A stretch of DNA of 64,000 nucleotides from Streptomyces physcomitrii (lineage in GTDB: Bacteria; Actinomycetota; Actinomycetes; Streptomycetales; Streptomycetaceae). Location of the stretch: positions 124,001 through 188,000 of the forward strand of contig NZ_JAAWWP010000002.1 in assembly GCF_012273655.1 (NCBI RefSeq). Direction: 5' to 3'. Numbering within the stretch: the stretch's first letter is position 1; every line of letters begins with the position of its first letter. The notes under the pieces are model-generated. The model had not been told where the DNA came from. It worked only from the letters and a program-made list of their open reading frames with translations, and searched no databases. The translations under genes were made by a program, and so were the position numbers. Shown here piece by piece: positions 1-64,000 of the stretch.

Positions 1-681
1 CACGCCGAGCGGGCCGCTGCGCGGGGCGCGGACGATCAGCGAGTTGCCGCCCATGACGGCGGTGACGCCGAGCAGCGCGCTGGACAGCGGCGCGTTCTGG
101 GGCGGGTTGAGGCAGACGACGCCGTCGGGCTGTCTGCGGACCTGGAGCCGCCGCTCGTCACGGTCGAACTCCTGGAGCATCTGCGAGCGGTAGAAGGCGT
201 TGGACTCGGGGCTGAAGCACTCCAGCATCCCGGAGACCTGCCACTCGGCGAGCATCCGGGGATGCCCCTCCTGCACCAGGATCTCCGCGATCTCCTCGGC
301 CCGTTCGGCGAGCCGGTCGTGCAGCAGCATGCCGAAGCGGCCGATGCGTTCGTCGATGGGGAAGGCGCCCCAGACGGGGGCGGCCTGGGCCGCGGCGTCG
401 ATGGCCCGCTGGACGGTGGCGCGATCCGCCTTGGCCACCCGGCCCACGACGACATCACGCTGGTCCTCGGCCGTGATGCGTCCCTGTTCCAGTTTCCGCT
501 TGAGTGTCAGACTGGTGAAGACGTCATCGAGCAGAGTGCTGGAATTGAGCACGTACACCCAGTCAGTGCTTTCCAGTGGCCCACCCCCCACATAAGAGTG
601 ATAGGTCCGCAGGGAAGCGGTTTTCGGGGGCGGCGCAGTTTCATTCTGCTCCACCGGGCGAGACAGCTGTGTACTGCCCAC
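1..681 (-). CDS. Aldehyde dehydrogenase / acyl reductase-like protein, N-terminal part (runs off the window)
   Basis: The minus-strand frame is open from the window edge to a GTG at 681, which has GAGGAG five bases upstream; a second GTG at 687 overlaps that SD. About 227 residues are visible. The segment with RAIDAAAQAAPVWGAF and RLAERAEEIAEILVQEG is typical of the NAD(P)-aldehyde dehydrogenase N-terminal domain, and a long N-terminal extension precedes it. The catalytic Cys region lies outside the window. Alkyl-azoxy pathways need a fatty aldehyde or amine, so supplying the alkyl unit is a reasonable inference. It is divergent from the VlmA-like gene at 853 across about 170 bp. Family call good; substrate unknown. 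Confidence 0.7.
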   Translation of the reverse strand, partial: MGSTQLSRPVEQNETAPPPKTASLRTYHSYVGGGPLESTDWVYVLNSSTLLDDVFTSLTLKRKLEQGRITAEDQRDVVVGRVAKADRATVQRAIDAAAQAAPVWGAFPIDERIGRFGMLLHDRLAERAEEIAEILVQEGHPRMLAEWQVSGMLECFSPESNAFYRSQMLQEFDRDERRLQVRRQPDGVVCLNPPQNAPLSSALLGVTAVMGGNSLIVRAPRSGPLGV

Positions 682-691
682 GGACACTCCT

Positions 692-733
692 CATCGTTCG
701 AAAACTCAACCTTCGCCAGCCTCGCGAACGATG
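692..733. promoter_or_regulatory. Inverted repeat in the divergent ALDH / vlmA-like promoter region
   Basis: CATCGTTCG (692-700) and CGAACGATG (725-733) form perfect 9-bp arms separated by 24 bp, inside the intergenic region between the two divergent genes. This could be a regulator site or a structured leader. No regulator is proven. Confidence 0.4.
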
Positions 734-852
734 CTTACAGACCCCTCTGAGAGGCCGCTTAGATCTCACTGATACGGCCTTTTCAGCAGTTAATCGCCGT
801 GCTCTGCTACATTCCTGCGCACTCACAGGCGACATGACGATGGAGTGAACTG

Positions 853-1866
853 ATGAGCCAGTCGGTGGAGTCTTCTCAAGGCGCTCAGGCAACGCTGGAA
901 TCAGTTCTGAAATCCATCCGGGATTACGGCGACAATGCCAGCGCGTTCCTCGCGGTCAATGAGGGGAACGAGTACTTCGAAGGCAGCGTAAAAGGCGTCA
1001 TCACCTATCGCAGGGCGGGCCGGTACTTCATCCAGTTCGGTGGAGTGACCGCCGAGCCGGATCAACAGCGCACACTCCTCGCGGAGTTCCAGAAGTACGC
1101 CCGCGCACAGCGCCGCCGCATCGTCGGAATCCAGCTCCAGCCGACGGACATCGACCTGTTCGCCTCCGCCGGCTTCACCGTGAACCAGGTGGGCTCCTCG
1201 TACTCGGTGCATCTGCCGGAATTCACGCTGCGCGGCACGAAGTTCATGAAGCTGCGCAACAAGATCTCACGGGCGAAGCGCAGCGGCCTGGAGGTGCGCG
1301 AACTGCCGTACGACGAGGGCGTCAAGCAGCAGATCGGGGAGATCGACCGGCACTGGCTGCGCTCGAAGGGCAGGCACGTCAAGGAGATCGAGTTCCTGGT
1401 GGGCCAGGTGGGCGGCCCGGCGCAGGAGCACCGCCGGCTGTTCGTGGGGCTCATCGAGGAGAAGCCGGTCGCCTACATCTCCTACTCCCCCGCCTACGGC
1501 AGCCGCCCGGGCTGGATGCACGATCTGAGCCGGCGGCTGCCCGATGTGAATCCGGGCGTCATGGAGGCCATCAACGCCGCGGCGATCGAGAAGTTCCGCC
1601 AAGAGGACGCCGAGTGGCTGCACTTCGGCTTCACTCCGTTCACCGGCCTCGATCCGGCCTGCGAGCATTCCGGGCACAGCCCGCTGACGGCGAAGTTCAT
1701 GCGGCTGCTCGCGGAGAAGGGCGGCTCGATCTACCCGGCGGCCACCCAGCTGGCGTACAAGGAGAAATGGGGACCGCACCTGGTGGTGCCGGAATACCTG
1801 GCGTTCCAGAACGGCCCCAGCTTCGGGGCGATCTGGCAGATCCTGCGCGTGACCAAGTCCATCTGA
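853..1866 (+). CDS. DUF2156 / VlmA-like aminoacyl-tRNA-dependent seryltransferase
   Basis: This 337-residue protein starts at ATG 853 with GGAG in the leader. It resembles the C-terminal catalytic domain of MprF-type lysyl-phosphatidylglycerol synthases (DUF2156, double GNAT fold), with conserved-looking segments such as NKISRAKRSGLEV and LHFGFTPFTGLD. In valanimycin biosynthesis VlmA has this fold and moves serine from seryl-tRNA onto an alkyl hydroxylamine. VlmB-, VlmJ- and VlmK-like genes nearby make the same role likely here: O-seryl transfer to an N-alkylhydroxylamine. No transmembrane segments are seen, so it is the soluble type rather than MprF. The gene is followed by a short repeat block and the convergent SARP gene. 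Confidence 0.75.
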   Translation: MSQSVESSQGAQATLESVLKSIRDYGDNASAFLAVNEGNEYFEGSVKGVITYRRAGRYFIQFGGVTAEPDQQRTLLAEFQKYARAQRRRIVGIQLQPTDIDLFASAGFTVNQVGSSYSVHLPEFTLRGTKFMKLRNKISRAKRSGLEVRELPYDEGVKQQIGEIDRHWLRSKGRHVKEIEFLVGQVGGPAQEHRRLFVGLIEEKPVAYISYSPAYGSRPGWMHDLSRRLPDVNPGVMEAINAAAIEKFRQEDAEWLHFGFTPFTGLDPACEHSGHSPLTAKFMRLLAEKGGSIYPAATQLAYKEKWGPHLVVPEYLAFQNGPSFGAIWQILRVTKSI

Positions 1867-1892
1867 CCACCGCGATCGCCCCCGCCCCCGTG

Positions 1893-1966
1893 TTCCCCGC
1901 CCCACGGCACACCGCCCCCGGATTCCCCGCCCCGCGGCACACCGGATTCCCCGCCCCGCGGCGCGG
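1893..1966. repeat. Three imperfect 20-22 bp direct repeats
   Basis: A TTCCCCGCCCC(A/G)CGGC unit occurs at 1893, 1923 and 1947, just after the stop of the VlmA-like gene and before the convergent SARP stop. It is not a hairpin. It is simple tandem duplication in the intergenic spacer, with no evident function. Confidence 0.5.
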
Positions 1967-2042
1967 CGGTCTCCGCGGACCGCGCGCCGGAGGCGGAGCC
2001 GGCGGGCCGGACCGGGTGCGCCCCGGCGGCCCGCCCCATGTC

Positions 2043-2816
2043 TCAGCCGACCTGGTGCAGCAGGCTCGGCCCATGGCGCAGGATCTCGGCCATGGTCTTC
2101 TGCAGGCCGGGCCCGGGCTCCAGGCCGAGTTCCGCGGACAGGCGCTGGCGCACCCGGTGGAAGGTGCCGATGGCCTCGGCCTGGCGGCCGCAGCGGTAGA
2201 GGGCGACCATCAGCTGCTCGCACAGCCGTTCCCGCAGCGGGTGGCGCGAGAGCAGCTGCTCCAGTTCCGAGACCACCTCGTAGTGGCCGCCGAGTGCGAG
2301 CCTGGCCTCGATGAGGAGTTCCCTGGCCATGAGGCGCGTCTCCTCGAGCCGGGCGGCGGCGGTACGGCAGATGATGCCGTGCCCGGTGTCGAGCAGCGCG
2401 GGTCCGCGCCAGCTGCCGAGGGCGTCGGTGAGCAGGACGATCGCCTTCTCCGGATCGCGGGCCTTCATCCGGCTCGCCAGTTCGACGTCCACGATGAACC
2501 GCAGGGCGTCGACGTTCTCCGGCGGGAGCATGAGCATGTATCCGGAACCCGAGGTCCGGATGACATTCCGCAATTCCTCTTTTCCGCTGTGCTGCACCAG
2601 CGTCCTGCGCAGCCGGGCGATATGGCCTTGCAGTGAATTCGCCGCACTTCGCGGCGGCTGCTCCCCCCAGAGTTCATCGAGCAGAGAGAAAGAAGAGACC
2701 GTGGTACCGGAAGTGAGAGCGAGCGTGGCGATGATGGCTCTGAGCTTCTCACCTGGAACATCGATGGGAATTCGATGATCCGTAACGGTCAGTGGTCCGA
2801 GTAGCCCGACGTGCAC
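2043..2816 (-). CDS. SARP-family pathway-specific activator
   Basis: The 257-residue protein has an N-terminal OmpR-type winged helix (LLGPLTV at the start, NSLQGHIARLRRTL recognition region) followed by a bacterial transcriptional activation domain (BTAD). This is the size of small Streptomyces antibiotic regulatory proteins; the valanimycin cluster also has a SARP (VlmI). I chose GTG 2816 because a GGGGG stretch precedes it by about six bases and SARP homology begins there. In-frame ATGs at 2876 and 2906 lack an SD. If translation starts at either, the message gains a TTA codon at 2820-2822 and would depend on the bldA tRNA. The likely role is activation of the azoxy genes. Confidence 0.85.
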   Translation of the reverse strand: MHVGLLGPLTVTDHRIPIDVPGEKLRAIIATLALTSGTTVSSFSLLDELWGEQPPRSAANSLQGHIARLRRTLVQHSGKEELRNVIRTSGSGYMLMLPPENVDALRFIVDVELASRMKARDPEKAIVLLTDALGSWRGPALLDTGHGIICRTAAARLEETRLMARELLIEARLALGGHYEVVSELEQLLSRHPLRERLCEQLMVALYRCGRQAEAIGTFHRVRQRLSAELGLEPGPGLQKTMAEILRHGPSLLHQVG

Positions 2817-2909
2817 CTTTAACCCCCGTGGTTCGGAACTGGACAGACGTGTCACATTGAACTCGACCACACACATGGAAACGTCAGAAAGAAAAACTGC
2901 GCACACATC

Positions 2910-2929
2910 GAACGTCGAATTCGACGTTC
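2910..2929. promoter_or_regulatory. 20-bp perfect palindrome in the SARP promoter/leader
   Basis: GAACGTCGAA is followed directly by its reverse complement TTCGACGTTC, with no spacer. It lies in a locally AT-richer stretch upstream of the SARP starts. A perfect palindrome of this length suggests a dimeric repressor or activator site, possibly for the TetR encoded at 3816 or a butenolide-type receptor. The identity of the regulator is inference. Confidence 0.5.
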
Positions 2930-3815
2930 AGAAGAGCACAACTGTCGGGAACGAACTGCTTGACGAGCAGAAGAGCCCGCTAAACCTTTCCGGACCGAGA
3001 GATGTGACACCGACTTTCTATCGGTCCCAGAAGATACACACGCGCTGGTTTTGAGCACAACCCTTCCCTCAACCCGAAGTTGAGCACTTTTGGGCCAACT
3101 GGAAAGAAACCAGCCAGGTATTGATCCTTAAACCTCGGATTCCAGACGCCGGGGTGCGGCGGAGCCCTTGACCGAGTCGGCAGCAAGGGCATCAGAAGGG
3201 GCCAATCGGACAGCGGGAATGCGCTCGAACCGGTCCGTTCGGGCAGGGCCGAGGGGCACCGCGGGCGCGCCCCGCCCGGCATGCGCGCCCCGGTACGGAC
3301 GGGCGCCGCCGAGCGGCGTTCCGCTTCCGCTTGTGGCTCGGACGGCGACCTGGCCAGCACGATTCCGGATCGGCGGACGGCCCCCGCCGGGCGGGAACAC
3401 CGCCGCTCCCGCCCGGCGCCCCGGGAGAACGGGGCCCGGCGGCGCCCCCTCGGCCGGTGCGCGACCCGGCGCCGGGCGACAGCTTCCGGTTACGCCGGGA
3501 CAAGGGGCCGGAACAAGGGCTTGACACGGGGAAGGCCGATATCCGCGCTCCGCCCGGGCGGGCGGGCCGCTGCCCGAAGGGACCGCCGGAAGGAGTGAAG
3601 GACCGGCGGACAACTACGACCTGGAATCCCGCATTCAGCTTCCGCCGCTCCGAACGCCGCCCCATTGCAGTTTCCGATTAGCGGTATGTAACCTGGACTG
3701 TCACTCACGCGCGCGTCGCGCAGGACGGCGCCCCTCACCGGGGGCGGGCGTCGTGGCAGCGGCGGTCGGCCACGGCCCGGTGCCGGGAGCCGGTCGTAAG
3801 GAGGAGGACAGGACC
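2930..3815. other. Long intergenic region between SARP and TetR genes
   Basis: About 0.9 kb without a convincing gene. The left 230 bp are AT-richer than the surroundings and fit a regulatory promoter. They contain TTGAGCAC twice (near 3050 and 3083) and a CTGGTTT/AAACCAG inverted pair about 60 bp apart. The rest is GC-rich with only shadow reading frames. Confidence 0.4.
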
Positions 3816-4451
3816 ATGACCCAGCAGACGGTGGCACGGCGGACCGGACGCCGCACCCAACAGGAGCGCTCCTCCACGACCACCCACCAACTCCTCGCCG
3901 CCGCACGGAAGTTGTTCGCCCGGGACGGGTACACCCCCACTTCCCTCGACGCCATCTGCGAGGCCGCCGAGGTCACCAAGGGCGCCTTCTACCACCACTT
4001 CAAGAACAAGGAGCAGCTGTTCCGCGCGGTCTACGAACGCGAACAGCACGATCTGTCGAGCGCCATCGCCCAGAAGTACTCGCACTACAACGACCCCTGG
4101 GAAGCCCTCTTCCAGGGAATGCGGGAATTCCTGGTCGGCTCCATGGAGCCCAGCACCCAGCGCATCACCCTCATCGACGCCCCGGGTGCGCTCGGGTGGG
4201 AGGCGATGCGCGAGATCCGCGCCGACTGCCGGCGGATGATGCTGTACGGCCTCTCCCAGGCCCTGGGCAAGGGGCGTTTCCCCCGCAACGAGGTCGAGTC
4301 CCTGGCCTCCATGGTCTACGGCGCCCAGTGCGAGGCGGCCATGGCGATGGCCCACGCGGACGATCCCGACGGGCTGCTCGACGCCACCCTGAACCAGTTC
4401 CGCTACCTCTTCGACTCCATCCGGCGCATGCCGTCCACCGTGACGGCGTAG
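3816..4451 (+). CDS. TetR-family transcriptional regulator
   Basis: The 211-residue protein starts at ATG 3816, six bases after an AAGGAGGAGG ribosome site. Residues about 20-66 form a TetR helix-turn-helix (LDAICEAAEVTKGAFYHHFKNKEQLF). The C-terminal half is a helical ligand-binding domain with a conserved GALGWEAMREI segment. It lies between the SARP and the SGNH/MFS genes. It may control the MFS exporter gene at 6309, whose promoter holds two copies of a TetR-like operator, but the sequence does not prove this. Confidence 0.85.
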   Translation: MTQQTVARRTGRRTQQERSSTTTHQLLAAARKLFARDGYTPTSLDAICEAAEVTKGAFYHHFKNKEQLFRAVYEREQHDLSSAIAQKYSHYNDPWEALFQGMREFLVGSMEPSTQRITLIDAPGALGWEAMREIRADCRRMMLYGLSQALGKGRFPRNEVESLASMVYGAQCEAAMAMAHADDPDGLLDATLNQFRYLFDSIRRMPSTVTA

Positions 4452-4612
4452 ACCGCATCCCGCTCAGGTGTCTCACGGGCCGTAGACGCCTGCCCCGGGA
4501 AATCCCGTACCGGGGATCTCCTCGCCGCGGGCGCCCGGCACCGGTCGGCGCGGCGCCCCGCGGCGGCCCCTGAGCGCGCCGGGAGGGGCCGCACCCCGGC
4601 GGCCCGGGTTCT

Positions 4613-5305
4613 TCAGCGCAGGGACGGCGGGCCGTAGACGCCGAGGTGGACGCCCAGACGGCGGATGGTCGCCGCGGCGGCGATGGCGTGGCCCCGCGCG
4701 TTGACGTGCCGGCCGTCCGCGCCGAAGATGCCGGGCTCGGCGCTGGCGGGGTGGGCGCCCAGGTCCACGTGGATCGCGCCGTTGCGCAGCGCCAGGTCGT
4801 AGGTGCGCTCCGACAGGAGTCTCAGGCGTCGGCGCAGGACGTCCTTGGGGATCTGCCCCGCGCTGCCTCTGCCGAACGGGGCGAGGACGACCACCTCGAC
4901 GCCCGCGTCCCTGAGCGGTGCGATGATCCGCGCCAGTTCCGCCTCGGTCGCGTCGGCGTCGAAGGAGTCGCGCAGTACGTCGCTGCCGCCCGCCGCCACG
5001 GCCGCGAGGTCGGGCTGGAAGGTCAGCGCCTTGCCGAGCTGCCGGGCGCGTACCTCGGCGGCGATCGGGTCCCGCTGGGCCAGGTTGAGGTAGGCGAGGT
5101 CCGGATGGACCGAGCGCAGCGCGGCGGCCACGCCGTGAGCCCAGGGGACGTCCTCGTACCCCTCGCACGGCTCCCCCGGTCCTTCCGCGAAGGCGTCGCC
5201 CAGGACGGTGAAACGCCGCCAGGGCGCCTGCGCCAGGAGCTCTGTGGCCATCTCCGGAGCGATGCAGTAGGGGTCGTACTGCTCGTCGGCAGAGCGAGCA
5301 TTCAC
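4613..5305 (-). CDS. SGNH/GDSL-hydrolase-like protein, catalytic Ser and Asn lost
   Basis: The 230-residue protein starts at GTG 5305 (GGAG six bases upstream). The fold and blocks match its neighbour at 5560, but block I reads LGDAF rather than GDS (Ala38 in place of the nucleophile), and block III reads GGSD rather than GGND (Ser108). The C-terminal D-x-x-H block (DGRHVN) is retained. It should therefore be inactive as an esterase and may be a partner or regulatory paralog of the intact enzyme. Both SGNH genes sit on the same strand between the TetR and MFS genes of the azoxy region. Confidence 0.75.
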   Translation of the reverse strand: MNARSADEQYDPYCIAPEMATELLAQAPWRRFTVLGDAFAEGPGEPCEGYEDVPWAHGVAAALRSVHPDLAYLNLAQRDPIAAEVRARQLGKALTFQPDLAAVAAGGSDVLRDSFDADATEAELARIIAPLRDAGVEVVVLAPFGRGSAGQIPKDVLRRRLRLLSERTYDLALRNGAIHVDLGAHPASAEPGIFGADGRHVNARGHAIAAAATIRRLGVHLGVYGPPSLR

Positions 5306-5456
5306 GGCGGTCTCCTACCTTCCTTGCTTTCGGCGCCCTTCACATGGGTCCTGCGGCCCGGAACGGCACTCATGTGACAAGCGTGGGCGGCCGCACTCCC
5401 GTACGCGGGAGTCCGGCCGGTGGTTCTCCTGTGGTCCTCCTGATACGCCGAAAGCC

Positions 5457-5481
5457 CGAGTCCCTCCGGAGGAGGAACTCG
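5457..5481 (-). terminator. Short hairpin between the two SGNH genes
   Basis: CGAGTCCCTCC pairs with GGAGGAACTCG (one mismatch) around a three-base loop, about 80 bp after the stop of the upstream SGNH gene. It could attenuate or terminate transcription. There is no T-run, as is common in Streptomyces. Confidence 0.4.
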
Positions 5482-5559
5482 GTGGCCCCGGCGGGGCGGA
5501 CTGCTGCGGGGGACAGAACAGTCACGCGCCCGCCGGGACCACGGCCAGGTCCGCCGGGG

Positions 5560-6261
5560 TCAGGCCCTCTTGGCGGCGAGGTGTTCACCCAGGGTGCGGA
5601 TCACCTCGGTTGCGACGACCGCGTGCCCGCGGGCGTTCAGGTGCAGGCCGTCGGAGGCGAAGATCGGCTCCTTGCCCGCCGGGTGGTTGGGCAGGTCGAC
5701 GTGGAGTCCGCCCATCCGCTGCGTCACCGACTGGGTGAGGTCGGAGAACTGCTGGAGCCGCTGCTTCATGACCGCCTTGTACTTCTCGGCGACGAACGGC
5801 GTCCAGGTGTTGTCGAACAGTCCCATCGTCACGACGGTGCAGCCCCGGGCGCGCAGCGCCGAGACGATACGGGCCTGCTCCGTCTCCACGGCGGCCGTGT
5901 CGAACTGCTTGCCCAGCAGGTCGTTTCCGCCCGCCACCACGATGGCGATGTCCGGCGCGAACTCCAGGGCCGGGTCGAGCTGAGTGGCCCGGATCTTCGC
6001 CGCCGGGAGGTCCCGCTCACCGAAGTTGTGGTACTCGAGCTCCGGGTTGATCCGGCGCAGCCCTGCCGCGACGCGGTCGGCCCAGCTGAGGTCGGCGTAG
6101 CCCTCGACGGGTTCGCGCTGGCCCGCGACGATGCTGTCGCCGATGGCCGCGTACCGGGTCCAGGGGGCGCCCTGGAGCTGGGCGGTGATCTCCTCCACGG
6201 TCAGGAGATGAGGGTCCTGCAGCTCCTGCGCGTGGTCGGAAGGCATCTCCGTGCTCGTCAT
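5560..6261 (-). CDS. SGNH/GDSL-family hydrolase
   Basis: The 233-residue protein starts at ATG 6261 with AGGAAAGG upstream. It carries the full SGNH set: AIGDS with Ser43, a central Gly, GGND in block III and SDGLHLN with the catalytic Asp/His pair near the C-terminus. No signal peptide is seen, so it acts in the cytoplasm. Such enzymes hydrolyse esters or thioesters. A role in releasing or trimming an ester or acyl intermediate of the azoxy pathway is possible but unproven. It lies 47 bp downstream of the MFS gene on the same strand and probably shares its transcript. Confidence 0.8.
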   Translation of the reverse strand: MTSTEMPSDHAQELQDPHLLTVEEITAQLQGAPWTRYAAIGDSIVAGQREPVEGYADLSWADRVAAGLRRINPELEYHNFGERDLPAAKIRATQLDPALEFAPDIAIVVAGGNDLLGKQFDTAAVETEQARIVSALRARGCTVVTMGLFDNTWTPFVAEKYKAVMKQRLQQFSDLTQSVTQRMGGLHVDLPNHPAGKEPIFASDGLHLNARGHAVVATEVIRTLGEHLAAKRA

Positions 6262-6308
6262 GGCTGACCTTTCCTAGAGATGGGGCGAGGCGTGTGGCGT
6301 CCGGGTTT

Positions 6309-7766
6309 CTAGTTGGCGGCGTCGGGGGCCGGGGTCTTCTGCTCGCCGGCCGGCTGCGCGGGGGGCGTGGCGGCGGCCGGGGTCGGCGGCAGCTTGATGG
6401 TGAGGCCGAGTCCGAGGGCGGTCACCACCACCGAGGCGCAGGCGGCGATGAGGTAGATGCGCTCGAAGTCGGCGATCTCCGAGATGCCGCCGGAGATCAC
6501 GGTGGCCAGGACCGCGATGCCGATGGCGCCGCCGATCTGCCGGGCGGTCTGGTTCAGGCCCGTCGCCCCGGCGAAGCGCAGCGGGGAGACCGAGAGCGCG
6601 GCCGCCGTGGACGTACCGGTGGTGATGGCGCCCATGCCGACACCCGCCAGCATGCCGAGCGGCAGCCAGTAGGCGAGGAACATCCCGTGGTCGGGGAGGG
6701 TGAAGGCGAGCAGGAAGCCGGTGCCGGCCAGGATGATGCCGCCGCCCGCGGTGGCGAGGCGGGGACCGTAGCTCGGGGGGAGCTTGCCGACCCGCATGGC
6801 CACGATGGTCGCCATGAAGGCGCCCGGGGTCATGGCGAGGCCGGCCTCCAGCTCGGAGTAGCCCCAGGCCTGGGTGACGTACAGGACGCCGACCAGGAGC
6901 CAGGAGAAGAGCGCGATGCCGTAGAAGAAGGCGGCGGCGTTGGCCAGGGCGAAGGTGCGGTTGCGCCACAGGGAGATTTCCAGCGCGGGGGCCGGGTGCT
7001 TGGCGGAGCGCAGCAGGCACAGGCCGATCAGGATCGGGCCGAGGATGACGCAGATCAGGGTGGAGGCCTCGCTCCAGCCCCAGTCGCCGCCCTTGCTGAT
7101 GCCGAGGCAGAACAGGCCGACACCGGCGCCGAGCATGATCGTGCCGAGGAGGTCCGGGAGCTTGCGCTCGGTGCCGAGGCCGGTGGTGCGCGGGATCCCG
7201 ATGGCGCCGTAGATGAAGAACAGGCCGAAGGGGATGTTGATCAGGAACAGCGAGCGCCAGCCGAAGACGTCGACCAGGACGCCGCCGAGGGCGGGACCGA
7301 CCGCGGCCGCCAGGGCCGCCGCGGCGCTCCACTGGCCGATGGCCGCCCGGCGCCGCTCGGCCGGGGAGTCCATCAGCACGATGGCGAGCGAGGCGGGGAT
7401 CATCGCCGCCGCGCCGAGTCCCTGGACCGCGCGGGCCGCCAGGAGGATACCGAGGTCGGGCGAGACGGCACAGGCCAGCGAGGCCGCCGTGAAGACGCTG
7501 ATGCCGGCGATGAAGAGCGTGCGCCTGCCCAGTGCGTCCGCGAGGCGTCCCGCCGGGGCGAGGAGGGCCGCGAAGACGATCGCGTAGATCGTGATGACCC
7601 ACGAGAGGTCCTTGAACGCGGAGCCCGTGAAGTCCTCACGCAGGTCCGGGATCGCCAGGTTCACGACAGTGACGTCGAGCACCGCCAGGAACGAGGCTCC
7701 GGACGCGAGGAGCAGCAACGACGCCGCTGACCGCCGCTGTGGAGCGTCGGCATCGGTGGTAGCCAC
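6309..7766 (-). CDS. MFS drug exporter, DHA2 (EmrB/QacA) family
   Basis: The 485-residue protein has about 14 hydrophobic segments. Family motifs include GRLADALGRRTLF between helices 2 and 3 and AVQGLGAAAMIPASLA near helix 4. It is a proton-driven exporter of the cytoplasmic membrane, probably for self-resistance to the cluster product; valanimycin producers use an MFS pump (VlmF). The promoter holds two copies of a 17-bp TetR-type operator (7788 and 7861), so drug-induced derepression is likely. Start at ATG 7766. Confidence 0.88.
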   Translation of the reverse strand: MATTDADAPQRRSAASLLLLASGASFLAVLDVTVVNLAIPDLREDFTGSAFKDLSWVITIYAIVFAALLAPAGRLADALGRRTLFIAGISVFTAASLACAVSPDLGILLAARAVQGLGAAAMIPASLAIVLMDSPAERRRAAIGQWSAAAALAAAVGPALGGVLVDVFGWRSLFLINIPFGLFFIYGAIGIPRTTGLGTERKLPDLLGTIMLGAGVGLFCLGISKGGDWGWSEASTLICVILGPILIGLCLLRSAKHPAPALEISLWRNRTFALANAAAFFYGIALFSWLLVGVLYVTQAWGYSELEAGLAMTPGAFMATIVAMRVGKLPPSYGPRLATAGGGIILAGTGFLLAFTLPDHGMFLAYWLPLGMLAGVGMGAITTGTSTAAALSVSPLRFAGATGLNQTARQIGGAIGIAVLATVISGGISEIADFERIYLIAACASVVVTALGLGLTIKLPPTPAAATPPAQPAGEQKTPAPDAAN

Positions 7767-7787
7767 GGGAACACACCTCTTTCTTAG

Positions 7788-7804
7788 ATACCGTTGGTAG
7801 GAAT
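7788..7804. promoter_or_regulatory. TetR-type operator copy 1 upstream of MFS gene
   Basis: ATACCGTTGGTAGGAAT, an imperfect inverted repeat (ATACC / GGAAT), lies 21 bp upstream of the MFS start. It matches the second copy at 7861 at 13 of 17 positions. The position over the promoter fits repression. Confidence 0.55.
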
Positions 7805-7860
7805 GTATTGAGCGCCGACAGCGGGTGTCAACGAGCTCTGGATGACGTGACCCAGTTCAC

Positions 7861-7877
7861 ATACCAACAGTAGGTAT
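7861..7877. promoter_or_regulatory. TetR-type operator copy 2 upstream of MFS gene
   Basis: ATACCAACAGTAGGTAT has perfect ATACC/GGTAT arms around a 7-bp spacer. It abuts the stop codon of the PrpD-like gene at 7877 and lies 73 bp from copy 1. Confidence 0.55.
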
Positions 7878-9370
7878 TAATCGCGGAGGTGCAAGACCTG
7901 GCGCAGCACCTGTGCGAGATCTTGGGCCGAGAGCTCCTCCAGACGCGCCAGGGCGTCGGCCGCGGCCTCGTCCACGCCGGTACGCAGCAGCTTCTCGCGC
8001 ACCAGGGCCGGGTGGTCCCGCCAGGAGGCCGAGCCGACCGCGCCGGTTCCGGCGGCCAGCTCGCAGGTCTCCTCGCGGCCGTCGCGCATCCGCACCGTCA
8101 TGCGGCAGCCCAGCATCTTGGTGGCCTCCTCGAAGGAGGCGACGGGCGGACCGAGCTCCTCCAGGAGCTTCTCCATGGGGATGCCGGGCAGCTCCGTGTC
8201 CCACTCCAGGGCGCGCGGACCGGCATGGCGCAGCGTCTCGCCGACCGGGGCGGTGGACATCATGCCCAGCCTGCTCAGCTCCTCGTCCGCCTCCAGGCGC
8301 ACCCGCCCCGCCAGCTCCCAGCGGCCCTCCTCGGCCAGGCCGGGGGGCGCCAGGTCGGCCACGGTGAGGCCGCCGGTGAGCAGGGCGGTGGCCACGTTGT
8401 ACCCGGCGCTCAGATTGAGGGCGGGCAGCGAGGTGGCCGCGCCCCGCACATAGCGGTCGGCGTGCTTGCTCATCACCTTGGTCATGCCGGGCACCGCGAC
8501 GTCGACCGAGGCGATCTCGGCGGGGCCCTCGGGGCGCAGCCTGCGGTGCAGTTCGGCGGCGCACTCGACCAGGGCGTCCAGATGGACACCGGCGGGCAGC
8601 AGCTTGAAGGAGAGGGTCTCGGTGTGCCAGCGCTCACCGAGGCCGTACGCCACCAGCTCGGGCACGGCCGCGCCGGAGAAGACCGCGAGCAGCCCCTCGG
8701 GGTGCTCGATCACGTCGTCGCGCCCGGTGAGCCCGGCGAGCGCGGCGGCGCAGGCGTCGATCGCGGTGCGCACCGGAGCGGCGGCGGACAGCACCTTCGC
8801 GTCGCTGGCGAGCACGGCCGGGCGCAGCGCGCGCGGGGGCGCGGCCAGCGCCAGGCCCCAGGCGTTCAGGAGCTGCCCGGCGTCCGCGCCCCTGCCGTGC
8901 AGCAGGGCCGCGCAGGCCGCCACGACATGGGTGTGGCCGGCCCACTGGCCCCGGAAGGGACCGAGCGTCCCGGCGGCCGTGACCCGAGCGGCGGACTCGT
9001 CGGCGGCGGTCACCGCGGTGATGAGGTCGCGCCCGGACAGCCCCTGCTGCCGCTGATAGGCCACCGGGACGCCGACGGCGGCGTGCGAGACATGGCCCGC
9101 GTAGAGGGTGTCCTCCAGATAGAGGCTGGAGGACAGCGCTGCCATCAGATGCGCGGTACGGGCCGGGTCGCCCCCGGTGTCGAGCGGGCCGAACGCCGCG
9201 AGGAGGGTGCCGCCCACCGGATGGGGGGCGGTGGCCCGGACCGCGGCGAGGTGCGAGACGACCTGGCTGGTGACGACCGAGACGACCCGCGGCGGGATGT
9301 CCTCGTACCTCAGCTCCGCGGTCCACCGGGCGAGCGCCCGGGTGAGGCCGCCGCCGCTCTCGCCGCTCAT
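7877..9370 (-). CDS. MmgE/PrpD-family protein, VlmK-like (copy 1)
   Basis: The 497-residue protein has the two-domain MmgE/PrpD layout of 2-methylcitrate dehydratase relatives. In valanimycin biosynthesis VlmK, of this family, eliminates phosphate from valanimycin hydrate phosphate made by VlmJ, giving the dehydroalanine-type unit. The start ATG 9370 overlaps the stop of the VlmJ-like kinase (9367) by four bases, so the two are translationally coupled, as expected for consecutive steps. A second family member lies at 11478 on the other strand. The substrate by analogy is the O-phospho-seryl azoxy intermediate. Confidence 0.8.
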   Translation of the reverse strand: MSGESGGGLTRALARWTAELRYEDIPPRVVSVVTSQVVSHLAAVRATAPHPVGGTLLAAFGPLDTGGDPARTAHLMAALSSSLYLEDTLYAGHVSHAAVGVPVAYQRQQGLSGRDLITAVTAADESAARVTAAGTLGPFRGQWAGHTHVVAACAALLHGRGADAGQLLNAWGLALAAPPRALRPAVLASDAKVLSAAAPVRTAIDACAAALAGLTGRDDVIEHPEGLLAVFSGAAVPELVAYGLGERWHTETLSFKLLPAGVHLDALVECAAELHRRLRPEGPAEIASVDVAVPGMTKVMSKHADRYVRGAATSLPALNLSAGYNVATALLTGGLTVADLAPPGLAEEGRWELAGRVRLEADEELSRLGMMSTAPVGETLRHAGPRALEWDTELPGIPMEKLLEELGPPVASFEEATKMLGCRMTVRMRDGREETCELAAGTGAVGSASWRDHPALVREKLLRTGVDEAAADALARLEELSAQDLAQVLRQVLHLRD

Positions 9371-10362
9371 GCGACGCCCTCGGCGAGCTCCGCGGAGCCG
9401 GCGGCGTGCGCGAGGCCGGCCGCAGGCGGGGCCAGGACGGGCAGGACGCCGGGGAGCACGTCGATGGTGTAGCGGGAGGCCTCGCCCGTGCAGAGTTCGC
9501 CGTCGTGCTCGAAGGAGAGCTTCCTGCCGTCGGTGCGCTCCACGACGAAGCGGGAGCCGCGCTCGTACACCACGCCGGGGCGCCCGATGTGGCTGCCGTC
9601 CGCGGTCAGTCCGGCCAGCTCGCGCACGCCCATCTGGCCGCCCACGACGCAGACGTCGAGCAGTCCGTCGTCGATGACCGAGTGCGGCAGCAGCTTGAAC
9701 CGGCCCGCCCGGTAGCGGCCGCCGCCGATGTTCACCAGGACGACGGGGCCCTCGTGGACGACCCTGCCGTCCACGCTCACCCGGCCCTCGTACGGCGTGA
9801 AGGCGGCCATGGTCTGGGCGACGGCCTGCTGGTAGCGGTCGCGGCCGGGCACCTCGAACATGCCGTAGGCCGCCTCCAGGGCGTCGGCGACCAGGCCCGA
9901 GCCCGCGCCGAGCAGCGCCAGGACGTCGATCTCCCGGATGTGCGCCATGTCCACCCAGCGCAGCTGCGGCTGCTCGCCGGAGAGCGCCTGGTCCAGGACC
10001 GCGCTCCAGGGGGCGTCGGCCCAGATCTCCTGGTAGAACGAATTCCCGGTGCCGAAGGGGATGTTGACCATCGCGGGCCGCTTGCCCGCGCTCTGTTCGA
10101 GGCCCGCGCGGGCCAGGCCCGAGGCCGCCTCGCGGGTCGTGCCGTCACCGCCGAGCACGATCACCGCGTCGTACCCCGCGGCGACGGCCTCGGCGGCGCT
10201 CGCCTCGGCGTGCCCCTGGTACTCGGTGTGCACGACGTCGAGCCCCGGCACCAGGCCCCGGCAGTGGGCGATGACCTCGTCGATGTGCTGCCGGTCGCGG
10301 ACCCCGGCCTGGGGATTGGCGATGAGCAGGGCGCGGGCGGCCCATCCGGGTTCAGTCACCAT
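9367..10362 (-). CDS. Diacylglycerol-kinase-fold kinase, VlmJ-like
   Basis: The 331-residue protein opens with the DAGK catalytic domain: LLIANPQAG near the start, the nucleotide-binding GGDGT at residues 71-75 and PFGTGNS at 102-108. A beta-rich C-terminal domain follows (residues about 160-310). Lipid kinases of this family phosphorylate hydroxyl groups. VlmJ phosphorylates the seryl hydroxyl of valanimycin hydrate before VlmK elimination. Coupling to the PrpD-like gene (four-base overlap) and an 11-bp overlap with the upstream methyltransferase place it in a three-gene operon. A housekeeping lipid-kinase role is less likely in this setting. Confidence 0.82.
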   Translation of the reverse strand: MVTEPGWAARALLIANPQAGVRDRQHIDEVIAHCRGLVPGLDVVHTEYQGHAEASAAEAVAAGYDAVIVLGGDGTTREAASGLARAGLEQSAGKRPAMVNIPFGTGNSFYQEIWADAPWSAVLDQALSGEQPQLRWVDMAHIREIDVLALLGAGSGLVADALEAAYGMFEVPGRDRYQQAVAQTMAAFTPYEGRVSVDGRVVHEGPVVLVNIGGGRYRAGRFKLLPHSVIDDGLLDVCVVGGQMGVRELAGLTADGSHIGRPGVVYERGSRFVVERTDGRKLSFEHDGELCTGEASRYTIDVLPGVLPVLAPPAAGLAHAAGSAELAEGVA

Positions 10363-11263
10363 GGCCGCTCGCCCCCTCGCCCACGCGCCGCGCGGTGACC
10401 AGACCCATGAAGTCGTCGTCGCTGCAGTACGGATCGGTGCCGCCGTAGCGCCGGACGAGTCCGGCCACGCGCAGCTGCTCCACCGGCTCGAACCCCGCGT
10501 CCCGGGCCGTCGCGGCGGCGGTGGCCGGGGTCAGGCCGTTGATGTACGGCTCGCCCTGTTCGGCCACCTGGCGGGCCATCTGCAGGGCGCCCTCGTAGCG
10601 GCTGCTGCCGTCCACGACGGACTCGTCCATGTAGTCGAAGAGCAGCAGGCTGCCGGGGGCGACGGTGTCCGCCAGGTCGGCGAGGGTGGCGCGGCAGGCC
10701 TCGGGCGGCAGGAAGAAGGTCACCCCCAGCCAGCCCACGATGCACGGCTCGTCCAGGGCGAAGCCGTGCGCGGCCAGCTCGGTGCGCAGCGAGCCGCCCG
10801 CGGTGAAGTCGAGGGGCACCGAGGTGACCGGGGAGCTGAGGTCCGCCGCGGTGAGCGCCGCCAGCTTGGCGGTCTGCGTCGCGGGGTGGTCCACCTCGAA
10901 GAAGCGCACCGTCTCGGGGCCGCTCCAGCGCAGCGCCGTGGTGTCGTATCCGGCGCCGAGCAGCACGACCTGGCGCACCCCCGCCTCGACCCCGAGCGCG
11001 ACCAGGTCCTCGAAGTAGCGCTGGCGCAGCAGGATTTCGGCTATGAAGCCGCCGTGGGCGCTATCCAGGCGCTGGAGCCGGTCGAGGGCCTCCTCGGAGG
11101 TGGTGGGCGGCGGCACGGTGACGAAGAGGTGCGCGTAGGTGTCGCCGAGCAGTCGCCTGTCCGGCTCGATGACGGCGTCGGCGGCACGGGCGCGAGCGGT
11201 GAGATGGGCGGTCTCGCTCGCGTGCCCGGACTGCAGCCGGGTGGGCGGAGGTGCGGCTGTCAC
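10352..11263 (-). CDS. SAM-dependent O-methyltransferase, leucine carboxyl methyltransferase (PPM) family
   Basis: The 303-residue protein starts at GTG 11263. Motif I reads VVLLGAGYDT, followed by an acidic FFEVDHPATQ segment, both hallmarks of the LCM/PPM carboxyl methyltransferase family. Members methylate carboxylates, so methyl-esterification of the serine-derived carboxyl is the natural inference; methyl-ester azoxy metabolites such as azodyrecins are known. It is the first gene of the operon with the VlmJ- and VlmK-like genes. Family call strong, substrate inferred. Confidence 0.8.
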   Translation of the reverse strand: MTAAPPPTRLQSGHASETAHLTARARAADAVIEPDRRLLGDTYAHLFVTVPPPTTSEEALDRLQRLDSAHGGFIAEILLRQRYFEDLVALGVEAGVRQVVLLGAGYDTTALRWSGPETVRFFEVDHPATQTAKLAALTAADLSSPVTSVPLDFTAGGSLRTELAAHGFALDEPCIVGWLGVTFFLPPEACRATLADLADTVAPGSLLLFDYMDESVVDGSSRYEGALQMARQVAEQGEPYINGLTPATAAATARDAGFEPVEQLRVAGLVRRYGGTDPYCSDDDFMGLVTARRVGEGASGHGD

Positions 11264-11308
11264 GGCGGTTGCCTCGCAAGGACGTAGGGACAGGGACGAA
11301 CACTCGTG

Positions 11309-11418
11309 TTACGCGGGCGCCCGCCGTACCCCTCAAAAAAAGTCCCGCCGTCCTCGGGAGCGGATCCGGCCCCGGCCGGCGCCCGCGGAGATGAGGGGTG
11401 GGGCCCTTTCCCGCGTAA
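11309..11418. promoter_or_regulatory. Divergent promoter region with distant inverted repeat
   Basis: TTACGCGGG (11309-11317) and CCCGCGTAA (11410-11418) are exact inverted copies near the two ends of the 214-bp spacer between the methyltransferase operon and the second PrpD-like gene. One regulator could bind both promoters. Confidence 0.4.
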
Positions 11419-11477
11419 GACACGCGTAGGCACCGGAGCGCGAGTCGAGTGCGCCCGAGAGGATTGAGGGAGACCCA

Positions 11478-12983
11478 GTGACGACACTCACGGAAGAACT
11501 GGCGGGATGGGCGAGTGTGCTGCGCCTCGACGACATACCGGAGGATGTGGTCACCACCGCCAAGCACCAGATCCTGTCCCAACTGGCCGCCGTGCGGGCC
11601 GGGTTGGACCACCCCCTGGGGCAGAAGTTCGTCCGGGGCTTCGGCGCGCCGCTCCAGGAGGACCCGGCCCGGTCCGCCTTCGTGCTCTCCGGTCTCGGCT
11701 CCTGGCTCCACTTCGACGACACGGCCTACGCCGGGCACCTGTCCAACTCGACGGTGGCCGTCCCCCTCGCGTACGCCAGGACCCAGCAGCTCACCGGCGA
11801 GCAGCTGCTGACCTCGATCATCGTCGCGAACGAGACGGCGGCGCGGATCACCGCCGCCACGACGCTCGGGCCCTTCCGCGGCCAGAGCGCCGCGTTCACG
11901 CATGTCACCGGGGCGATAGCCGGGCGGCTGCGCGGCGAGGACGCGCCGGCCCAGCGCTGGGTGGACACCCTCGGCCTCGGCTTCGGGCTGCCGCCCCGCA
12001 CGGTGCCGGTGGGCTTCCTCGACGGCGACGCCAAGCTCTTCGGCGCCTCGACCCCGGTGCGGGTGGGGCTGGACGCCTGCGACGCCTCGGCGGTGGGGCT
12101 CGCGGGCAGCCCGGTGATCATCGAGCACCCGGAGGGGTTCCTCTCCCGGTTCGCCACCATCCCGCTGCCCGAGGCCGTGGTCGCCGGGCTCGGCACCCGC
12201 TGGCACACCCGTACCACGTCCTTCAAGGTGCACCCCGGCGGACCGGGCATGGACTCCGCCATCGACCTTGGTCTGGAGCTGCACCGCGAACTGGCCACCC
12301 CCGGCAGCCCGTTGCGCGCCGAGGACATCGCCGAGATCAGCGTCGACACCTCGCTGTACACGGCGGTGGTGGAGCGCCGGGCCGCGGAGTACCTGCGCGG
12401 CGCCCTCTCCCCCGTCAGCGCGCTGGTCTTCTCGCTGCGGTACACGCTGGCCACCGCGCTGCTCACCGGGCAGCTGAGCACCGGCGACTTCACCGAGAAG
12501 GGGCTCGCGGACACCGAGCGGTGGGCGCTGGCCGAGCGGATCGACGTACGCCTGGACCAGGACATGACGCGGGAGCTGTTCCACTGCGAGGTGCCCTTCG
12601 GCGAGGCGCTGCGGCTGGCCGGCGGGCGGGGCAAGGAGTGGCTGCGGCAGTTCGGCGCGGGCTGGGAGGGCGACGGCCAGTGGCTCGTCGACCTGGTGGG
12701 TGAACTGCCGCCGCCGAGCCGGGACTTCAGCGACGCCCGCAAGGTGACCGGCGCGCGGGTGCAGATCCGGATGAAGGACGGGCGGAGCGTCAGCCGGGAG
12801 CTGGACGTGCCGATGGGGGCCATCGGCAGCGTGGGCCGCCCGCCGATCGCGGGGGTCGTGCGGGAGAAGTGGCTCGGCACGGGCGGCAGCGAGGAGTTCG
12901 CCGACGGCGTCGACCTCCTGGAGAAGGCCTCGGCCGAGGAAGTGGGGCGGCTGCTGACCCTGGTCTTCGACCAGGACGCCTGA
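11478..12983 (+). CDS. MmgE/PrpD-family protein, VlmK-like (copy 2)
   Basis: The 501-residue paralog of the 7877-9370 gene starts at GTG 11478 (GAGGGAG upstream). The N-termini align closely (LTEELAGWASVLRLDDIP against LTRALARWTAELRYEDIP), and both keep the later GPFRGQ and IEHPEG segments. Characterised azoxy clusters need one phosphate-eliminating VlmK. A second copy suggests either a heteromeric enzyme or two distinct elimination or hydration steps. It is transcribed alone and ends before two strong hairpins. Confidence 0.78.
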   Translation: MTTLTEELAGWASVLRLDDIPEDVVTTAKHQILSQLAAVRAGLDHPLGQKFVRGFGAPLQEDPARSAFVLSGLGSWLHFDDTAYAGHLSNSTVAVPLAYARTQQLTGEQLLTSIIVANETAARITAATTLGPFRGQSAAFTHVTGAIAGRLRGEDAPAQRWVDTLGLGFGLPPRTVPVGFLDGDAKLFGASTPVRVGLDACDASAVGLAGSPVIIEHPEGFLSRFATIPLPEAVVAGLGTRWHTRTTSFKVHPGGPGMDSAIDLGLELHRELATPGSPLRAEDIAEISVDTSLYTAVVERRAAEYLRGALSPVSALVFSLRYTLATALLTGQLSTGDFTEKGLADTERWALAERIDVRLDQDMTRELFHCEVPFGEALRLAGGRGKEWLRQFGAGWEGDGQWLVDLVGELPPPSRDFSDARKVTGARVQIRMKDGRSVSRELDVPMGAIGSVGRPPIAGVVREKWLGTGGSEEFADGVDLLEKASAEEVGRLLTLVFDQDA

Positions 12984-13062
12984 GACCGGCGCGGAGTCGG
13001 CCGCGGGGACGACTCCGCAGACGACACGGACGACGCGGTCGGCACGGCCGACACAGATGACG

Positions 13063-13100
13063 CAGCGGGGCCCGGCGGTCTCAACCGCCGGGCCCCGCTG
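13063..13100. terminator. Strong hairpin, bidirectional terminator 1
   Basis: Perfect 17-bp stem (arms 13063-13079 and 13084-13100) with a four-base loop, about 80 bp after the stop of the PrpD-like gene, between convergent genes. There is no T-tract. Confidence 0.75.
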
Positions 13101-13222
13101 GGCAGTTCGGGCTCTCCGGTGCCGGGAGGCGCGGTGCCGGGCTCCGCTCACGCGGCCGGCGGCGAGGCGGTGGGCGACGTGGCGGGTCCGGCTCCCGCGC
13201 CGGGCGGCCGCATGCGGAAACG

Positions 13223-13263
13223 GCGTGGGACCGGTGCCGTCCGTGACGGCACCGGTCCCACGC
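13223..13263. terminator. Strong hairpin, bidirectional terminator 2
   Basis: Perfect 19-bp stem (13223-13241 / 13245-13263) with a three-base loop, 52 bp beyond the stop of the diiron gene. With the hairpin at 13063 it isolates the two convergent transcripts. Confidence 0.75.
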
Positions 13264-13315
13264 TCTCGTCCTTGCGCGCCCTCGAACTCCGGCACGCCGC
13301 ACCGCGGTTGCCGGA

Positions 13316-14398
13316 TCAGCCGGTGGCGGCCGATCCCAACGCGCCCTCGGCGATGGCCTCGTGGACCTCGGCGCGCCTGGCCTCCATCTCGCGGCGCTCC
13401 GCGTCGAGGGCCTCGGCCTGGAGCTCGTCGGACTCCATCAGCTTGACCAGGTCGGCGCCCGCGAGGTCGAGGACGCCCATGTCGTCGTAGGCCTGCCGGA
13501 CCTTGGGGCTCCACAGGCCGATGTCCTTGACGCAGGGCACGATGCGGGTGAAGAGCAGTGAACGGAAGGCCCGCATGCGCGGACCGTTGTTCATGTACTC
13601 CATGCACTCCTTCATGTCGAACCCGAGGTTCTCCCAGACCTCCTGCATCCGCAGCCGGTCCCGCATCAGATAGCAGCCCTCGATGATGAACTCCTCGCGC
13701 TCCGCGAGTTCCTGGCTGCTCAGGTTCTTGTAGTAGTCCCGCAGCGCCAGCCGTCCGAAGGCGACGTGCCGGGCCTCGTCCTGCATGATGTACGAGAGGA
13801 TCTGCTTGGGCAGCGGCTTGGTGGTCTTGTCCCGCAGGATTCCGAAGGCGGCGAGCGCGAGCCCCTCGATGAGGACCTGCATACCGAGATAGGGCATGTC
13901 CCAGCGGGAGTCCGAAAGCGCCTGGCCGAGCAGCTCCTTGAGATGGGGGCTGATCGGATAGGTCATCTCGATCTTCTCCGTCACGAAGCGGGAGAAGAGC
14001 TCCACATGCCGGGCCTCGTCCATGACCTGCGTGGAGGCATAGAACTTCGAGTCCATGTCGGGCACGGATTCCACGATGCGCGCGGAGCAGATCATCGCGC
14101 CCTGCTCACCGTGCAGGAACTGGCTGAACTCCCAGGCCGCCATGTGCTGCCGGAGTTCCTGCTTCTCCCGTACGTTGAGCTTGGAGTACTGCTTCGAGCC
14201 GTACAGGCCGAGCGTGTTCTCCGGGGTGCCGAGGGCGTCGAAGGGGTCGACCTCAAGGGACCAGTCGATGCGCTTCGCGCTGTCCCACTGTTTGTCCTTG
14301 CCCTTTTGGTAAAGGTTCAGCAGGGTTTCACGCTCGGAATCATATTCCCATGTGAAATGGTTCCTGCCCTGCATGGGGAAAGTCCAGGCGGATTCCAT
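13316..14398 (-). CDS. Ferritin-like non-heme diiron enzyme, VlmB-like (azoxy formation)
   Basis: The 360-residue all-helical protein starts at ATG 14398 (AGGAG nine bases upstream). Two E-x-x-H diiron motifs are visible as DEARHVELFSRFV and DEARHVAFGRLAL, with partner Glu residues in HGEQGAM and IEGLAL. In valanimycin biosynthesis VlmB, a non-heme diiron enzyme, performs the four-electron oxidation of the N-N single bond to the azoxy group. With VlmA-, VlmJ- and VlmK-like neighbours that is the likely job. AurF-type N-oxygenase chemistry is an alternative. The reading frame upstream of this start is occupied by the tRNA-like gene, which lies 59 bp before the start codon in the same orientation. 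Confidence 0.82.
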   Translation of the reverse strand: MESAWTFPMQGRNHFTWEYDSERETLLNLYQKGKDKQWDSAKRIDWSLEVDPFDALGTPENTLGLYGSKQYSKLNVREKQELRQHMAAWEFSQFLHGEQGAMICSARIVESVPDMDSKFYASTQVMDEARHVELFSRFVTEKIEMTYPISPHLKELLGQALSDSRWDMPYLGMQVLIEGLALAAFGILRDKTTKPLPKQILSYIMQDEARHVAFGRLALRDYYKNLSSQELAEREEFIIEGCYLMRDRLRMQEVWENLGFDMKECMEYMNNGPRMRAFRSLLFTRIVPCVKDIGLWSPKVRQAYDDMGVLDLAGADLVKLMESDELQAEALDAERREMEARRAEVHEAIAEGALGSAATG

Positions 14399-14457
14399 AA
14401 GAAATGTCTCCTGCGGTTTCAATGAACGCTGCACGGCGACGTGTCCTGCAAAAAGAG

Positions 14458-14544
14458 CGGAGAGAGCAGGATTCGAACCTACGTGGGACATAAGCCCCGA
14501 CCGGACAAGTCCGGCCCCCGTTAGGCCACTACGGGAATCTCTCC
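14458..14544 (-). tRNA. Class II tRNA-Ser-like gene with non-canonical anticodon arm
   Basis: Read on the minus strand, 87 nt including the discriminator base fold as a class II tRNA. The acceptor is a perfect 7-bp GGAGAGA/TCTCTCC with discriminator G. The D stem is CCCG/CGGG with a TAGTGGCCTAA loop, which keeps the GG pair and resembles Streptomyces tRNA-Ser. The long variable arm is GGGG-CTTATG-TCCC. The T stem is GTAGG/CCTGC with a canonical TTCGAAT loop. A long variable arm plus G73 are serine identity elements. The anticodon arm is abnormal: GCCGG/CCGGT closes only a six-base ACTTGT loop, and the inner A-T pair would leave a CTTG tetraloop. No serine anticodon (NGA or GCT) is present. 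No CCA is encoded; CTCTTTTT follows. A dedicated seryl donor for the VlmA-like enzyme is inferred. Confidence 0.8.
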
Positions 14545-14594
14545 CTGCGTCCACCGGTGTTCCCCAGCGACAAGAAGAACTGTGCCAGACGGCC

Positions 14595-14623
14595 CTGATA
14601 TGTCGCTGAGATGGGAGTGTCAG
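14595..14623 (-). promoter_or_regulatory. Candidate sigma-70-type promoter for tRNA-like gene and diiron gene
   Basis: On the minus strand CTGACA (14623-14618) is followed after exactly 17 bp by TATCAG (14600-14595), about 50 bp before the tRNA-like gene. It would drive a transcript of tRNA plus diiron mRNA. Prediction only. Confidence 0.4.
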
Positions 14624-14705
14624 CAGCTCACAGGGCCGAAACCCCTTGTTCCGCACCCGGGTCCGGCCCCCGCGCGCACCGGCCGGCAGCGTCCCTCAGC
14701 GGCCC

Positions 14706-16607
14706 TCAGCGCCCGAGGGCGTCCCGTACCGCGGCGGTCAGGATGCGGGGGCCGTCCCGGGTGAGGATCGACTCGGGATGGAACTGCAGCGAGGTGAAGT
14801 GCGGGCCGCGCAGGGCGTGGACCTCGCCGTCGGCCGGGTCGTGGCTCACCTCGACGAGGCCGACGCCCGGCACCTCGCGTTTGTCCTCCTCGCTGCGGGC
14901 GGCGAAGGTGTTGTAGAAGCCGACGTGTTCGGGTGCGCCGAAGAGGTGGATCTGCTTCTGGACGCCCTGGTTGGGGGCCTTCAGGCGCAGGACCTCGAAG
15001 CCGAGGGCGAGGCTGAGCACCTGGTGGCTCAGGCAGACGGCGAGGAAGGGTGCCCGCCGGGCGAGCAGGGTGCGTACCGCCGTGTGCAGGTGGCGCATCC
15101 GCGGCTCCTCGCGCTGCGCCGGGTCCCCGGGGCCCGGGCCGAGGACGACCAGGTCCCAGCCGTCCAGGGAGTACTCCTCGTCGTAGCGGCGGACGGTCAC
15201 CGCGGGCCCGGTGGACCGGAGTTGATGCGCGATCATGGCGGTGAAGGTGTCCTCCGCGTCCACCACGAGCACCCGCAGACCGGCGAGCGGCGACCCGCCC
15301 CGGCCCGCCGCCCGCCCGTCGTCCGCGCGCAGCCAGAAGTCGGCGAGGGAGGCGTTGCGCAGCTCCAGGGCCGCCCTGACCTCGGGGTGGTCGGCGAATC
15401 GGGCGCCGCGGCCGGAGTCCAGGGCCGCGACCAGGCCGTCCGCCTTGGCGCGGGTCTCGGCGGCCTCGGCGCGCGGATCCGAGTGGCGTACCAGGGTCGA
15501 GCCGACGCCGATGCCCACCCGGCCCTCCGCGCCGAGGACGGCGGTGCGGATGAGGATGGCCGAGTCCAGCGCCGCCCGGCCTGCCCCGTCGCGTCCGAGG
15601 AGGGCGGCCACCCCGCTGTAGTAGCCGCGCCCCTGCGGCTCGTACCGGCTGATGACCCGGCACGCGCTCTCCAGCGGGGAGCCGGTCACGGTCGGGGCGA
15701 ACAGGGTCTCGCGCAGGATCTCGGCGGAACTGCGGGTGGTGTGCCCCTCGATGAGGTACTCGGTGTGGGCGAGGCGGGTCATCTCCTTGAGGTAGGGGCC
15801 GACGGCCCGGCCGCCGCCCTCGCAGATCCGGGCCATCATCTTCAGTTCCTCGTCGACGACCATGGACAGCTCGTCGGCCTCCTTGCGGTCGGCGAGGAAG
15901 TCCATCACGCCCGCCAGCGTGGGTCCTTGGGGCGGATACGGATACGTACCGCTGATGGGGTTCATCACCGCCTTGCCCCCCGCCACGCTGATGTGCCGCT
16001 CGGGGGTGGCGCCGACGAAGGTGCGGGCGCCGGTGTGGATGAGGAAGGTCCAGTAGGCGCCCGCCTCCCGTTGGAGCAGCCGGGAGAAGAAGGTCAGCGC
16101 GCTGTGCGGGCCGTAGTCGGTGATGTCGGCGACGAAGGAGCGCTTGATGACGAAGTTGGCGCCCTTGCCGGTGCCGATCTCCCGCTCGACGACCTCGCGG
16201 ACGATCTCCTGGTACGCGGCGTCGTCCACGTCGAAGTGGCCGCCGCTGAGGGTGATCGGCACCTGGGGCAGCCGGGCCAGCGCCTCCGGCAGGCTGAGCC
16301 GCTGCTGGTCGGTGACGGAGAGCGCGAGCAGCGGGGCGCCGTCGTCGGGGACGGTGAAGCCGCGCTCGGCGATCTGCCGGTAGGGGATGACGACGAGGAG
16401 TTCGTGGTGCGCGCGGCCCGGGTGCAACGGCTCGGCGGGCAGCGGGAGTTCGGCGAGCAGCGCGGGTTCGGTGACCTCGCCGGTGAGGACGTCCAGGGTG
16501 CCGGCGCCCGCGGCCTCGGGCCGGTACAGGAGGGCGTACGCGTCCGGCGGCTCGGTGAGGATCCGGGCCAGCAGGTCACCGGCCTCGGGCGCGACGGCGG
16601 CGCTCAT
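14706..16607 (-). CDS. PhzE-type 2-amino-2-deoxyisochorismate synthase (fused chorismate-binding and glutamine amidotransferase)
   Basis: The 633-residue protein starts at ATG 16607. Residues about 1-420 form the anthranilate-synthase component I fold ([11 protein letters not shown] and [13 protein letters not shown] are conserved). Residues about 440-620 form a class I glutamine amidotransferase with nucleophile Cys in VCLSHQ near residue 524. The fused architecture and the CLSHQ variant are typical of PhzE, which makes ADIC from chorismate and glutamine, rather than TrpE/TrpG. The four-base overlap with the PhzD-type gene upstream supports an ADIC to DHHA sequence. Without phzF, phzA/B or phzG the pathway should lead to 3-hydroxyanthranilate, not phenazine. 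Confidence 0.87.
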
Positions 16608-17227
16608 GCCAGGACCTCCTTCGCGGTGAGGACGCTCGCGCAGCGGGCGGCGGCGTACTCCAGCGCCATGCGGTGGTGGTCCGCGGTGAAGTCGGCGACG
16701 GCGTCGGCGACGAGGAAGGGCTGGATGTCGTGGGTGAAGGCCTCGACGGCGGTCATCAGGACGCCGACATGGGCGTAGACGCCGCAGAGGATGAGCTGGT
16801 CGCGGCCGTTCTCGCGCATCAGGTCCAGGAGCGGGGAGCGGAAGAAGGCGCTGTAGCGCCACTTGGTCAGCCGCCAGTCGGCCTCGGCGGGCGCCAGCTC
16901 CCCCACCACCTCGCGGTCGGCCGGTTCCGCGCGCATCCCCGGGCCCCAGAAGTCCGCGAGCAGGCCCCGCTCCTCGGCCGTCATGCTGCCGGGCTGGGCG
17001 GTGTACGCGACCGGGACGCCGAGCGCGGCGCAGCGTTCGCGTACCTCGGCGGCGTTGCGCACCAGCCAGCCGCGCACGCCCGCCGGAAAGGGCGCGAGGA
17101 AGTAGTGCTGCATGTCGTGGACGAGCAGCACCGCGCGGGCCGGATCAGGCGTCCACCGGGCGGTGTTGGCGGGCAGGTCACCGGCGGTGGGCGCCGGATA
17201 GGCCTCGATGGGCGGTATCCCTGGCAT
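16604..17227 (-). CDS. PhzD-type isochorismatase (ADIC to trans-2,3-dihydro-3-hydroxyanthranilate)
   Basis: The 207-residue isochorismatase-fold hydrolase starts at ATG 17227. Asp38 in [11 protein letters not shown], a Lys in [11 protein letters not shown] and the GVYAHVGVL turn correspond to the PhzD/EntB active site. It removes pyruvate from ADIC to give DHHA. Its stop overlaps the start of the PhzE-type gene, so the two are co-translated. There is no carrier domain as in EntB, which is consistent with PhzD. A repeat-containing 104-bp gap separates it from the ketoreductase upstream. Confidence 0.86.
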
Positions 17228-17248
17228 GGCTTCGCTCCCCGTTCCTGT

Positions 17249-17315
17249 CGCGCGTACGGCTCGTGACGCGTACGCCTGTTGTCGCGTACGGCTCGTGACG
17301 CGTACGGCTCGTGAC
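17249..17315. repeat. Short direct repeats in the PhzD leader
   Basis: CGCGTACGGCTCGTGACG starts at 17249, 17281 and 17298, in the spacer between ketoreductase and PhzD-type genes. Each copy contains partly self-complementary CGTACG and CGCG steps. It may be expansion of a small element; no function is shown. Confidence 0.5.
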
Positions 17316-17331
17316 GTGGGCGGCGGCCGGG

Positions 17332-18105
17332 TCAGCCGCTCAGGCCGCCGTTGATCTCGACGACCTGGCCGGTGAGGTAGGACGCCCGGTCCGAGACCAG
17401 GAAGGCGACCAGGTCGGCGACCTCCTCGGGGGTGCCGGCCCGGCCGAGCGGGATGTTCGCGAGGTGGCGCTCGGTCACCTCCGCGGGCAGGGCGGCCGTC
17501 ATGTCGGTGTCGATCAGGCCGGGCGCCACGGTGTTGGCCCGGATCCCGTACCGGCCGCACTCCTTGGCGAGCGAGCGGGTGAGGCCGATGATCCCCGCCT
17601 TGGAGGCCGCGTAGTTGGTCTGGGCGGCGCTGCCGTGCACCCCGGCGATGGAGGAGAGCGTGACGACGGCGCCGCGGCGGCGCTTCATCAGCGCGAAGAC
17701 GGCCGCCCGGCAGACGTGGAAGGTGCCGGTGAGGTTGGTGTCCACCACGCCGTGCCACTCCTCCTCGCTCATCAGGGCGAGCGGGCGGTCCCGGGTGATC
17801 CCGGCGGAGGTGACGACGGCCGACAGCGGGCCGAGCTCCCGCTCGGTCCCGGCGACGAACTCCTTCACCTCCCCGAACTCGGAGACGTCGACCCGCCGGT
17901 GGTGGACGCGGGCCCCCGCCTCCTCGGCCGCCTTGGCCGCGGACTCGGCGGCCGCGGTGTCGGAGCGGTAGCAGAAGGCGAGGTCGTAGCCGTCCTCGGC
18001 GAGGCGGAGCACGACCGCGCGTCCGATGCCCCGGGAGCCGCCGGTCACCAGCGCGACCGGGCGGGCGGCGGGCGCGGGCGACCCGCCCGTGCCGGTGCCG
18101 CTCAC
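17332..18105 (-). CDS. FabG-type 3-oxoacyl-ACP reductase (SDR)
   Basis: The 257-residue classical SDR starts at GTG 18105, overlapping the ACP stop by four bases. [11 protein letters not shown] binds NADPH, and the catalytic Ser and YAASKAG Tyr-Lys pair are present. The C-terminal [10 protein letters not shown] is typical of FabG. Coupling with ACP, KS and KS-beta indicates that it reduces a beta-keto group on the carrier of this pathway. No dehydratase gene is visible in the window, so the product may keep beta-hydroxyls or borrow a fatty-acid-synthase dehydratase. Confidence 0.85.
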
Positions 18106-18371
18106 CGCGCCGACCCGGTGCTCAGACCGGCCTCGACGAGTTCGCGGACGAGCTGGAAGCTGCCCATCTCGGTCAGCTGCGATTCGTCGATCTTCACGCC
18201 GAAGTGCTCCTCGACCCGTACGGCGATCTCCAGCGAGATCAGCGAGTCGACGTCCAGGTCCTCCTTGAAGCGCGCCTCGTCGGTGACTTCCTCGACGGGC
18301 AGTTCCAGGGCCCCGGCGACGACGGTGCGCAGCTCCTCGACGTCGAGCTGCGTGTCGGTGTGGTCGGCCAT
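18102..18371 (-). CDS. Acyl carrier protein
   Basis: The 89-residue protein has the phosphopantetheine site [10 protein letters not shown] (Ser near residue 43) and the four-helix ACP profile. It starts at ATG 18371 and overlaps the ketoreductase gene. It is probably the extension carrier for the KS/KS-beta pair. The separate N-terminal carrier domain of the 20551-22797 protein may instead hold the starter. Confidence 0.88.
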
Positions 18372-18401
18372 GCGGTGACTCCTCGGCTGGGTGGGGTGGG
18401 A

Positions 18402-19424
18402 TCAGGCGGTACGGGCGGGGCCGCTGAGGAAGACCGCGGCGACCGCGTCGTCCTCGGGGCCTCCGCAGGTGGCGAGCGCGGTGTGGGCGGCGTGGGTGTC
18501 GAAGTGGGCGACCGCGGCGGCGGCCTGGAGCAGGCCGAGCGCGCCGGAGCAGAGGCCGAGCGAGGCGGTCGGGTCGAGGACGGCCGCGGCCCGGACCGGG
18601 GGCGGGTCCTCGGGCGCGCTCTCCTCGCCGGCCGGGCGGTCGGTGAGCCACAGGTCGACGGCGGGCCCGGGGGCCTCGGCCCCGTCCGTGCGGCCGGGGC
18701 CGCCCGCGCGGGCGGCGGTGACGGCCGCGGTCAGGTCCGCGCCGCGGGCGCAGCCGGACAGGGTGGCGCGGACCCGGGCGCCGCGGGCGGCGGCGTGCTC
18801 GGCCGTCTCGACCACCAGGGCGACCGCGCCGTCCACGGCGGCCGCGCCGAGGAGCTTGGCCACCGCCTCGCCGTCCGGCTCCACGCCGACCACCAGGGCG
18901 GTCTCGGCGCGGCCCGCGACGAGCAGCGCGCGGGCCCAGTAGAGGGCGTCCAGGCCGCTGGTGGGGCCGTTGCACAGGGTGACGCTCGGGCCGCGCAGCC
19001 CGTGGGCCATGGCGACCGATCCGGCGATCACATTGCTGGAGGTCTGCGGCAGTCCCATCGGGGCGAGGCCGAGCACGGTGTCCCGGGCGATGATGTCGGC
19101 GAAGGAGCAGACGCTGTCCAGGATGCCGAAGTTGCTGCTGACCACGACGGCGGTGGCGTCGCCGTTTCCGGTGTATCCGGCGGAGCCGTCCTCGCCGAGC
19201 AGTCCGGCGTCCCGCAGGGCGGGCGCGGCGGTGCGCAGGGCGAGCCGGGAGGCGCGGTCCTTGTGCCGCAGATCGCGTCCGAGCAGTCCGGTACGGGGGT
19301 CGAAGCCGCCCTCGCGGACGGTGCCGAGGAGTTCATCGGGCAGGGTGAGACCGGGGACGGCCAGGCCCACGCCGGTGACGACGGCCTCGCGGCGGGCGGG
19401 CGCCGGGGAGTGTGCGCTGCTCAT
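18402..19424 (-). CDS. KS-beta / chain-length-factor-like dead ketosynthase
   Basis: The 340-residue thiolase-fold protein starts at ATG 19424, overlapping the KS stop by four bases. Aligned with the FabF-type GPSxxxATACTSG stretch it reads GPSVTLCNGPTSG, so the nucleophilic Cys is Pro (near residue 152). Neither the HGTGT nor the GHxxGA His motif is present; the latter region reads PTASLGLCSGALG. It cannot condense alone and should pair with the 19421-20554 KS as a chain-length factor, as in type II and highly reducing type II PKS systems. Confidence 0.8.
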   Translation of the reverse strand: MSSAHSPAPARREAVVTGVGLAVPGLTLPDELLGTVREGGFDPRTGLLGRDLRHKDRASRLALRTAAPALRDAGLLGEDGSAGYTGNGDATAVVVSSNFGILDSVCSFADIIARDTVLGLAPMGLPQTSSNVIAGSVAMAHGLRGPSVTLCNGPTSGLDALYWARALLVAGRAETALVVGVEPDGEAVAKLLGAAAVDGAVALVVETAEHAAARGARVRATLSGCARGADLTAAVTAARAGGPGRTDGAEAPGPAVDLWLTDRPAGEESAPEDPPPVRAAAVLDPTASLGLCSGALGLLQAAAAVAHFDTHAAHTALATCGGPEDDAVAAVFLSGPARTA

Positions 19425-20554
19425 CGTGCTGCCTCCAGGATCGCGGCGGCGTTGATCCCGCCGAAGCCGAACGCGTCGATCTGGGCGAGCCCCAGCTCGG
19501 CGGTGGCGGCCTCCTCGCGCACCAGGCGCAGACCGGCGGCCTCCTCGATGGGGTCGGTGAGGCCGAGGACCGGCGGCACCTGGCCGCGCTGCAGGGCGAG
19601 CGCGCCCATGGCGAGGCTCAGCAGCCCGGAGCCGCCGAGGGTGTGGCCGGTCATCGACTTGATGGCGGTCATCAGCGGCCCGCCGGGAGCCGGGAACATC
19701 CGCGAGAGGACGGCGGCCTCGGTGGAGTCGTTCTTCGGGGTGCCGCTGCCGTGCAGCAGGACGAGGTCGATGTCGGCCGGGTCGATCTCGGCCCGCCGGT
19801 GGGTCTCGCGCAGGACGCGGGCGATGCCCTCCGGGTCGGGGGCGGTGGAGTGCTGGGCGTCGCAGTTCATGCCGACCGCGCGCAGCCGCCCGTGCACCCG
19901 GCGGCCGGGGGCGGCCTCGCGGGTGAGCACCACCGCGACCGCGCCCTCGCCCATCAGCATGCCGCGGTGCGAGCGGTCGAAGGGGCGCAGCGCCTCGGGC
20001 ACGTCGTTCTGGACCCGGTCGAGGGTGCCGAAGGCGCTCTCGCCGATGGCGTCGGTCCCCGCCACCACCACGGTGTCGGCCTCGCCCAGCTCGATCAGAT
20101 CGGTCCCCATGGCGAGCGCGTAGAGGGTGGCCGCGCAGGCGTTGGCGAAGGTGTACGTACGGGTGGCGCCGTAGCGCTCGCGCAGGGCGGTGCCGAAGTG
20201 CAGCGCGTCCGGCTCCAGCGGGGCGCCCTCGCGCCACCACAGTTCGGCGCTGCGCTGCTCCTGGAGGGTGGTGCCGACCAGGACGGGCACCTCGGCGAGG
20301 TCCTCGGAATGACCGGCGTCGGCGAGGGCCTGGTCGATCGCCGCGAGCAGCCAGCGGGTGGCGCGGCCGGGCTCGTCGACGCCGGGCCGGGCGCGGTCGT
20401 GGATCTCGTAGGCCTGCCGGGCGCGGTACTTCTCGTGGTCGAAGACCTGGAGGGGGCCGAGGCCGCCGCGCCCCGCGCACAGCGAGTCGAAGATCCCGGC
20501 GGGGGTGCCGCCGACACAGGCGAGGGCTCCCATCCCGGTGATGTCCCAGCTCAT
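19421..20554 (-). CDS. 3-oxoacyl-ACP synthase (KS-alpha), active triad intact
   Basis: The 377-residue FabF-like protein starts at ATG 20554, overlapping the stop of the fused ligase gene. Nucleophile Cys lies in FANACAATLYAL (about residue 138), one His in LLHGSGTPKND (about 268) and the other in MTGHTLGGSG (about 302). It is the elongation partner of the dead KS-beta downstream. The compact size and order ligase-KS-KSbeta-ACP-KR recall aryl-primed type II systems such as aryl polyenes. The extender and number of cycles cannot be read from sequence. Confidence 0.85.
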   Translation of the reverse strand: MSWDITGMGALACVGGTPAGIFDSLCAGRGGLGPLQVFDHEKYRARQAYEIHDRARPGVDEPGRATRWLLAAIDQALADAGHSEDLAEVPVLVGTTLQEQRSAELWWREGAPLEPDALHFGTALRERYGATRTYTFANACAATLYALAMGTDLIELGEADTVVVAGTDAIGESAFGTLDRVQNDVPEALRPFDRSHRGMLMGEGAVAVVLTREAAPGRRVHGRLRAVGMNCDAQHSTAPDPEGIARVLRETHRRAEIDPADIDLVLLHGSGTPKNDSTEAAVLSRMFPAPGGPLMTAIKSMTGHTLGGSGLLSLAMGALALQRGQVPPVLGLTDPIEEAAGLRLVREEAATAELGLAQIDAFGFGGINAAAILEAAR

Positions 20555-22797
20555 TTTGCCTGCTCCCGAAGTCGGTGGGCGGCCACCTTGCCGGTGGTCG
20601 TGGTGGGCAGCGCCTCGACGAACTCCAGCCGCGCCGGGCGCTTGTAGGAGGCGAGGCCGGACCGGATACGGGAGCGCACCGCGCGGCGTACGGCCTCGTG
20701 GTCGCCGGCCTGCTCGGGGACGAGGAAGGCCACCGCGCTCTCCAGTCCGTCGGCGTCGCGGGCGGCGACCACGGCGCAGTCGCGGACCCCGTCGACCGCG
20801 CGCATCACGGCCTCGATCTCGGCCGGGGGGACCTTGTAGCCGCCGAGGTTGAGGACGTCGTCGACGCGGCACAGGTGGGTGAGGCCGCCGTCGGGGTCCC
20901 GGCGGACCAGGTCGCCGGTGTAGGCGCCGCCGTCCGCGAAGGTGACCCGGTCGGCCTCGGGGCGGTTGAGGTAGCCGAGCGAGACGGTGGGGCCCGCGAT
21001 GTGCAGCCGGCCCTCGGTGCCGTCGGGCACCGGCCGCCCCGCCTCGTCGCGGACGGTGGCGACGACGCCGGGGACGGGCATGCCCGCCCGGCCCGGCATC
21101 GGGCGGTCCGGCGGGGTGGCGACGACCACGTGCATCAGCTCGGTGGCGCCGAGGCAGTTGAGCACCGGGGCGCCGAAGGTGTCCTGGATCCGCAGGTACA
21201 GCTCGGCCGGGCAGTTCTCCCCCGCGGTCAGGCACAGCCGCAGCGCGGCCACCGCCTCCTCGCCGGGCCCGAGGACGTCCAGCAGGGCCGCGTAGAGGCG
21301 CGGTACGGAGCAGAGCACCGTCGGGCGGTGGCGGCGCAGGGCGGCGGTGACGGCGCGCGGGTCGACCGCGCCGCCGATCAGGACGGTCCGCGCACCGGCG
21401 TCCAGGGCGCACAGGACGGAGCTGCCGAAGCCGTAGCCGAAGGACATCCGGGCGGTGGAGAGCACGATGTCCTCGGCGCGCAGGGCGAGTTGGGCGCCGA
21501 AGCTGTCCAGCATGGCGGTGATCCCGGCGGCGGAGTGCTGCACGCCCTTGGGCTCCCCGGTGCTGCCGGAGGTGTACTGGATCAGGGCGGCCCGGTCGGC
21601 GCGGTGCACCGCGGGCTCCCCGGCGAGTCCGGGGCGGCGGGCGCCGTTGGGGCCGCCGCCGCGCAGCCCGGCGCGGACCTCCTCGCCGGTGAGCAGGACG
21701 CGGCCCCCGGCCGCCCGGGCGGAGGCCGGATCCCGGTGCGCCGGGGCGGAGTCCAGGTGGAGGACCCCGGCGGCGCAGTCCGCGGCGATGTGCTCCCGTT
21801 CGCCCTCGCCGAGCAGGGGGCTGACCGGTACGGGGACGCAGCCGTGCCACCAGAGCCCGAGGACCGCGGCGACGGTGGCCACCGAGTCCTCGGCGACGAC
21901 CACCGCGCGGGTACCGGGCGCCACCCCGAGCCCCGCCAGCGCTCCGGCGTAGCCGCGGGCCGCCTCGTACAGCTCGCGGTAGCCGATGTCGCCGAGGGCG
22001 GGGTCGGTGTAGGCGGTCCGGTCGCCGTGCCCGGCGTCGAGGTGACGGCCGACGAGGCGCCGGACCAGGTCGGTGGGGGCCGGAGGTGCCTGGGGGGTGG
22101 TGGGGGGCGGCGATGTGCGCGGGCGTCTCCCGGCTGCCGGGACGGGGGCGGTGTCCGGCGCGGGGGCGGTGTCCGGCGCGCGGTCGGCGCGCGGCACGCG
22201 GTCGGCGCTCGGCGCGGCGTCGGTGTCCGGAACACGGTCGGGGTCCGGAACGGCGTCGGCGCCCGGAACGCGGTCGGCGCCCGGCAGTTGCTCCCCCGCG
22301 GGCGCCGGGGCACGCGAGGCACCGGTGGCGGGAGGGCTGTCCGTACCGGAGGGACCGCCCCCGCCGGAGGGACCGCCCCCATGGGAGAGACCGGCGCCGC
22401 CGGAAGCCTTCTCCGTACGGGCAGCCTTCTCCGTACCGGAAGCACTCTCCGTACCGGAAGCCTTCTCCGTACCGGAAGCACTCTCCGTACCGGAAGCCTT
22501 CTCCGTGCCGGAAGCACGCACCGCACCCGGCAGGCCGCCCGTACCCGAAGGGCTCCCCGTCGCGAGCAGGCCCGCCGCGTCGAGGACGCTGTCGACCGCG
22601 GCGAACTCCTCGTCGGCGAGGGCGAGTCCGAAGCTGCGCTCGATGCGCGCGGCGATCTCCACCTTCTCCAGGGAGTCCAGGTTCAGGTCCTGCCGGAAGG
22701 AGGCGTCGGCGGGTATCTCGGCGAGGTCGAGTTCGAGAACGGTGGCCACGATGTGGCGCAGCCGCTCCACGGCGTCGGATGTCCGCTCAGGGGGCAC
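20551..22797 (-). CDS. Carrier-domain / benzoate-CoA-ligase-like adenylation fusion with repeat linker
   Basis: The 748-residue protein starts at ATG 22797. Residues 1-80 are a carrier domain with Ser42 in NLDSLEK. Residues about 80-235 are a low-complexity, Pro/Ala/Asp-rich linker containing hexapeptide repeats (ASGTEK/ASGTES). Residues about 240-748 are an ANL adenylation domain with YTSGSTGEPKG near 404 and a C-terminal TTTTGKVAAHRL Lys motif. It resembles benzoate-CoA ligases, so it probably activates 3-hydroxyanthranilate or another aryl acid and loads it on its own or a partner carrier. It is the first gene of the minus-strand operon. Confidence 0.82.
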   Translation of the reverse strand: MPPERTSDAVERLRHIVATVLELDLAEIPADASFRQDLNLDSLEKVEIAARIERSFGLALADEEFAAVDSVLDAAGLLATGSPSGTGGLPGAVRASGTEKASGTESASGTEKASGTESASGTEKAARTEKASGGAGLSHGGGPSGGGGPSGTDSPPATGASRAPAPAGEQLPGADRVPGADAVPDPDRVPDTDAAPSADRVPRADRAPDTAPAPDTAPVPAAGRRPRTSPPPTTPQAPPAPTDLVRRLVGRHLDAGHGDRTAYTDPALGDIGYRELYEAARGYAGALAGLGVAPGTRAVVVAEDSVATVAAVLGLWWHGCVPVPVSPLLGEGEREHIAADCAAGVLHLDSAPAHRDPASARAAGGRVLLTGEEVRAGLRGGGPNGARRPGLAGEPAVHRADRAALIQYTSGSTGEPKGVQHSAAGITAMLDSFGAQLALRAEDIVLSTARMSFGYGFGSSVLCALDAGARTVLIGGAVDPRAVTAALRRHRPTVLCSVPRLYAALLDVLGPGEEAVAALRLCLTAGENCPAELYLRIQDTFGAPVLNCLGATELMHVVVATPPDRPMPGRAGMPVPGVVATVRDEAGRPVPDGTEGRLHIAGPTVSLGYLNRPEADRVTFADGGAYTGDLVRRDPDGGLTHLCRVDDVLNLGGYKVPPAEIEAVMRAVDGVRDCAVVAARDADGLESAVAFLVPEQAGDHEAVRRAVRSRIRSGLASYKRPARLEFVEALPTTTTGKVAAHRLREQAK
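22400..22517. repeat. 18-bp tandem repeat encoding a hexapeptide linker
   Basis: Six consecutive 18-bp units of the form CCGGAAG(CCT/CAC)TCTCCGTA begin at 22400, followed by a partial unit. They encode alternating SGTEKA and SGTESA in the linker of the fused carrier-ligase. The near-identical DNA indicates recent slippage or expansion in frame. Confidence 0.85.
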
Positions 22798-23231
22798 GGG
22801 CGCGCTCCTTGTCGGGCCGGGGGGCCTTCCGGTGGCAACGGCTCCGGGTCTTCCGGAGAGCCGTCAGGACCGTAGCCGAGCCGGATTCGGTGCGGCAGCG
22901 ACCGTCCGGGAGTCCGTCAAGTCCGTTTCTGGGGAGGGCTGTCGGTGCTTGTGCGACCGGTTCCGCAGAGCGCGCGGGGGCCGCGCCCGGGCGGGCGGGC
23001 GCCGACCTGACGCACTTTCCGCACCGTGCTGGCGGCCGCCGGGAGCCCGCCCTAGCTTTCCGTGGACGAGCCGCCGCCGCGGACTGCCCGTGCCAGGGCC
23101 GCACCGGCGACGGCTTGTCCGGTGCCCGCGCCGGGGCGCACCGCGCACCGGTGCCGCACGGGGTGCCGGCGCGGCACCGGCCCGGTGGTGACGTCCACGG
23201 AAGATTTCCCCGATCGAAGTCAGGTGATCTC

Positions 23232-24932
23232 ATGCCGCTCACGCCCAAAACGATGCTGACCCCGCAGGCGCGCCAAGACCTCGCGGAGCTTTCCGGTCTC
23301 GGCGGCGGCAATGCCTGGCGGATCGCCGCCGAGACGAATCCGGCGGCGGACCTTCCGGTGCTGCTCGCCGACAAGCCGCTGGCCGGTACGGACGGGGAGT
23401 TGCGCACGGAGTTCAGCCTGCGCGAGCTGGACGCCCTGGCCGACGCCTGGTCGGCCTGGTACCTGGACCGGGGGGTGGGGCCGCGCGACCGGGTCGGCGT
23501 CTTCCTCGCGGACACCTTCGCGTACCAGGTGCATCTGACGGCGCTTGCCCGGATCGGCGCGATCGGCGTACTGATCAACGGCCGGATGCTGCCCGAGCTC
23601 GCCCTCGGCCTGGTCCGGCGCACCGGCGCCGTCGGCCTGTTCACCGACCGGGAGCGGCTGGCCCTGTTCGGCGGGCGCGAGCGCGAACTGCCCGAGCTGC
23701 GCTGGACCGCCCTGGACGAGGAGGTGGGGGTGCTCGGCGCCCGCGCCCCGCGCCCCGCGGACCTGTTCCGGCACGGCGACGACGACGCCGTCGTCATCTG
23801 CCACTCCTCGGGGACCACCGGCAATCCCAAGCCGGTGATCTGGACCCACCGCCAGAGCGTCTCGGGCGCCTGCTACCGGCTGCTCAACCACCCGGAGCCG
23901 GAGGACGTCCTGGTGCTCGCGGGCGCGCCGCAGTCGCACTCCAGCGCCATCGCCTTCACCTACTACTCGCTGCTCGCCGGGGTGCCCACCGTCGGCTGGT
24001 CCGACCCGACCGGGCCGGGCATCGCCCGGGGCTGCGCCACCCACCGCCCGAGCGTGGTCCTCGCCTTCAACGAGGCCCTCTCGCACCTGGCGACCCATGA
24101 GCCCGACCCGGCGGACTTCGCCTCCGTCGAGGTGTGGGTGAACCTCGGGGACTGCGGCCACGACGCGCACATGCGGCGGCTGATGGCGCTCGGACGCACC
24201 GCCGTCGAGGGCGGGCACGTACCCGGTTCGATCATCGACGACGGCCTCGGCTCCTCCGAGCTGGGCTGGGCCGCGCTGCGCAAGGTCCTCACCCAGGACT
24301 CCCCGGCGCGCGCCCGGCACCTGGGCACCCGGGTGCCGATCGCCGAGGTGGCGGTGCTCCACGAGGACGGCACCGAGGCGGGCCCGGACGAGGTCGGCCT
24401 GCTCGGGGTGCGCAGCGAGTCGGTGGCCCACGGCTACTGGAACGACTCCGACACCACCTACCGGTCGATGCTCTCCGGCTACTGGCTCTCCGGCGACCTG
24501 GTGCGCCGCTCGGCCGACGGCGAGTTCTACCACGTGGACCGGGCGGTGGACCGGATCCGCACCGCGGAGGGCGACGGCTACTCGGCCCTGATGGAGGAGG
24601 AACTGCTGCTCGGCATCGAGGAGTTGGCCGACTGCTCGGTGGTCGCGGGACAGGACCGCGGCCGCACCGTACCGGTGGGACTGGTGACGCTCCGTCAGGA
24701 CGTGGCGCCCGAGGCGCTGTTGCGGCGGGCCAACGCGATCCTGACGGAGGCCGGGCAGCCCGCGCTGGCGCTCCTGGAGATCGCGCCCTCCCCCGAGGAC
24801 GTCCCGCTCGGCCCGACCGGCAAGGTGCTCAAGCGCCAACTGCGGGAGAGGTACGCGGACTTGGCGGAGTACCGCCCGGCCGACCCGGCGGCGGTGGCCC
24901 GCGCCGAGGGCACCGCGGCGGCGGGCGCGTGA
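23232..24932 (+). CDS. AMP-dependent acyl/aryl ligase
   Basis: The 566-residue ANL enzyme starts at ATG 23232. The P-loop CHSSGTTGNPKP is near residue 190, YWLSGDLV supplies the A8-like Asp region, and PLGPTGKVLKRQL holds the C-terminal Lys. It is divergent from the carrier-ligase operon. The substrate is unknown; a second aryl or acyl acid of the 3-hydroxyanthranilate pathway is plausible. It is translationally coupled to the hotdog thioesterase, so it may form CoA or carrier thioesters that the thioesterase edits or releases. Confidence 0.82.
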   Translation: MPLTPKTMLTPQARQDLAELSGLGGGNAWRIAAETNPAADLPVLLADKPLAGTDGELRTEFSLRELDALADAWSAWYLDRGVGPRDRVGVFLADTFAYQVHLTALARIGAIGVLINGRMLPELALGLVRRTGAVGLFTDRERLALFGGRERELPELRWTALDEEVGVLGARAPRPADLFRHGDDDAVVICHSSGTTGNPKPVIWTHRQSVSGACYRLLNHPEPEDVLVLAGAPQSHSSAIAFTYYSLLAGVPTVGWSDPTGPGIARGCATHRPSVVLAFNEALSHLATHEPDPADFASVEVWVNLGDCGHDAHMRRLMALGRTAVEGGHVPGSIIDDGLGSSELGWAALRKVLTQDSPARARHLGTRVPIAEVAVLHEDGTEAGPDEVGLLGVRSESVAHGYWNDSDTTYRSMLSGYWLSGDLVRRSADGEFYHVDRAVDRIRTAEGDGYSALMEEELLLGIEELADCSVVAGQDRGRTVPVGLVTLRQDVAPEALLRRANAILTEAGQPALALLEIAPSPEDVPLGPTGKVLKRQLRERYADLAEYRPADPAAVARAEGTAAAGA

Positions 24933-25447
24933 GCGCGTCCTCCGCCGCGGCGACCGGACCGGGGGCCGCGGTCCCCGGTCCGGCGGACCCGCTCGGCGCC
25001 ATGCCGGACGGCCCCTCCGAGGCGGTCGCGGCCTGGGTCAACGAGGCCGGGGCCGCGACCCTGGCCGGGCGGATGGGCATGGTCTTCCAGGAGGCCGGCC
25101 CCGAGCGGGTGGTGGCGACCATGCCGGTGGCCGGGAACACGCAGTTGCAGCGGATCCTGCACGGCGGGGCCTCGGCGGCCTTCGCGGAGTCGCTCGGCTC
25201 GCTGGGCGCGGCGCTGCACGCCGGTGCGGGGCGGATCGCCGTCGGGGTGGACCTCAACGCCACCCACCACCGGCCGGTGCGCTCCGGCACGGTGACGGGG
25301 GTCGCGACCGCGCTGCACCTCGGCGACTCCTCCGCCAGCTACGAGGTCGTGGTCACCGACGAGGCGGGCCGCCGGGTCTGCACGGCGCGGCTCACCTGCG
25401 CCCTGCACGGCGCACGCGGGCGCGTACGCGGGCGCGAGCGCGGGTGA
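24929..25447 (+). CDS. Hotdog-fold thioesterase (PaaI / 4-hydroxybenzoyl-CoA thioesterase type)
   Basis: The 172-residue protein begins at GTG 24929, overlapping the stop of the ligase. The HGGASAAFAESLG helix and GVDLNATHHRPVRSGTV strand are characteristic of PaaI-type thioesterases that act on aryl-CoA or carrier thioesters. The N-terminal 30 residues are Ala/Pro-rich and probably disordered. It probably releases or proofreads the aryl acid activated by the upstream ligase. Confidence 0.82.
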   Translation: MSASSAAATGPGAAVPGPADPLGAMPDGPSEAVAAWVNEAGAATLAGRMGMVFQEAGPERVVATMPVAGNTQLQRILHGGASAAFAESLGSLGAALHAGAGRIAVGVDLNATHHRPVRSGTVTGVATALHLGDSSASYEVVVTDEAGRRVCTARLTCALHGARGRVRGRERG

Positions 25448-25586
25448 CGCAAAGGCGCGCCTGCGGACCACGGCGGGGGCCGGAGCCGAAGAGACTGTTC
25501 CCGTCCCTGGGCCCTGCCACGAACTCGGCCTCCGACTCCGCGGCCTGACACCCCATCGAGCTGCACAGATCCCCGAGGAATACCCC

Positions 25587-27041
25587 ATGACCACCCTGCA
25601 AGACCCCCACGAGACAGGGACCGAGGCGCCGCCCGTCCTGCGCACCGGGCCGGTTCTCCTGGTGCTGTTGTCGGCCATGTTCTTCGCCCAGTTCGACTTC
25701 TTCGTCGTGAACGTGGCCGCGCCGTCCATGGAGGAGAGCATCCACGCCAGCTCCGCGGCGCTCGAACTGGTCGTCGGCGGCTACGCCTTCGCCTACGCGG
25801 CCGGGATGATCACCGGCGGGCGGCTCGGCGACGGCTACGGCCACCGCCGCCTGTTCGTCATCGGCACGCTCGCCTTCGGCGCGACCTCGCTGCTGTGCGG
25901 GCTGGCGGACACCCCCGGGCAGCTGATCGCCGCCCGGCTCGCCCAGGGACTCGCCGGGGCGGTCATGGTGCCGCCGGTGCTCGCCGTGGTCACCGCCTAC
26001 TTCCCGGACGAGAAGAAGCCGCGCGCGATGGCCTGGTACGGGGTCGCCGCAGGGCTCGGCTCCATCGCCGGGCAGGTCTTCGGCGGCGGCCTGGTGGCCT
26101 CCGACTTCGCCGGGCTCGGCTGGCGCACGATCTTCCTGATCAACGTGCCCTTCTGCCTGGTCATCGCCTTCGCCGCGATGAAGGTGCTGCCCGCCCACAC
26201 CCGCCGCGAGAAGGTCGGCCTGGACCCGATGGGCGCGGTCGGCGTCTCGCTCGCGCTTGCCCTGCTGCTCGTCCCGCTGACCACCGGCCACGCCTCCGGC
26301 TGGCCGGCCTGGACCTGGATCAGCATGGCGCTGGCCCTCCCGGTGGGCGCGGTCACCCTGTGGTGGCAGCGGACGCTGGCGGCCCGCGGCGGCAACCCGG
26401 TGCTCGTGATGTCCCTGTTCCGCAGCGCCTCCTTCCGCGGCGGCGTGATCGCCAGTGTGGCCTTCATGGTCTACTTCGGCAGCTTCATGTTCACCCTGAC
26501 GCTGCTGCTGCAGTCCGGGCTCGGCCTCGACCCGCTGGAGGCGGGCCTGGTCTTCTCGCCGATGGGCGTGATGTTCACGGCGACCTCGATGGTCGGCGGC
26601 CGGCTCACCGGGCGCTGGGGCATGAACGCCCTGGTGGTCTCCGGCGGGGTGACCGCGCTCGGCCTCGCGATGCTGGCGCTGCGCCTGATCGCGGCCGACA
26701 CCGACACCGGAGTGCCGTACATCGTCCTGTGCCTCTGCCTGATCGGCGGCGGCAACGGCGTGGTGCTGCCCGCCCTGTTCGGCGCGGCGCTCACCACGGT
26801 CCGCCCGCAGGACGCCGGTACCGCCTCCGGCATCCTCACCACCAGCCAGCAGTTCGCCAGCGCCGCCGGTGTCGCGGCCGTCGGCGCCCTGTTCTTCGCC
26901 GTGGCGGGCGGGGACGCCACGGGGCGCGACTGGTCCGTCGCGATGGCCTGGGCGACCGGGGTGAGCTTCCTGCTCGTCCTCGTCGTGATGGCCACCACCT
27001 GGACCTTCAAGCGCTTCAGCCCGCCCCCCTCGCGCACCTGA
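25587..27041 (+). CDS. MFS transporter, DHA2 family
   Basis: The 484-residue, roughly 14-helix exporter starts at ATG 25587 with GAGGA upstream. Motifs GRLGDGYGHRRLF and RLAQGLAGAVMVPPVLAVV mark the EmrB/QacA group, and its architecture is like the 6309-7766 pump. Its position inside the 3-hydroxyanthranilate region suggests export of that product and self-protection. Confidence 0.87.
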   Translation: MTTLQDPHETGTEAPPVLRTGPVLLVLLSAMFFAQFDFFVVNVAAPSMEESIHASSAALELVVGGYAFAYAAGMITGGRLGDGYGHRRLFVIGTLAFGATSLLCGLADTPGQLIAARLAQGLAGAVMVPPVLAVVTAYFPDEKKPRAMAWYGVAAGLGSIAGQVFGGGLVASDFAGLGWRTIFLINVPFCLVIAFAAMKVLPAHTRREKVGLDPMGAVGVSLALALLLVPLTTGHASGWPAWTWISMALALPVGAVTLWWQRTLAARGGNPVLVMSLFRSASFRGGVIASVAFMVYFGSFMFTLTLLLQSGLGLDPLEAGLVFSPMGVMFTATSMVGGRLTGRWGMNALVVSGGVTALGLAMLALRLIAADTDTGVPYIVLCLCLIGGGNGVVLPALFGAALTTVRPQDAGTASGILTTSQQFASAAGVAAVGALFFAVAGGDATGRDWSVAMAWATGVSFLLVLVVMATTWTFKRFSPPPSRT

Positions 27042-27097
27042 GTCCGCGGGGACGGGTCCGCCCCGTCCCCGCCCCCTCCCACCGAGAGGCGACACGC

Positions 27098-28939
27098 ATG
27101 TGTGGAATAGCAGGCTGGGTCTCCTTCGACCCGGACGTCCCCGTCACGGCCGAGGTCGCCCAGGCGATGACCGACACCATGGTCTGCCGCGGCCCCGACG
27201 CCGAGGGGCTGTGGACCACCCCGACCGTGGCGCTCGGCCACCGGCGGCTGTCCGTGGTCGACCCGGCCGGCAGTGCCCAGCCGATGTTCTTCGCACGCGA
27301 GGGCGAGGTGGTGGTCGCCCTCAGCTACAGCGGCGAGGTCTTCAACTACCGTGAACTGCGGCAGGAGTTGCTCGGCCGCGGGCACACCTTCCGGACCGCC
27401 GGTGACACCGAGGTGGTGCTCCGCGCCTACCTGGAGTGGGGCGAGGACGTCACCGAGCACCTCAACGGCCAGTACGCCTTCGCCCTCTGGGACGCCCGGA
27501 GCGAGGAACTGCTCCTGGTCCGCGACCGCCTGGGCATCAAGCCGCTCTACTACCAGCCCGTCCCCGGCGGCCTCCTCTTCGGCTCGGAACCCAAGGCGAT
27601 CCTGGCCCACCCCCGGATCCGGCCCGCGATCGACGCCGAGGGCTTCGCCGAACTCCTCGGCTTCACCAAGACCCCGGGCCACGCCCTCTACAAGGGGATG
27701 TACGAGCTGCGCCCCGGCCACACCCTGCGGATCGGCCGCGGCGGCATCGCGGTGCGCCGCTACTGGGCGGTGGAGTCCTACGAGCACACCGACGACCTGG
27801 ACACCACCATCGGCCGGGTACGGGAACTCCTGGAGGACATCGTCGACCGCCAGCTGGTGGCCGACGTACCCGTGGGGACCCTGCTCTCCGGCGGCCTGGA
27901 CTCCAGCATCATCACCGCCCTCGCCGCCCGCCGCAGGACCGCCCCGATCAAGTCCTTCGCCCTGGACTTCGCCCGGCACGCCGACACCTTCCGCGCCGAC
28001 GACTGGCGCGGCACCCCGGACGCCCCCTTCGCGGAGCTGCTCGCCCGGCACGTCGGCTCCGACCACCGGGTCGTCTCGCTGCCCTCCGAGGCGCTGCTCG
28101 ACACCACCGCCCGCGAGGCGGTCATGCGCGCCCGCGACCTGCCCTTCGACCTCGGGGACGGCGACACCTCGCTCTACCTGCTCTTCCAGGAGGTGCGCCG
28201 GCACTGCACGGTGGCCCTGTCCGGCGAGTCCGCCGACGAGATCTTCGGCGGCTACCGGTGGTTCAACCACCCCGAGACCCTCGCCGCGGAGACCTTCCCC
28301 TGGCTCGCGCCGCCCTTCGGCACCGGCATCGCCGGACCCGGCAGCGGCCCGGGCGAGTCCCTGATCAACCGGGACCTGCTGACCAAGATCGACCTCGGCG
28401 GCTACCGCGTCCGGCGCTACCACGAGGCCCTCGCCGAAGTCCCGTACCTGCGAGGGGAGTCGGCCGCCGACCGCCGGATGCGCGAGATCGGCTACCTGCA
28501 CCTGACCCGCTTCCTGCCCTGGATGCTCGACCGCAAGGACCGGGCCAGCATGGCGGCGAGCCTGGAGGTCCGGGTGCCCTTCTGCGACCACCGCCTGGTG
28601 GAGTACGTCTTCAACACCCCCTGGGCGATGAAGTCCTTCGACGGCCGGGAGAAGAGCCTGCTGCGCGCCGCCACCCGCGACCTGCTGCCCGCGGAGATCG
28701 CCGACCGGGTCAAGGCGCCGTACCCGATCACCCGGGACCCGCACTACCTCGAAGGGCTGCGGACCTCCCTCAAGCGCGTCACCGAGGGCCCCGCCGCGCC
28801 CGTACGGGAGCTGCTGGACGAGGAGGCGCTCGCCGCCGCCACCGCGGACGACCCGGCCCCGGGCTACCGCACCGGCACCGAGCTGGTCCTCGCCCTGGAC
28901 TTCTGGCTGCGCACCCAGGACGTCGACCTGGAGCTCTGA
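27098..28939 (+). CDS. AsnB-type glutamine-hydrolysing asparagine synthase / amide synthetase
   Basis: The 613-residue full-length enzyme starts at ATG 27098. Cys2 (MCGIAGW) is the N-terminal nucleophile of the class II glutaminase domain (1-200). The synthetase domain has the ATP pyrophosphatase loop LLSGGLDSS near residues 262-270 and SGESADEIFGGY. In biosynthetic clusters such enzymes convert a carboxylate to an amide with glutamine nitrogen. Here amidation of the 3-hydroxyanthranilate-derived acid is an inference. A spare housekeeping asparagine synthase is the alternative. Confidence 0.83.
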   Translation: MCGIAGWVSFDPDVPVTAEVAQAMTDTMVCRGPDAEGLWTTPTVALGHRRLSVVDPAGSAQPMFFAREGEVVVALSYSGEVFNYRELRQELLGRGHTFRTAGDTEVVLRAYLEWGEDVTEHLNGQYAFALWDARSEELLLVRDRLGIKPLYYQPVPGGLLFGSEPKAILAHPRIRPAIDAEGFAELLGFTKTPGHALYKGMYELRPGHTLRIGRGGIAVRRYWAVESYEHTDDLDTTIGRVRELLEDIVDRQLVADVPVGTLLSGGLDSSIITALAARRRTAPIKSFALDFARHADTFRADDWRGTPDAPFAELLARHVGSDHRVVSLPSEALLDTTAREAVMRARDLPFDLGDGDTSLYLLFQEVRRHCTVALSGESADEIFGGYRWFNHPETLAAETFPWLAPPFGTGIAGPGSGPGESLINRDLLTKIDLGGYRVRRYHEALAEVPYLRGESAADRRMREIGYLHLTRFLPWMLDRKDRASMAASLEVRVPFCDHRLVEYVFNTPWAMKSFDGREKSLLRAATRDLLPAEIADRVKAPYPITRDPHYLEGLRTSLKRVTEGPAAPVRELLDEEALAAATADDPAPGYRTGTELVLALDFWLRTQDVDLEL

Positions 28940-28956
28940 GCCCCGCCCCGCACCAC

Positions 28957-28990
28957 GACGGCGGGCCGCCCCACCGGGCGGCCCGCCGTC
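28957..28990. terminator. Bidirectional terminator hairpin
   Basis: Perfect 15-bp GC-rich stem (28957-28971 / 28976-28990) with a four-base loop, located between the convergent asnB-type gene and the SDR gene. Confidence 0.8.
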
Positions 28991-28996
28991 CGCGCG

Positions 28997-29773
28997 TCAG
29001 ACGCCGAGCGTGGCGCCGCCGTCCACCGTCAGCTCGTGCAGGGTGATGTGGCCGGCCTCCTCCGACAGCAGGAAGAGGACGGCGTTGGCGACATCGCTCG
29101 GCACGGCCAGCTTGCCCAGCGGGATACCCCCCTTGAAGCTCTCCAGGGACCCCTCGACGGTGGCCTTGCGGCTGCTCTCGTCCTCCTCGTCCCACATCCC
29201 GGTCAGCATCGGGGTGTCGGTGGAGCCGGGCGCCACGACATTGCAGCGGATCCCGTAGCGGGCCACCTCCAGTCCGAGGCTCTTGGTGAACAGCGTGGCG
29301 GCGGCCTTGGAGGCGCAGTAGGCCGCCATCCCGGTCCTCGCCACCAGGGCGGCGTTGGAGGCCACCGTGACGACGGCCCCGCCGCCGCGCGCGACCATGG
29401 CGCGCACCACGGCCCGGGAGACATGGAAGACACCGTCCGCGTTCACGCCGAAGGTGGTCCGCCAGTCCTCGTCGGTGAGGTCGAGCACCGGCTTGAAGCG
29501 CATCACCCCGGCCACGTTGACCAGGAAGTCCAGCGGCCCGAGCCGGCTCTCGGCGGCGGCCACCACCGCGTCCACCTCGGCGCTGTCGGAGACGTTCGCG
29601 GGGAACGCCTCGATACGGTGCCCGTCCCCGGCCAGGGCCGCGACCGTCTCGCCGAGGCGCCCGGCGTCCCGGTCGACCGCCGCCACCCGCACCCCTCGCC
29701 CCACCAGAGCCCGGGCTACGGCAGCGCCGATACCGCCCGCCGCGCCGGTGACCAGAGCGACCTTGTTCTGCAT
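28997..29773 (-). CDS. SDR dehydrogenase, EntA/DhbA-like (probable DHHA to 3-hydroxyanthranilate)
   Basis: The 258-residue classical SDR starts at ATG 29773 (GGAG six bases upstream). VTGAAGGIGAAVARAL binds NAD, and the AAYCASKAA Tyr-Lys pair and NVVAPGSTDTPM match 2,3-dihydro-2,3-dihydroxybenzoate dehydrogenases. With PhzE- and PhzD-type enzymes in the same region it most likely aromatises DHHA to 3-hydroxyanthranilic acid, as in benzoxazole and related clusters. It is separated from the other genes by a terminator and has its own promoter. Confidence 0.8.
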   Translation of the reverse strand: MQNKVALVTGAAGGIGAAVARALVGRGVRVAAVDRDAGRLGETVAALAGDGHRIEAFPANVSDSAEVDAVVAAAESRLGPLDFLVNVAGVMRFKPVLDLTDEDWRTTFGVNADGVFHVSRAVVRAMVARGGGAVVTVASNAALVARTGMAAYCASKAAATLFTKSLGLEVARYGIRCNVVAPGSTDTPMLTGMWDEEDESSRKATVEGSLESFKGGIPLGKLAVPSDVANAVLFLLSEEAGHITLHELTVDGGATLGV

Positions 29774-30237
29774 GAGCGTCTCCAAGTTGGCTGGACTGAC
29801 GGGGATTCCACCGGACCCGGGCACCACACGGCACCGGGCACGGCTCTCGTACGGCCGCCGAGGACCCGGCGGCCGAGCAGGCGGGAGGCCCGGCTAACGC
29901 GGGGCCCCGGGGAGGGGACGAGCCGTACCGGCGCGGCCGGGAGGCGGTCCGGACGTACAGAACCGGACAACGTCGGGGCGCCGGAACAGGAGAGGGGAAG
30001 GGCGGCGGAGGGTCCCGCCGCGGCGAGAAAACGCTGTCTTCGCTCCGCTGAGCATCTCTCGGCGGGGAGCGGGCGTGCGGCGCCGGGCCACCGCCGCGTC
30101 CCGGGCGGAACAGCAGATGACCGAAAATGAACGGTCCGCTCCGCCCCCGCGGCAGTTACATGTTCTTGTCATGATCCCGCGCATCGGACGGTTCTCAGGG
30201 GGAGGACGGGAGAGCCGGGAGGCGGGAGATCACCGGG
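29774..30237. other. Intergenic region between SDR and PucR-type regulator
   Basis: About 460 bp containing the divergent promoters. No convincing ORF, hairpin or RNA gene was found. The right end is relatively AT-rich (30119-30180), consistent with the promoter of the 30238 gene. Confidence 0.3.
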
Positions 30238-32160
30238 GTGGAGCCCAGCGCCCTCACCATCCTGGAACTGCTGGCCGAAGGTGCTCCGGCCGAACGGCTC
30301 CAGGCCTTCGCCGCCCGGGCCCGCCGCGGCGAGTCGGACGCGCGGAGCCTCGCGGCCGTCGAGGAGGGGGTCCGGCTCGCCCGGACCGTCCACGAGCGGT
30401 GCGAACAGCGGCGCCAGCGGGAGGCCGGACTGTCCGCCCTGCTGAGCGTCGCCCTGGAACTCGCGGGGCCCCTCGGCCCGCGCTCCCTCCTGGACCTGGT
30501 CACCCGGCGGGCCCGCCTGCTGCTCGGGACCGACCTGGCCTGCGTCGTGCTGCCCGGCGCGGACGGCGGCCCGGCCCTCGTCCGCGCGGCGGACGGCCAT
30601 GTCTCGGCCCGTACCGTCGGCCTCGCCCTGCCCACCCTCGCCGACCTCGGCGACGCCGCGGTCACCGGCGCCATCCCGGTCTGGACCCCCGACTACCCGC
30701 ACGACGAGCGCGTCCGGCACAGCCCCGCGCTGGACGCGGCGGTCGCGGCCGAGGGGGTGCGCGGGGTCCTGGTGGCACCGCTCGGCCGCGGCGGACCCGG
30801 CGGCGCCCTCTACCTCGCCGACCGCAGCCCCCGGCACTTCACGCACGAGGAGATCTCCCTGGTGGGCCTGCTCGGCGAACTCGTGGGCGCCGCCCTGGAG
30901 AAGGCCACCGCCCTGGAGCGGGCCCGCACCGAGCTGTCCGCCCTCAGCACCCGCCACGAGCAGTCCGAGCGGCGGCTGCGGACCACCGCCGAGCTGCGCG
31001 AGCTGCACCACCGCCTGATCGGCCGGGCCCTGGAGGGGGCGGCCCCCTCCGCGCTGACCGAGGCCGCCGCGGCCCGGACCGGCGGCGCGCTGCGCGTCCT
31101 CGCCGCCGACGGCACCGTGCTCGACACCACCGGCGGCGCCCCGGCCTGGGGCGACGAGGAGGGCGACGGGCCCGCGACGGTGGCCGCGCACACCGCGGGC
31201 CGCCCGGTCGCCCTGGGCGAGGGCCGCTGGGCCGCCCCGGTCAGGGCCCGGGGCACGGCCCTCGGCACCGTCCTGCTGCGGCAGGACCGTCCGGTCACCG
31301 ACACCGACGTACAGGTCCTCGGCATCCTCGCCGAGGCGATGGCCGTGCTGCTGCTCGGCGTCGAGGCCGGTTCCTCCGCGGCCCCGGGCCGCCGCCGCGA
31401 CGGACACCTGGACGACCTGCTCACCGGCCCCTCGCCGCTGGTCGGGCAGACCGGGCGCTACCCCCTGGACCCCGGGCGGCCGCATGTCGTCCTGGTCGCC
31501 CTGACGAAGACCGGCGAGCTGGGCCGGGCGGTCGCCTGGGCGGCGCTGCACGCCCACCGCACCGGCGGGCTCGCGGGCGAGCGGCGCGATCTGCTCGTCC
31601 TGGTCCTGCCGGGCACCGACCCGGGCCAGGCCGCCCGCGCCGTCATGGACGAGCTGGCGCCGCTGCTCGACGGGGCCGTGACCCTCGCCGGGGCGGGACC
31701 CGTGACCCACCAGGCCGCCGCCTCGGCCGCGTTCGAGGAGGCCCACCAGTGCCTCGACGCGATGATCGCCCTCGGCGCCACCGGCTGCGCCGCCTCCGCC
31801 CGCGAACTCGGCTTCTTCGGGGCGCTGCTCTCCGACGACCGGGACGTCCCCGCCTTCGTCCACGCGGCGATCGGCCCCGTCCTCGACTACGACCGGCAGC
31901 GGTTCACCGAGCTGACCAAGACCCTGGAGGCCTGGTTCCGCTCCGGCGGCAGCCCGACCTACGCCGCCCAGCAGCTCTTCGTCCACCCCAACACCGTCAG
32001 CCGCCGGCTGGAGCGGATCGGCGGACTGCTCGGCCCCGACTGGCAGCAGCCCGACCACACGCTGAAGATCCAGCTCGCCCTGCGGCTGCACGGCATCCGG
32101 CAGTCCCTGCTCGCGCGGCGCGGCGGCGCGCCGGACGAGATCACCGGGCGCCCCGGGTAG
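30238..32160 (+). CDS. GAF-domain PucR/CdaR-type transcriptional regulator
   Basis: The 640-residue protein starts at GTG 30238. A GAF-like sensor lies at about 75-225 (ALYLADRSPRHFTHEE is typical). A helical and a CdaR-type middle region follow, then a C-terminal PucR HTH_30 domain (LEAWFRSGGSPTYAAQQL, then VHPNTVSRRLERI). Such regulators respond to small molecules and control nearby catabolic or biosynthetic genes. It may control the 3-hydroxyanthranilate genes or the divergent SDR gene. Its 3' end abuts the convergent transposase-like remnant. Confidence 0.83.
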   Translation: MEPSALTILELLAEGAPAERLQAFAARARRGESDARSLAAVEEGVRLARTVHERCEQRRQREAGLSALLSVALELAGPLGPRSLLDLVTRRARLLLGTDLACVVLPGADGGPALVRAADGHVSARTVGLALPTLADLGDAAVTGAIPVWTPDYPHDERVRHSPALDAAVAAEGVRGVLVAPLGRGGPGGALYLADRSPRHFTHEEISLVGLLGELVGAALEKATALERARTELSALSTRHEQSERRLRTTAELRELHHRLIGRALEGAAPSALTEAAAARTGGALRVLAADGTVLDTTGGAPAWGDEEGDGPATVAAHTAGRPVALGEGRWAAPVRARGTALGTVLLRQDRPVTDTDVQVLGILAEAMAVLLLGVEAGSSAAPGRRRDGHLDDLLTGPSPLVGQTGRYPLDPGRPHVVLVALTKTGELGRAVAWAALHAHRTGGLAGERRDLLVLVLPGTDPGQAARAVMDELAPLLDGAVTLAGAGPVTHQAAASAAFEEAHQCLDAMIALGATGCAASARELGFFGALLSDDRDVPAFVHAAIGPVLDYDRQRFTELTKTLEAWFRSGGSPTYAAQQLFVHPNTVSRRLERIGGLLGPDWQQPDHTLKIQLALRLHGIRQSLLARRGGAPDEITGRPG

Positions 32161-33360
32161 CCGCGCGGCCGAACTCCTGGCGAGCGCCGCCACCGTGTGG
32201 GCGGCCGAGGCGAGGGTGACATGGCGGTGCCAGCCGTTGTACGAGCGTCCGGCGAAGTCCCGTACGCCGACCCGGTCGGCGATCTCGGCGAAGTCGCGGT
32301 CCACCCGCGCGGCCGACCGGCTGAGCCCGAGCAGCGCGGCGGGCCGGTGGTGCACCAGGTCGCTCAGCCAGACCTCGGTGGGCCAGTGCCGCCCCTTCGG
32401 CCCGGCGCCGAGCAGGACCAACTCCCCCTCCCCGCGCGGCCCGGCGGTGGCGGCGCTCCCCGGCAGGCTCACCCGGACACTCGCGACCAGGGTGCGGCCC
32501 TCCCGTCCCGCCGCCGCGGCGGTCGGCGCCAGGCGGTGCGGCAGCCCCGACATCCGCAGGATCCGGTGGGCCGGCAGCGCGCTCTCGTGCTGCCCGGCAC
32601 CGGCCGGGGTCAGCGGCAGCGTGCGGCGCACCCGGAGCATCAACGGGACGCCCGCCGCGCGTAATCGGCCGAGCAGCGCGGGTACGGCCAGTTCGCGGGC
32701 GTCCAGGACCACCGGGACCGCCGGGCGCTGCCAGCCGTTGGCCACCTCGAGGAAGGTCTCGGCCACGCAGTCGCTCAGCGTCCCGCCGCCGGGGGCCGGG
32801 GGCTCGGGGGCCCGGTCCGCCGCCTGGGTGGTGTCCGCCGCCGCCCGGGTGCCGTCCGCCGCCGGACCGGGCAGGTGCAGCCGCCAGTTGACGGGGGCGC
32901 TCAGCCGCGGCGAGACCGCCCAGACGCTCACCGCCTGCTGGGCGTTGAGCACTTGGCCGAGCGCGGGTACGAAGCGCCTGCCCACCCCCACGCTGTGGGT
33001 GCCCGCCTTCGGGATCAGCACGGGGCGCACCACCCAGGCGTACGGCGGTGCCAACCGGTCGAGATAGCGGGAGAGTTCCTGCCGCACCGGCATCCAGTCC
33101 CAGGTGGAGCTGCAGACGAAGTGGTGCAGGCTCTGCTCGGAGGCGGCTCCGTCGATCAGCGTCGCGATATTGCGGATCGACTTGCGGCCCCGGGCGCGCA
33201 GCAGGCCCTGGATGTACTGGACCCCCCGGCGGCGCTGGTCGCTGCGGGGCAGCGAGGCGAACAGGGCCGAGGTCAGCTCGTCGAGGACGATCTCGTAGGC
33301 TTCCCCCACGGCCAACGGCCCGTGCGGTCCCTGCGGCACAGCCGAGGTCGTGCTGTTCAT
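32161..33360 (-). pseudogene. IS701-like (DDE) transposase-derived protein, catalytic Asp lost, no native stop
   Basis: About 400 residues from ATG 33360 show the IS701-type layout: GTHSVGVGRRFV, VNWRLHLP, VVLDAREL and a C-terminal NGWHRHVTLASAAH. The first catalytic Asp region, usually a DDTGF motif before KKGxHSVGV, reads RPVLIPKAG, so the DDE triad is broken. Homology stops where the convergent PucR gene ends. The frame then has no stop and runs antisense through that gene to 30169, implying a lost 3' end. There are no flanking inverted repeats or target duplications that I can see. It is either a domesticated DNA-binding protein or a remnant. Confidence 0.6.
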
Positions 33361-33865
33361 GAGGTCTCCCCGGGCGTGGTCACTGAAGTGCATCCGCGCT
33401 GACGTCCCATCGGCACCTCGGAAAGGTAGGCGGGGGACTCGCACCGGGCCCAGGTGTGCCGGACCACGCACTGGTGGTATCGCACAGTGATCGGACCCTC
33501 ACCTCCGGCCGCCGCCGCCCGCCCGGAGCGCTCCCTCCCGCGTGCCGCACCACCAGGCACAGGGGACTCCCCCACCACCTGCCGCCCCTTCCTCCCCAAT
33601 CCCCCGGTTCCGCCCGGCCGCGCCTGGTTCGGGGCGGGGGGAGGGATTGGTTCCGTCGCGCGGGCGGAAGGCCGCCGAGCGGTCGGCCGCGGGTCACCGG
33701 CGCCGAAGGTGCGTGGGCGGTGCCGCATCGGCCGTCACGGCACCGCCGGGTCGCCGGAGCGGGGTGCCCCGCCGGGCGGCCGGGCGGGGTGTGGCACGCG
33801 GGGTGTGGCACGCGGGGTGTGGCACGCGGGGGTGCTGCGGGGGCGGCAGGCGGACGGCTGGGGGC
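33361..33865. other. Intergenic region with 14-bp tandem repeats
   Basis: About 500 bp upstream of the transposase-like gene with no credible ORF. It contains three exact GGTGTGGCACGCGG copies at 33788-33829. The left part likely holds the promoter of the minus-strand gene. Confidence 0.35.
33788..33829. repeat. Three exact 14-bp tandem repeats
   Basis: GGTGTGGCACGCGG is present three times without spacing. A 14-bp unit shifts frame, fitting a non-coding or decayed segment just before the trypsin-nSTAND pseudogene. Confidence 0.85.
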
Positions 33866-34800
33866 AGGCGGACCTGGTGGGCGAGGGGTCTCCGGTCTCC
33901 CGGGGCTTCAGCGGCGGACCCGTCCGGGACGAACGCCTCGCGGGCGTGGTCGGCAAGCTCGCGGTCGCCGAGTCCGGTCGGCCGCCCGTCAGCTGCCTGA
34001 TCCCGACGGCTCAACTCCTGGCCGCCCGGCCGGAGTTGCGCGAGATCACCCGGCCGCCCCGGCCCTTCCGCGGACTGGCCGCCTTCCAGGAGGAGGACCC
34101 GGCGCTCTTCCACGGCAGGCGGGCGGAGAGCGAGGCGGTGGCGCGGGCACTGGCCGCCGAGCGCCGGGTCACCGTCGTGGGCTCTTCCGGATCCGGCACG
34201 TCCTCGCCGGCCCTGGCCGGTGTGGTGCCCCGGCCGCGCGCGGCGGGCGCCCAGGTGGTCGTCCCGCGGCGGACGCCCGACAGCCGCCCGGCGACCACCT
34301 TCGCGGCGGGGCCGCTGCCGCACCTCGAACCCGGACTTCCGGAGGCCGAGCGCCCCGGCCGGATCGCGGAACTCGCCGAGGTGCCGCGTGAGCACGGCCC
34401 CGCGGACGTGGTGGCCCGGCTGCGGCTGCGCGGCGGTCGCCGACTCCTCGTCGTCGTCGACCGGTTCGAGGAGGTCCTCGGCCCGGAGCCGGACGCCGTC
34501 GCGGAGTTCGCCGCCCTGCTCGACGACAAGGCGCTGCCCGGCACCGTACGGATGCTGCCCACCCTGCGCGCCGGCTTCCTGGAACCGGTTGCCCACCCAC
34601 CGGGCGTACGAGCAACTCGGCGGTGTCACGGGGGCGTTGGGCGACCACGCCGAGGAGGTCCGGGCCGCACACGTACCGCCGGAGGACGCGGAGGTGGCCC
34701 GGCGGCTGCTCTCCCGGCTGGTCCGGGTGCACCGGCGGGCCCGCAGCGGCTGCCCTCGGGGGCGTCGGCGGGCGCGCTGTCGGTGTCGGGCGATTAGCTG
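33866..34800 (+). pseudogene. Frameshifted trypsin-nSTAND ATPase remnant
   Basis: The plus-strand frame from about 33866 encodes SRGFSGGPV (the C-terminal GxSGGP of a trypsin-like domain) followed by RPFRGLAAFQEEDPALFHGR, the usual junction to an nSTAND NTPase. The P-loop reads GSSGSGTSS, with Thr replacing the Lys, and VVVDRFEEVLG is the Walker B region. After about 34590 similarity moves to the +1 frame (AYEQLGGVTGALGDHAEEVRAAH), and the WD40 or other sensor part is missing. It is therefore a decayed member of the bacterial trypsin-nSTAND conflict or signalling proteins. Confidence 0.7.
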
Positions 34801-34902
34801 ACCTCGCCTTCCTCGGCGCGCAGTTGGCGGACCGTGTGGCCGTCGGTCGTCTGCGGCGCCGGGACTCCGGTTGCGGCGCCGAGAACCGGCTGCTGTAGCG
34901 CG

Positions 34903-34946
34903 CCGGGTTTCCGGTCCCGTCTGGGGGAACGGGACCGGAAACCCGG
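34903..34946. terminator. Terminator hairpin downstream of the peptidoglycan-binding gene
   Basis: Perfect 18-bp stem (34903-34920 / 34929-34946) with an eight-base loop, 31 bp beyond the stop at 34977 of the minus-strand gene. Confidence 0.8.
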
Positions 34947-34976
34947 GGGTCTGGCGGGCGGCGGTGCCCGCCGGTG

Positions 34977-35912
34977 TCAGCCGAGGAGCTGCTGGGCGCG
35001 CTCGATCAGTTCACGCGCGGTGCCCTCCACGGCGTCGTAGCGGTCCGGGTAGGCCGAGACCTGCACCTTCTGCGCCACCTGGCCCGCGGACAGGTCGGGG
35101 TTGTCCGCGGCCACCTGGACGGCGGGGGTGAAGAAGGCGTTCGAGGCGTACGAGACGTCCATGATCTGCTCGGGCGTGCCCCAGCCCTGCGAGGGGCGTT
35201 GCTGGAAGACGCCGAGCGAGTCGCGGTCGCCGCAGTCGAGGTTGTTCATGTTCGACTCGACGACGCCCGCCTCGAAGCCGGCCAGCATCACCTTGTCGCT
35301 GACGCCGAGGTCGACGCCGGTCCGGTAGACGGTCTTGAGGACCTCGGGATCGGGCTCGCTCGGGACCACGCAGCCGCCGCCGTCGTCGCCGCCGCCGGTG
35401 CCGACCAGGTTCTGCCAGGTCTCGGGGCCGACGATGCCGTCCGCGGACAGGCCCTTGTCGCTCTGGAACTGGGTGACCGCGCTCGCGGTACCCGCACCGA
35501 ACCGACCGTCCACGGCAAGCCCGTAACCGAACTTGTTCAACGCCGTCTGCGCCGCCGCGACCGCGTCACCACTGTCACCCTCACGCACCGTACTGATCAG
35601 ACCCGGCCAGGTCTCCGCACCGATCACACCATCGGCCGCGTACCCCTTCGACTGCTGGAAGGCGACCACGGTGTTCTCGGTGGCCGGGCCGAAGTCGCTG
35701 TCGACGGAGATGTCGTAGCCGTGGCCGCGCAGCAGGTACTGGGCGGTGGTGACGTTCGCCCCGGTGGTGCCGTTCTTGAGGGCGGGCCAGGCCGGTGCGG
35801 CGCTCGCCGACGGCATCAGGCCGAGGGAGACCACCAGGGCCGCACAGAGCGCGGTGAGCGCGAGCCATATCCGAGGGGCCGCCGGTTTCCTGGTCATCGT
35901 TCTCGCGTGCAA
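34977..35912 (-). CDS. Secreted protein with two peptidoglycan-binding domains and lysozyme-like C-terminus
   Basis: The 311-residue protein begins at TTG 35912 with AGGAG six bases upstream; ATG 35897 is an alternative without an SD. A Sec signal peptide ends in SASAAP near residue 37. Two PG_binding_1 domains follow (ending near 175), and then a C-terminal domain with AGVVESNMNNLDCGDRDSLG and VFQQRPSQGWG, resembling Streptomyces lytic transglycosylase or lysozyme-like domains. It acts outside the cell on the wall. The central PG-binding DNA is nearly identical to that in the next gene upstream, evidence of duplication. Confidence 0.8.
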   Translation of the reverse strand: MHARTMTRKPAAPRIWLALTALCAALVVSLGLMPSASAAPAWPALKNGTTGANVTTAQYLLRGHGYDISVDSDFGPATENTVVAFQQSKGYAADGVIGAETWPGLISTVREGDSGDAVAAAQTALNKFGYGLAVDGRFGAGTASAVTQFQSDKGLSADGIVGPETWQNLVGTGGGDDGGGCVVPSEPDPEVLKTVYRTGVDLGVSDKVMLAGFEAGVVESNMNNLDCGDRDSLGVFQQRPSQGWGTPEQIMDVSYASNAFFTPAVQVAADNPDLSAGQVAQKVQVSAYPDRYDAVEGTARELIERAQQLLG

Positions 35913-35956
35913 CTCGGACTCCTGCTCGTGCGTGCGGTGGGGGGACGGGTGAACGG

Positions 35957-36007
35957 TGCCGGGTCCCGGCGGGCGGCCGTGGGGGGCCTGCCCGCCGGGA
36001 CCCGGCA
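35957..36007 (-). terminator. Terminator hairpin after the M23 peptidase gene
   Basis: Perfect 18-bp stem (35957-35974 / 35990-36007) with a 15-base loop, starting five bases past the stop of the M23 gene. Confidence 0.75.
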
Positions 36008-36011
36008 GCCG

Positions 36012-36950
36012 CTATTCGATGCAGCCGCTGGTCGGCAGGTCGCCGACCGCCGGCGGGGTGGTGCCGTCGTAGACGGCCGTCAGGAGGGGCCCCGGGCAGC
36101 GGTTGGCGCCGCCGGCCACGACCTCCACGTGGACGTGCGGACCGGTGGAGTTGCCGGTGCTCCCGGAGAGGCCGAGCTGGGTGCCCGCGTCGACCCGGGC
36201 GCCGGAGCCGACTCCGTGCGCGGAGAAGTGGCAGTAGTAGTACGTGGCGCCGTCGTCGCCGGTGACCTCGTAGCCGAGTCCGCACCGGTCGTTGTCGATC
36301 TGGTTCGCCACACCGGCGTGCACGGAGTACACCGCGGTCCCGGTGCCCACCGGCAGGTCGAGCGCCGGGTAGTCGTGGTGCGGGACGCTGTAGTGGTCGC
36401 GGGAGAGGGCGTCGTGCGCGATGGGCAGCGCGTAGGCACCGGCGGCGCCGCCGCTCTGCCCCAGCAGGTTCTGCCAGGTCTCGGGGCCGACGATGCCGTC
36501 CGCGGACAGGCCCTTGTCGCTCTGGAACCGCGTCACCGCGCTCGCGGTACCCGCACCGAACTGACCGTCGACAGCAAGCCCGTAACCGAACTTGTTCAAC
36601 GCCGTCTGCGCCGCCGCGACCGCGTCCCCGCTGTCGCCCTCACGCACCGTACTGATCAGACCCGGCCAGGTCTCCGCACCGATCACACCGTCCGCCGCGT
36701 ACCCCTTCGACTGCTGGAAGGCGACGGTGGCGGCCTCCGTCGCGGCCCCGAACTGGCTGTCGGCGGCGATGTCGTGGCCCTGGCCGCGGAGCAGGTACTG
36801 GGCCGTCGCGACATCCGGGCCGGACGAACCCGTGCTCAGCACCGGCCAGTTGGGGGCGGCGGCGGCCGTCTGCGCGAGGCCGAGGGAGACCAGCAAGGCG
36901 CACAGCGCGGCGATCGCGAGCCACGCACGACTGACGTTCGTTCTTGGCAT
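36012..36950 (-). CDS. Secreted M23 metallopeptidase-like protein with two peptidoglycan-binding domains
   Basis: The 312-residue protein starts at ATG 36950. The signal peptide ends at about QTAAAAP. Two PG_binding_1 domains follow, then an M23 lysostaphin-like domain with YYYCHFSAHG and STGPHVHVEV, the H-x-H metal site. The first M23 ligand pair (HxxxD) reads HHDYPALDLP. It is a predicted cell-wall endopeptidase. It shares a long, nearly identical segment with the neighbouring gene (about 36470-36720 against 35390-35660). Confidence 0.82.
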   Translation of the reverse strand: MPRTNVSRAWLAIAALCALLVSLGLAQTAAAAPNWPVLSTGSSGPDVATAQYLLRGQGHDIAADSQFGAATEAATVAFQQSKGYAADGVIGAETWPGLISTVREGDSGDAVAAAQTALNKFGYGLAVDGQFGAGTASAVTRFQSDKGLSADGIVGPETWQNLLGQSGGAAGAYALPIAHDALSRDHYSVPHHDYPALDLPVGTGTAVYSVHAGVANQIDNDRCGLGYEVTGDDGATYYYCHFSAHGVGSGARVDAGTQLGLSGSTGNSTGPHVHVEVVAGGANRCPGPLLTAVYDGTTPPAVGDLPTSGCIE

Positions 36951-37224
36951 CGACCCGACTCCCGGCGTCGAGGAACAGTGATGCGGCCGAACGTAGCAAC
37001 GGGGGCGCGGGCCGGCATCGGGTGTTCGACCGACCCGCGGGAGGCGGGATGTCCGCCCGAGTCGCTTCTGCCCCGACACCCGCGGCCTCCGCGGAGCCGC
37101 CCGGCCCGGTGCGCGAGCCCGCACACGACCTGCGGAGCCGTCGTACCGCTTCGGTATAGTCCCGCGTCACCGGGACGCACCCGGCGGTCGAGACGCCCGG
37201 CTCAACCCGGAGGACGGTGATCCG

Positions 37225-38442
37225 ATGCCCGGATCCGCGTTTCGCGAAGCCGCCCCGGTGGAGCGCGTGGTGGGGTTCGCCCGCGCGCGGGGGCGGGGCA
37301 TCACCGACAGCGGCCCGGTGGCTGCCGCGACGGCTTCCCCCCAAGGCAGCGTCGAGGCGCGGTTCTTGGCCTCCGCCCGCCGTCTCGCGCCGCCCGTGCG
37401 CGGGGTCACGGTGCTCGTCATCAGCGCGTTCGGACTGCTCGCGGTGCCCGCCAGGGCGCTGCCGCTGGGCCTCGCCCTGCTCGCCCTGGTCGTCGCGGGG
37501 GCCGGGGTGGACTGCTGGGCGGCGTACACCGGGCGGGGCGCGGCGCTCTCGCTGGTGTTCGCCGTGCTGCGGGTGGCGGCGGTCGGCGCGAGCCAGGAGT
37601 GGACCGGCGGGCCGCTGAACCTGTGGGCCCTGAACACCCTGACCACCACGGCGATCACGCTCCAGTGGGAGTGGCCCCCGGCGGTCTCGGTGCCCGTCAC
37701 GGCCGGGCTGTTCGCGGTGGAGGTGGCGGCCGCGGGCACCGGCGCCACCGGCACGCTGCTGCCGCGCCTGGTCTTCGAATGCCTGCTGGCCCGGCTGGGG
37801 TTCATCCTGCTCCGGCGGTCGGGGCGGCGGGTGGACGAGCTGCGGGAGCGCCGCTCCGCGCTCGCCCGCGCGGAGGCGGTGTCGCTGGCCCGGAAGCGGC
37901 AGGAGCGCGAGTACCTGGCGCTGCTGCACGACACCGCGGCCTCCACCTTCCTGATGGTCGCGGCCCGGGTCGAGGACACCGGTCCCGAGCAGGTCGCCGC
38001 GTACGCCCGGCGCGATCTCGCGGTGCTCACCGGGGCCGCGGGCGGGGCGACCCGGCAGGACAGCCCCGTGGAGCTGACCGCCTCGCTGCGTGCCGCGGTC
38101 GGGACGGGGCGCCCGGCCGTCGAGGTCCGGGCGGAGGGGACCGCGCTGGTCCCGGCTTCGGTGGCGCTCGCCTTCGTACGCGCGGTGCGCGAGGCGCTGG
38201 TGAACGTCGCCCGGCACGCCGGGGTGGACGCCGCGGAGCTGAGCGTGCGCGGCGAGGGCGGGCGGGTGGTCGTCGTGGTGTCCGACCGCGGGGTGGGCTT
38301 CCGGCCCGACGAGGTCCCGGACTCCTGCCGCGGCATCCGGGGCTCGGTGGTCGAGCGGATGGCCGCCGCGGGCGGCAGCGCCGCGGTCACCTCGCGGCCC
38401 GGCGCGGGCACCAGTGTGCGGCTGGAGTGGCCCGGTGAGTGA
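37225..38442 (+). CDS. NarL-type sensor histidine kinase
   Basis: The 405-residue protein starts at ATG 37225 (GGAGG upstream). About four to five hydrophobic segments span residues 55-200. The HisKA_3-like dimerisation helix carries phospho-acceptor His235 in LLHDTAAS. The C-terminal HATPase_c domain has REALVNVARHAG (N box) and VSDRGVGF (G1). It forms an operon with a degenerate kinase-like membrane protein and a LuxR-type response regulator, so it most likely phosphorylates the 39511 regulator. The signal is unknown. Confidence 0.85.
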   Translation: MPGSAFREAAPVERVVGFARARGRGITDSGPVAAATASPQGSVEARFLASARRLAPPVRGVTVLVISAFGLLAVPARALPLGLALLALVVAGAGVDCWAAYTGRGAALSLVFAVLRVAAVGASQEWTGGPLNLWALNTLTTTAITLQWEWPPAVSVPVTAGLFAVEVAAAGTGATGTLLPRLVFECLLARLGFILLRRSGRRVDELRERRSALARAEAVSLARKRQEREYLALLHDTAASTFLMVAARVEDTGPEQVAAYARRDLAVLTGAAGGATRQDSPVELTASLRAAVGTGRPAVEVRAEGTALVPASVALAFVRAVREALVNVARHAGVDAAELSVRGEGGRVVVVVSDRGVGFRPDEVPDSCRGIRGSVVERMAAAGGSAAVTSRPGAGTSVRLEWPGE

Positions 38443-39532
38443 GTACCGCACGGCGGACGGCCACGTCCACGCGACGATGCGGATCGTCCTGGTCTGCGCC
38501 ACCGGCGCCCTGCAGTTCGGCCTCGGGCTGCAACCGCTGCTCACCCGGGAGTACCGCCACCGCTGGCTCGCCGTGGCCGCCTTCGTCGCCCTGGCCTGCG
38601 TCACCGCGGTCTGCTGCGGGTGGGTGCTGCGGCGGCGGCCGCTGCCCGCGGCCGTCGCCGCGGCCGGTACGGTCCTCGTGCTCGCGGCCTCGTTCGGCGC
38701 CATGGCGGCGGCCGCGCCCGGGCAGCGCCACGCGGCGCCCGACTGGTCCTTCGGCCTGGTCGGCTGGCACCTGCTGTTGCTGCTCCTGGACCGGGTGCGG
38801 GTACTGGTCGCCGTGCTCGCCGCGCACCTGGTGGCGAGCCTCGGGCTGCTCCTGTCCTCGGGGGTGGCGGATCGCGCCGCGTTCGGGGCGACCGGCGCCG
38901 CCGCCTTCGGGGCGGTCAGCGTCCAGTTGGCGGTCGTCGTGATCACGCGTGTGCTGCAGCGGCAGAGCCAGGAGGCGACCGCGGTGGCCGAGGAGCGGGA
39001 CCGCCTGGAGACCCGGGTACTGCTCGCACGGCAGTGGGAGCAGGGCCAGCGCAGCGCCCTCGCCGGGCAGTTGGGCTCGACGCTGCCGCTGCTCGCGGGC
39101 CTGGCCGACGGCGACCTCGATCCGCGCGAGGAGGACACCCGGCGGCGGTGCGCGCTGGCCGCGACCCAGCTGCGGCGGCAGTTCGCCGAGAACGACGAGG
39201 TGCCCGACCCTCTGGTGCACGAGGTCACCGCCTGCGTGGACGCGGCCGAACGCCTGGGCGTGGACGTCTCGTTCGCGGTCAGCGGCGCGGCGGTGCCGGT
39301 GCCGCCGCAGGTGCGCCGAGAGCTGACCGCCCCGGTGGTCACCGCGTTGTCGGCGGCGCGCAGTCGTGCCAGGGTGAGCGTGCTGCGCACCGACCGGGAG
39401 ATCCGCATCGCGGTGGTGGCCGACGCCGGTGCGGACGGGGTCACCGCCTCCACCGGCCAGGTCCGCGTCGAGCACGGCGCCTACGGCGAGCACCTGCGAC
39501 TGGAGGCCAGATGGCGCACCCCGCCGAGCTGA
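38435..39532 (+). CDS. Membrane protein with degenerate histidine-kinase-like C-terminus
   Basis: The 365-residue protein starts at GTG 38435, overlapping the kinase stop by eight bases. The N-terminal half has about six hydrophobic segments. A coiled region (EATAVAEERDRLETRV) then leads to a domain at the position of HisKA/HATPase, but no phospho-acceptor His and no N or G box is recognisable. It is probably a non-catalytic partner modulating the real kinase. The 22-bp overlap with the regulator gene indicates tight co-expression. Confidence 0.7.
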   Translation: MSEYRTADGHVHATMRIVLVCATGALQFGLGLQPLLTREYRHRWLAVAAFVALACVTAVCCGWVLRRRPLPAAVAAAGTVLVLAASFGAMAAAAPGQRHAAPDWSFGLVGWHLLLLLLDRVRVLVAVLAAHLVASLGLLLSSGVADRAAFGATGAAAFGAVSVQLAVVVITRVLQRQSQEATAVAEERDRLETRVLLARQWEQGQRSALAGQLGSTLPLLAGLADGDLDPREEDTRRRCALAATQLRRQFAENDEVPDPLVHEVTACVDAAERLGVDVSFAVSGAAVPVPPQVRRELTAPVVTALSAARSRARVSVLRTDREIRIAVVADAGADGVTASTGQVRVEHGAYGEHLRLEARWRTPPS

Positions 39533-40167
39533 GCGCGGTCATCGTCGACGACCACCCCGCGGTACGCGCCGGGGTCGCCCAGTGGCTGTCCACCGGCAGT
39601 CCGCCGATCACGGTCGCCGCCTCCGGTGAGGATGTCCGGGTCGCGTGGACCGGCGAGGGCGCCACCGCCGATGTGGTCATCCTCGACCTGCACCTGGGCG
39701 GGCCGGCCCCGGCCCTGAGCGAGCTGCGCAGGCTGGCCGAGGCGGGGCGCCGGGTGGTCGTCTACTCGATGCGCGCGGACGACGAGATCGCCCTGCAGTG
39801 CCTGGAGTTGGGCGCGCTCAGCTATCTGACGAAGGCCGAGGGCGCCGAGCACCTCCTCGAAGCCGCCGCCGCGGCGGCCTCGGGCCGCGCGTACACGCCG
39901 CCCTCGCTGGCGGGGGCGCTGGCAGGCGACCGCTCCACCGACCGGCCGGTGCTCTCGGCCCGGGAGACCGAGGTGCTCATCGAGTGGTTCCAGTCCGAGT
40001 CCAAGGACTTCGTGAGCCGCCGCCTCGGCATCTCCCCCAGCACGGTCAACACCCATCTCGAACACATCCGGATCAAGTACGCGATGAGCGGCCGGGAGGC
40101 TCCGACCAAGGCGGCCCTCCTGGCCCGCGCGATCCAGGACGGCCTGATCGGCGTGGACGACCTGTGA
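39511..40167 (+). CDS. NarL/LuxR-type response regulator
   Basis: The 218-residue protein starts at ATG 39511 with GGAG upstream. The receiver domain has Asp13/Asp14, phospho-acceptor Asp59 (VILDLHL) and Lys in SYLTKAEG. The C-terminal LuxR-type HTH reads LSARETEVLIEWFQ and SRRLGISPSTVNTHL. It is the output of the operon at 37225-40167. Its targets are unknown. Confidence 0.88.
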   Translation: MAHPAELSAVIVDDHPAVRAGVAQWLSTGSPPITVAASGEDVRVAWTGEGATADVVILDLHLGGPAPALSELRRLAEAGRRVVVYSMRADDEIALQCLELGALSYLTKAEGAEHLLEAAAAAASGRAYTPPSLAGALAGDRSTDRPVLSARETEVLIEWFQSESKDFVSRRLGISPSTVNTHLEHIRIKYAMSGREAPTKAALLARAIQDGLIGVDDL

Positions 40168-40516
40168 GGAGGGCGCCGCGCCCCACCGGCTCGGCGATTC
40201 CGGCCACGAGAGGTCCTGCTCCTTCACCGGCCCCCGCGAGAGCGCGCTCGACGGGGAGCACTCCTTCCTGGGCGCCTCCCGGGACGGCGGCACCGTCCTG
40301 CACATCGGCCCCGACGGCATGGGCGGGCCGCTGAAGCAGTCACCGAGGCGGTGCTACCGCGAGCCCCGCGAGACGGTCGGCGACCGGGAGCTAACCGCCG
40401 AGGAGGTGGACCTGCTCCCCGCGGCACCGAGGAGCCGCAGGCCCTGCGCCGGGGTCGACCGAGGTACGCGCACGTCCCGTTGGCGAACCGTACGCCGTCC
40501 TCGCGCGGTTGCCGCC
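40168..40516. other. Intergenic region, possible decayed coding remnant
   Basis: About 350 bp between the response regulator and the convergent aldo/keto reductase. A plus-strand frame is open but has no start with an SD and no family resemblance that I recognise. I do not call a gene. No strong hairpin was seen. Confidence 0.3.
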
Positions 40517-41542
40517 TCAGGCCGCCGCGCGCTCCGCCGCCGGGCGCCGCCGCAGGACCGCCTGCCGCAGGGCGGGCGGCTGGTAGGCCATGTCGAGGCG
40601 GCCGACGTCGGTGCCGGGCGGGACGATCTCGTCGAGGGCGTCCAACAGGGCGTCGTCGAGGGTGAGTTCGGCCCCGGCGAGCAGGTCGTCGAGGTGCTCC
40701 ATGGTGCGCGGGCCGATGATGGCGGAGGTGACGCCGGGGTGGGCGATCGCGAAGGCCATCGCCAGATGGGTCAGCTTCATCCCGGCGCGCTCGGCGAGCG
40801 GGATGAGCTGCTCGACCACGTCCAGGCGGCGTTCGTCGCGGTAGTGCGCGAAGAGGTGTGCGCGGTGGGTGGTGGCCTGCTCGCCCTTGCGGAAGCGGCC
40901 GGTGAGCATGCCCTGGGCCAGCGGGCTCCAGACCAGGGTGCCCATGCCGTACTTCTGCGCGAGGGGCAGGATCTCGCTCTCGATGCCGCGGTTGAGGATC
41001 GAGTAGGTGGGCTGCTCGGCGCGGAAACGCTGCAGGCCGCGGGACTCCGCGATCCACTGGGCCTCGACGAGGGCGGAGGCGGGGAAGGTGGAGGAGCCGA
41101 TCGCGCGGACCTTGCCGTCGCGGACGAGGTCGGTGAGAGCGGAGAGGGTCTCCTCCAGGTCGACCTCGGGGTCGAGCCGGTGCACCTGGTAGAGGTCGAT
41201 GTGGTCGGTGCCGAGCCGCCGCAGCGAGTCCTCGACGGCCGTCATGATCCAACGCCGGGAGTTCCCGCGCCGGTTGGGGTCCTCGCCCATGGCGCCGTGG
41301 AACTTGGTGGCGAGTACGACCTCGTCCCGGCGCCCCTTGAGCGCCTTGCCGACGATTGTCTCGGACTCGCCGCGGGAGTACATGTCGGCGGTGTCCAGGA
41401 AGTTGATCCCGGAGTCGAGGGCCTTGTGGATGATGCGGATCCCGTCCTCGTGGTCCGGGTTGCCGATGGCGCCGAACATCATGGCGCCCAGGCAGTAGGG
41501 GCTGACCTGGATGCCGGTGCGGCCGAGCGTGCGGTACTGCAT
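40517..41542 (-). CDS. Aldo/keto reductase
   Basis: The 341-residue TIM-barrel oxidoreductase starts at ATG 41542 with GGAGG six bases upstream. NFLDTADMYSRGESE holds the catalytic Asp and Tyr, and IDLYQVHRLDPE is the central family motif. It uses NADPH to reduce carbonyls, substrate unknown. It is divergent from a TetR gene, and two 21-bp direct repeats lie in the spacer, so it is probably repressed by that TetR. Confidence 0.87.
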   Translation of the reverse strand: MQYRTLGRTGIQVSPYCLGAMMFGAIGNPDHEDGIRIIHKALDSGINFLDTADMYSRGESETIVGKALKGRRDEVVLATKFHGAMGEDPNRRGNSRRWIMTAVEDSLRRLGTDHIDLYQVHRLDPEVDLEETLSALTDLVRDGKVRAIGSSTFPASALVEAQWIAESRGLQRFRAEQPTYSILNRGIESEILPLAQKYGMGTLVWSPLAQGMLTGRFRKGEQATTHRAHLFAHYRDERRLDVVEQLIPLAERAGMKLTHLAMAFAIAHPGVTSAIIGPRTMEHLDDLLAGAELTLDDALLDALDEIVPPGTDVGRLDMAYQPPALRQAVLRRRPAAERAAA

Positions 41543-41570
41543 GGAAGCCTCCGGTGTTAGCATCGCCGAA

Positions 41571-41617
41571 ACGGAACGCCTTACCAGTTAGACAATACGG
41601 AACACCTTCTCAGTTAG
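41571..41617. promoter_or_regulatory. Two 21-bp direct repeats between aldo/keto reductase and TetR genes
   Basis: ACGGAAC(G/A)CCTT(A/C)(C/T)CAGTTAG occurs at 41571-41591 and 41597-41617, a 26-bp period with three mismatches. The location between divergent genes and the spacing near 2.5 helical turns suggest an operator for the adjacent TetR. Confidence 0.65.
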
Positions 41618-41651
41618 CAACCGAAGAGCACGGAAGCGAGGGGAGCCGTCC

Positions 41652-42227
41652 ATGAGCGCGCCCACTCCCAAGCCCGCACGGCGGGTGCGCGCCGACGCCC
41701 AGCGCAGCATCGACGCCCTGGTCGAGGCGGCCCGCGAGGTCTTCCTCGCCTCCGGTGTGGACGCCCCGGTGCGCGAGATCGCCCGCCGCGCGGGGGTGGG
41801 CCTCGCCACCTTCTACCGGCACTTCCCCGAGCGCTCCGACCTCGTCTCGGCCGTCTTCCGGCACGAGGTGGACGCCTGCGCCGAGGAGGCGGCCGCTCTC
41901 TCCGCCGCGCACGAGCCCTTCGAGGCCCTGGTCCGCTGGCTGGAGCGCTTCACCGGCTTCGTCGGCACCAAACGCGGCCTCTCCGCGGCCCTGCACTCGG
42001 GCAACCCCGCCTTCGAACCGCTGCCCGCCTACTTCCAGGAGCGCTTCGAGCCCGTACTGCGCGCGCTCCTCGACAAGGCCGCCGCCGCGGGCGAGATCCG
42101 CGGCGACATCGCACCGCTGGACCTGCTGTACGCCGTCTCCCGCCTCTGCTCGGGCGCGGACCGCGCCGCCGACGAGCGGATGGTCGCCCTGCTCATCGAC
42201 GGCCTCCGGCACGGCGCCGGGCGGTAG
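41652..42227 (+). CDS. TetR-family regulator of the adjacent reductase
   Basis: The 191-residue protein starts at ATG 41652. The HTH reads VREIARRAGVGLATFYRHFPERSDLV. The C-terminal ligand domain contains GNPAFEPLPAYFQERFEPVL. The gene is divergent from the aldo/keto reductase, with the 21-bp direct repeats in between, the usual layout for local autorepression. The epoxide hydrolase gene follows 73 bp downstream and may be in the same regulon. Confidence 0.88.
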   Translation: MSAPTPKPARRVRADAQRSIDALVEAAREVFLASGVDAPVREIARRAGVGLATFYRHFPERSDLVSAVFRHEVDACAEEAAALSAAHEPFEALVRWLERFTGFVGTKRGLSAALHSGNPAFEPLPAYFQERFEPVLRALLDKAAAAGEIRGDIAPLDLLYAVSRLCSGADRAADERMVALLIDGLRHGAGR

Positions 42228-42300
42228 CCCCGCACCCCCACCCGCGTACGCGCCCCGGCGGACCGCGCGAGGGGCCACCACCCACCGGAGGACGAGAACC

Positions 42301-43473
42301 ATGAGCCACTCCCCCGACACCGTTCCGCCCCGGCCCTTCGCCCCGCGGGCGGACCCCGCCGCCCTGAGCGAGCTGCGCACCCGGCTGCGGGCCACCCGCT
42401 GGCCGGACGCGCCCGAGGAGGCGGGCTGGTCCCTCGGCACCGACCTCGACTACCTGCGCGAGCTGGTCGCCTACTGGGCGGACGGCTTCGACTGGCCCGC
42501 CCGGGAGGCGGAGTTGGGGCGCCTGCCCCGCTTCCGCGCCCGCGTCGGCGGCCTCGGGATCCACTTCGTCCACGCCCGGGCCGCGGCGCCGGCCTCCGCC
42601 GCGCTGCCGCTGGTGCTCTGCCACGGCTGGCCGGACTCCTTCTGGCGGTACACCAAGGTCGTCCCGCTGCTGACCGATCCCGGCGCGCACGGCGCCGACC
42701 CGGCCGACGCCTTCGACGTGATCGTGCCGGACATGCCCGGCTTCGGCTACTCCGACCGCCCCACCGGCCCGCCGCTCGACTCCCCCGCGGTGGCCGGACT
42801 CTGGGCCGAGCTGATGTCGCTCCTCGGCTACCCGCGCTTCGGCACCGCGGGCGGCGACATGGGCAGCCACGTCAGCCGCTACCTCGCCCTCGACCACCCC
42901 GACCGCGTGGTGGCGGTGCACCGCACGGACGGCGGCCTTCCCGTCTTCACCGGCGACCCGGCCGAGCTGACCCCCGAGGAGCGCGCCTGGTTCGCCGAGG
43001 CCCGGCGCTGGGGCGCGAGCGAGGGCGCCTACGGGGCGATGCACCGCACCAAGCCGCAGACCGCGGCCTTCGGGCTCACCGACTCACCGGCCGGGCTGGC
43101 CGCGTGGATCGTCGAGAAGCTCCGGTCCTGGAGCGACTGCGGGGGCGACATCGAGCGGGTCTACACCAAGGACGAGATCCTCACCGGCGTCATGCTGTAC
43201 TGGCTGACGGGCACCATCGGCTCCTCGATGCGGATGTACCACGCGAACGCCGCCCTCGACCCGGCCCGGCTCACCCGCCGCGTCGAGGTCCCCTCCGGCT
43301 TCTCCCTCTTCGGCGGCGACGTCGTCCGCCCACCCCGCGCGTGGCTGGCCCGCACCACCAACCTGGTCTACTTCACCGAACCCGAACACGGCGGCCACTT
43401 CGCCCCGTTCGAACAGCCGGAACGCTACGCGGAGGAACTCCGCTCGTTCTTCCGGCCGTTCCGGGGGCGGTGA
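42301..43473 (+). CDS. Epoxide hydrolase, alpha/beta fold with EHN domain
   Basis: The 390-residue protein starts at ATG 42301 (GGAGG upstream). It has the N-terminal EHN domain (residues about 1-115) followed by an alpha/beta hydrolase core. HGWPDSFW is the oxyanion segment and TAGGDMGSHVSRYLA carries the nucleophile Asp in GGDMG. A cap Tyr lies in MYHANAAL, and EHGGHFAPFEQP provides the catalytic His. Juvenile-hormone/microsomal-type epoxide hydrolases convert epoxides to diols. Probably detoxifying; substrate unknown. Confidence 0.87.
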   Translation: MSHSPDTVPPRPFAPRADPAALSELRTRLRATRWPDAPEEAGWSLGTDLDYLRELVAYWADGFDWPAREAELGRLPRFRARVGGLGIHFVHARAAAPASAALPLVLCHGWPDSFWRYTKVVPLLTDPGAHGADPADAFDVIVPDMPGFGYSDRPTGPPLDSPAVAGLWAELMSLLGYPRFGTAGGDMGSHVSRYLALDHPDRVVAVHRTDGGLPVFTGDPAELTPEERAWFAEARRWGASEGAYGAMHRTKPQTAAFGLTDSPAGLAAWIVEKLRSWSDCGGDIERVYTKDEILTGVMLYWLTGTIGSSMRMYHANAALDPARLTRRVEVPSGFSLFGGDVVRPPRAWLARTTNLVYFTEPEHGGHFAPFEQPERYAEELRSFFRPFRGR

Positions 43474-43598
43474 GCCGTCCAGAGCTTTCCACCCCGCCCA
43501 CCCCACCCGTCACCCATCCGTGCGCTGCCTCGCCTTCCGCCTCTGTACGCAGGACACTTGACGGATTGTGTGCGACAAAGCAGGTGAAGGGGGACGAG

Positions 43599-46500
43599 AT
43601 GCGGGACAGCCACCGGGCCGACGCGGACCGGCTACTGGTCCGGGCCGTGGAGGAGGAGGCGCGCCGCTCCGGCGGGCGTACGGACGGGGAGGTGCTGCTC
43701 GCGCGGGCGCGGGCCGCGCTGGACGGCATGGCGCGGACGGCGGCCGAGGAGTACGCGGCCTATACGAAGGCGCTGGACGAGGCGGCGGCGGGGCAGATCG
43801 GCTTCGGTCGCCGCTTCGCGCGGGAGGGCGGCGGAACTCCCCTGCTGGTGGCGGGAGTTGCCGCGCTGGCCGCCTGTGTCGCGGACCTGGCGCTGGGTAC
43901 CGGCCCCGGCACCGCGGTGGGCGCCGGGGCCACCGTCGCGGTGGCGGGTGCCGCCACCACCGTGGTCAAGGTGACCGCCGCACATCTCCCGGCGGCGAGC
44001 AGGCACGCCGGGGCGCTCAACCAGCCAGGCGGGCCTGAGCAGTTGAGACTCCAGTGGCTCACCGCGCTCGAAGTCCGCGGTATCCGGCCCTTCTTGGACC
44101 AGCAGCGGGTGCTGACCGCGAGCACCGGGAGCAAGAAGGCCGCGCCCAAGCTGCGCCGTACGGACAAGAGCGCGGCGGCCCGGCGGCGCAGTGTCCTGGA
44201 GCACTCCTTCGCCCAACTCCCTGAGCCGGTGGGGGTGTTCGCGGGGCGCCGGGCGGAGATGTCGCGTATCGCGCAGTGGGTGCACGCGGCCCGTGCCAGC
44301 ACCCGGACCAAGCCGACCGTGGTGGTGCTGCACGGGGCGCCCGGCTCCGGACGCAGCACGCTCGCGGTGCGGGCCGCGCAGGATCTCAAGGACCAGTTCC
44401 GCGGCGCCTGCGTGGTCGACCTGCGCGGCGAGGGCCCGGACTCGCCGCCGCTGTCCGTCCGGGACGCCCTGCTGCACCTGCTCAACCGCCTCGGCGCGCC
44501 CCGTGAACAGCTCCTGTTCCGTGAGCGTTCCTCGCCGGAGCAGCAGGTTCGGCGGCTGACCGAGCTGTACCACCAGCATCTGACCGGTCTCGACGTGATC
44601 GTGGTCCTGGACGAGGTGCGCGAGGCCGAGCAGGTGCGCGCCCTGCTCCCGGAGCGCTCCCACTCCCTGGTCCTGGTCACCACGGCCAAGCCGCTCGACC
44701 TGCCGCCGGACCTCGACGCCTGGGTGCACCAACTGGCCGTCGAATCCCTGGCGGAGACCGGCGCGGAGGAGCTGCTGCGCGAGTCGGCGGAGGACGACTC
44801 CGGCCCCTACGACTCCCAATCCGCTGCCCGCATCGGGGAGTTGTGCGGCGGGCTGCCGCTCGCGCTGCGCATCGCCGGTTCCGCGCTCGGGCCGCGCACC
44901 GCGCACCGCCTCGCCGAGGACCTGGCCGCCTACGGGCCCGTGGAACCCGTCGAGCGGGTGCTGTGGCTGCGCTACACCGACCAGTCCGACACCGCGCGGC
45001 GGCTGCTGCGCCGCCTCGCGCTCGCCGGGCGCGCCTCGCTCGGCGTGGCCGCCGCCGCGGCCCTGCTCGCCACCGAAGAGCCGGAAGCGGCACGGCAGTT
45101 GGAGCAGCTGGCCCGGACCGGTCTGCTCGACCACGTCCGCGGCGACCGCTACCGGCTGCACGATCTGGTACGCGGCTTCGCGCACGCCAGGCTGCTCGAC
45201 GAGGAGGAGCCCGCCGAGCGCACCGCCGCGCAGGAACGCCTCATCGTCAACTACGCCGAGCTGGCCGACTCGGTGATCCGCCTGGTCGACGGCAAGACCT
45301 CCACCCGCGCCGACAGCGCCTTCCACTCCAGCGCGGTGGGCCCGCACGGCTTCACCTCGCTGGACGCCGCGCTGCGCTGGCTGGACGACGAGTCGAGCTT
45401 CATCACCGCCGCGCTGCGGCACGCGGAGGGCGTCGACCAGGGAGCCGTACTGAACCTCCTGGGCGCACTGTGCGACTACTGCCTGCTGCGCGGCGACCTC
45501 TACCGCCTCGGTGAGATCAGCGAGTTGACCCAGGCGGTGGACCAGGGGCTGCTGGTGCGCAGTGTGCAGTGGCGCACCGGTATCGCGGCCCGCCAGCTCG
45601 GTGAGCTGGACACCGCCCGTACGACGCTGAGTTCGGTGGTCGACCTCTACTTCGAGGCGCACCACGAGGCGGGCGCCGCCCGGGCGCTGGGCTCGCTCGG
45701 CATCACCCTGCACCACCAGGGCAATCTGAGCGGCGCCGCCGAGAAGCTGAGCGAGGCGCTGGACCTCCAGGCCGCGCCGGTACTCGCCGCCGACCGGGCC
45801 TGGACCCTGCACGCCCTGGCCGCCGTGGAGCGCGACCGCGGTCTGCTCGGCCGGGCCCTGTCGCTGCTGAACACGGCCCTGGTCCTGCACCGCGAGGGCG
45901 AGTCGGTGCACGGCGAGGCCTGGGCGCACTTCCAGCTCGGCCAGGTCTTTCTGCGCCGGGGCGAAGTCCCGCGCGCCGAGGAGGAGTTGAGGCAGGCCCT
46001 GGAGCTGTACGGCCGCACCCGCGACCAGCGCGGCGAGGCCTGGGCGCTGACCCAGCTGGCCCGCGCCCGCCTGGTCGAGGGCGACGCCGCCGAGGCGGTC
46101 GAGGGGCTGCGGGCGGCGGCCGGGCGGCACCGGGAGAACGAGGACGCGCGCGGCGAGGCCTGGAGCCTGTACTACCTGGGCCAAGCCCTGGAGGAGAGCG
46201 GGCAGTTGGAGGAGGCGGTACGCGAACTGGAGCGCTCCCGCACGATGTTCTCCCGGATGCGGGACGTGTACGGGCTGGCCTGCGCCCGGCACCACTCGGC
46301 CCGTGCCACCCGGGACCTGCGGGCCGCGCAGACCGGCTCGCTGCGCAACAGCGGCTTCGCCCGCCAGCTCCTGGTCGACGCGCGCGCCGACTTCCGGCGC
46401 ATCGGCGTCGCGCACGGCGAGGCCTGGACCCTGCTCGAACTCGCCGTCGTCGACGCCGGGAACGCCCGCACCCCCGCGGCCCTCGGCCTCTGCGAGGAGG

Positions 46501-46817
46501 CGGCCGCCCTCTTCGCCTCGTACGAGGACCGGCGCGGCGCGGACTGGGCGCAGTTTCTGCGCTGCACCCTGCTGCCGTACGCCTCACCGGGCGGCACCGA
46601 GATCGGCACCGCCGTCGCCCAGGAGGAGCTGGCCCAGCTCGCCCGCTCCGGGCATCCGGCGCGGGACGCCCGCCTGGAGGACTGCCTGGAGGCCTACGCC
46701 CTGCTCCTGGAGCGGGGCGTGGACCTGGACGCGGGCTGGCAGGCCTGGTCGCTGGGGATGGTCCCGAACCGGCACTCCCGGGAGGTCATGGGAGTCCCGG
46801 TGCCCGCGGCCCCGTGA
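43599..46817 (+). CDS. STAND/NB-ARC ATPase with TPR repeats and N-terminal membrane segments
   Basis: The 1072-residue protein starts at ATG 43599. Residues about 85-125 contain two Ala/Gly/Val-rich hydrophobic helices. The NB-ARC ATPase follows with P-loop GAPGSGRST (about 246-254), Walker B VIVVLDEV and GLPLALRIAGSAL. From about 640 to 960 there are TPRs, with recurrent GEAW at roughly 40-residue intervals. STAND proteins oligomerise on ligand sensing; Streptomyces members act in regulation or possibly phage defence. No effector domain is recognisable apart from the membrane helices. Confidence 0.78.
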   Translation: MRDSHRADADRLLVRAVEEEARRSGGRTDGEVLLARARAALDGMARTAAEEYAAYTKALDEAAAGQIGFGRRFAREGGGTPLLVAGVAALAACVADLALGTGPGTAVGAGATVAVAGAATTVVKVTAAHLPAASRHAGALNQPGGPEQLRLQWLTALEVRGIRPFLDQQRVLTASTGSKKAAPKLRRTDKSAAARRRSVLEHSFAQLPEPVGVFAGRRAEMSRIAQWVHAARASTRTKPTVVVLHGAPGSGRSTLAVRAAQDLKDQFRGACVVDLRGEGPDSPPLSVRDALLHLLNRLGAPREQLLFRERSSPEQQVRRLTELYHQHLTGLDVIVVLDEVREAEQVRALLPERSHSLVLVTTAKPLDLPPDLDAWVHQLAVESLAETGAEELLRESAEDDSGPYDSQSAARIGELCGGLPLALRIAGSALGPRTAHRLAEDLAAYGPVEPVERVLWLRYTDQSDTARRLLRRLALAGRASLGVAAAAALLATEEPEAARQLEQLARTGLLDHVRGDRYRLHDLVRGFAHARLLDEEEPAERTAAQERLIVNYAELADSVIRLVDGKTSTRADSAFHSSAVGPHGFTSLDAALRWLDDESSFITAALRHAEGVDQGAVLNLLGALCDYCLLRGDLYRLGEISELTQAVDQGLLVRSVQWRTGIAARQLGELDTARTTLSSVVDLYFEAHHEAGAARALGSLGITLHHQGNLSGAAEKLSEALDLQAAPVLAADRAWTLHALAAVERDRGLLGRALSLLNTALVLHREGESVHGEAWAHFQLGQVFLRRGEVPRAEEELRQALELYGRTRDQRGEAWALTQLARARLVEGDAAEAVEGLRAAAGRHRENEDARGEAWSLYYLGQALEESGQLEEAVRELERSRTMFSRMRDVYGLACARHHSARATRDLRAAQTGSLRNSGFARQLLVDARADFRRIGVAHGEAWTLLELAVVDAGNARTPAALGLCEEAAALFASYEDRRGADWAQFLRCTLLPYASPGGTEIGTAVAQEELAQLARSGHPARDARLEDCLEAYALLLERGVDLDAGWQAWSLGMVPNRHSREVMGVPVPAAP

Positions 46818-46960
46818 CGGGGCCGGGGGCGGTCGGCACATCGCCCCGGCTCCGGTCCCGGCCGCCCCGCGCTGCCGGGGCCCGACCGCGGGGCCCGGGT
46901 CCCGGCCGGGCGGAAGGGCGGGCAGACGGGCAGCCGGGCGGGCGGCACGGCGGACGGGCG

Positions 46961-46993
<33 letters not shown>

Positions 46994-46999
46994 CCGGCT

Positions 47000-47284
47000 C
47001 TAACCGCGCTTCGCGGCGCCCCGGGTTGCGGCCTTGTCCTGCGGGCGCCCCTCGGGGGCGGTCCCGTCGGCCGCCTCGGAGGCCGCCGCGGGCGTCTCCT
47101 CGGGGGCCTCCTCGAAGTCGACCCGCTTCATATGGCGGTTCATCGACTTCATCAGTGCCCATACGGCGACTGCCATCACCGCGAAGACGATGAAGCCGAG
47201 AACGCCCGGGGTCACCTTGTTCTCGTCCAGCTCCTTGGCCAGCGGGACGAACTGGGTCATTGCCAGGCTTGCGCTTGCGCTCAT
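47000..47284 (-). CDS. Small single-pass membrane protein downstream of mca
   Basis: About 94 residues. A hydrophobic helix (VLGFIVFAVMAVAVWALM) sits near residues 26-43, followed by a basic juxtamembrane stretch (MNRHMKRVDF) and an acidic/Ala-rich tail. I chose ATG 47284. Alternatives are ATG 47293, which overlaps the mca stop, and ATG 47260. None has a clear SD, which fits coupling to mca. Function unknown; it is conserved next to mca in streptomycetes as far as I recall. Confidence 0.65.
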   Translation of the reverse strand: MSASASLAMTQFVPLAKELDENKVTPGVLGFIVFAVMAVAVWALMKSMNRHMKRVDFEEAPEETPAAASEAADGTAPEGRPQDKAATRGAAKRG

Positions 47285-47285
47285 A

Positions 47286-48167
47286 TCAGGCATTGTCCCG
47301 GATGCCCGCGAAGAGGTCGTGCTCGGGGAGGGAGGTATCGACGAGCGCCTTCGCCAGCTCGTACTCCTCGGTCGGCCAGGCCTCCCGCTGGATCTCCAGC
47401 GGCACCCGGAACCAGGCCCCGTCCGGGTCGATCTGCGTCGCGTGCGCGATCAGCGCCTTGTCCCGGATCTCGTAGAAGTCGCCGCAGCTCACATGGGTGG
47501 TCAGGGTGCGCTCGGGGATCCCCATCTTCTCCCAGCGCTTCAGCCAGTCCGCGTACGGGGACTCCAGGCCCCGGTCCAGCATGGCCTGGTGCAGCGCCTC
47601 GGTGCGGGCGCGGTTGAAGCCCTGGTTGTAGTAGAGCTTCTGCGGCTGGTAGGGGGCGCCGAATTCGGCCTCCGGGTACTTCACGGTGTCGGCCGCCGCG
47701 TCGAAGGCCACCATCGAGATCTTGTGGGTCTGGATGTGGTCGGGGTGCGGGTAGCCGCCGTTCTCGTCGTAGGTGGTGATGACCTGGGGGCGGAAGGAGC
47801 GGATCGCGCGGACCAGGGCGCCGGCCGCCTCGTCCACGTCCTGCAGCGCGAAGCAGCCCTCCGGCAGCGGCGGCAGCGGGTCCCCCTCGGGCAGTCCGGA
47901 GTCGACGAAGCCCAGCCACTCCTGGCGGACGCCGAGGATCTCGCGGGCCTCGTCCATCTCCTTCTTGCGCACCTCGTGGATGTGCTCCTCGATGTACGGG
48001 TCGCCCTGGAGCTTGGGGTTGAGGATGGAGCCGCGCTCACCGCCCGTGCAGGTCACGACCAGCACGTCCACCCCCTCGGACACGTACTTGGCCATGGTGG
48101 CGGCGCCCTTGCTCGACTCGTCGTCGGGGTGGGCGTGCACGGCCATCAGTCGCAGCTGCTCAGTCAA
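47286..48167 (-). CDS. mca: Mycothiol S-conjugate amidase
   Basis: The 293-residue protein starts at TTG 48167 with GAGGA upstream. The LmbE/MshB-like zinc amidase motifs are AVHAHPDDES (residues 9-18) and YPHPDHIQTH. The sequence and length fit Mca, which cleaves mycothiol conjugates to a mercapturic acid and GlcN-Ins, rather than MshB. It is part of thiol detoxification in the cytoplasm of actinomycetes and supports the taxonomic placement. Confidence 0.92.
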   Translation of the reverse strand: MTEQLRLMAVHAHPDDESSKGAATMAKYVSEGVDVLVVTCTGGERGSILNPKLQGDPYIEEHIHEVRKKEMDEAREILGVRQEWLGFVDSGLPEGDPLPPLPEGCFALQDVDEAAGALVRAIRSFRPQVITTYDENGGYPHPDHIQTHKISMVAFDAAADTVKYPEAEFGAPYQPQKLYYNQGFNRARTEALHQAMLDRGLESPYADWLKRWEKMGIPERTLTTHVSCGDFYEIRDKALIAHATQIDPDGAWFRVPLEIQREAWPTEEYELAKALVDTSLPEHDLFAGIRDNA

Positions 48168-48382
48168 AGCTCGATCCTCGTTGAGTGATGGTGGGTCGTG
48201 GTGGGTGATCCGGCGTTCCGGTCGGTCCGTCCCCCTCCCGCCGGGGCGGGCACCCGCGGCGGGACGGCCTTGCGGCGGCCCCGGGGCGGCGGCCGGTCCG
48301 CACTGCGCGACTTCTATAGTGACCGAAGCAGCGGGCGAAAAATTCCGGTACCCCGGGCGTATCGCCCACGAGAGGACATGCG

Positions 48383-48817
48383 ATGGATTCCGCGGTGGAG
48401 GGCGAGCGCGCGAAGGACGCGGCCCAGCCGCCCCAGGGCCGCTACGGACGCACCGCCGAGGAGGCGGACGCGCGCACCGACCGCAGGCTGAAGACCCTCG
48501 GGGCGGTCCTCGGCGTCCTGCTGCTCGGCGTCGTCGGCTGGTTCGGCTACGACTACGTGACCGGGCAGCGGATCAGCGGCGAGGTCATCAAGTTCCAGGC
48601 CGTCTCGGACCGCTCGGTCGAGGTCCATCTCGAAGTACGCAAGGACGCGGGCACCGACGGCTACTGCACCCTGCGCTCCCGCTCGGCGGACGGCACCGAG
48701 GTCGGCCGGGCCGACTTCCGCTTCGACCAGGACCGGGACCGGATCGACAAGGTCGTCACGCTGCGCACCACGGCGCGCGGGACCAGCGCGGAGCTGGTGG
48801 GCTGCCACACCGGCTGA
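48383..48817 (+). CDS. DUF4307 membrane protein
   Basis: The 144-residue protein starts at ATG 48383. One transmembrane helix (LGAVLGVLLLGVVGWFGYDYV) follows a charged cytoplasmic N-terminus. The extracytoplasmic part has two Cys (GYCTLR, GCHTG) that may form a disulfide. The gene is divergent from mca and upstream of greA, the conserved actinomycete order for DUF4307. Function unknown. Confidence 0.85.
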   Translation: MDSAVEGERAKDAAQPPQGRYGRTAEEADARTDRRLKTLGAVLGVLLLGVVGWFGYDYVTGQRISGEVIKFQAVSDRSVEVHLEVRKDAGTDGYCTLRSRSADGTEVGRADFRFDQDRDRIDKVVTLRTTARGTSAELVGCHTG

Positions 48818-49004
48818 GCCCTCGCCCGGCTCTCCGGGTCCGCCCCCTTTGACCGGCGCTGACCTGGAACGACCTCTTCTGGATGACATATGTCCTCCCC
48901 GTTTCGCGGGGGAATTGTTAGGCTCGTGGTTTCGCCCTTCCGTGAAGGAACATGCTTCTGGGTAGGGCGATGCTTTGTCTTCCCAGTACCTACGAGGAGC
49001 ACCT

Positions 49005-49502
49005 GTGACCCAGACCAGCGAGAACGTCACCTGGCTCACCCAGGAGGCGTACAACCAGCTGAAGGCGGAGCTGGAGTACCTGTCTGGTCCCGCGCGCACC
49101 GAGATCGCGAAGAAGATCGAGGCGGCGCGTGAGGAGGGCGACCTGCGCGAGAACGGCGGGTACCACGCGGCCAAGGAGGAGCAGGGCAAGCAGGAGCTCC
49201 GGGTGCGCCAGCTCACCCAGCTCCTGGAGAACGCCAAGGTCGGCGAGGCGCCCGCGGACACCGGCGTGATCGCGCCCGGGATGGTCGTGACGATCGCCTT
49301 CGACGGCGACGAGGACGACACCCTGAGCTTCCTCATGGCCTCGCGGGAGTACGCCAGCGAGGAGATCGAGACGTACTCCCCGCAGTCGCCGCTCGGCAGC
49401 GGCGTCAACGGGCACAAGATCGGCGACACGGTCGAGTACGAGCTGCCCAACGGCAAGCTCGCCTCCGTGAAGATCCTCGACGGCAAGCCCTACAACGGCT
49501 GA
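49005..49502 (+). CDS. greA: Transcription elongation factor GreA
   Basis: The 165-residue protein starts at GTG 49005 after a GAGGAG site. The N-terminal coiled coil with the acidic tip (EEGDLRENGGYHAAKEEQ) stimulates RNA polymerase cleavage of backtracked RNA. The C-terminal FKBP-like domain ends in GKLASVKILDGKPY. A strong hairpin follows the stop. Confidence 0.93.
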   Translation: MTQTSENVTWLTQEAYNQLKAELEYLSGPARTEIAKKIEAAREEGDLRENGGYHAAKEEQGKQELRVRQLTQLLENAKVGEAPADTGVIAPGMVVTIAFDGDEDDTLSFLMASREYASEEIETYSPQSPLGSGVNGHKIGDTVEYELPNGKLASVKILDGKPYNG

Positions 49503-49532
49503 GCCCGCAGGAACCCCGGCCCGCCTGCGCGA

Positions 49533-49571
49533 ACGCCCCCGGACCCCGCCGAGAGCGGGTACCGGGGGCGT
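49533..49571 (+). terminator. Terminator hairpin after greA
   Basis: 17-bp stem with two mismatches (49533-49549 / 49555-49571) around a five-base loop, 31 bp after the greA stop and before the convergent ABC permease stop. Confidence 0.75.
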
Positions 49572-49598
49572 CGTCCGTGCGGCCCCCGCGGGCGGGGA

Positions 49599-50456
49599 TC
49601 AGGCGGAGCCCTTGCGGTACTTGCGCACCGCGAGGGTGCGGAAGAGGACCAGGATCACCAGCGACCACAGCACCGAGGCGAGCACCGGGTGCTGCATCGG
49701 CCAGGCGTCCGGGGTCCGGTAGCCGGGCGGGAGGTTGCCGAAGAGTTCCCGGCAGGCCTGCACCGTGGTGCTGAAGGGGTTCCACTCGGCGATGTGCCGC
49801 AGGAAGGTCGGCATCTTGTTGGCGTCCACGAAGGCGTTGGAGATGAACGTCAGCGGGAACAGCCAGATGAGTCCGCCGGAGGTGGCCGCCTCCGGGGTGC
49901 GCACGGTCAGCCCGATCAGGGCGCCGATCCAGGAGAAGGCGTACCCGAGCAGGAGCAGCAGCAGGAAGCCGAGCAGCACCTTGCCCGCGTTGGTGTGCAC
50001 CCGCCAGCCCACGAGCAGCGCGACACCCGCGAGCACCACGAGGGTCAGCGCGGTCTGGACGAGGTCCGCGAGCGTACGGCCGGTGAGGACGGCGCCGCGG
50101 GCCATCGGCAGCGAGCGGAAGCGGTCGATGAGGCCCTTGTGCATGTCCTCGGCGATACCCGCACCGGCGCCCGCGGTGGCGAAGGTGACGGTCTGCGCGA
50201 AGATGCCCGCCATCAGGAACTCGCGGTAGGCGCTGGTCGACAGGGAGCCGCCGACCTGGATGGAGCCGCCGAAGACGTAGGTGAACAGCACCACGAACAT
50301 GACCGGCTGGATCATGCCGAAGATGAGCACCTCGGGGATGCGCACCATCCGGACGAGGTTGCGGCGGGCGACGACGAGGCAGTCGCGCACCGCGCTGCCG
50401 AAACCGCCGCTGACGGCCGGGACGCGGGCCTCGGCGGCTTGGGACACCGTACTCAC
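49599..50456 (-). CDS. ABC-2 type multidrug transporter permease
   Basis: The 285-residue protein starts at GTG 50456, overlapping the ATPase stop by four bases. Six hydrophobic segments and the ABC-2 signature region (FRSLPMARGAVLTGRTLADL) match DrrB-type permeases. It exports a drug or lipid together with the 50453 ATPase. Confidence 0.88.
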   Translation of the reverse strand: MSTVSQAAEARVPAVSGGFGSAVRDCLVVARRNLVRMVRIPEVLIFGMIQPVMFVVLFTYVFGGSIQVGGSLSTSAYREFLMAGIFAQTVTFATAGAGAGIAEDMHKGLIDRFRSLPMARGAVLTGRTLADLVQTALTLVVLAGVALLVGWRVHTNAGKVLLGFLLLLLLGYAFSWIGALIGLTVRTPEAATSGGLIWLFPLTFISNAFVDANKMPTFLRHIAEWNPFSTTVQACRELFGNLPPGYRTPDAWPMQHPVLASVLWSLVILVLFRTLAVRKYRKGSA

Positions 50457-51466
50457 TTGCTGGTCTCCTTCGTGTCCTTCGGGGAGTCTTCCGCTTCCGG
50501 GCCGGCCTCGTCCTTCTTCTCCTCCTCGGCGCGGTGCCCCGTGAGGGAGAGGAAGACGTCGTCGAGGGTGGGCCTGCGCAGGCCGATGTCGTCGATCTCG
50601 ATGCCGCGGGCGTCCAGTTCGCGGATGACCTCGGCGAGCAGCTTGGCGCCGCCGGTCACCGGGACGGTGAGCCTGCGGGTGTGCTGCTCGGTGGTGACCT
50701 GGCCGCCCTTGCCGAAGGCGGCGAGGATCTCCGCGCCGGAGGCGAGGTGGGCGCGGTCGTGCACGACGACCTCGACGCGTTCGCCGCCGGTGCGGGCCTT
50801 CAGCTCGTCGGCGGTGCCGCGGGCGATGACCCGGCCGTGGTCCACCACGCAGATGTCGTGCGCGAGGTGGTCCGCCTCCTCCAGGTACTGCGTGGTGAGC
50901 AGCAGGGTCGTACCGCCCGCGACGAGTTCCTGGATGACGTCCCACAGCTCCTGGCGGTTGCGCGGGTCGAGGCCGGTGGTCGGCTCGTCCATGAACATCA
51001 CCGGCGGCGAGACGACCAGGGCCGCGGCGAGGTCGAGCCTGCGGCGCATGCCCCCGGAGTAGGTCTTCGCGGTGCGGTCCCCGGCGTCGGCGAGGTGGAA
51101 GCGCTCCAGGAGCTCGGCGGCGCGGGCCTTCGCGGCCTTCGCCTTCATCTGGTACAGCTCGCCGACCATCTGGAGGTTCTCGCGGCCGGTGAGGTACTCG
51201 TCGACCGCCGCGAACTGCCCGGACAGGCCGATCGAGCGCCGCACCTGGTTCGGGTGCTTGACCACGTCGATCCCGGCCACGGTGGCATGGCCGCTGTCCG
51301 GCCGCAGCAGGGTCGTCAGACAGCGCACGGCGGTGGTCTTCCCCGCGCCGTTCGGCCCGAGCAGGCCGAGCACGGTGCCTTCGGGTACGTCGAGATCGAC
51401 GCCGTCCAGCGCCCTGACGTCGCCGAAGGTCTTCACCAGACCTTCGGCATGGATGGCGCCTGGCAT
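50453..51466 (-). CDS. ABC transporter ATP-binding protein, DrrA family
   Basis: The 337-residue protein starts at ATG 51466 (GGAG seven bases upstream). Walker A is GPNGAGKTT, the signature is YSGGMRRRLD and Walker B is VMFMDEPTTGLD. The C-terminal DrrA extension has RPTLDDVFLSLTGH, ending in an acidic/Lys-rich tail. It powers the coupled ABC-2 permease; daunorubicin-resistance-type pumps have this layout. A 69-nt purine run lies in its upstream region. Confidence 0.9.
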   Translation of the reverse strand: MPGAIHAEGLVKTFGDVRALDGVDLDVPEGTVLGLLGPNGAGKTTAVRCLTTLLRPDSGHATVAGIDVVKHPNQVRRSIGLSGQFAAVDEYLTGRENLQMVGELYQMKAKAAKARAAELLERFHLADAGDRTAKTYSGGMRRRLDLAAALVVSPPVMFMDEPTTGLDPRNRQELWDVIQELVAGGTTLLLTTQYLEEADHLAHDICVVDHGRVIARGTADELKARTGGERVEVVVHDRAHLASGAEILAAFGKGGQVTTEQHTRRLTVPVTGGAKLLAEVIRELDARGIEIDDIGLRRPTLDDVFLSLTGHRAEEEKKDEAGPEAEDSPKDTKETSK

Positions 51467-51508
51467 GAGAGAGCTCCAAGGGGTCGGGCCGCCCGACTCA
51501 CGGTCGGC

Positions 51509-51577
51509 GAGGAAGGGAAGAAGAGAGGAGGGGAGAAGGGGGAGAAGAGGAGGGGAGGAGGGGAGGGGAGGGGAGGA
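51509..51577 (+). repeat. 69-nt uninterrupted polypurine tract, G-quadruplex-prone
   Basis: Every base from 51509 to 51577 is G or A, with several GGGG runs separated by one to three bases (from 51552 on). It lies 43-111 bp upstream of the ABC ATPase start, so its transcript strand would be pyrimidine-rich. It could form a quadruplex or triplex and affect expression; this is untested. Confidence 0.85.
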
Positions 51578-52019
51578 CGAGGCGGAGAAGTACGGACGGG
51601 ACGGGCGCAGGGCTACAGGAGGCAGGCAGGAAGCGACCGGCGGGTACCCGTGCACCCGCACACGCGGCGGCGGCACGTGAGGTGGACCACAGACTAACGC
51701 GATACATCGCGTCTCCTCAAGCCGCTTTCGCGGGCGAACGGGAGGCGCCGGTTCACTTCCCGGGGAAGCGTACGAGCCGGGTCTGACATCGGCCCCGGAA
51801 TTAATCGCCGGGTCCGGCATCGCACGTATATCGGGCAGCCGACGGCGGGCGGTGACCGACCGCCGAGAGGCAAGAGGTACGGCCCGCTCCGCCCCGCCGG
51901 GGCCACGGGCCGCGATCCGCCCGGGAGCGCCACCGGCTGCGATCCACCCGGGTCCACCCCAGCCGGAGTTCGCGCACCGCCGCGCAAGCCGGGACGCGCG
52001 AACCGGGCCGCGCGGGCCC
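51578..52019. other. Intergenic region between ABC operon and ilvA
   Basis: About 440 bp. It probably contains the ABC promoter near 51690-51720 and the ilvA 3' region. No convincing ORF or stable terminator was identified. Confidence 0.3.
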
Positions 52020-53249
52020 TCACCCCCCGACCGTGTACCCCGCCGCCCGCAGCCGCTCCGCGACCTCCGTGCAGTGTTCCGGCCCCTTGGTCTCCATCCG
52101 CAGGTCGACCTCCACCTCGCTGAGGCCGAGCTGCGGATCCGTACGGACGTGAGAGATGTCCAGGACGTTGGCGTCGGCGGCGGAGAGTTCGCCGAGCAGG
52201 GTGGCGAGGGCGCCGGGGCGGTCGGTGAGGCGTACCCGCAGGGAGAGGTAGCGGCCGGCGGCGGCCATGCCGTGGCGCAGGATGCGCTGCATCAGGAGCG
52301 GGTCGACATTGCCGCCGGAGAGCAGGGCGACCACCGGGCCCTCGAAGGCGCGCGGGTCGCTGAGCAGGGCGGCCACCGGGCTCGCCCCGGCCGGTTCGAC
52401 GACCAGTTTGGCGCGCTCCAGGCAGAGCAGCAGGGCGCTGGAGAGCTCGTCCTCGGTGACGGTGCGGACGCCGTCGAGCAGCTCCGCGAGGATCGCGAAG
52501 GGCACCTCGCCGGGGCGCCCCACCTTGATCCCGTCCGCCATGGTCACCGGGTGCTCCACGGACACCGGGCGGCCCGCCGCGAGCGAGGGCACGTACGGCG
52601 CGGAGCCCGCCGCCTGGACGCCGATCACCCGTACGTCCGGCCGCAGCGCCTTGACGCCGACCGCGATCCCGGCCGCCAGGCCGCCCCCGCCGACGCCCAC
52701 CACGATGGTGCGCACCTCGGGGCACTGCTCGATGATCTCCAGGCCGACCGTGCCCTGCCCGGCGATCACGTCCCGGTGGTCGAAGGGGTGGATGAAGACC
52801 GCGCCGGTGCGGGCCGCGTAGTCCTGGGCGGCGGCCAGGGTCTCGTCGACGACCTGGCCGTGCAGCCGGACCTCGGCGCCGTACTCGCGGGTCGCGGCCA
52901 CCTTCGGCAGCGGGGCGCCCTCGGGCATGAAGACCGTCGAGCGCACCCCGAGCAGGGAGGAGGCGAGGGCGACGCCCTGGGCGTGGTTGCCCGCGCTGGC
53001 GGCCACCACTCCGGCGGCGCGCTCCTCGGGCAGCAGTCCGGAGATGCGGACGTAGGCGCCGCGCAGTTTGAAGGAGCCGGTGCGCTGGAGGTTCTCGCAC
53101 TTGAGGTGGACCGGGGCGCCCACCAGCGCGCTGAGGTGGCGGCTGCCCTCCAGGGCGGTCGTCCGCGCCACCCCGGCGAGCATCTTCTGCGCGCCGCGCA
53201 CATCGTCCAGGGTCACGGCGGGCAGCGGGCGGGCGCGGCGATAGCTCAT
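52020..53249 (-). CDS. ilvA: Threonine ammonia-lyase with ACT-like domain
   Basis: The 409-residue PLP enzyme starts at ATG 53249. The PLP Lys is in TGSFKLRGAY (about residue 62), ASAGNHAQGVA binds the substrate carboxylate and GVGGGGLAAGIA binds the PLP phosphate. Residues about 325-405 form a regulatory ACT-like domain. It deaminates threonine to 2-oxobutanoate. The length fits the single-ACT catabolic/biosynthetic type common in actinomycetes. Confidence 0.9.
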   Translation of the reverse strand: MSYRRARPLPAVTLDDVRGAQKMLAGVARTTALEGSRHLSALVGAPVHLKCENLQRTGSFKLRGAYVRISGLLPEERAAGVVAASAGNHAQGVALASSLLGVRSTVFMPEGAPLPKVAATREYGAEVRLHGQVVDETLAAAQDYAARTGAVFIHPFDHRDVIAGQGTVGLEIIEQCPEVRTIVVGVGGGGLAAGIAVGVKALRPDVRVIGVQAAGSAPYVPSLAAGRPVSVEHPVTMADGIKVGRPGEVPFAILAELLDGVRTVTEDELSSALLLCLERAKLVVEPAGASPVAALLSDPRAFEGPVVALLSGGNVDPLLMQRILRHGMAAAGRYLSLRVRLTDRPGALATLLGELSAADANVLDISHVRTDPQLGLSEVEVDLRMETKGPEHCTEVAERLRAAGYTVGG

Positions 53250-53507
53250 GGCCCAAGTCTCGCAGCCGCGCGCACCCCGGTCCGCCGCCCGCGGGAACGG
53301 CCCTGCTCCCCGGCGCTGTGCCCCGGCTGCCAGTCGTCAAGCCGCTGAACAGGCCTGACCCGTGACGCTGCCGTGTCCAGACTGGTTTGTGCACCGGCGG
53401 TACGAGATGCGCCGTCTCCGCGTACCCTGTCCCCCAACCAAGTCCCGCACCCCCCGCAGAAGATCCGCCTCCCTTCCCACTCCCATACATGAAGTGAGCA
53501 TCCGGCC

Positions 53508-54023
53508 ATGCCCACCACTCAGGACATGACTACCGCCGGTGACGCCGGCCTCCTCGACACCCTGCAGCACGAGGTCGCGCTCTTCGCGCGCCGTGCCGAG
53601 CAGACCCGCCTCGGCGGGGTCGGGAAATTGCGCAACTCCATGGACCGCGCCGCGTATCTGCTGCTCAACCGCCTGGACAAGGAAGGCGCGATGGGCGTGA
53701 AGGCGCTCGCGGCGAGCATGGGAATCGACTCCTCGACCGTGACCCGCCAGGTGGCGCCCCTCGTCGAGAGCGGCCTGGTCAAGCGGACCTCGCACCCCGA
53801 GGACGGCCGGGCGGTCGTCCTCCAGCTCTCCCCGCGCGGCATCGCGCGCCTGGCCGAGGTCCGCGCCTCGCGCCGGGAGCTGATGGAGCAGCTCACCGAG
53901 GACTGGGAGCCCGAGGACCGCAGCCGGTTCTGCACCCTGCTCACCCGGTTCAACCTGGCCCTCGCGGCCCGCATGGCGGCCAGCCCGCTCCCGGCGGACG
54001 ACACCCTTCCGCCCGCCAACTGA
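53508..54023 (+). CDS. MarR-family transcriptional regulator
   Basis: The 171-residue protein starts at ATG 53508. The winged helix reads GVKALAASMGIDSSTVTRQVAPLVESGLV with wing RTSHPEDGRAVVLQLS. MarR dimers repress efflux or stress genes. It is divergent from ilvA. Its target is not evident. Confidence 0.9.
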   Translation: MPTTQDMTTAGDAGLLDTLQHEVALFARRAEQTRLGGVGKLRNSMDRAAYLLLNRLDKEGAMGVKALAASMGIDSSTVTRQVAPLVESGLVKRTSHPEDGRAVVLQLSPRGIARLAEVRASRRELMEQLTEDWEPEDRSRFCTLLTRFNLALAARMAASPLPADDTLPPAN

Positions 54024-54224
54024 CCGCCCGCGGCGGGGCGCCGCTCACCGCCGGTGCCGGGTACCTCGCGCAGGGCTCTTGACCTGGGCCCGGCGGCGGC
54101 CTCATATGAGAGCGGAAGCGCTTGACGAGAGCGTTCCTCCGGGGCCGCGCGGCCGGTGTGCCGCGCCCCCGGCAGGCCGCGGCGCGCCCCGGCTCCGCGG
54201 AGCCCGCGGCGGACGGGAGGCGCA

Positions 54225-54722
54225 GTGCGAGCAGGATCCCGAGGCCGTCCGCCGGGCCAGGCGGCCCGCCGGGCACGTGAGTTCGAAGCCTTCGTCGCGG
54301 GCGCGGCGCCCCGGCTGCTGCACACCGCCACCCTGTTCACCGCCGAGCCGCCGGAAGCCAATCCGGGTGCCCGGCGCCTGGCGGTGCACGCCCTCGCGCA
54401 CACCTACGCCGCCTGGGAGCGGCTGAGCGGCGAGGACCCCTACGCGTACGCCCGCGGCTGCCTGGCGCTGCGCTACGCCCGGACCACCTGGTATCCGCGG
54501 CGGCTGCGCAAGGCCCCGGCGGGGGGCGCGCTCGCCCTGCTCGAACCGCGGGAGCGCCTGATCGTCGTCCTGCGGATGTTCGAGGGCGTCGCCGAGGAGC
54601 AGTGCGCGGCGCTGCTCGGCCTGCCGCGGGAGCGCGTCGCCGGGCTGTGCGCCCACGCCTGCGCCGTCCTGCTGCATCCGCCCCGCGAGCGGGCGGATCC
54701 GGCCGGGGCGGTCCGGCCGTGA
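54225..54722 (+). CDS. SigE-like ECF sigma factor, atypical
   Basis: The 165-residue protein begins at GTG 54225, four bases after GGGAGG. EFEAFVAGAAPRLLHTATLF matches the start of SigE-type ECF sigma region 2. LEPRERLIVVLRMFEGVAEE and LLGLPRERVAGL match region 4, though the HTH is weak. A membrane protein gene overlaps its stop, suggesting a sigma/anti-sigma style pair. Upstream sequence is in frame but has no better start. Confidence 0.65.
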   Translation: MRAGSRGRPPGQAARRAREFEAFVAGAAPRLLHTATLFTAEPPEANPGARRLAVHALAHTYAAWERLSGEDPYAYARGCLALRYARTTWYPRRLRKAPAGGALALLEPRERLIVVLRMFEGVAEEQCAALLGLPRERVAGLCAHACAVLLHPPRERADPAGAVRP

Positions 54723-54979
54723 GCGCCGCGAGCCCCTTCGAGCGGCGCGAGGAGAGCGTACGCAGACTGCTCGAGGAGCGGTCGGTGCCGCTGCCGCCGG
54801 ACCTGCACACCCGGGCCGTACGCCGCGGGGAGCGCCTGCTGCGCCGCCGCAGGACCGCCCGGACGCTGCTCTGGCTCGCCCTGCTCGCGGCCGTGCTCGC
54901 CTTCTCGCTGTGGGCCTGCTCGGCCCGGCCCTGGGTGGAGCGCCCCTCCGACACGACGCCGCCGGTCACGGGGCTGTGA
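54719..54979 (+). CDS. Small single-pass membrane protein coupled to the sigma-like gene
   Basis: The 86-residue protein starts at GTG 54719, overlapping the sigma stop (GTGA). A charged N-terminus of about 45 residues precedes one helix (TLLWLALLAAVLAFSLWAC). It could be a minimal anti-sigma or accessory factor, but no zinc-binding anti-sigma motif is visible. Confidence 0.7.
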   Translation: MSAASPFERREESVRRLLEERSVPLPPDLHTRAVRRGERLLRRRRTARTLLWLALLAAVLAFSLWACSARPWVERPSDTTPPVTGL

Positions 54980-55012
54980 CCGGCGGCGCACGGAGGGGGT
55001 TCGGGGCTGGGC

Positions 55013-56167
55013 TCAGCCGAGGGCCTGCTGCAGGTCGGCGAGCAGGTCGTCGATGTTCTCGATGCCGACCGAGAGCCGGATCAGGTCGGCGGGGACCTCC
55101 AGCTGCGAGCCGGCGACCGAGGCGTGCGTCATCCGCGCCGGGTGCTCGATCAGCGACTCGACGCCGCCGAGGGACTCACCGAGGGTGAAGACCTTCGCGC
55201 GGTTGCAGACCTCGATGGCCGCCTGCTCGCCGCCCTGGACGCGGAAGGAGACCATGCCGCCGAAGGAGCGCATCTGCTTCGCGGCGATCTCGTGCCCCGG
55301 GTGCTCGGGCAGCCCCGGGTAGTAGACCTGCGCGACCTTGCGGTGCCGGGCGAGCGCCTCGGCCACCCGCTCCGCGTTCTCGCTGTGCCGGTCCATCCGC
55401 ACCGCGAGCGTCTTCGCCCCGCGCAGCACCAGCCAGGCGTCGAAGGGCCCGGCCACCGCGCCCATCGCGTTCTGGTGGAAGGCCAGCTCCTCGCCGAGCG
55501 CCGGGTCCGAGACGACGAGCGCGCCGCCGACCACGTCCGAGTGCCCGCCCATGTACTTGGTCAGCGAGTGCACGACGACATCCGCGCCGAGCGCCAGCGG
55601 CTGCTGCAGGTACGGGCTGGCGAAGGTGTTGTCCACCACGAGCCGGGCACCGGCGTCCCGCGCCACGTCCGCGACGGCCGCGATGTCGGTGATGCCGAGC
55701 AGCGGGTTGGAGGGGGTCTCCACCCAGATCGCCTTCGTCTGCGGGGTGAGCGCGGCCCGTACCGAGGCCATGTCCGAGGTGTCCGCCACCGAGAACTCGA
55801 CGCCCCAGCGCCGGGCGACCTTCGCGAAGAGGCGGAAGGTGCCGCCGTAGGCGTCGTCCGGGATCACCAGGTGGTCGCCGGGGCTGAGGATCGTGCGCAG
55901 CAGGCAGTCCTCCGCGGCGAGCCCCGAGGCGAAGGCGAGACCCCGCCGGCCGCCCTCCAGGGCCGCGAGATTCTCCTCCAGGGCGGTGCGGGTGGGGTTG
56001 GCACTGCGGCTGTACTCGTAACCGCCGCGGAGCCCGCCGACGCCGTCCTGCTTGTACGTCGAGACCTGGTAGATCGGCGGCACGACCGCGCCGGTGAGGG
56101 GATCCGCGGTGTTGCCCGCGTGGATCGCCACGGTCTCGAAGCTCTGCGTGCTGTGGGAGTCGCTCAT
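55013..56167 (-). CDS. metB: Cystathionine gamma-synthase
   Basis: The 384-residue PLP enzyme starts at ATG 56167. SLTKYMGGHSDVVGG contains the PLP Lys (about 203). YEYSRSANPTRTALE and SLGGVESLIEHPARMTH are characteristic of gamma-synthases and lyases of this fold. The usual role in this genomic position is cystathionine gamma-synthase in methionine/cysteine exchange. A gamma-lyase activity cannot be excluded. Confidence 0.9.
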   Translation of the reverse strand: MSDSHSTQSFETVAIHAGNTADPLTGAVVPPIYQVSTYKQDGVGGLRGGYEYSRSANPTRTALEENLAALEGGRRGLAFASGLAAEDCLLRTILSPGDHLVIPDDAYGGTFRLFAKVARRWGVEFSVADTSDMASVRAALTPQTKAIWVETPSNPLLGITDIAAVADVARDAGARLVVDNTFASPYLQQPLALGADVVVHSLTKYMGGHSDVVGGALVVSDPALGEELAFHQNAMGAVAGPFDAWLVLRGAKTLAVRMDRHSENAERVAEALARHRKVAQVYYPGLPEHPGHEIAAKQMRSFGGMVSFRVQGGEQAAIEVCNRAKVFTLGESLGGVESLIEHPARMTHASVAGSQLEVPADLIRLSVGIENIDDLLADLQQALG

Positions 56168-56270
56168 GAAATCCGAGCGTAGCCCCGACCGGACCCCGGT
56201 GCGGACCGCGCGGACCCTTGCTCTGTGACAGGTTCGCCAATTCGCGGACCGGTCTGGTTCGCTTGGAGGC

Positions 56271-57389
56271 ATGGAGATTCTCTGGGTCCTGATGGCCCTC
56301 CTGCTGATCGGGGCGGCCCTCGGCCCCGTACTGCGGCGCAGGCGCGGCGCGATCCGCCAGGTTCCGGCGGGCTCCCCCGACGCGGCCGACCCGGCGGACT
56401 ACGGCTTCCTGCGCCAGGAGGAGCTGGACATCCGGCTGCCCGGACCCGACGAGGATCTGGAGCAGGTCCTCGACCACCTGCTGCGCACCCAGGACTGGCG
56501 GGCCGCCTCGCAGCTGCTCGCCGGGACCGGCAAGGAGGGCGAGCTGCGCTGGCAGCGGGTGCAGGCCTTCGCGGGCATGGCCTCCCTGGAGCTGGCCCAG
56601 CGGCCCGGCGGGGTGAGCGAGAACCCGGGCGCCCAGTGGCTGCGGGTCTGGCGGGCCGAGGCGCCCAAGGACCCGGGCGGCGCGGCCGTGCACGCGGAGT
56701 TCCTGGTGCAGCAGGCCTGGCGCACCGCGACCGCGGGCACCGACGAGTTCCGGATCATCCTGGAGGAGGCCCGCGGCGCCTGCGCGGAGGCCGCCCTGCT
56801 CGCCCCCGGCGACCCGGTCCCGTACATCGTGGAACTCTCCCTCGCCCGCGGGCTCGGCTACCCCCGCGAGGAGTTCGAGCAGCTCTGGCTCAAGGTCCTG
56901 GACCGCGACCCGGCGCACTTCGGCGCCCACCTGGCCGCCCTGCACTACTGGTGCGAGAAGTGGCACGGCTCCCGCGCCGACGCCCACCACTTCACCGACG
57001 CCGCCGCGGCCCGCGCCCCCCAGGGCTCGCTGCTCTCCGCGCTCCCCCTCTTCGCGGTCTTCGAGCACCTGCCCGACGTCAACCTGGTCCGCGGCTTCCA
57101 CCAGAGCGAGATCGTCACCAAGGCCGTCGAGGGTGCCCAGTACGCCGTGCACCAGGCCCGCCACGACGACCCGATGGCCGCCCACGTCCGCCACCTCCTG
57201 CTCTTCTTCCTGGTACGCGGCGAACGCTGGGGCGAGGCCATGGAACAGGTCCTGCACATCGACGGCCACGTCGGCGCCCTGCCCTGGACCCTCTCCCCGG
57301 ACCCGGCGGCGGACTACGCGGTCTACCGGGCCCTCGCGGTCGCGGGGTACGAGGCCAACGGCGGAAGCCCGGCGACACTGCGGCACTGA
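56271..57389 (+). CDS. Conserved hypothetical protein with N-terminal membrane helix and TPR-like helices
   Basis: The 372-residue protein starts at ATG 56271. One N-terminal hydrophobic helix (ILWVLMALLLIGAALGPVL) is followed by a basic stop-transfer. The rest is a helical, TPR-like region (e.g. FLRQEELDIRLPGPDEDLEQ and LVRGERWGEAMEQVLHIDG). I do not recognise a named family; similar proteins occur between metB and msrA in streptomycetes as far as I recall. Function unknown. Confidence 0.75.
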   Translation: MEILWVLMALLLIGAALGPVLRRRRGAIRQVPAGSPDAADPADYGFLRQEELDIRLPGPDEDLEQVLDHLLRTQDWRAASQLLAGTGKEGELRWQRVQAFAGMASLELAQRPGGVSENPGAQWLRVWRAEAPKDPGGAAVHAEFLVQQAWRTATAGTDEFRIILEEARGACAEAALLAPGDPVPYIVELSLARGLGYPREEFEQLWLKVLDRDPAHFGAHLAALHYWCEKWHGSRADAHHFTDAAAARAPQGSLLSALPLFAVFEHLPDVNLVRGFHQSEIVTKAVEGAQYAVHQARHDDPMAAHVRHLLLFFLVRGERWGEAMEQVLHIDGHVGALPWTLSPDPAADYAVYRALAVAGYEANGGSPATLRH

Positions 57390-57494
57390 GGAACGCTGCG
57401 GCACCGAGGGGGCGGGCCCCGGCACCCGGCACCCGGCAGCGGAATGTCCGGGCCGCCCGCCGCGTTCCCCTCACAGACCCCCGAGGAGGACTCC

Positions 57495-58154
57495 ATGCTG
57501 TTCGGCCGTACGCCCGTGCTCCCGACCCCCGACCAGGCGCTCGGAGGCCGCCCCGAGCCCTCCTACTCCGTGCCGGAACGCCACACGGTCCTCGGCACCC
57601 CGCTGCTCGGCCCCTACCCCGAGGGCTACGAGACCGCGGACTTCGGCCTGGGCTGCTTCTGGGGCGCCGAGCGGAAGTTCTGGCAGACCGAGGGCGTGTG
57701 GACCACCCTCGTCGGCTACCAGGGCGGCCACACCCCGCACCCCACCTACGAAGAGGTCTGCTCCGGCCTCACCGGCCACACCGAGGCGGTACGCGTCGTC
57801 TTCGACCCGGCCAAGGTCAGCTACGACACCCTCCTGAAGCTCTTCTGGGAGTCCCACAACCCCACCCAGGGCTTCCGCCAGGGCAACGACGTCGGCACCC
57901 AGTACCGCTCCGCGATCTACCCCCACTCCCCCGCCCAGGCCGAGGCCGCCGAAGCCTCCCGCACCCGCTACCAGCAGGTCCTCACCGCCTCCGGCCACGG
58001 CACCATCTCCACCGAGATCCTCCCCGCCGAAGACCGCCCCTTCTACCCGGCCGAGGGCTACCACCAGCAGTACCTGGACAAGAACCCTGCCGGGTACTGC
58101 GGGATCGGGGGGACGGGGGTTTCCTGCCCGGTGGGGGTGGGGGCCGGGGGCTGA
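57495..58154 (+). CDS. msrA: Peptide methionine-(S)-sulfoxide reductase MsrA
   Basis: The 219-residue protein starts at ATG 57495 (GAGGA upstream). The active-site GCFWG has Cys54. [16 protein letters not shown] and [11 protein letters not shown] are conserved MsrA blocks. A C-terminal Cys in [11 protein letters not shown] is the likely resolving residue. It repairs oxidised methionine in the cytoplasm. Confidence 0.93.
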
Positions 58155-58310
58155 GTCTCCGGCCCGGGGCGGCGGATATCGCCGCCCCGCAGTACGGGTA
58201 TCGCCGCCCCGCAGTACAGGTCACGCTCGTACGTGCCACAGGCAGCGCGCCCGCGGGTTGAGCACCACAGCGGACGAAAACGCGCCACAGTCACGATGCC
58301 AGGCGTAACT

Positions 58311-58350
58311 CGCTGTTCCCATGCGCATACACGTGTGCATGGGAACAGCG
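58311..58350. promoter_or_regulatory. 40-bp near-perfect palindrome overlapping a start codon
   Basis: Arms 58311-58327 and 58334-58350 pair at 16 of 17 positions around a six-base centre. The ATG at 58339 of the downstream gene lies in the right arm, so an mRNA hairpin would bury the start codon, or a dimeric protein could bind the DNA. Two copies of a 19-bp repeat (58177 and 58199) precede it. Confidence 0.7.
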
Positions 58351-58749
58351 AAGAAAGCCATGTTCGGCGGCCTGCGCCGCTGGTGGGGAATTCTGACATT
58401 CCTGCTGCTCATCGCTGCATGGAAGGACTCCACAGTCGGCCCGGCCGTGGTCCTCGCCCTCTCGGTCGTCACGTTGCTCTGGTGTGCTTTCCAAGCCCCT
58501 GTTGCATGCGGTGCGCCTGTACGCGGACGCAGCGACGGCTGCCGGAACAATGCGTATGGGCTGATGCTGGGATGCCGCCAGGTCCGACAGCACACCTTCG
58601 CGAACCTGCGTCTGCTGTTTGTGCGGCGTCAGGTCAGGGAGTTCTGCAAGGACCTTTTTTCTGACGGAGTACACGTCGTAGTGACGTTGGCGGGCATCGG
58701 AAGTTTCCTCTCGGGTCTCGTGGCATTCGTACCGGGCATCGCCCGCTGA
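58339..58749 (+). CDS. Small hypothetical membrane protein
   Basis: About 136 residues from ATG 58339; ATG 58321 is six codons upstream. Two N-terminal hydrophobic segments (GILTFLLLIAAW and PAVVLALSVVTLLWCAF) flank a loop. A Cys-rich stretch with CGAPVRGRSDGCRNNAYG recalls a family of Streptomyces hypotheticals. A C-terminal hydrophobic segment ends the protein. GC content is lower than neighbours, so transfer is possible. Function unknown. Confidence 0.6.
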   Translation: MGTAKKAMFGGLRRWWGILTFLLLIAAWKDSTVGPAVVLALSVVTLLWCAFQAPVACGAPVRGRSDGCRNNAYGLMLGCRQVRQHTFANLRLLFVRRQVREFCKDLFSDGVHVVVTLAGIGSFLSGLVAFVPGIAR

Positions 58750-58887
58750 CGTACCCCCTCTCGGATCCGGACCTGCACGTGCGTGGCGTTCGCCGGACGT
58801 ATGTACCGTCACCCTTGTCCGTGCCTCGGCTCGCCGTCTGCCTCGGCGGTACGGGGCGCTGAGTGCGATCAAGGGGAGCAGTGCCGC

Positions 58888-59805
58888 ATGCCGTCGGACG
58901 GTACGCACAAGGAGCACGCGGAGTTCACGTCGGCGGTGGCAGACCAGGCCATGGCCGAGGCATGCCGGGCCGCGGGGCTCGACAGCCGGGGCGCGGAACT
59001 GATCCGGTTCGGGGAGAACGCCCTGTACCGGCTGGCGGCCCACCCGGTGATCGTCCGGGTGGCGCGCTCCGCCGAGTATCTGCCCTCGGTGCGGGTCGAG
59101 GTGGCCGTGTCGCGATGGCTGGAGCGCGAGGGCTTCCCCGCGGCGCGCGTACTCGATGATCTCGAACAGCCGTTGCTCACCGACGGCCTTCCGGTCACCT
59201 TCTGGCACCTGGTCGAGGAAGGCGACCGGAAGGTGGACTACGGGGAGCTGGGCGGAGTCCTGCGGGACCTGCACGCGTTGACCGTTCCGGAGGGGCTGGA
59301 GCTGCCGCCGTACACGGTGTTCGGGCGGACGGACCTGCGAATCGAGAAGGCGACCGTGCCGGAGGACGACCGGGCATTCCTTCGCGAGCGGGCACGGGAG
59401 CTGCGCGAGCGGCTGGTAGGGCTGCGTTTCGAGTCACCGAAGGGCCCGGTGCACGGGGACGCGCACGTGCAGAACCTCATGGTGGACCGGGGCGGCCGGG
59501 TGGTCCTGATCGACTTCGAGGCGTTCAGCTTCGACCACCCCGAGTGGGACCTGATGGTCACGGCAACCGAGCACCACAGCCTGGGGTGGCAGACGCACGA
59601 GCAGTACGCGGCGTTCGTGGACGCGTACGGACGGGACCTCCGGGAGTGGGACGGCTTCCGGACCCTGCGCGATATCCAGGAGTTCAAGATGACCACCTGG
59701 CTGATGCAGAACGTAGGCGAAAGTCACGACGTGGCGCAGGAGTACGCCCGCCGGATCGCCTCCCTGCGGGACGCCGACGCGCCGCGGCACTGGCAGCCGG
59801 GCTGA
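58888..59805 (+). CDS. Aminoglycoside phosphotransferase-family (APH/choline-kinase fold) protein
   Basis: The 305-residue protein starts at ATG 58888. KGPVHGDAHVQNLMVD is the catalytic loop (HGDxxxxN) and VLIDFEAFSFDHPEWDL holds the metal-binding DFE. PVIVRVARS lies at the usual Lys strand, but Arg occupies the likely Lys position. Such kinases phosphorylate small molecules, often antibiotics. Streptomyces copies beside XRE-type regulators and HATPase proteins are frequent and mostly uncharacterised. Confidence 0.82.
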   Translation: MPSDGTHKEHAEFTSAVADQAMAEACRAAGLDSRGAELIRFGENALYRLAAHPVIVRVARSAEYLPSVRVEVAVSRWLEREGFPAARVLDDLEQPLLTDGLPVTFWHLVEEGDRKVDYGELGGVLRDLHALTVPEGLELPPYTVFGRTDLRIEKATVPEDDRAFLRERARELRERLVGLRFESPKGPVHGDAHVQNLMVDRGGRVVLIDFEAFSFDHPEWDLMVTATEHHSLGWQTHEQYAAFVDAYGRDLREWDGFRTLRDIQEFKMTTWLMQNVGESHDVAQEYARRIASLRDADAPRHWQPG

Positions 59806-59828
59806 CATGCAGCGGACCGACGGACTGC

Positions 59829-61205
59829 CTATGCGCCGTGATCCGCCAGATCGGCCATGGCGTCGTGCACCTGCTCGTTGAACGCCCGCACCGCCGGGTC
59901 CGTGCCGTAGACCGAGATCTCACGCTGGAAGTCGGTCACATAGCGCTGAAAGCGTGCGGACTGGAGCGCGTCCCCGACTTCGACGGTGAGTCCCGCAGTG
60001 TGCACGGCGGCTTCGAGTTCGCCGTTGAGAAGCTGGCTCTGGGCAAGCACCATGCGGCAGAAACCGAGCGTGCGAGCGTATTTGGGATCGGTCAGCTGCA
60101 CGGCGCGTTCAGCATGGCGGACGGCTTCGGGCCCCTGTCCGAGGTCACGGAAGCAGTGGCAGAACTCGCCGACGAGTTCGGCTTCGTCCATGTACGCGAG
60201 CCAGTCCGGATCGTCGCCGGTGTCGGCACGGCCGAAGTGCCGTGCGGCGTCGTTCATAGCCTGCCCGGCGCCCTTCGAGTCGCCCGCGGTGGCCAGCGCG
60301 CGGGCTTCGTGAGCGGAGAACAACGCCATGGCGCGCGGCGTGGCCCGGCCCCTGCCACCCTCGACGGACGCGCGTGCGAGCCGCACGGCGCGCGGAACCT
60401 GGCCCAGGTAATTGGCCTGGTGGCTCATGTTGCTGAGGATCCGGGCGCCCATCATGCGGTCGTCCACGACCTGAGTCAGCCGCAGCGTCCCCACCAAATA
60501 GCGGTCCGCGAGGGCGTGACTGCCGGTGTCGTAGGCGGTCCACGCGAGGAGCTGGGAGATCTCGGCAGCGGCCCCGAAGAGAACTGCTCCCACCTTGTCG
60601 CTGTAATCGGCGTGGAGCAGAGGAAGCACATCTTCGCGGAAGTAGTGCCGCAAGGGCCGGTGTCCGTGACCGCCGCCGTACTTGAAGTCGAGCTGCATGA
60701 ACATCTCGGCGGCCGTGCGCATCGCGGCGACGTCGCGCATGCCGACCCGGCGGGCGCTGCTGTCACGGGTCCCAAGCCCATCGGGTCGAGACACGAGCCA
60801 GGACAGCACGGCCGAGTTGATCTCTCCTTCCGGCAGCAGTTCCGTGCCCGGGACCTGCTGTTCCGGCGCTATCCGGGTGAGGGCGTCCATGACACACAGG
60901 GCGCCTGGAAGTGAATCCGCATACGTGACACCCCGGGGTTCCGAGCTTTGCGCCGTCTCGGGGAATCCGATATCGACGGGGGTAACTCGGCGCCGCAGCT
61001 TCTCCCCCAGAGCGTCCGCGAGAAACGCGGCAGTCTGCGGCTGGATTCCACTGCCGTCGAGCCACCGCTGCACAGCAACATGCGTGGTGCCGACGTGCGA
61101 GCCGCGTCGGCGGGCGACCTCTTGGACGCGCTTCGCGAGTCCCTTGTTCGAAACGCCGGCTTCGCCCATGAGTGCCGCCAGCCGGTAGTTCGGCTTCTTG
61201 CTCAT
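59829..61205 (-). CDS. Helix-turn-helix regulator with TPR-like helical domain
   Basis: The 458-residue protein starts at ATG 61205. The N-terminal region (LAALMGEAGVSNKGLAKRVQ, then VAVQRWLDGSGIQP) is an HTH of the XRE type. Residues about 170-440 are TPR-like helices. Streptomyces carries many such regulators beside small ATP-binding proteins, as here at 61424. They are thought to affect development or secondary metabolism. Confidence 0.82.
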   Translation of the reverse strand: MSKKPNYRLAALMGEAGVSNKGLAKRVQEVARRRGSHVGTTHVAVQRWLDGSGIQPQTAAFLADALGEKLRRRVTPVDIGFPETAQSSEPRGVTYADSLPGALCVMDALTRIAPEQQVPGTELLPEGEINSAVLSWLVSRPDGLGTRDSSARRVGMRDVAAMRTAAEMFMQLDFKYGGGHGHRPLRHYFREDVLPLLHADYSDKVGAVLFGAAAEISQLLAWTAYDTGSHALADRYLVGTLRLTQVVDDRMMGARILSNMSHQANYLGQVPRAVRLARASVEGGRGRATPRAMALFSAHEARALATAGDSKGAGQAMNDAARHFGRADTGDDPDWLAYMDEAELVGEFCHCFRDLGQGPEAVRHAERAVQLTDPKYARTLGFCRMVLAQSQLLNGELEAAVHTAGLTVEVGDALQSARFQRYVTDFQREISVYGTDPAVRAFNEQVHDAMADLADHGA

Positions 61206-61423
61206 GATTTCCCCTGCAACAGGCGGGATAACACTGGGTGTTCATACTGCCACGCGACCGACTGCACGTAAGGGGGTTCACGGGCACCCCCCTTCGGCCG
61301 CCGGGTGAACCCGACTGTGCGCGTGAACCCCGGAATGAACGCTGCCCCAGCAGGCTCGACAACAGTTCACTGGGCGTCACCCCGGCGCGGAACCGACCTC
61401 GCCGAAGAACAGAAGGGCACGCG

Positions 61424-61966
61424 ATGGATGCCGATCGACTACGACAACTGCCTTTGCGAGTCGCGCAATTCGCACCGTTGGAGCCGGTGAAGCTGGCGAC
61501 GTCCGAACGGTTCCGTTCACTCGTACTCGTCGTGAACTCGCCGGACACAGCCCAGGTCGCCCGCCGAACGGCACGGGAGGTGGCACGGGACTGGCGGCTG
61601 TCCACTTCGCCGCAGGACATGGAACTGTGTGTCTCCGAACTCGTCGGCAACGCGTTCCACCACGCGACACCCGACGGCCGGTTCATGGACTTCGGCGGCG
61701 AGCGACGCATCACGGTGTCGTTCCGGGCCTGGTCCCGCTGGCTGTTCATTGAGGTGGCCGACGAGGACTCCACTCCTCCCATGCTGCCAGTCGGCGAGCT
61801 GATGGGCCCGAACCTCTCCCGGCTGGACGAGGACGAACTCCTCCCCACCTACGGACGCGGCCTCTTCCTCGTGCAACTGCTCGCGGACGCGGTCTGGTGG
61901 GCCCCACACGACTCAGGTGGCAAGAGCGTCTTCTGCCGCTTCGACCTCGACACCGAGGGCCAGTGA
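61424..61966 (+). CDS. ATP-binding protein of the anti-sigma (HATPase_c_2) family
   Basis: The 180-residue protein starts at ATG 61424. MELCVSELVGNAFHH is the N box and YGRGLFLVQLLADAVWW the G box of SpoIIAB/RsbW-like GHKL ATPases. Divergent from the HTH-TPR regulator, a typical Streptomyces pairing. It may bind a sigma or anti-sigma partner. Confidence 0.87.
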   Translation: MDADRLRQLPLRVAQFAPLEPVKLATSERFRSLVLVVNSPDTAQVARRTAREVARDWRLSTSPQDMELCVSELVGNAFHHATPDGRFMDFGGERRITVSFRAWSRWLFIEVADEDSTPPMLPVGELMGPNLSRLDEDELLPTYGRGLFLVQLLADAVWWAPHDSGGKSVFCRFDLDTEGQ

Positions 61967-62164
61967 GCGGGAAGCGATACGTCCCGTGATGCTCACGGGG
62001 AGTTCTTCGGGCGCATCGGCGACCACATGCGCGCAGGTGGCCACGATGTCCGGGGCGACGAAGAAACCCGTCCCGAAGAGCGGCCCGCGCGGCGAGGGGG
62101 ATTCGAGAGCGACAACGGAATCGAGAAGTGCCGACTCCGGATCTCCCGGATGGTGCGGCGGCAC
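61913..62164 (-). pseudogene. Truncated trypsin-like peptidase remnant
   Basis: From GTG 62164, two bases after the Trypco1 stop, an 83-residue frame encodes GTGFFVAPDIVATCAHVVAD, the N-terminal His-containing segment of effector-associated trypsin domains. It then stops, overlapping the convergent ATPase gene by 54 bp. The Asp and Ser of the triad and any effector domain are absent, so it is a 3'-truncated gene. Confidence 0.65.
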
Positions 62165-62166
62165 GG

Positions 62167-62457
62167 CTAGGGCTTCTCCCACTCCAGCGTGACCTTGAAG
62201 GCGGACTTCGCGCTGGCTTTTCCGATGGCGGCGATCAGGGCCCCGGATTCCAGCGCCATGTCGCAGCCGAATTCCATCGTCACCTTGCTGGCCTCGCTGT
62301 GGCGTATCTGGTTGCCGAGGGTGCGGGCGACCTCGGCGAGGCGGCCCATGACCTGGTCCAGGCTCGGGCGGCGGGTGCTGATGTTCGCCTCCTCGCCGTC
62401 GACCGCCGTCTCGGGGCGGACCAGCACGGGAATGCAGACGCAGCATGGAGTGAACAC
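62167..62457 (-). CDS. Trypsin-co-occurring domain 1 (CU044_2847 family) protein
   Basis: The 96-residue protein starts at GTG 62457, eight bases after GAGGG. The C-terminal half (VTMEFGCDMALESGALIAAIG and FKVTLEWEKP) matches the Trypco1/CU044_2847 beta-alpha-beta core. The N-terminus carries two adjacent Cys (TPCCVC). Trypco1 proteins occur next to trypsin-like conflict-system effectors. Here the partner at 62164 is truncated, so the system is probably inactive. Confidence 0.7.
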   Translation of the reverse strand: MFTPCCVCIPVLVRPETAVDGEEANISTRRPSLDQVMGRLAEVARTLGNQIRHSEASKVTMEFGCDMALESGALIAAIGKASAKSAFKVTLEWEKP

Positions 62458-62584
62458 CCAAGTGGCCCTCAGACAGCTCCTGTTGTGTGCTCATCTGCCG
62501 GGTGGTCCCCCTCGGAGCAGCCGGGTGCCGTGCTGTCCCGTGCTCCGCTGCCCGCCCCCGTCTCCTCTCGGTCTGCCCCCGTGC

Positions 62585-62599
62585 TCTGCCCTCAGCAGA
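62585..62599 (+). promoter_or_regulatory. Candidate PopR-like operator upstream of clpP pair
   Basis: TCTGCCCTCAGCAGA has TCTGC/GCAGA arms with a five-base spacer, 103 bp before the clpP start. Further TCTGCC halves lie at 62572 and 62600. PopR, the activator of clpP3P4 in Streptomyces, recognises TCTGCC-type palindromes; the match is imperfect, so this is tentative. Confidence 0.45.
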
Positions 62600-62701
62600 T
62601 CTGCCGCGGGCCGAGATTGCTTCACCCCGCGCCCCCGCGCTCCGAGAGTGGGAGCAGGCGGCCCAGCCGGGTCGCACCGCCCGACACCTCTCGGAGGCCC
62701 G

Positions 62702-63355
62702 ATGTCATCCCTGATCACCGGCCGGTATCCGGCCCACGGCCCGCGGGCGGAGGACGGCGACACCCCGCCCTCCCGCTTCGACGACCATCTGGCGGCCCAA
62801 CTCCTGCACCAGCGCATCGTGTTCCTCGGGACCCAGGTCGACGAGGTCTCGGCGAACCGGGTGTGCGCGCAGATGCTGCTGCTGTCGGCGGAGGACCCGC
62901 GGACCGACATCAGCCTGTACATCAACAGCCCCGGCGGCTCGGTGACGGCCGGGCTCGCGATCCACGACACCATGCAGCTCATCCCGAACGAGGTCGCCAC
63001 GCTGGCCATGGGATTCGCCGCCAGCATGGGGCAGTTCCTGCTCACCGTCGGCACCCGGGGCAAGCGCTACGCGCTGCCGAACGCGCGGATCATGATGCAC
63101 CAGCCCTCGGCGGGCATCGGCGGCACCACCGCGGACATCGAGATCCAGGCGGAGAACCTGGAGTTCACCAAGCGGGCCATCGAGCGGATCACCGCCGCGC
63201 ACACCGGCCAGAGCGAGGAGACCATCTCCCGCGACGGCGACCGGGACCGGTGGTTCACCGCCGAGCAGGCCAAGGAGTACGGGATGGTCGACCACGTCGT
63301 GGAGAACATGGACGACGTACGCCCGGCCGGTTCGCGACGACGGGCGGGGATCTGA
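62702..63355 (+). CDS. clpP: ATP-dependent Clp protease proteolytic subunit (ClpP3-like)
   Basis: The 217-residue protein starts at ATG 62702 (GGAGG upstream). Ser108 in GFAASMGQF and His133 in IMMHQP are the catalytic nucleophile and base. [16 protein letters not shown] binds substrate. It forms an operon with a second clpP, the layout of the clpP3-clpP4 operon of Streptomyces, which backs up ClpP1P2. Confidence 0.92.
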
Positions 63356-63356
63356 G

Positions 63357-63965
63357 ATGAGCCAGTACACGATTCCGACGGTCGTCCAGCGGACCACCCA
63401 GGGAGAGCGCGCGTACGACATCTACAGCAGTCTGCTGTCCGAGCGGATCATCTTCCTCGGTACGGAGATCGACGACGGGGTGGCCAATGTCGTCATCGCA
63501 CAGCTGCTGCACCTGGAGTCCGCGGCGCCGGACCGCGAGATCGCGATCTATCTCAACTCCCCCGGCGGCTCGTACACCTCGCTGATGGCCATCTACGACA
63601 CGATGTCCTTCGTCAGCGCCCCGATCTCCACCTTCTGCGTGGGGCAGGCCGCCTCCACCGCGGCGGTGCTGCTCGCGGGCGGCGACCCGGGGCGGCGGTT
63701 CATCCTGGAGCACTCCCGGGTGCTGCTGGGCCAGCCCGCGAGCGGCGGACGCCAGGGCACGGTCTCGGACCTCAGCCTCCAGGCCAAGGAGATGATCCGG
63801 ATCCGGTCCCAGGTCGAGGAGGTGCTCGCCCGCCACTCGCACCACGATGTCGCCACCCTGCGCGCGGACATGGACCGCGACAAGGTCTTCACCGCCGAGG
63901 AGGCCGTCGCCTACGGCCTGGCCGACCAGGTGCTCAGCAAGAGGGTTCTCGGCAACGGGAGTTGA
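63357..63965 (+). CDS. ClpP-like subunit lacking the catalytic His (ClpP4-like)
   Basis: The 202-residue protein starts at ATG 63357, one base after the previous stop. Ser100 ([10 protein letters not shown]) is kept, but the usual MxHQP motif reads VLLGQP, with Gly125 at the His position. It therefore probably cannot act alone and should pair with the 62702 subunit in a hetero-tetradecamer. The frame is complete within the window. Confidence 0.88.
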
Positions 63966-64000
63966 GCCTCTGAGGGGAAGAGGAAAAGGGGGAAGAGGAA

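What the first reader, a model, noticed from the sequence alone, without database searches (positions are those of the whole stretch)
14458..14544. tRNA-Ser-like RNA with a non-decoding anticodon arm inside an azoxy cluster
Seen: the minus strand folds as a class II tRNA with intact acceptor (7 bp), D, variable and T arms and a G discriminator, resembling Streptomyces tRNA-Ser. The anticodon hairpin is a 5- or 6-bp stem closed by ACTTGT or CTTG, with no serine anticodon and not the normal 7-nt loop. Known: SerRS recognises the variable arm and acceptor and not the anticodon; VlmA transfers serine from seryl-tRNA; staphylococcal tRNA-Gly isoacceptors freed from translation serve cell-wall FemXAB enzymes. 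Inference: this is a dedicated seryl carrier that separates biosynthetic serine from translation. I do not know of such a tRNA described for azoxy pathways.
Basis: partly seen in the sequence, partly recalled or inferred. Interest (0 to 1): 0.93.

Follow-up and report, generated by a model that had tools for sequence, protein, structure and literature searches.

The report
Anticodon-less serine tRNA for antibiotic making
A predicted azoxy-compound gene cluster of a Streptomyces carries a gene for a serine-type transfer RNA whose predicted fold has no normal anticodon loop, and it likely serves as a private carrier that would hand serine to a biosynthetic enzyme instead of to the ribosome.

Summary
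Window 14458-14544 (-) belongs to a conserved family of class II, serine-type tRNAs without a decoding anticodon arm. In 176 distinct sequences the acceptor, D and T arms are conserved, while the anticodon arm is a hypervariable hairpin (predicted loops of 3-5 nt in 163; 7 nt in 3, none with U33) whose stem covaries. In 392 Streptomyces genomes all 51 with the RNA also have a VlmA-type seryl transferase; 31 have VlmA alone, 310 neither (Fisher p about 1e-42). The RNA lies within 300 nt of vlmA in 20 of 33 loci, with a SerRS gene nearby in 15 of 33 (0 of 33 other VlmA loci). A SARP-type operator precedes 141 of 154 distinct genes (1.0% of control stretches). Some genomes hold 8-15 scattered copies; four lack the copy beside vlmA but keep scattered ones, pointing to a trans-acting RNA. 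Best reading: a pathway-regulated seryl carrier dedicated to VlmA and kept out of translation. Expression, charging and transfer are untested. The window's cluster has no SerRS; the genome's single one would charge it.

The parts
14458..14544 (-). serine-type class II tRNA-like gene without a decoding anticodon loop
   Evidence: family
14499..14516 (-). hairpin in place of the anticodon arm: 7 bp closed by CUUG
   Evidence: in 38 aligned relatives all seven stem pairs show changes on both sides
14466..14482 (-). T arm GTAGG/CCTGC with A51-U63 where the four ordinary tRNA-Ser genes of this genome have G-C
14595..14609 (-). SARP-type operator TCAG-N7-TCAG, 50 bp before the RNA; only one in the window
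853..1866 (+). VlmA-type aminoacyl-tRNA transferase, PF09924
2043..2906 (-). SARP-type regulator (Trans_reg_C + BTAD)
7877..9370 (-). VlmK-type MmgE/PrpD protein
9367..10362 (-). VlmJ-type lipid-kinase-like protein (PF00781/PF19279)
10352..11263 (-). carboxyl methyltransferase PF04072
11478..12983 (+). second MmgE/PrpD protein
13316..14398 (-). AurF-type N-oxygenase, ATG 60 nt after the RNA (start chosen by eye; the listed open frame runs to 14656)
14706..16862 (-). PhzE-like chorismate-binding + glutamine amidotransferase protein

Best explanation
The gene at 14458-14544 (-) encodes a tRNA-Ser-type RNA whose predicted fold has no decoding anticodon loop, and it likely is charged with serine by SerRS and would hand that serine to the cluster's VlmA-type transferase rather than to the ribosome. 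Shown by sequence: conserved acceptor, D and T arms, a long variable arm and G73; a paired but hypervariable hairpin in place of the anticodon arm; co-occurrence with VlmA-type genes; a shared SARP-type operator. Inferred: a SARP of the pathway switches the RNA on with the cluster; SerRS (here the only one found in the genome, elsewhere often a cluster copy) charges it, because SerRS reads the variable arm and G73 and not the anticodon; the short hairpin cannot present a triplet and A51-U63 would weaken EF-Tu binding, so the charged RNA stays out of translation; VlmA moves the serine to a hydroxylamine as in valanimycin biosynthesis; scattered copies in some genomes raise the dose in trans.
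For: 51 of 51 RNA-positive Streptomyces genomes carry VlmA, against 31 of 341 RNA-negative ones. RNA within 300 nt of vlmA in 20 of 33 loci; SerRS within 10 kb of vlmA in 15 of 33, 0 of 33 other VlmA loci. Covariation: 12 of 27 pairs changed on both sides, 66 cells, 0 of 500 shuffles. Predicted loops 3-5 nt in 163 of 176. TCAG-N7-TCAG in 141 of 154 distinct genes, controls 1.0%, and in 20 of 21 copies far from vlmA. In 384 genomes across the class, the 3 with full-length hits all have VlmA. A51-U63 in 176 of 176, partly by choice of search pattern; 77 of 77 in the set gathered by BLAST. SerRS identity in variable arm and G73: PMC7609411 (passages).
Against: No expression, charging or transfer data. 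31 of 82 VlmA genomes lack the RNA, three of their VlmA loci lying inside the RNA-positive VlmA clade, so VlmA chemistry can do without it. The valanimycin transfer was shown in vitro, to my recollection with ordinary tRNA; that paper is not held. GG at 18-19 and G49-C65 are kept, unlike the S. aureus non-proteinogenic tRNA-Gly. Scattered copies are unexplained. Only 21 of 80 named 8-kb stretches examined hold VlmA, many others being scattered copies or cut stretches. The window's own cluster lacks a SerRS and its RNA lies 12.6 kb from vlmA.
Confidence: 0.83

Rival explanations
1. It is a non-decoding seryl-tRNA, but it serves another enzyme of the pathway or a read-out of serine charging, not VlmA itself.
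For: VlmA association cannot by itself name the customer; 31 of 82 VlmA genomes have no such RNA. In the window the nearest gene is an AurF-type oxygenase.
Against: VlmA is the one aminoacyl-tRNA-using enzyme known for these pathways (PMC12945691, PMC9379638, passages) and the RNA is next to it in 20 of 33 loci.
Confidence: 0.08
2. It is a cis-acting structure: a leader, processing signal, or integration site shaped like a tRNA.
For: Often sits between divergent genes or before a gene; tRNA genes are common integration sites.
Against: Far-off copies with the same operator (20 of 21); genomes with VlmA and SerRS lacking the copy beside vlmA but keeping others; no neighbour family shared by most of 71 loci, the commonest being a transporter family in 11 and SARP in 9; strict conservation of serine-type arms.
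Confidence: 0.05
3. It is a decoding tRNA with an unusual anticodon (suppressor or recoding).
For: ARAGORN gives many members a triplet, such as tcg, ttt or tca.
Against: The triplets differ from member to member and 173 of 176 predicted loops are not 7 nt, with no U33 in the three that are. Loop sizes are MFE predictions.
Confidence: 0.03
4. It is a dying tRNA pseudogene.
For: No usable anticodon.
Against: 176 distinct sequences with conserved arms, compensatory changes and a conserved operator.
Confidence: 0.01

Closest known systems
Valanimycin VlmL/VlmA seryl-tRNA route (S. viridifaciens)
   Same: VlmA-type transferase using seryl-tRNA, in other loci with a cluster SerRS; SARP-type regulator
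   Different: No dedicated tRNA was mentioned in the passages read; PMC4052509 (2014) calls the diversion from translation unknown. The vlm locus itself could not be inspected here
S. aureus non-proteinogenic tRNA-Gly isoacceptors (cell-wall FemXAB)
   Same: Isoacceptors set aside for non-ribosomal use; A51-U63 in the T stem (as described in PMC4052509, passages)
   Different: Those are isoacceptors with anticodons (recalled), tied to cell wall; here the decoding loop is gone, GG18-19 is kept, and the gene belongs to a biosynthetic regulon
Allo-tRNA and tRNA-Sec
   Same: Serine-accepting class II tRNAs with odd anticodon arms or anticodons (PMC7609411, passages)
   Different: Their acceptor domains are 8/4, 9/3 or 8/5; this one is 7/5. 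They are used in translation or tested there
tRNA-Asp-AUC of a desert Streptomyces (PMC9262613, two of seven text parts read)
   Same: An odd Streptomyces tRNA linked to antibiotic yield; ARAGORN labels some members here Asp
   Different: Its qPCR primer sequences do not fit this family, and it is reported to decode GAU

Membership tests
Canonical tRNA-Ser | 7/5 acceptor domain, long variable arm, G73 | tested here: met
Canonical tRNA-Ser | 7-nt anticodon loop with U33 and a serine anticodon | tested here: not met
   173 of 176 relatives have other predicted loop sizes
Canonical tRNA-Ser | charged by SerRS | not testable with these tools
   identity parts present; no assay
tRNA-Sec | 8-bp acceptor, 6-bp D stem, UCA anticodon | tested here: not met
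   7-bp acceptor, 4-bp D stem, no UCA; 40.6 bits, below the gathering score of 47
Allo-tRNA | 12-bp acceptor domain as 8/4 or 9/3 | tested here: not met
   7/5
Translation-diverted isoacceptor (S. aureus tRNA-Gly type) | A51-U63 in place of G51-C63 | tested here: met
   four ordinary tRNA-Ser of the genome have G-C
Translation-diverted isoacceptor (S. aureus tRNA-Gly type) | UU or CU in place of GG at 18-19, and A49-U65 | tested here: not met
   GG invariant in 38 aligned sequences; 49-65 is G-C or G-U
Translation-diverted isoacceptor (S. aureus tRNA-Gly type) | weak EF-Tu binding, use outside the ribosome | not testable with these tools
   bench work
VlmA-type azoxy cluster | VlmA-type PF09924 with VlmJ/VlmK and methyltransferase families | tested here: met
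VlmA-type azoxy cluster | VlmH-type flavoprotein and further pathway enzymes nearby | tested here: inconclusive
   an acyl-CoA-dehydrogenase-type and an AurF-like protein lie just outside the window; not compared with VlmH, VlmO or VlmB themselves

The most novel reading that the evidence does not exclude
Actinomycetes have evolved a tRNA out of the genetic code: a private seryl-tRNA system for azoxy biosynthesis, made of anticodon-less tRNA-Ser genes that form a scattered SARP-switched regulon, in some lineages a private SerRS, and VlmA as the customer, so that serine for the metabolite need not compete with protein synthesis.
Probability: 0.75. Interest if true: 0.96.

Novelty: categorically new. 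Interest (0 to 1): 0.94.

Why it matters
[quoted passage not shown] This gives a concrete and testable answer, a natural candidate for an orthogonal aminoacyl carrier, and a genomic marker for one group of azoxy clusters. It would be a tRNA gene family that evolution removed from decoding and put under pathway control; ARAGORN labels its members Arg, Lys, Asp and others, or misses them.

Tried and rejected
Pseudogene: set aside by conservation and covariation. Selenocysteine and allo-tRNA: set aside by stem lengths. Identity with the published tRNA-Asp-AUC: set aside by its primer sequences. A neighbour or integrase common to loci without VlmA: none found in most of 71 loci; 7 cluster representatives scanned, none an integrase. 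A diverged copy in VlmA loci without the RNA: model R1 gave nothing above 21 bits in 32 such loci. R1 in 10 whole genomes, among them the three RNA-negative genomes whose VlmA falls in the RNA-positive clade (G073, G086, G337), gave 26 matches: one known member in G303 at 93 bits and 25 others at 41-57 bits, the range of the four ordinary tRNA-Ser of the window's genome (45-55); I did not check each of the 25. The published valanimycin locus could not be reached by name. One location script failed through a wrong pattern and the next gave 5' ends too long; both were replaced. One search showed no 7-nt loop but left L085 unparsed; one search corrects this to 3 of 176.

Rows dropped before counts: 14 of 65 pattern-positive genomes were not counted as members. 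Thirteen have listed matches ending CTCGTCG or CTCGCCG; four of these (G344, G227, G020, G334) were looked at and are a different, class I tRNA-like, nine were not looked at; the place in G034 was not listed. With all 65 counted, 52 have VlmA (p = 4e-31). L119 and L120 (ordinary tRNA-Ser) and L122 were dropped from the family. From the operator count I left out copies with under 130 nt upstream and those just behind another copy (161 of 191 kept, 154 distinct).

Literature: ten searches of the open-access library, without bioRxiv and most subscription journals; I saw no description of this RNA in the listings or passages. Garg 2008 is not held.

Full report
OBSERVATION. At 14458-14544 on the minus strand ARAGORN reports the only tRNA gene of the window, 'tRNA-???' with a four-base anticodon. 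The RNA folds as a class II cloverleaf at -45.6 kcal/mol, z = -4.19, 0 of 200 shuffles as stable. The acceptor (GGAGAGA/TCTCTCC, G73), D and T arms and a long variable arm are intact; where the anticodon arm should be there is a 7-bp stem closed by CUUG. No Rfam family reaches its gathering score; the best match is tRNA-Sec at 40.6 against 47 bits. The genome has one copy.

THE CLUSTER. A VlmA-type PF09924 protein (853-1866), a SARP (2043-2906), VlmK and VlmJ types (7877-9370, 9367-10362), a PF04072 methyltransferase, an AurF type and a PhzE-like protein are in the window. Just outside it on the same contig lie an aldehyde dehydrogenase, an acyl-CoA-dehydrogenase-type protein (VlmH candidate), a class III aminotransferase, an AurF-like protein and a fatty-acid desaturase. 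PMC9379638 (passages) names PF09924, PF19279/PF03972, PF04072 and SerRS among the families of aliphatic azoxy clusters. The SerRS search finds one protein in the genome, on contig C49, so this cluster has none of its own.

A FAMILY, NOT A RELIC. BLAST with the 87-mer in 392 Streptomyces genomes gave matches in 63, some partial and two of them ordinary tRNA-Ser. Reading them showed acceptor, D and T arms that hardly vary around an anticodon hairpin that differs widely. In an alignment of 38 chosen sequences 95.6% of cells pair, 12 of 27 pairs show changes on both sides, in 66 cells, with 0 of 500 shuffles as high; all seven pairs of the anticodon hairpin are among them, and pair 13:22 goes from G-C (30) to A-U (8). 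The structure was drawn from the window's own fold, which favours it over slid versions, and related rows can exceed such shuffles. Over 176 distinct sequences, gathered partly with a fixed pattern, predicted loops are 3 nt (31), 4 (85), 5 (47), 6 (7), 7 (3) and 8 (3), with 86 different loop sequences; the three 7-nt loops lack U33. Model R1 gives 81-93 bits to the members scored (some were in its alignment) and 45-55 to the four ordinary tRNA-Ser of this genome.

ASSOCIATION WITH VlmA. In the same 392 genomes VlmA-type proteins (E up to 1e-30) occur in 82 and the RNA in 51 (from, 14 of 65 pattern-positive genomes dropped as told). All 51 have VlmA; 31 have VlmA alone; 310 neither; Fisher p = 9.6e-43; shared descent makes this p optimistic. 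With all 65 kept, 52 have VlmA, p = 4e-31. By my hand tally, 43 of 51 have a copy within 35 kb of vlmA on one contig, 4 have RNA and vlmA on different contigs, and 4 have only distant copies. Of 66 VlmA loci examined, 33 are from RNA-positive genomes, 32 from RNA-negative ones and one is the second VlmA of G303, which has no copy nearby. In the 33 the RNA lies within 300 nt of vlmA in 20, at 2.3-2.4 kb in 4, at 5.5 kb in 1, at 8-13 kb in 4 (the window among them) and not in the locus in 4; a SerRS lies within 10 kb of vlmA in 15 of the 33 and in 0 of the other 33 (some loci are cut short). In a VlmA tree of 77 rows the RNA label needs 3 changes against 24.8 in shuffles (quick method; near-copies help such clustering). 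Three RNA-negative loci (L128, L132, L152) fall inside the positive clade.

OUTSIDE STREPTOMYCES. In 384 genomes spread over the class, full-length hits occur in 3 (G000, G653, G654), all with VlmA; VlmA (E up to 1e-60) occurs in 8. One more of the 8, G472, has a tRNA-Ser-like with a four-base anticodon and a predicted 8-bp hairpin closed by GUGA, 9 kb from VlmA. Its 56.6 bits lie near the range of ordinary tRNA-Ser and its acceptor resembles tRNA-Ser(CGA), so it may be a separate origin. A pattern scan of GTDB contigs (stopped at 120 stretches) adds Salinispora, Actinokineospora, Saccharothrix, Micromonospora, Parafrankia, Kitasatospora, Embleya, Wenjunlia and others. Of the 80 stretches shown, 21 also hold a VlmA match. 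In S. atratus JCM 3386 the genome has one VlmA and one RNA match, 0.12-0.15 kb apart; PMC11705231 lists elaiomycins for S. atratus NRRL-16927 (passages). That the two strains are the same is recalled, not checked.

REGULATION. Upstream of the RNA genes lie TCAG half-sites at 11-bp spacing. The exact pair TCAG-N7-TCAG is in 141 of 154 distinct genes and in 1.0% of 6160 control stretches from the same loci; other spacings from 3 to 16 give 0-2 of 154; three half-sites (at least 10 of 12 letters) are in 130 of 154. Among copies far from vlmA, 20 of 21 have the pair. The window has one such pair in 64 kb, 50 bp before the RNA; about one anywhere is expected by chance, so the window's site alone proves little. 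GTCAGSS is the consensus given for the SARP PapR2, and heptamers with 4-bp spacers are the SARP binding layout (PMC7040171, PMC5930380; passages). The reference list of PMC4052509 names VlmI as a SARP of valanimycin biosynthesis. Binding here is inferred.

SCATTERED COPIES. Some genomes have many matches: 13 in G327 and 12 in G365; 15 in S. griseofuscus DSM 40191, 14 of them exact, at 0.03-0.51 and 7.98-8.69 Mb of one contig and one on a second, vlmA being at 2.37 Mb. In L155, L157, L158 and L159, all with a SerRS near VlmA, no RNA is found beside vlmA; in L157, L158 and L159 a matching piece of its promoter (GTGAACGGCACGG) remains (read by eye), and those four genomes have 4-8 pattern matches elsewhere. 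This speaks for a trans-acting RNA. How copies spread is unexplained.

MECHANISM. SerRS reads the variable arm and G73 and not the anticodon (PMC7609411, passages), so charging is expected. The T stem has A51-U63, where the four ordinary tRNA-Ser genes have G-C; in S. aureus tRNA-Gly this change is tied to weak EF-Tu binding (PMC4052509, passages). A 3-5-nt loop cannot present a normal anticodon. VlmA moves serine from seryl-tRNA to a hydroxylamine (PMC12945691, PMC9379638, passages). Together: a private seryl carrier for azoxy biosynthesis. Expression, charging, exclusion from translation and transfer are untested.

NOVELTY. PMC4052509 (2014) says that the way Ser-tRNA is diverted to valanimycin is unknown. 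Ten library searches showed no report of this RNA; the library is open-access only. The idea of diverted isoacceptors has a precedent in S. aureus; a tRNA family without a decoding loop that belongs to a small-molecule pathway has none that I know of, hence 'categorically new' for the RNA, while the pathway logic is a known one taken further.

Noticed in passing
L122:9993-10068, L294:9976-10052, L295:9986-10060, L296:9998-10072: A second odd tRNA-like, class I size, acceptor GRCGAGG, same T arm, G after the acceptor; ARAGORN gives 4-base anticodons (cgct, cgca, ctga). Related T-arm matches in nine more Streptomyces genomes. Neighbours uninformative.
   Followed up: partly
S. griseofuscus DSM 40191 (L183 and its genome), G327, G365, G003, G282: 9-15 pattern matches of the RNA scattered over one genome, in S. 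griseofuscus near both ends of the chromosome record; no common neighbour. How they spread is unknown.
   Followed up: partly
L297:2075-2162: A tRNA-Ser(CGA)-like gene with a four-base anticodon and predicted 8-bp hairpin closed by GUGA, 9 kb from VlmA in another family; shares A51-U63, possible convergent origin.
   Followed up: partly
L092:9961-10236, L099:9786-10129, L112:9814-10154, L117:9899-10240, L256:3978-4378: Tandem arrays of three copies of the RNA.
   Followed up: no
L155, L157, L158, L159, upstream of vlmA: VlmA-SerRS clusters without the RNA beside vlmA; in three a promoter piece remains in place.
   Followed up: partly
window 14706-22797: PhzE-like, isochorismatase, SDR, ketosynthase and AMP-ligase/carrier-protein genes beside the azoxy genes suggest an aromatic part in the product.
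   Followed up: no
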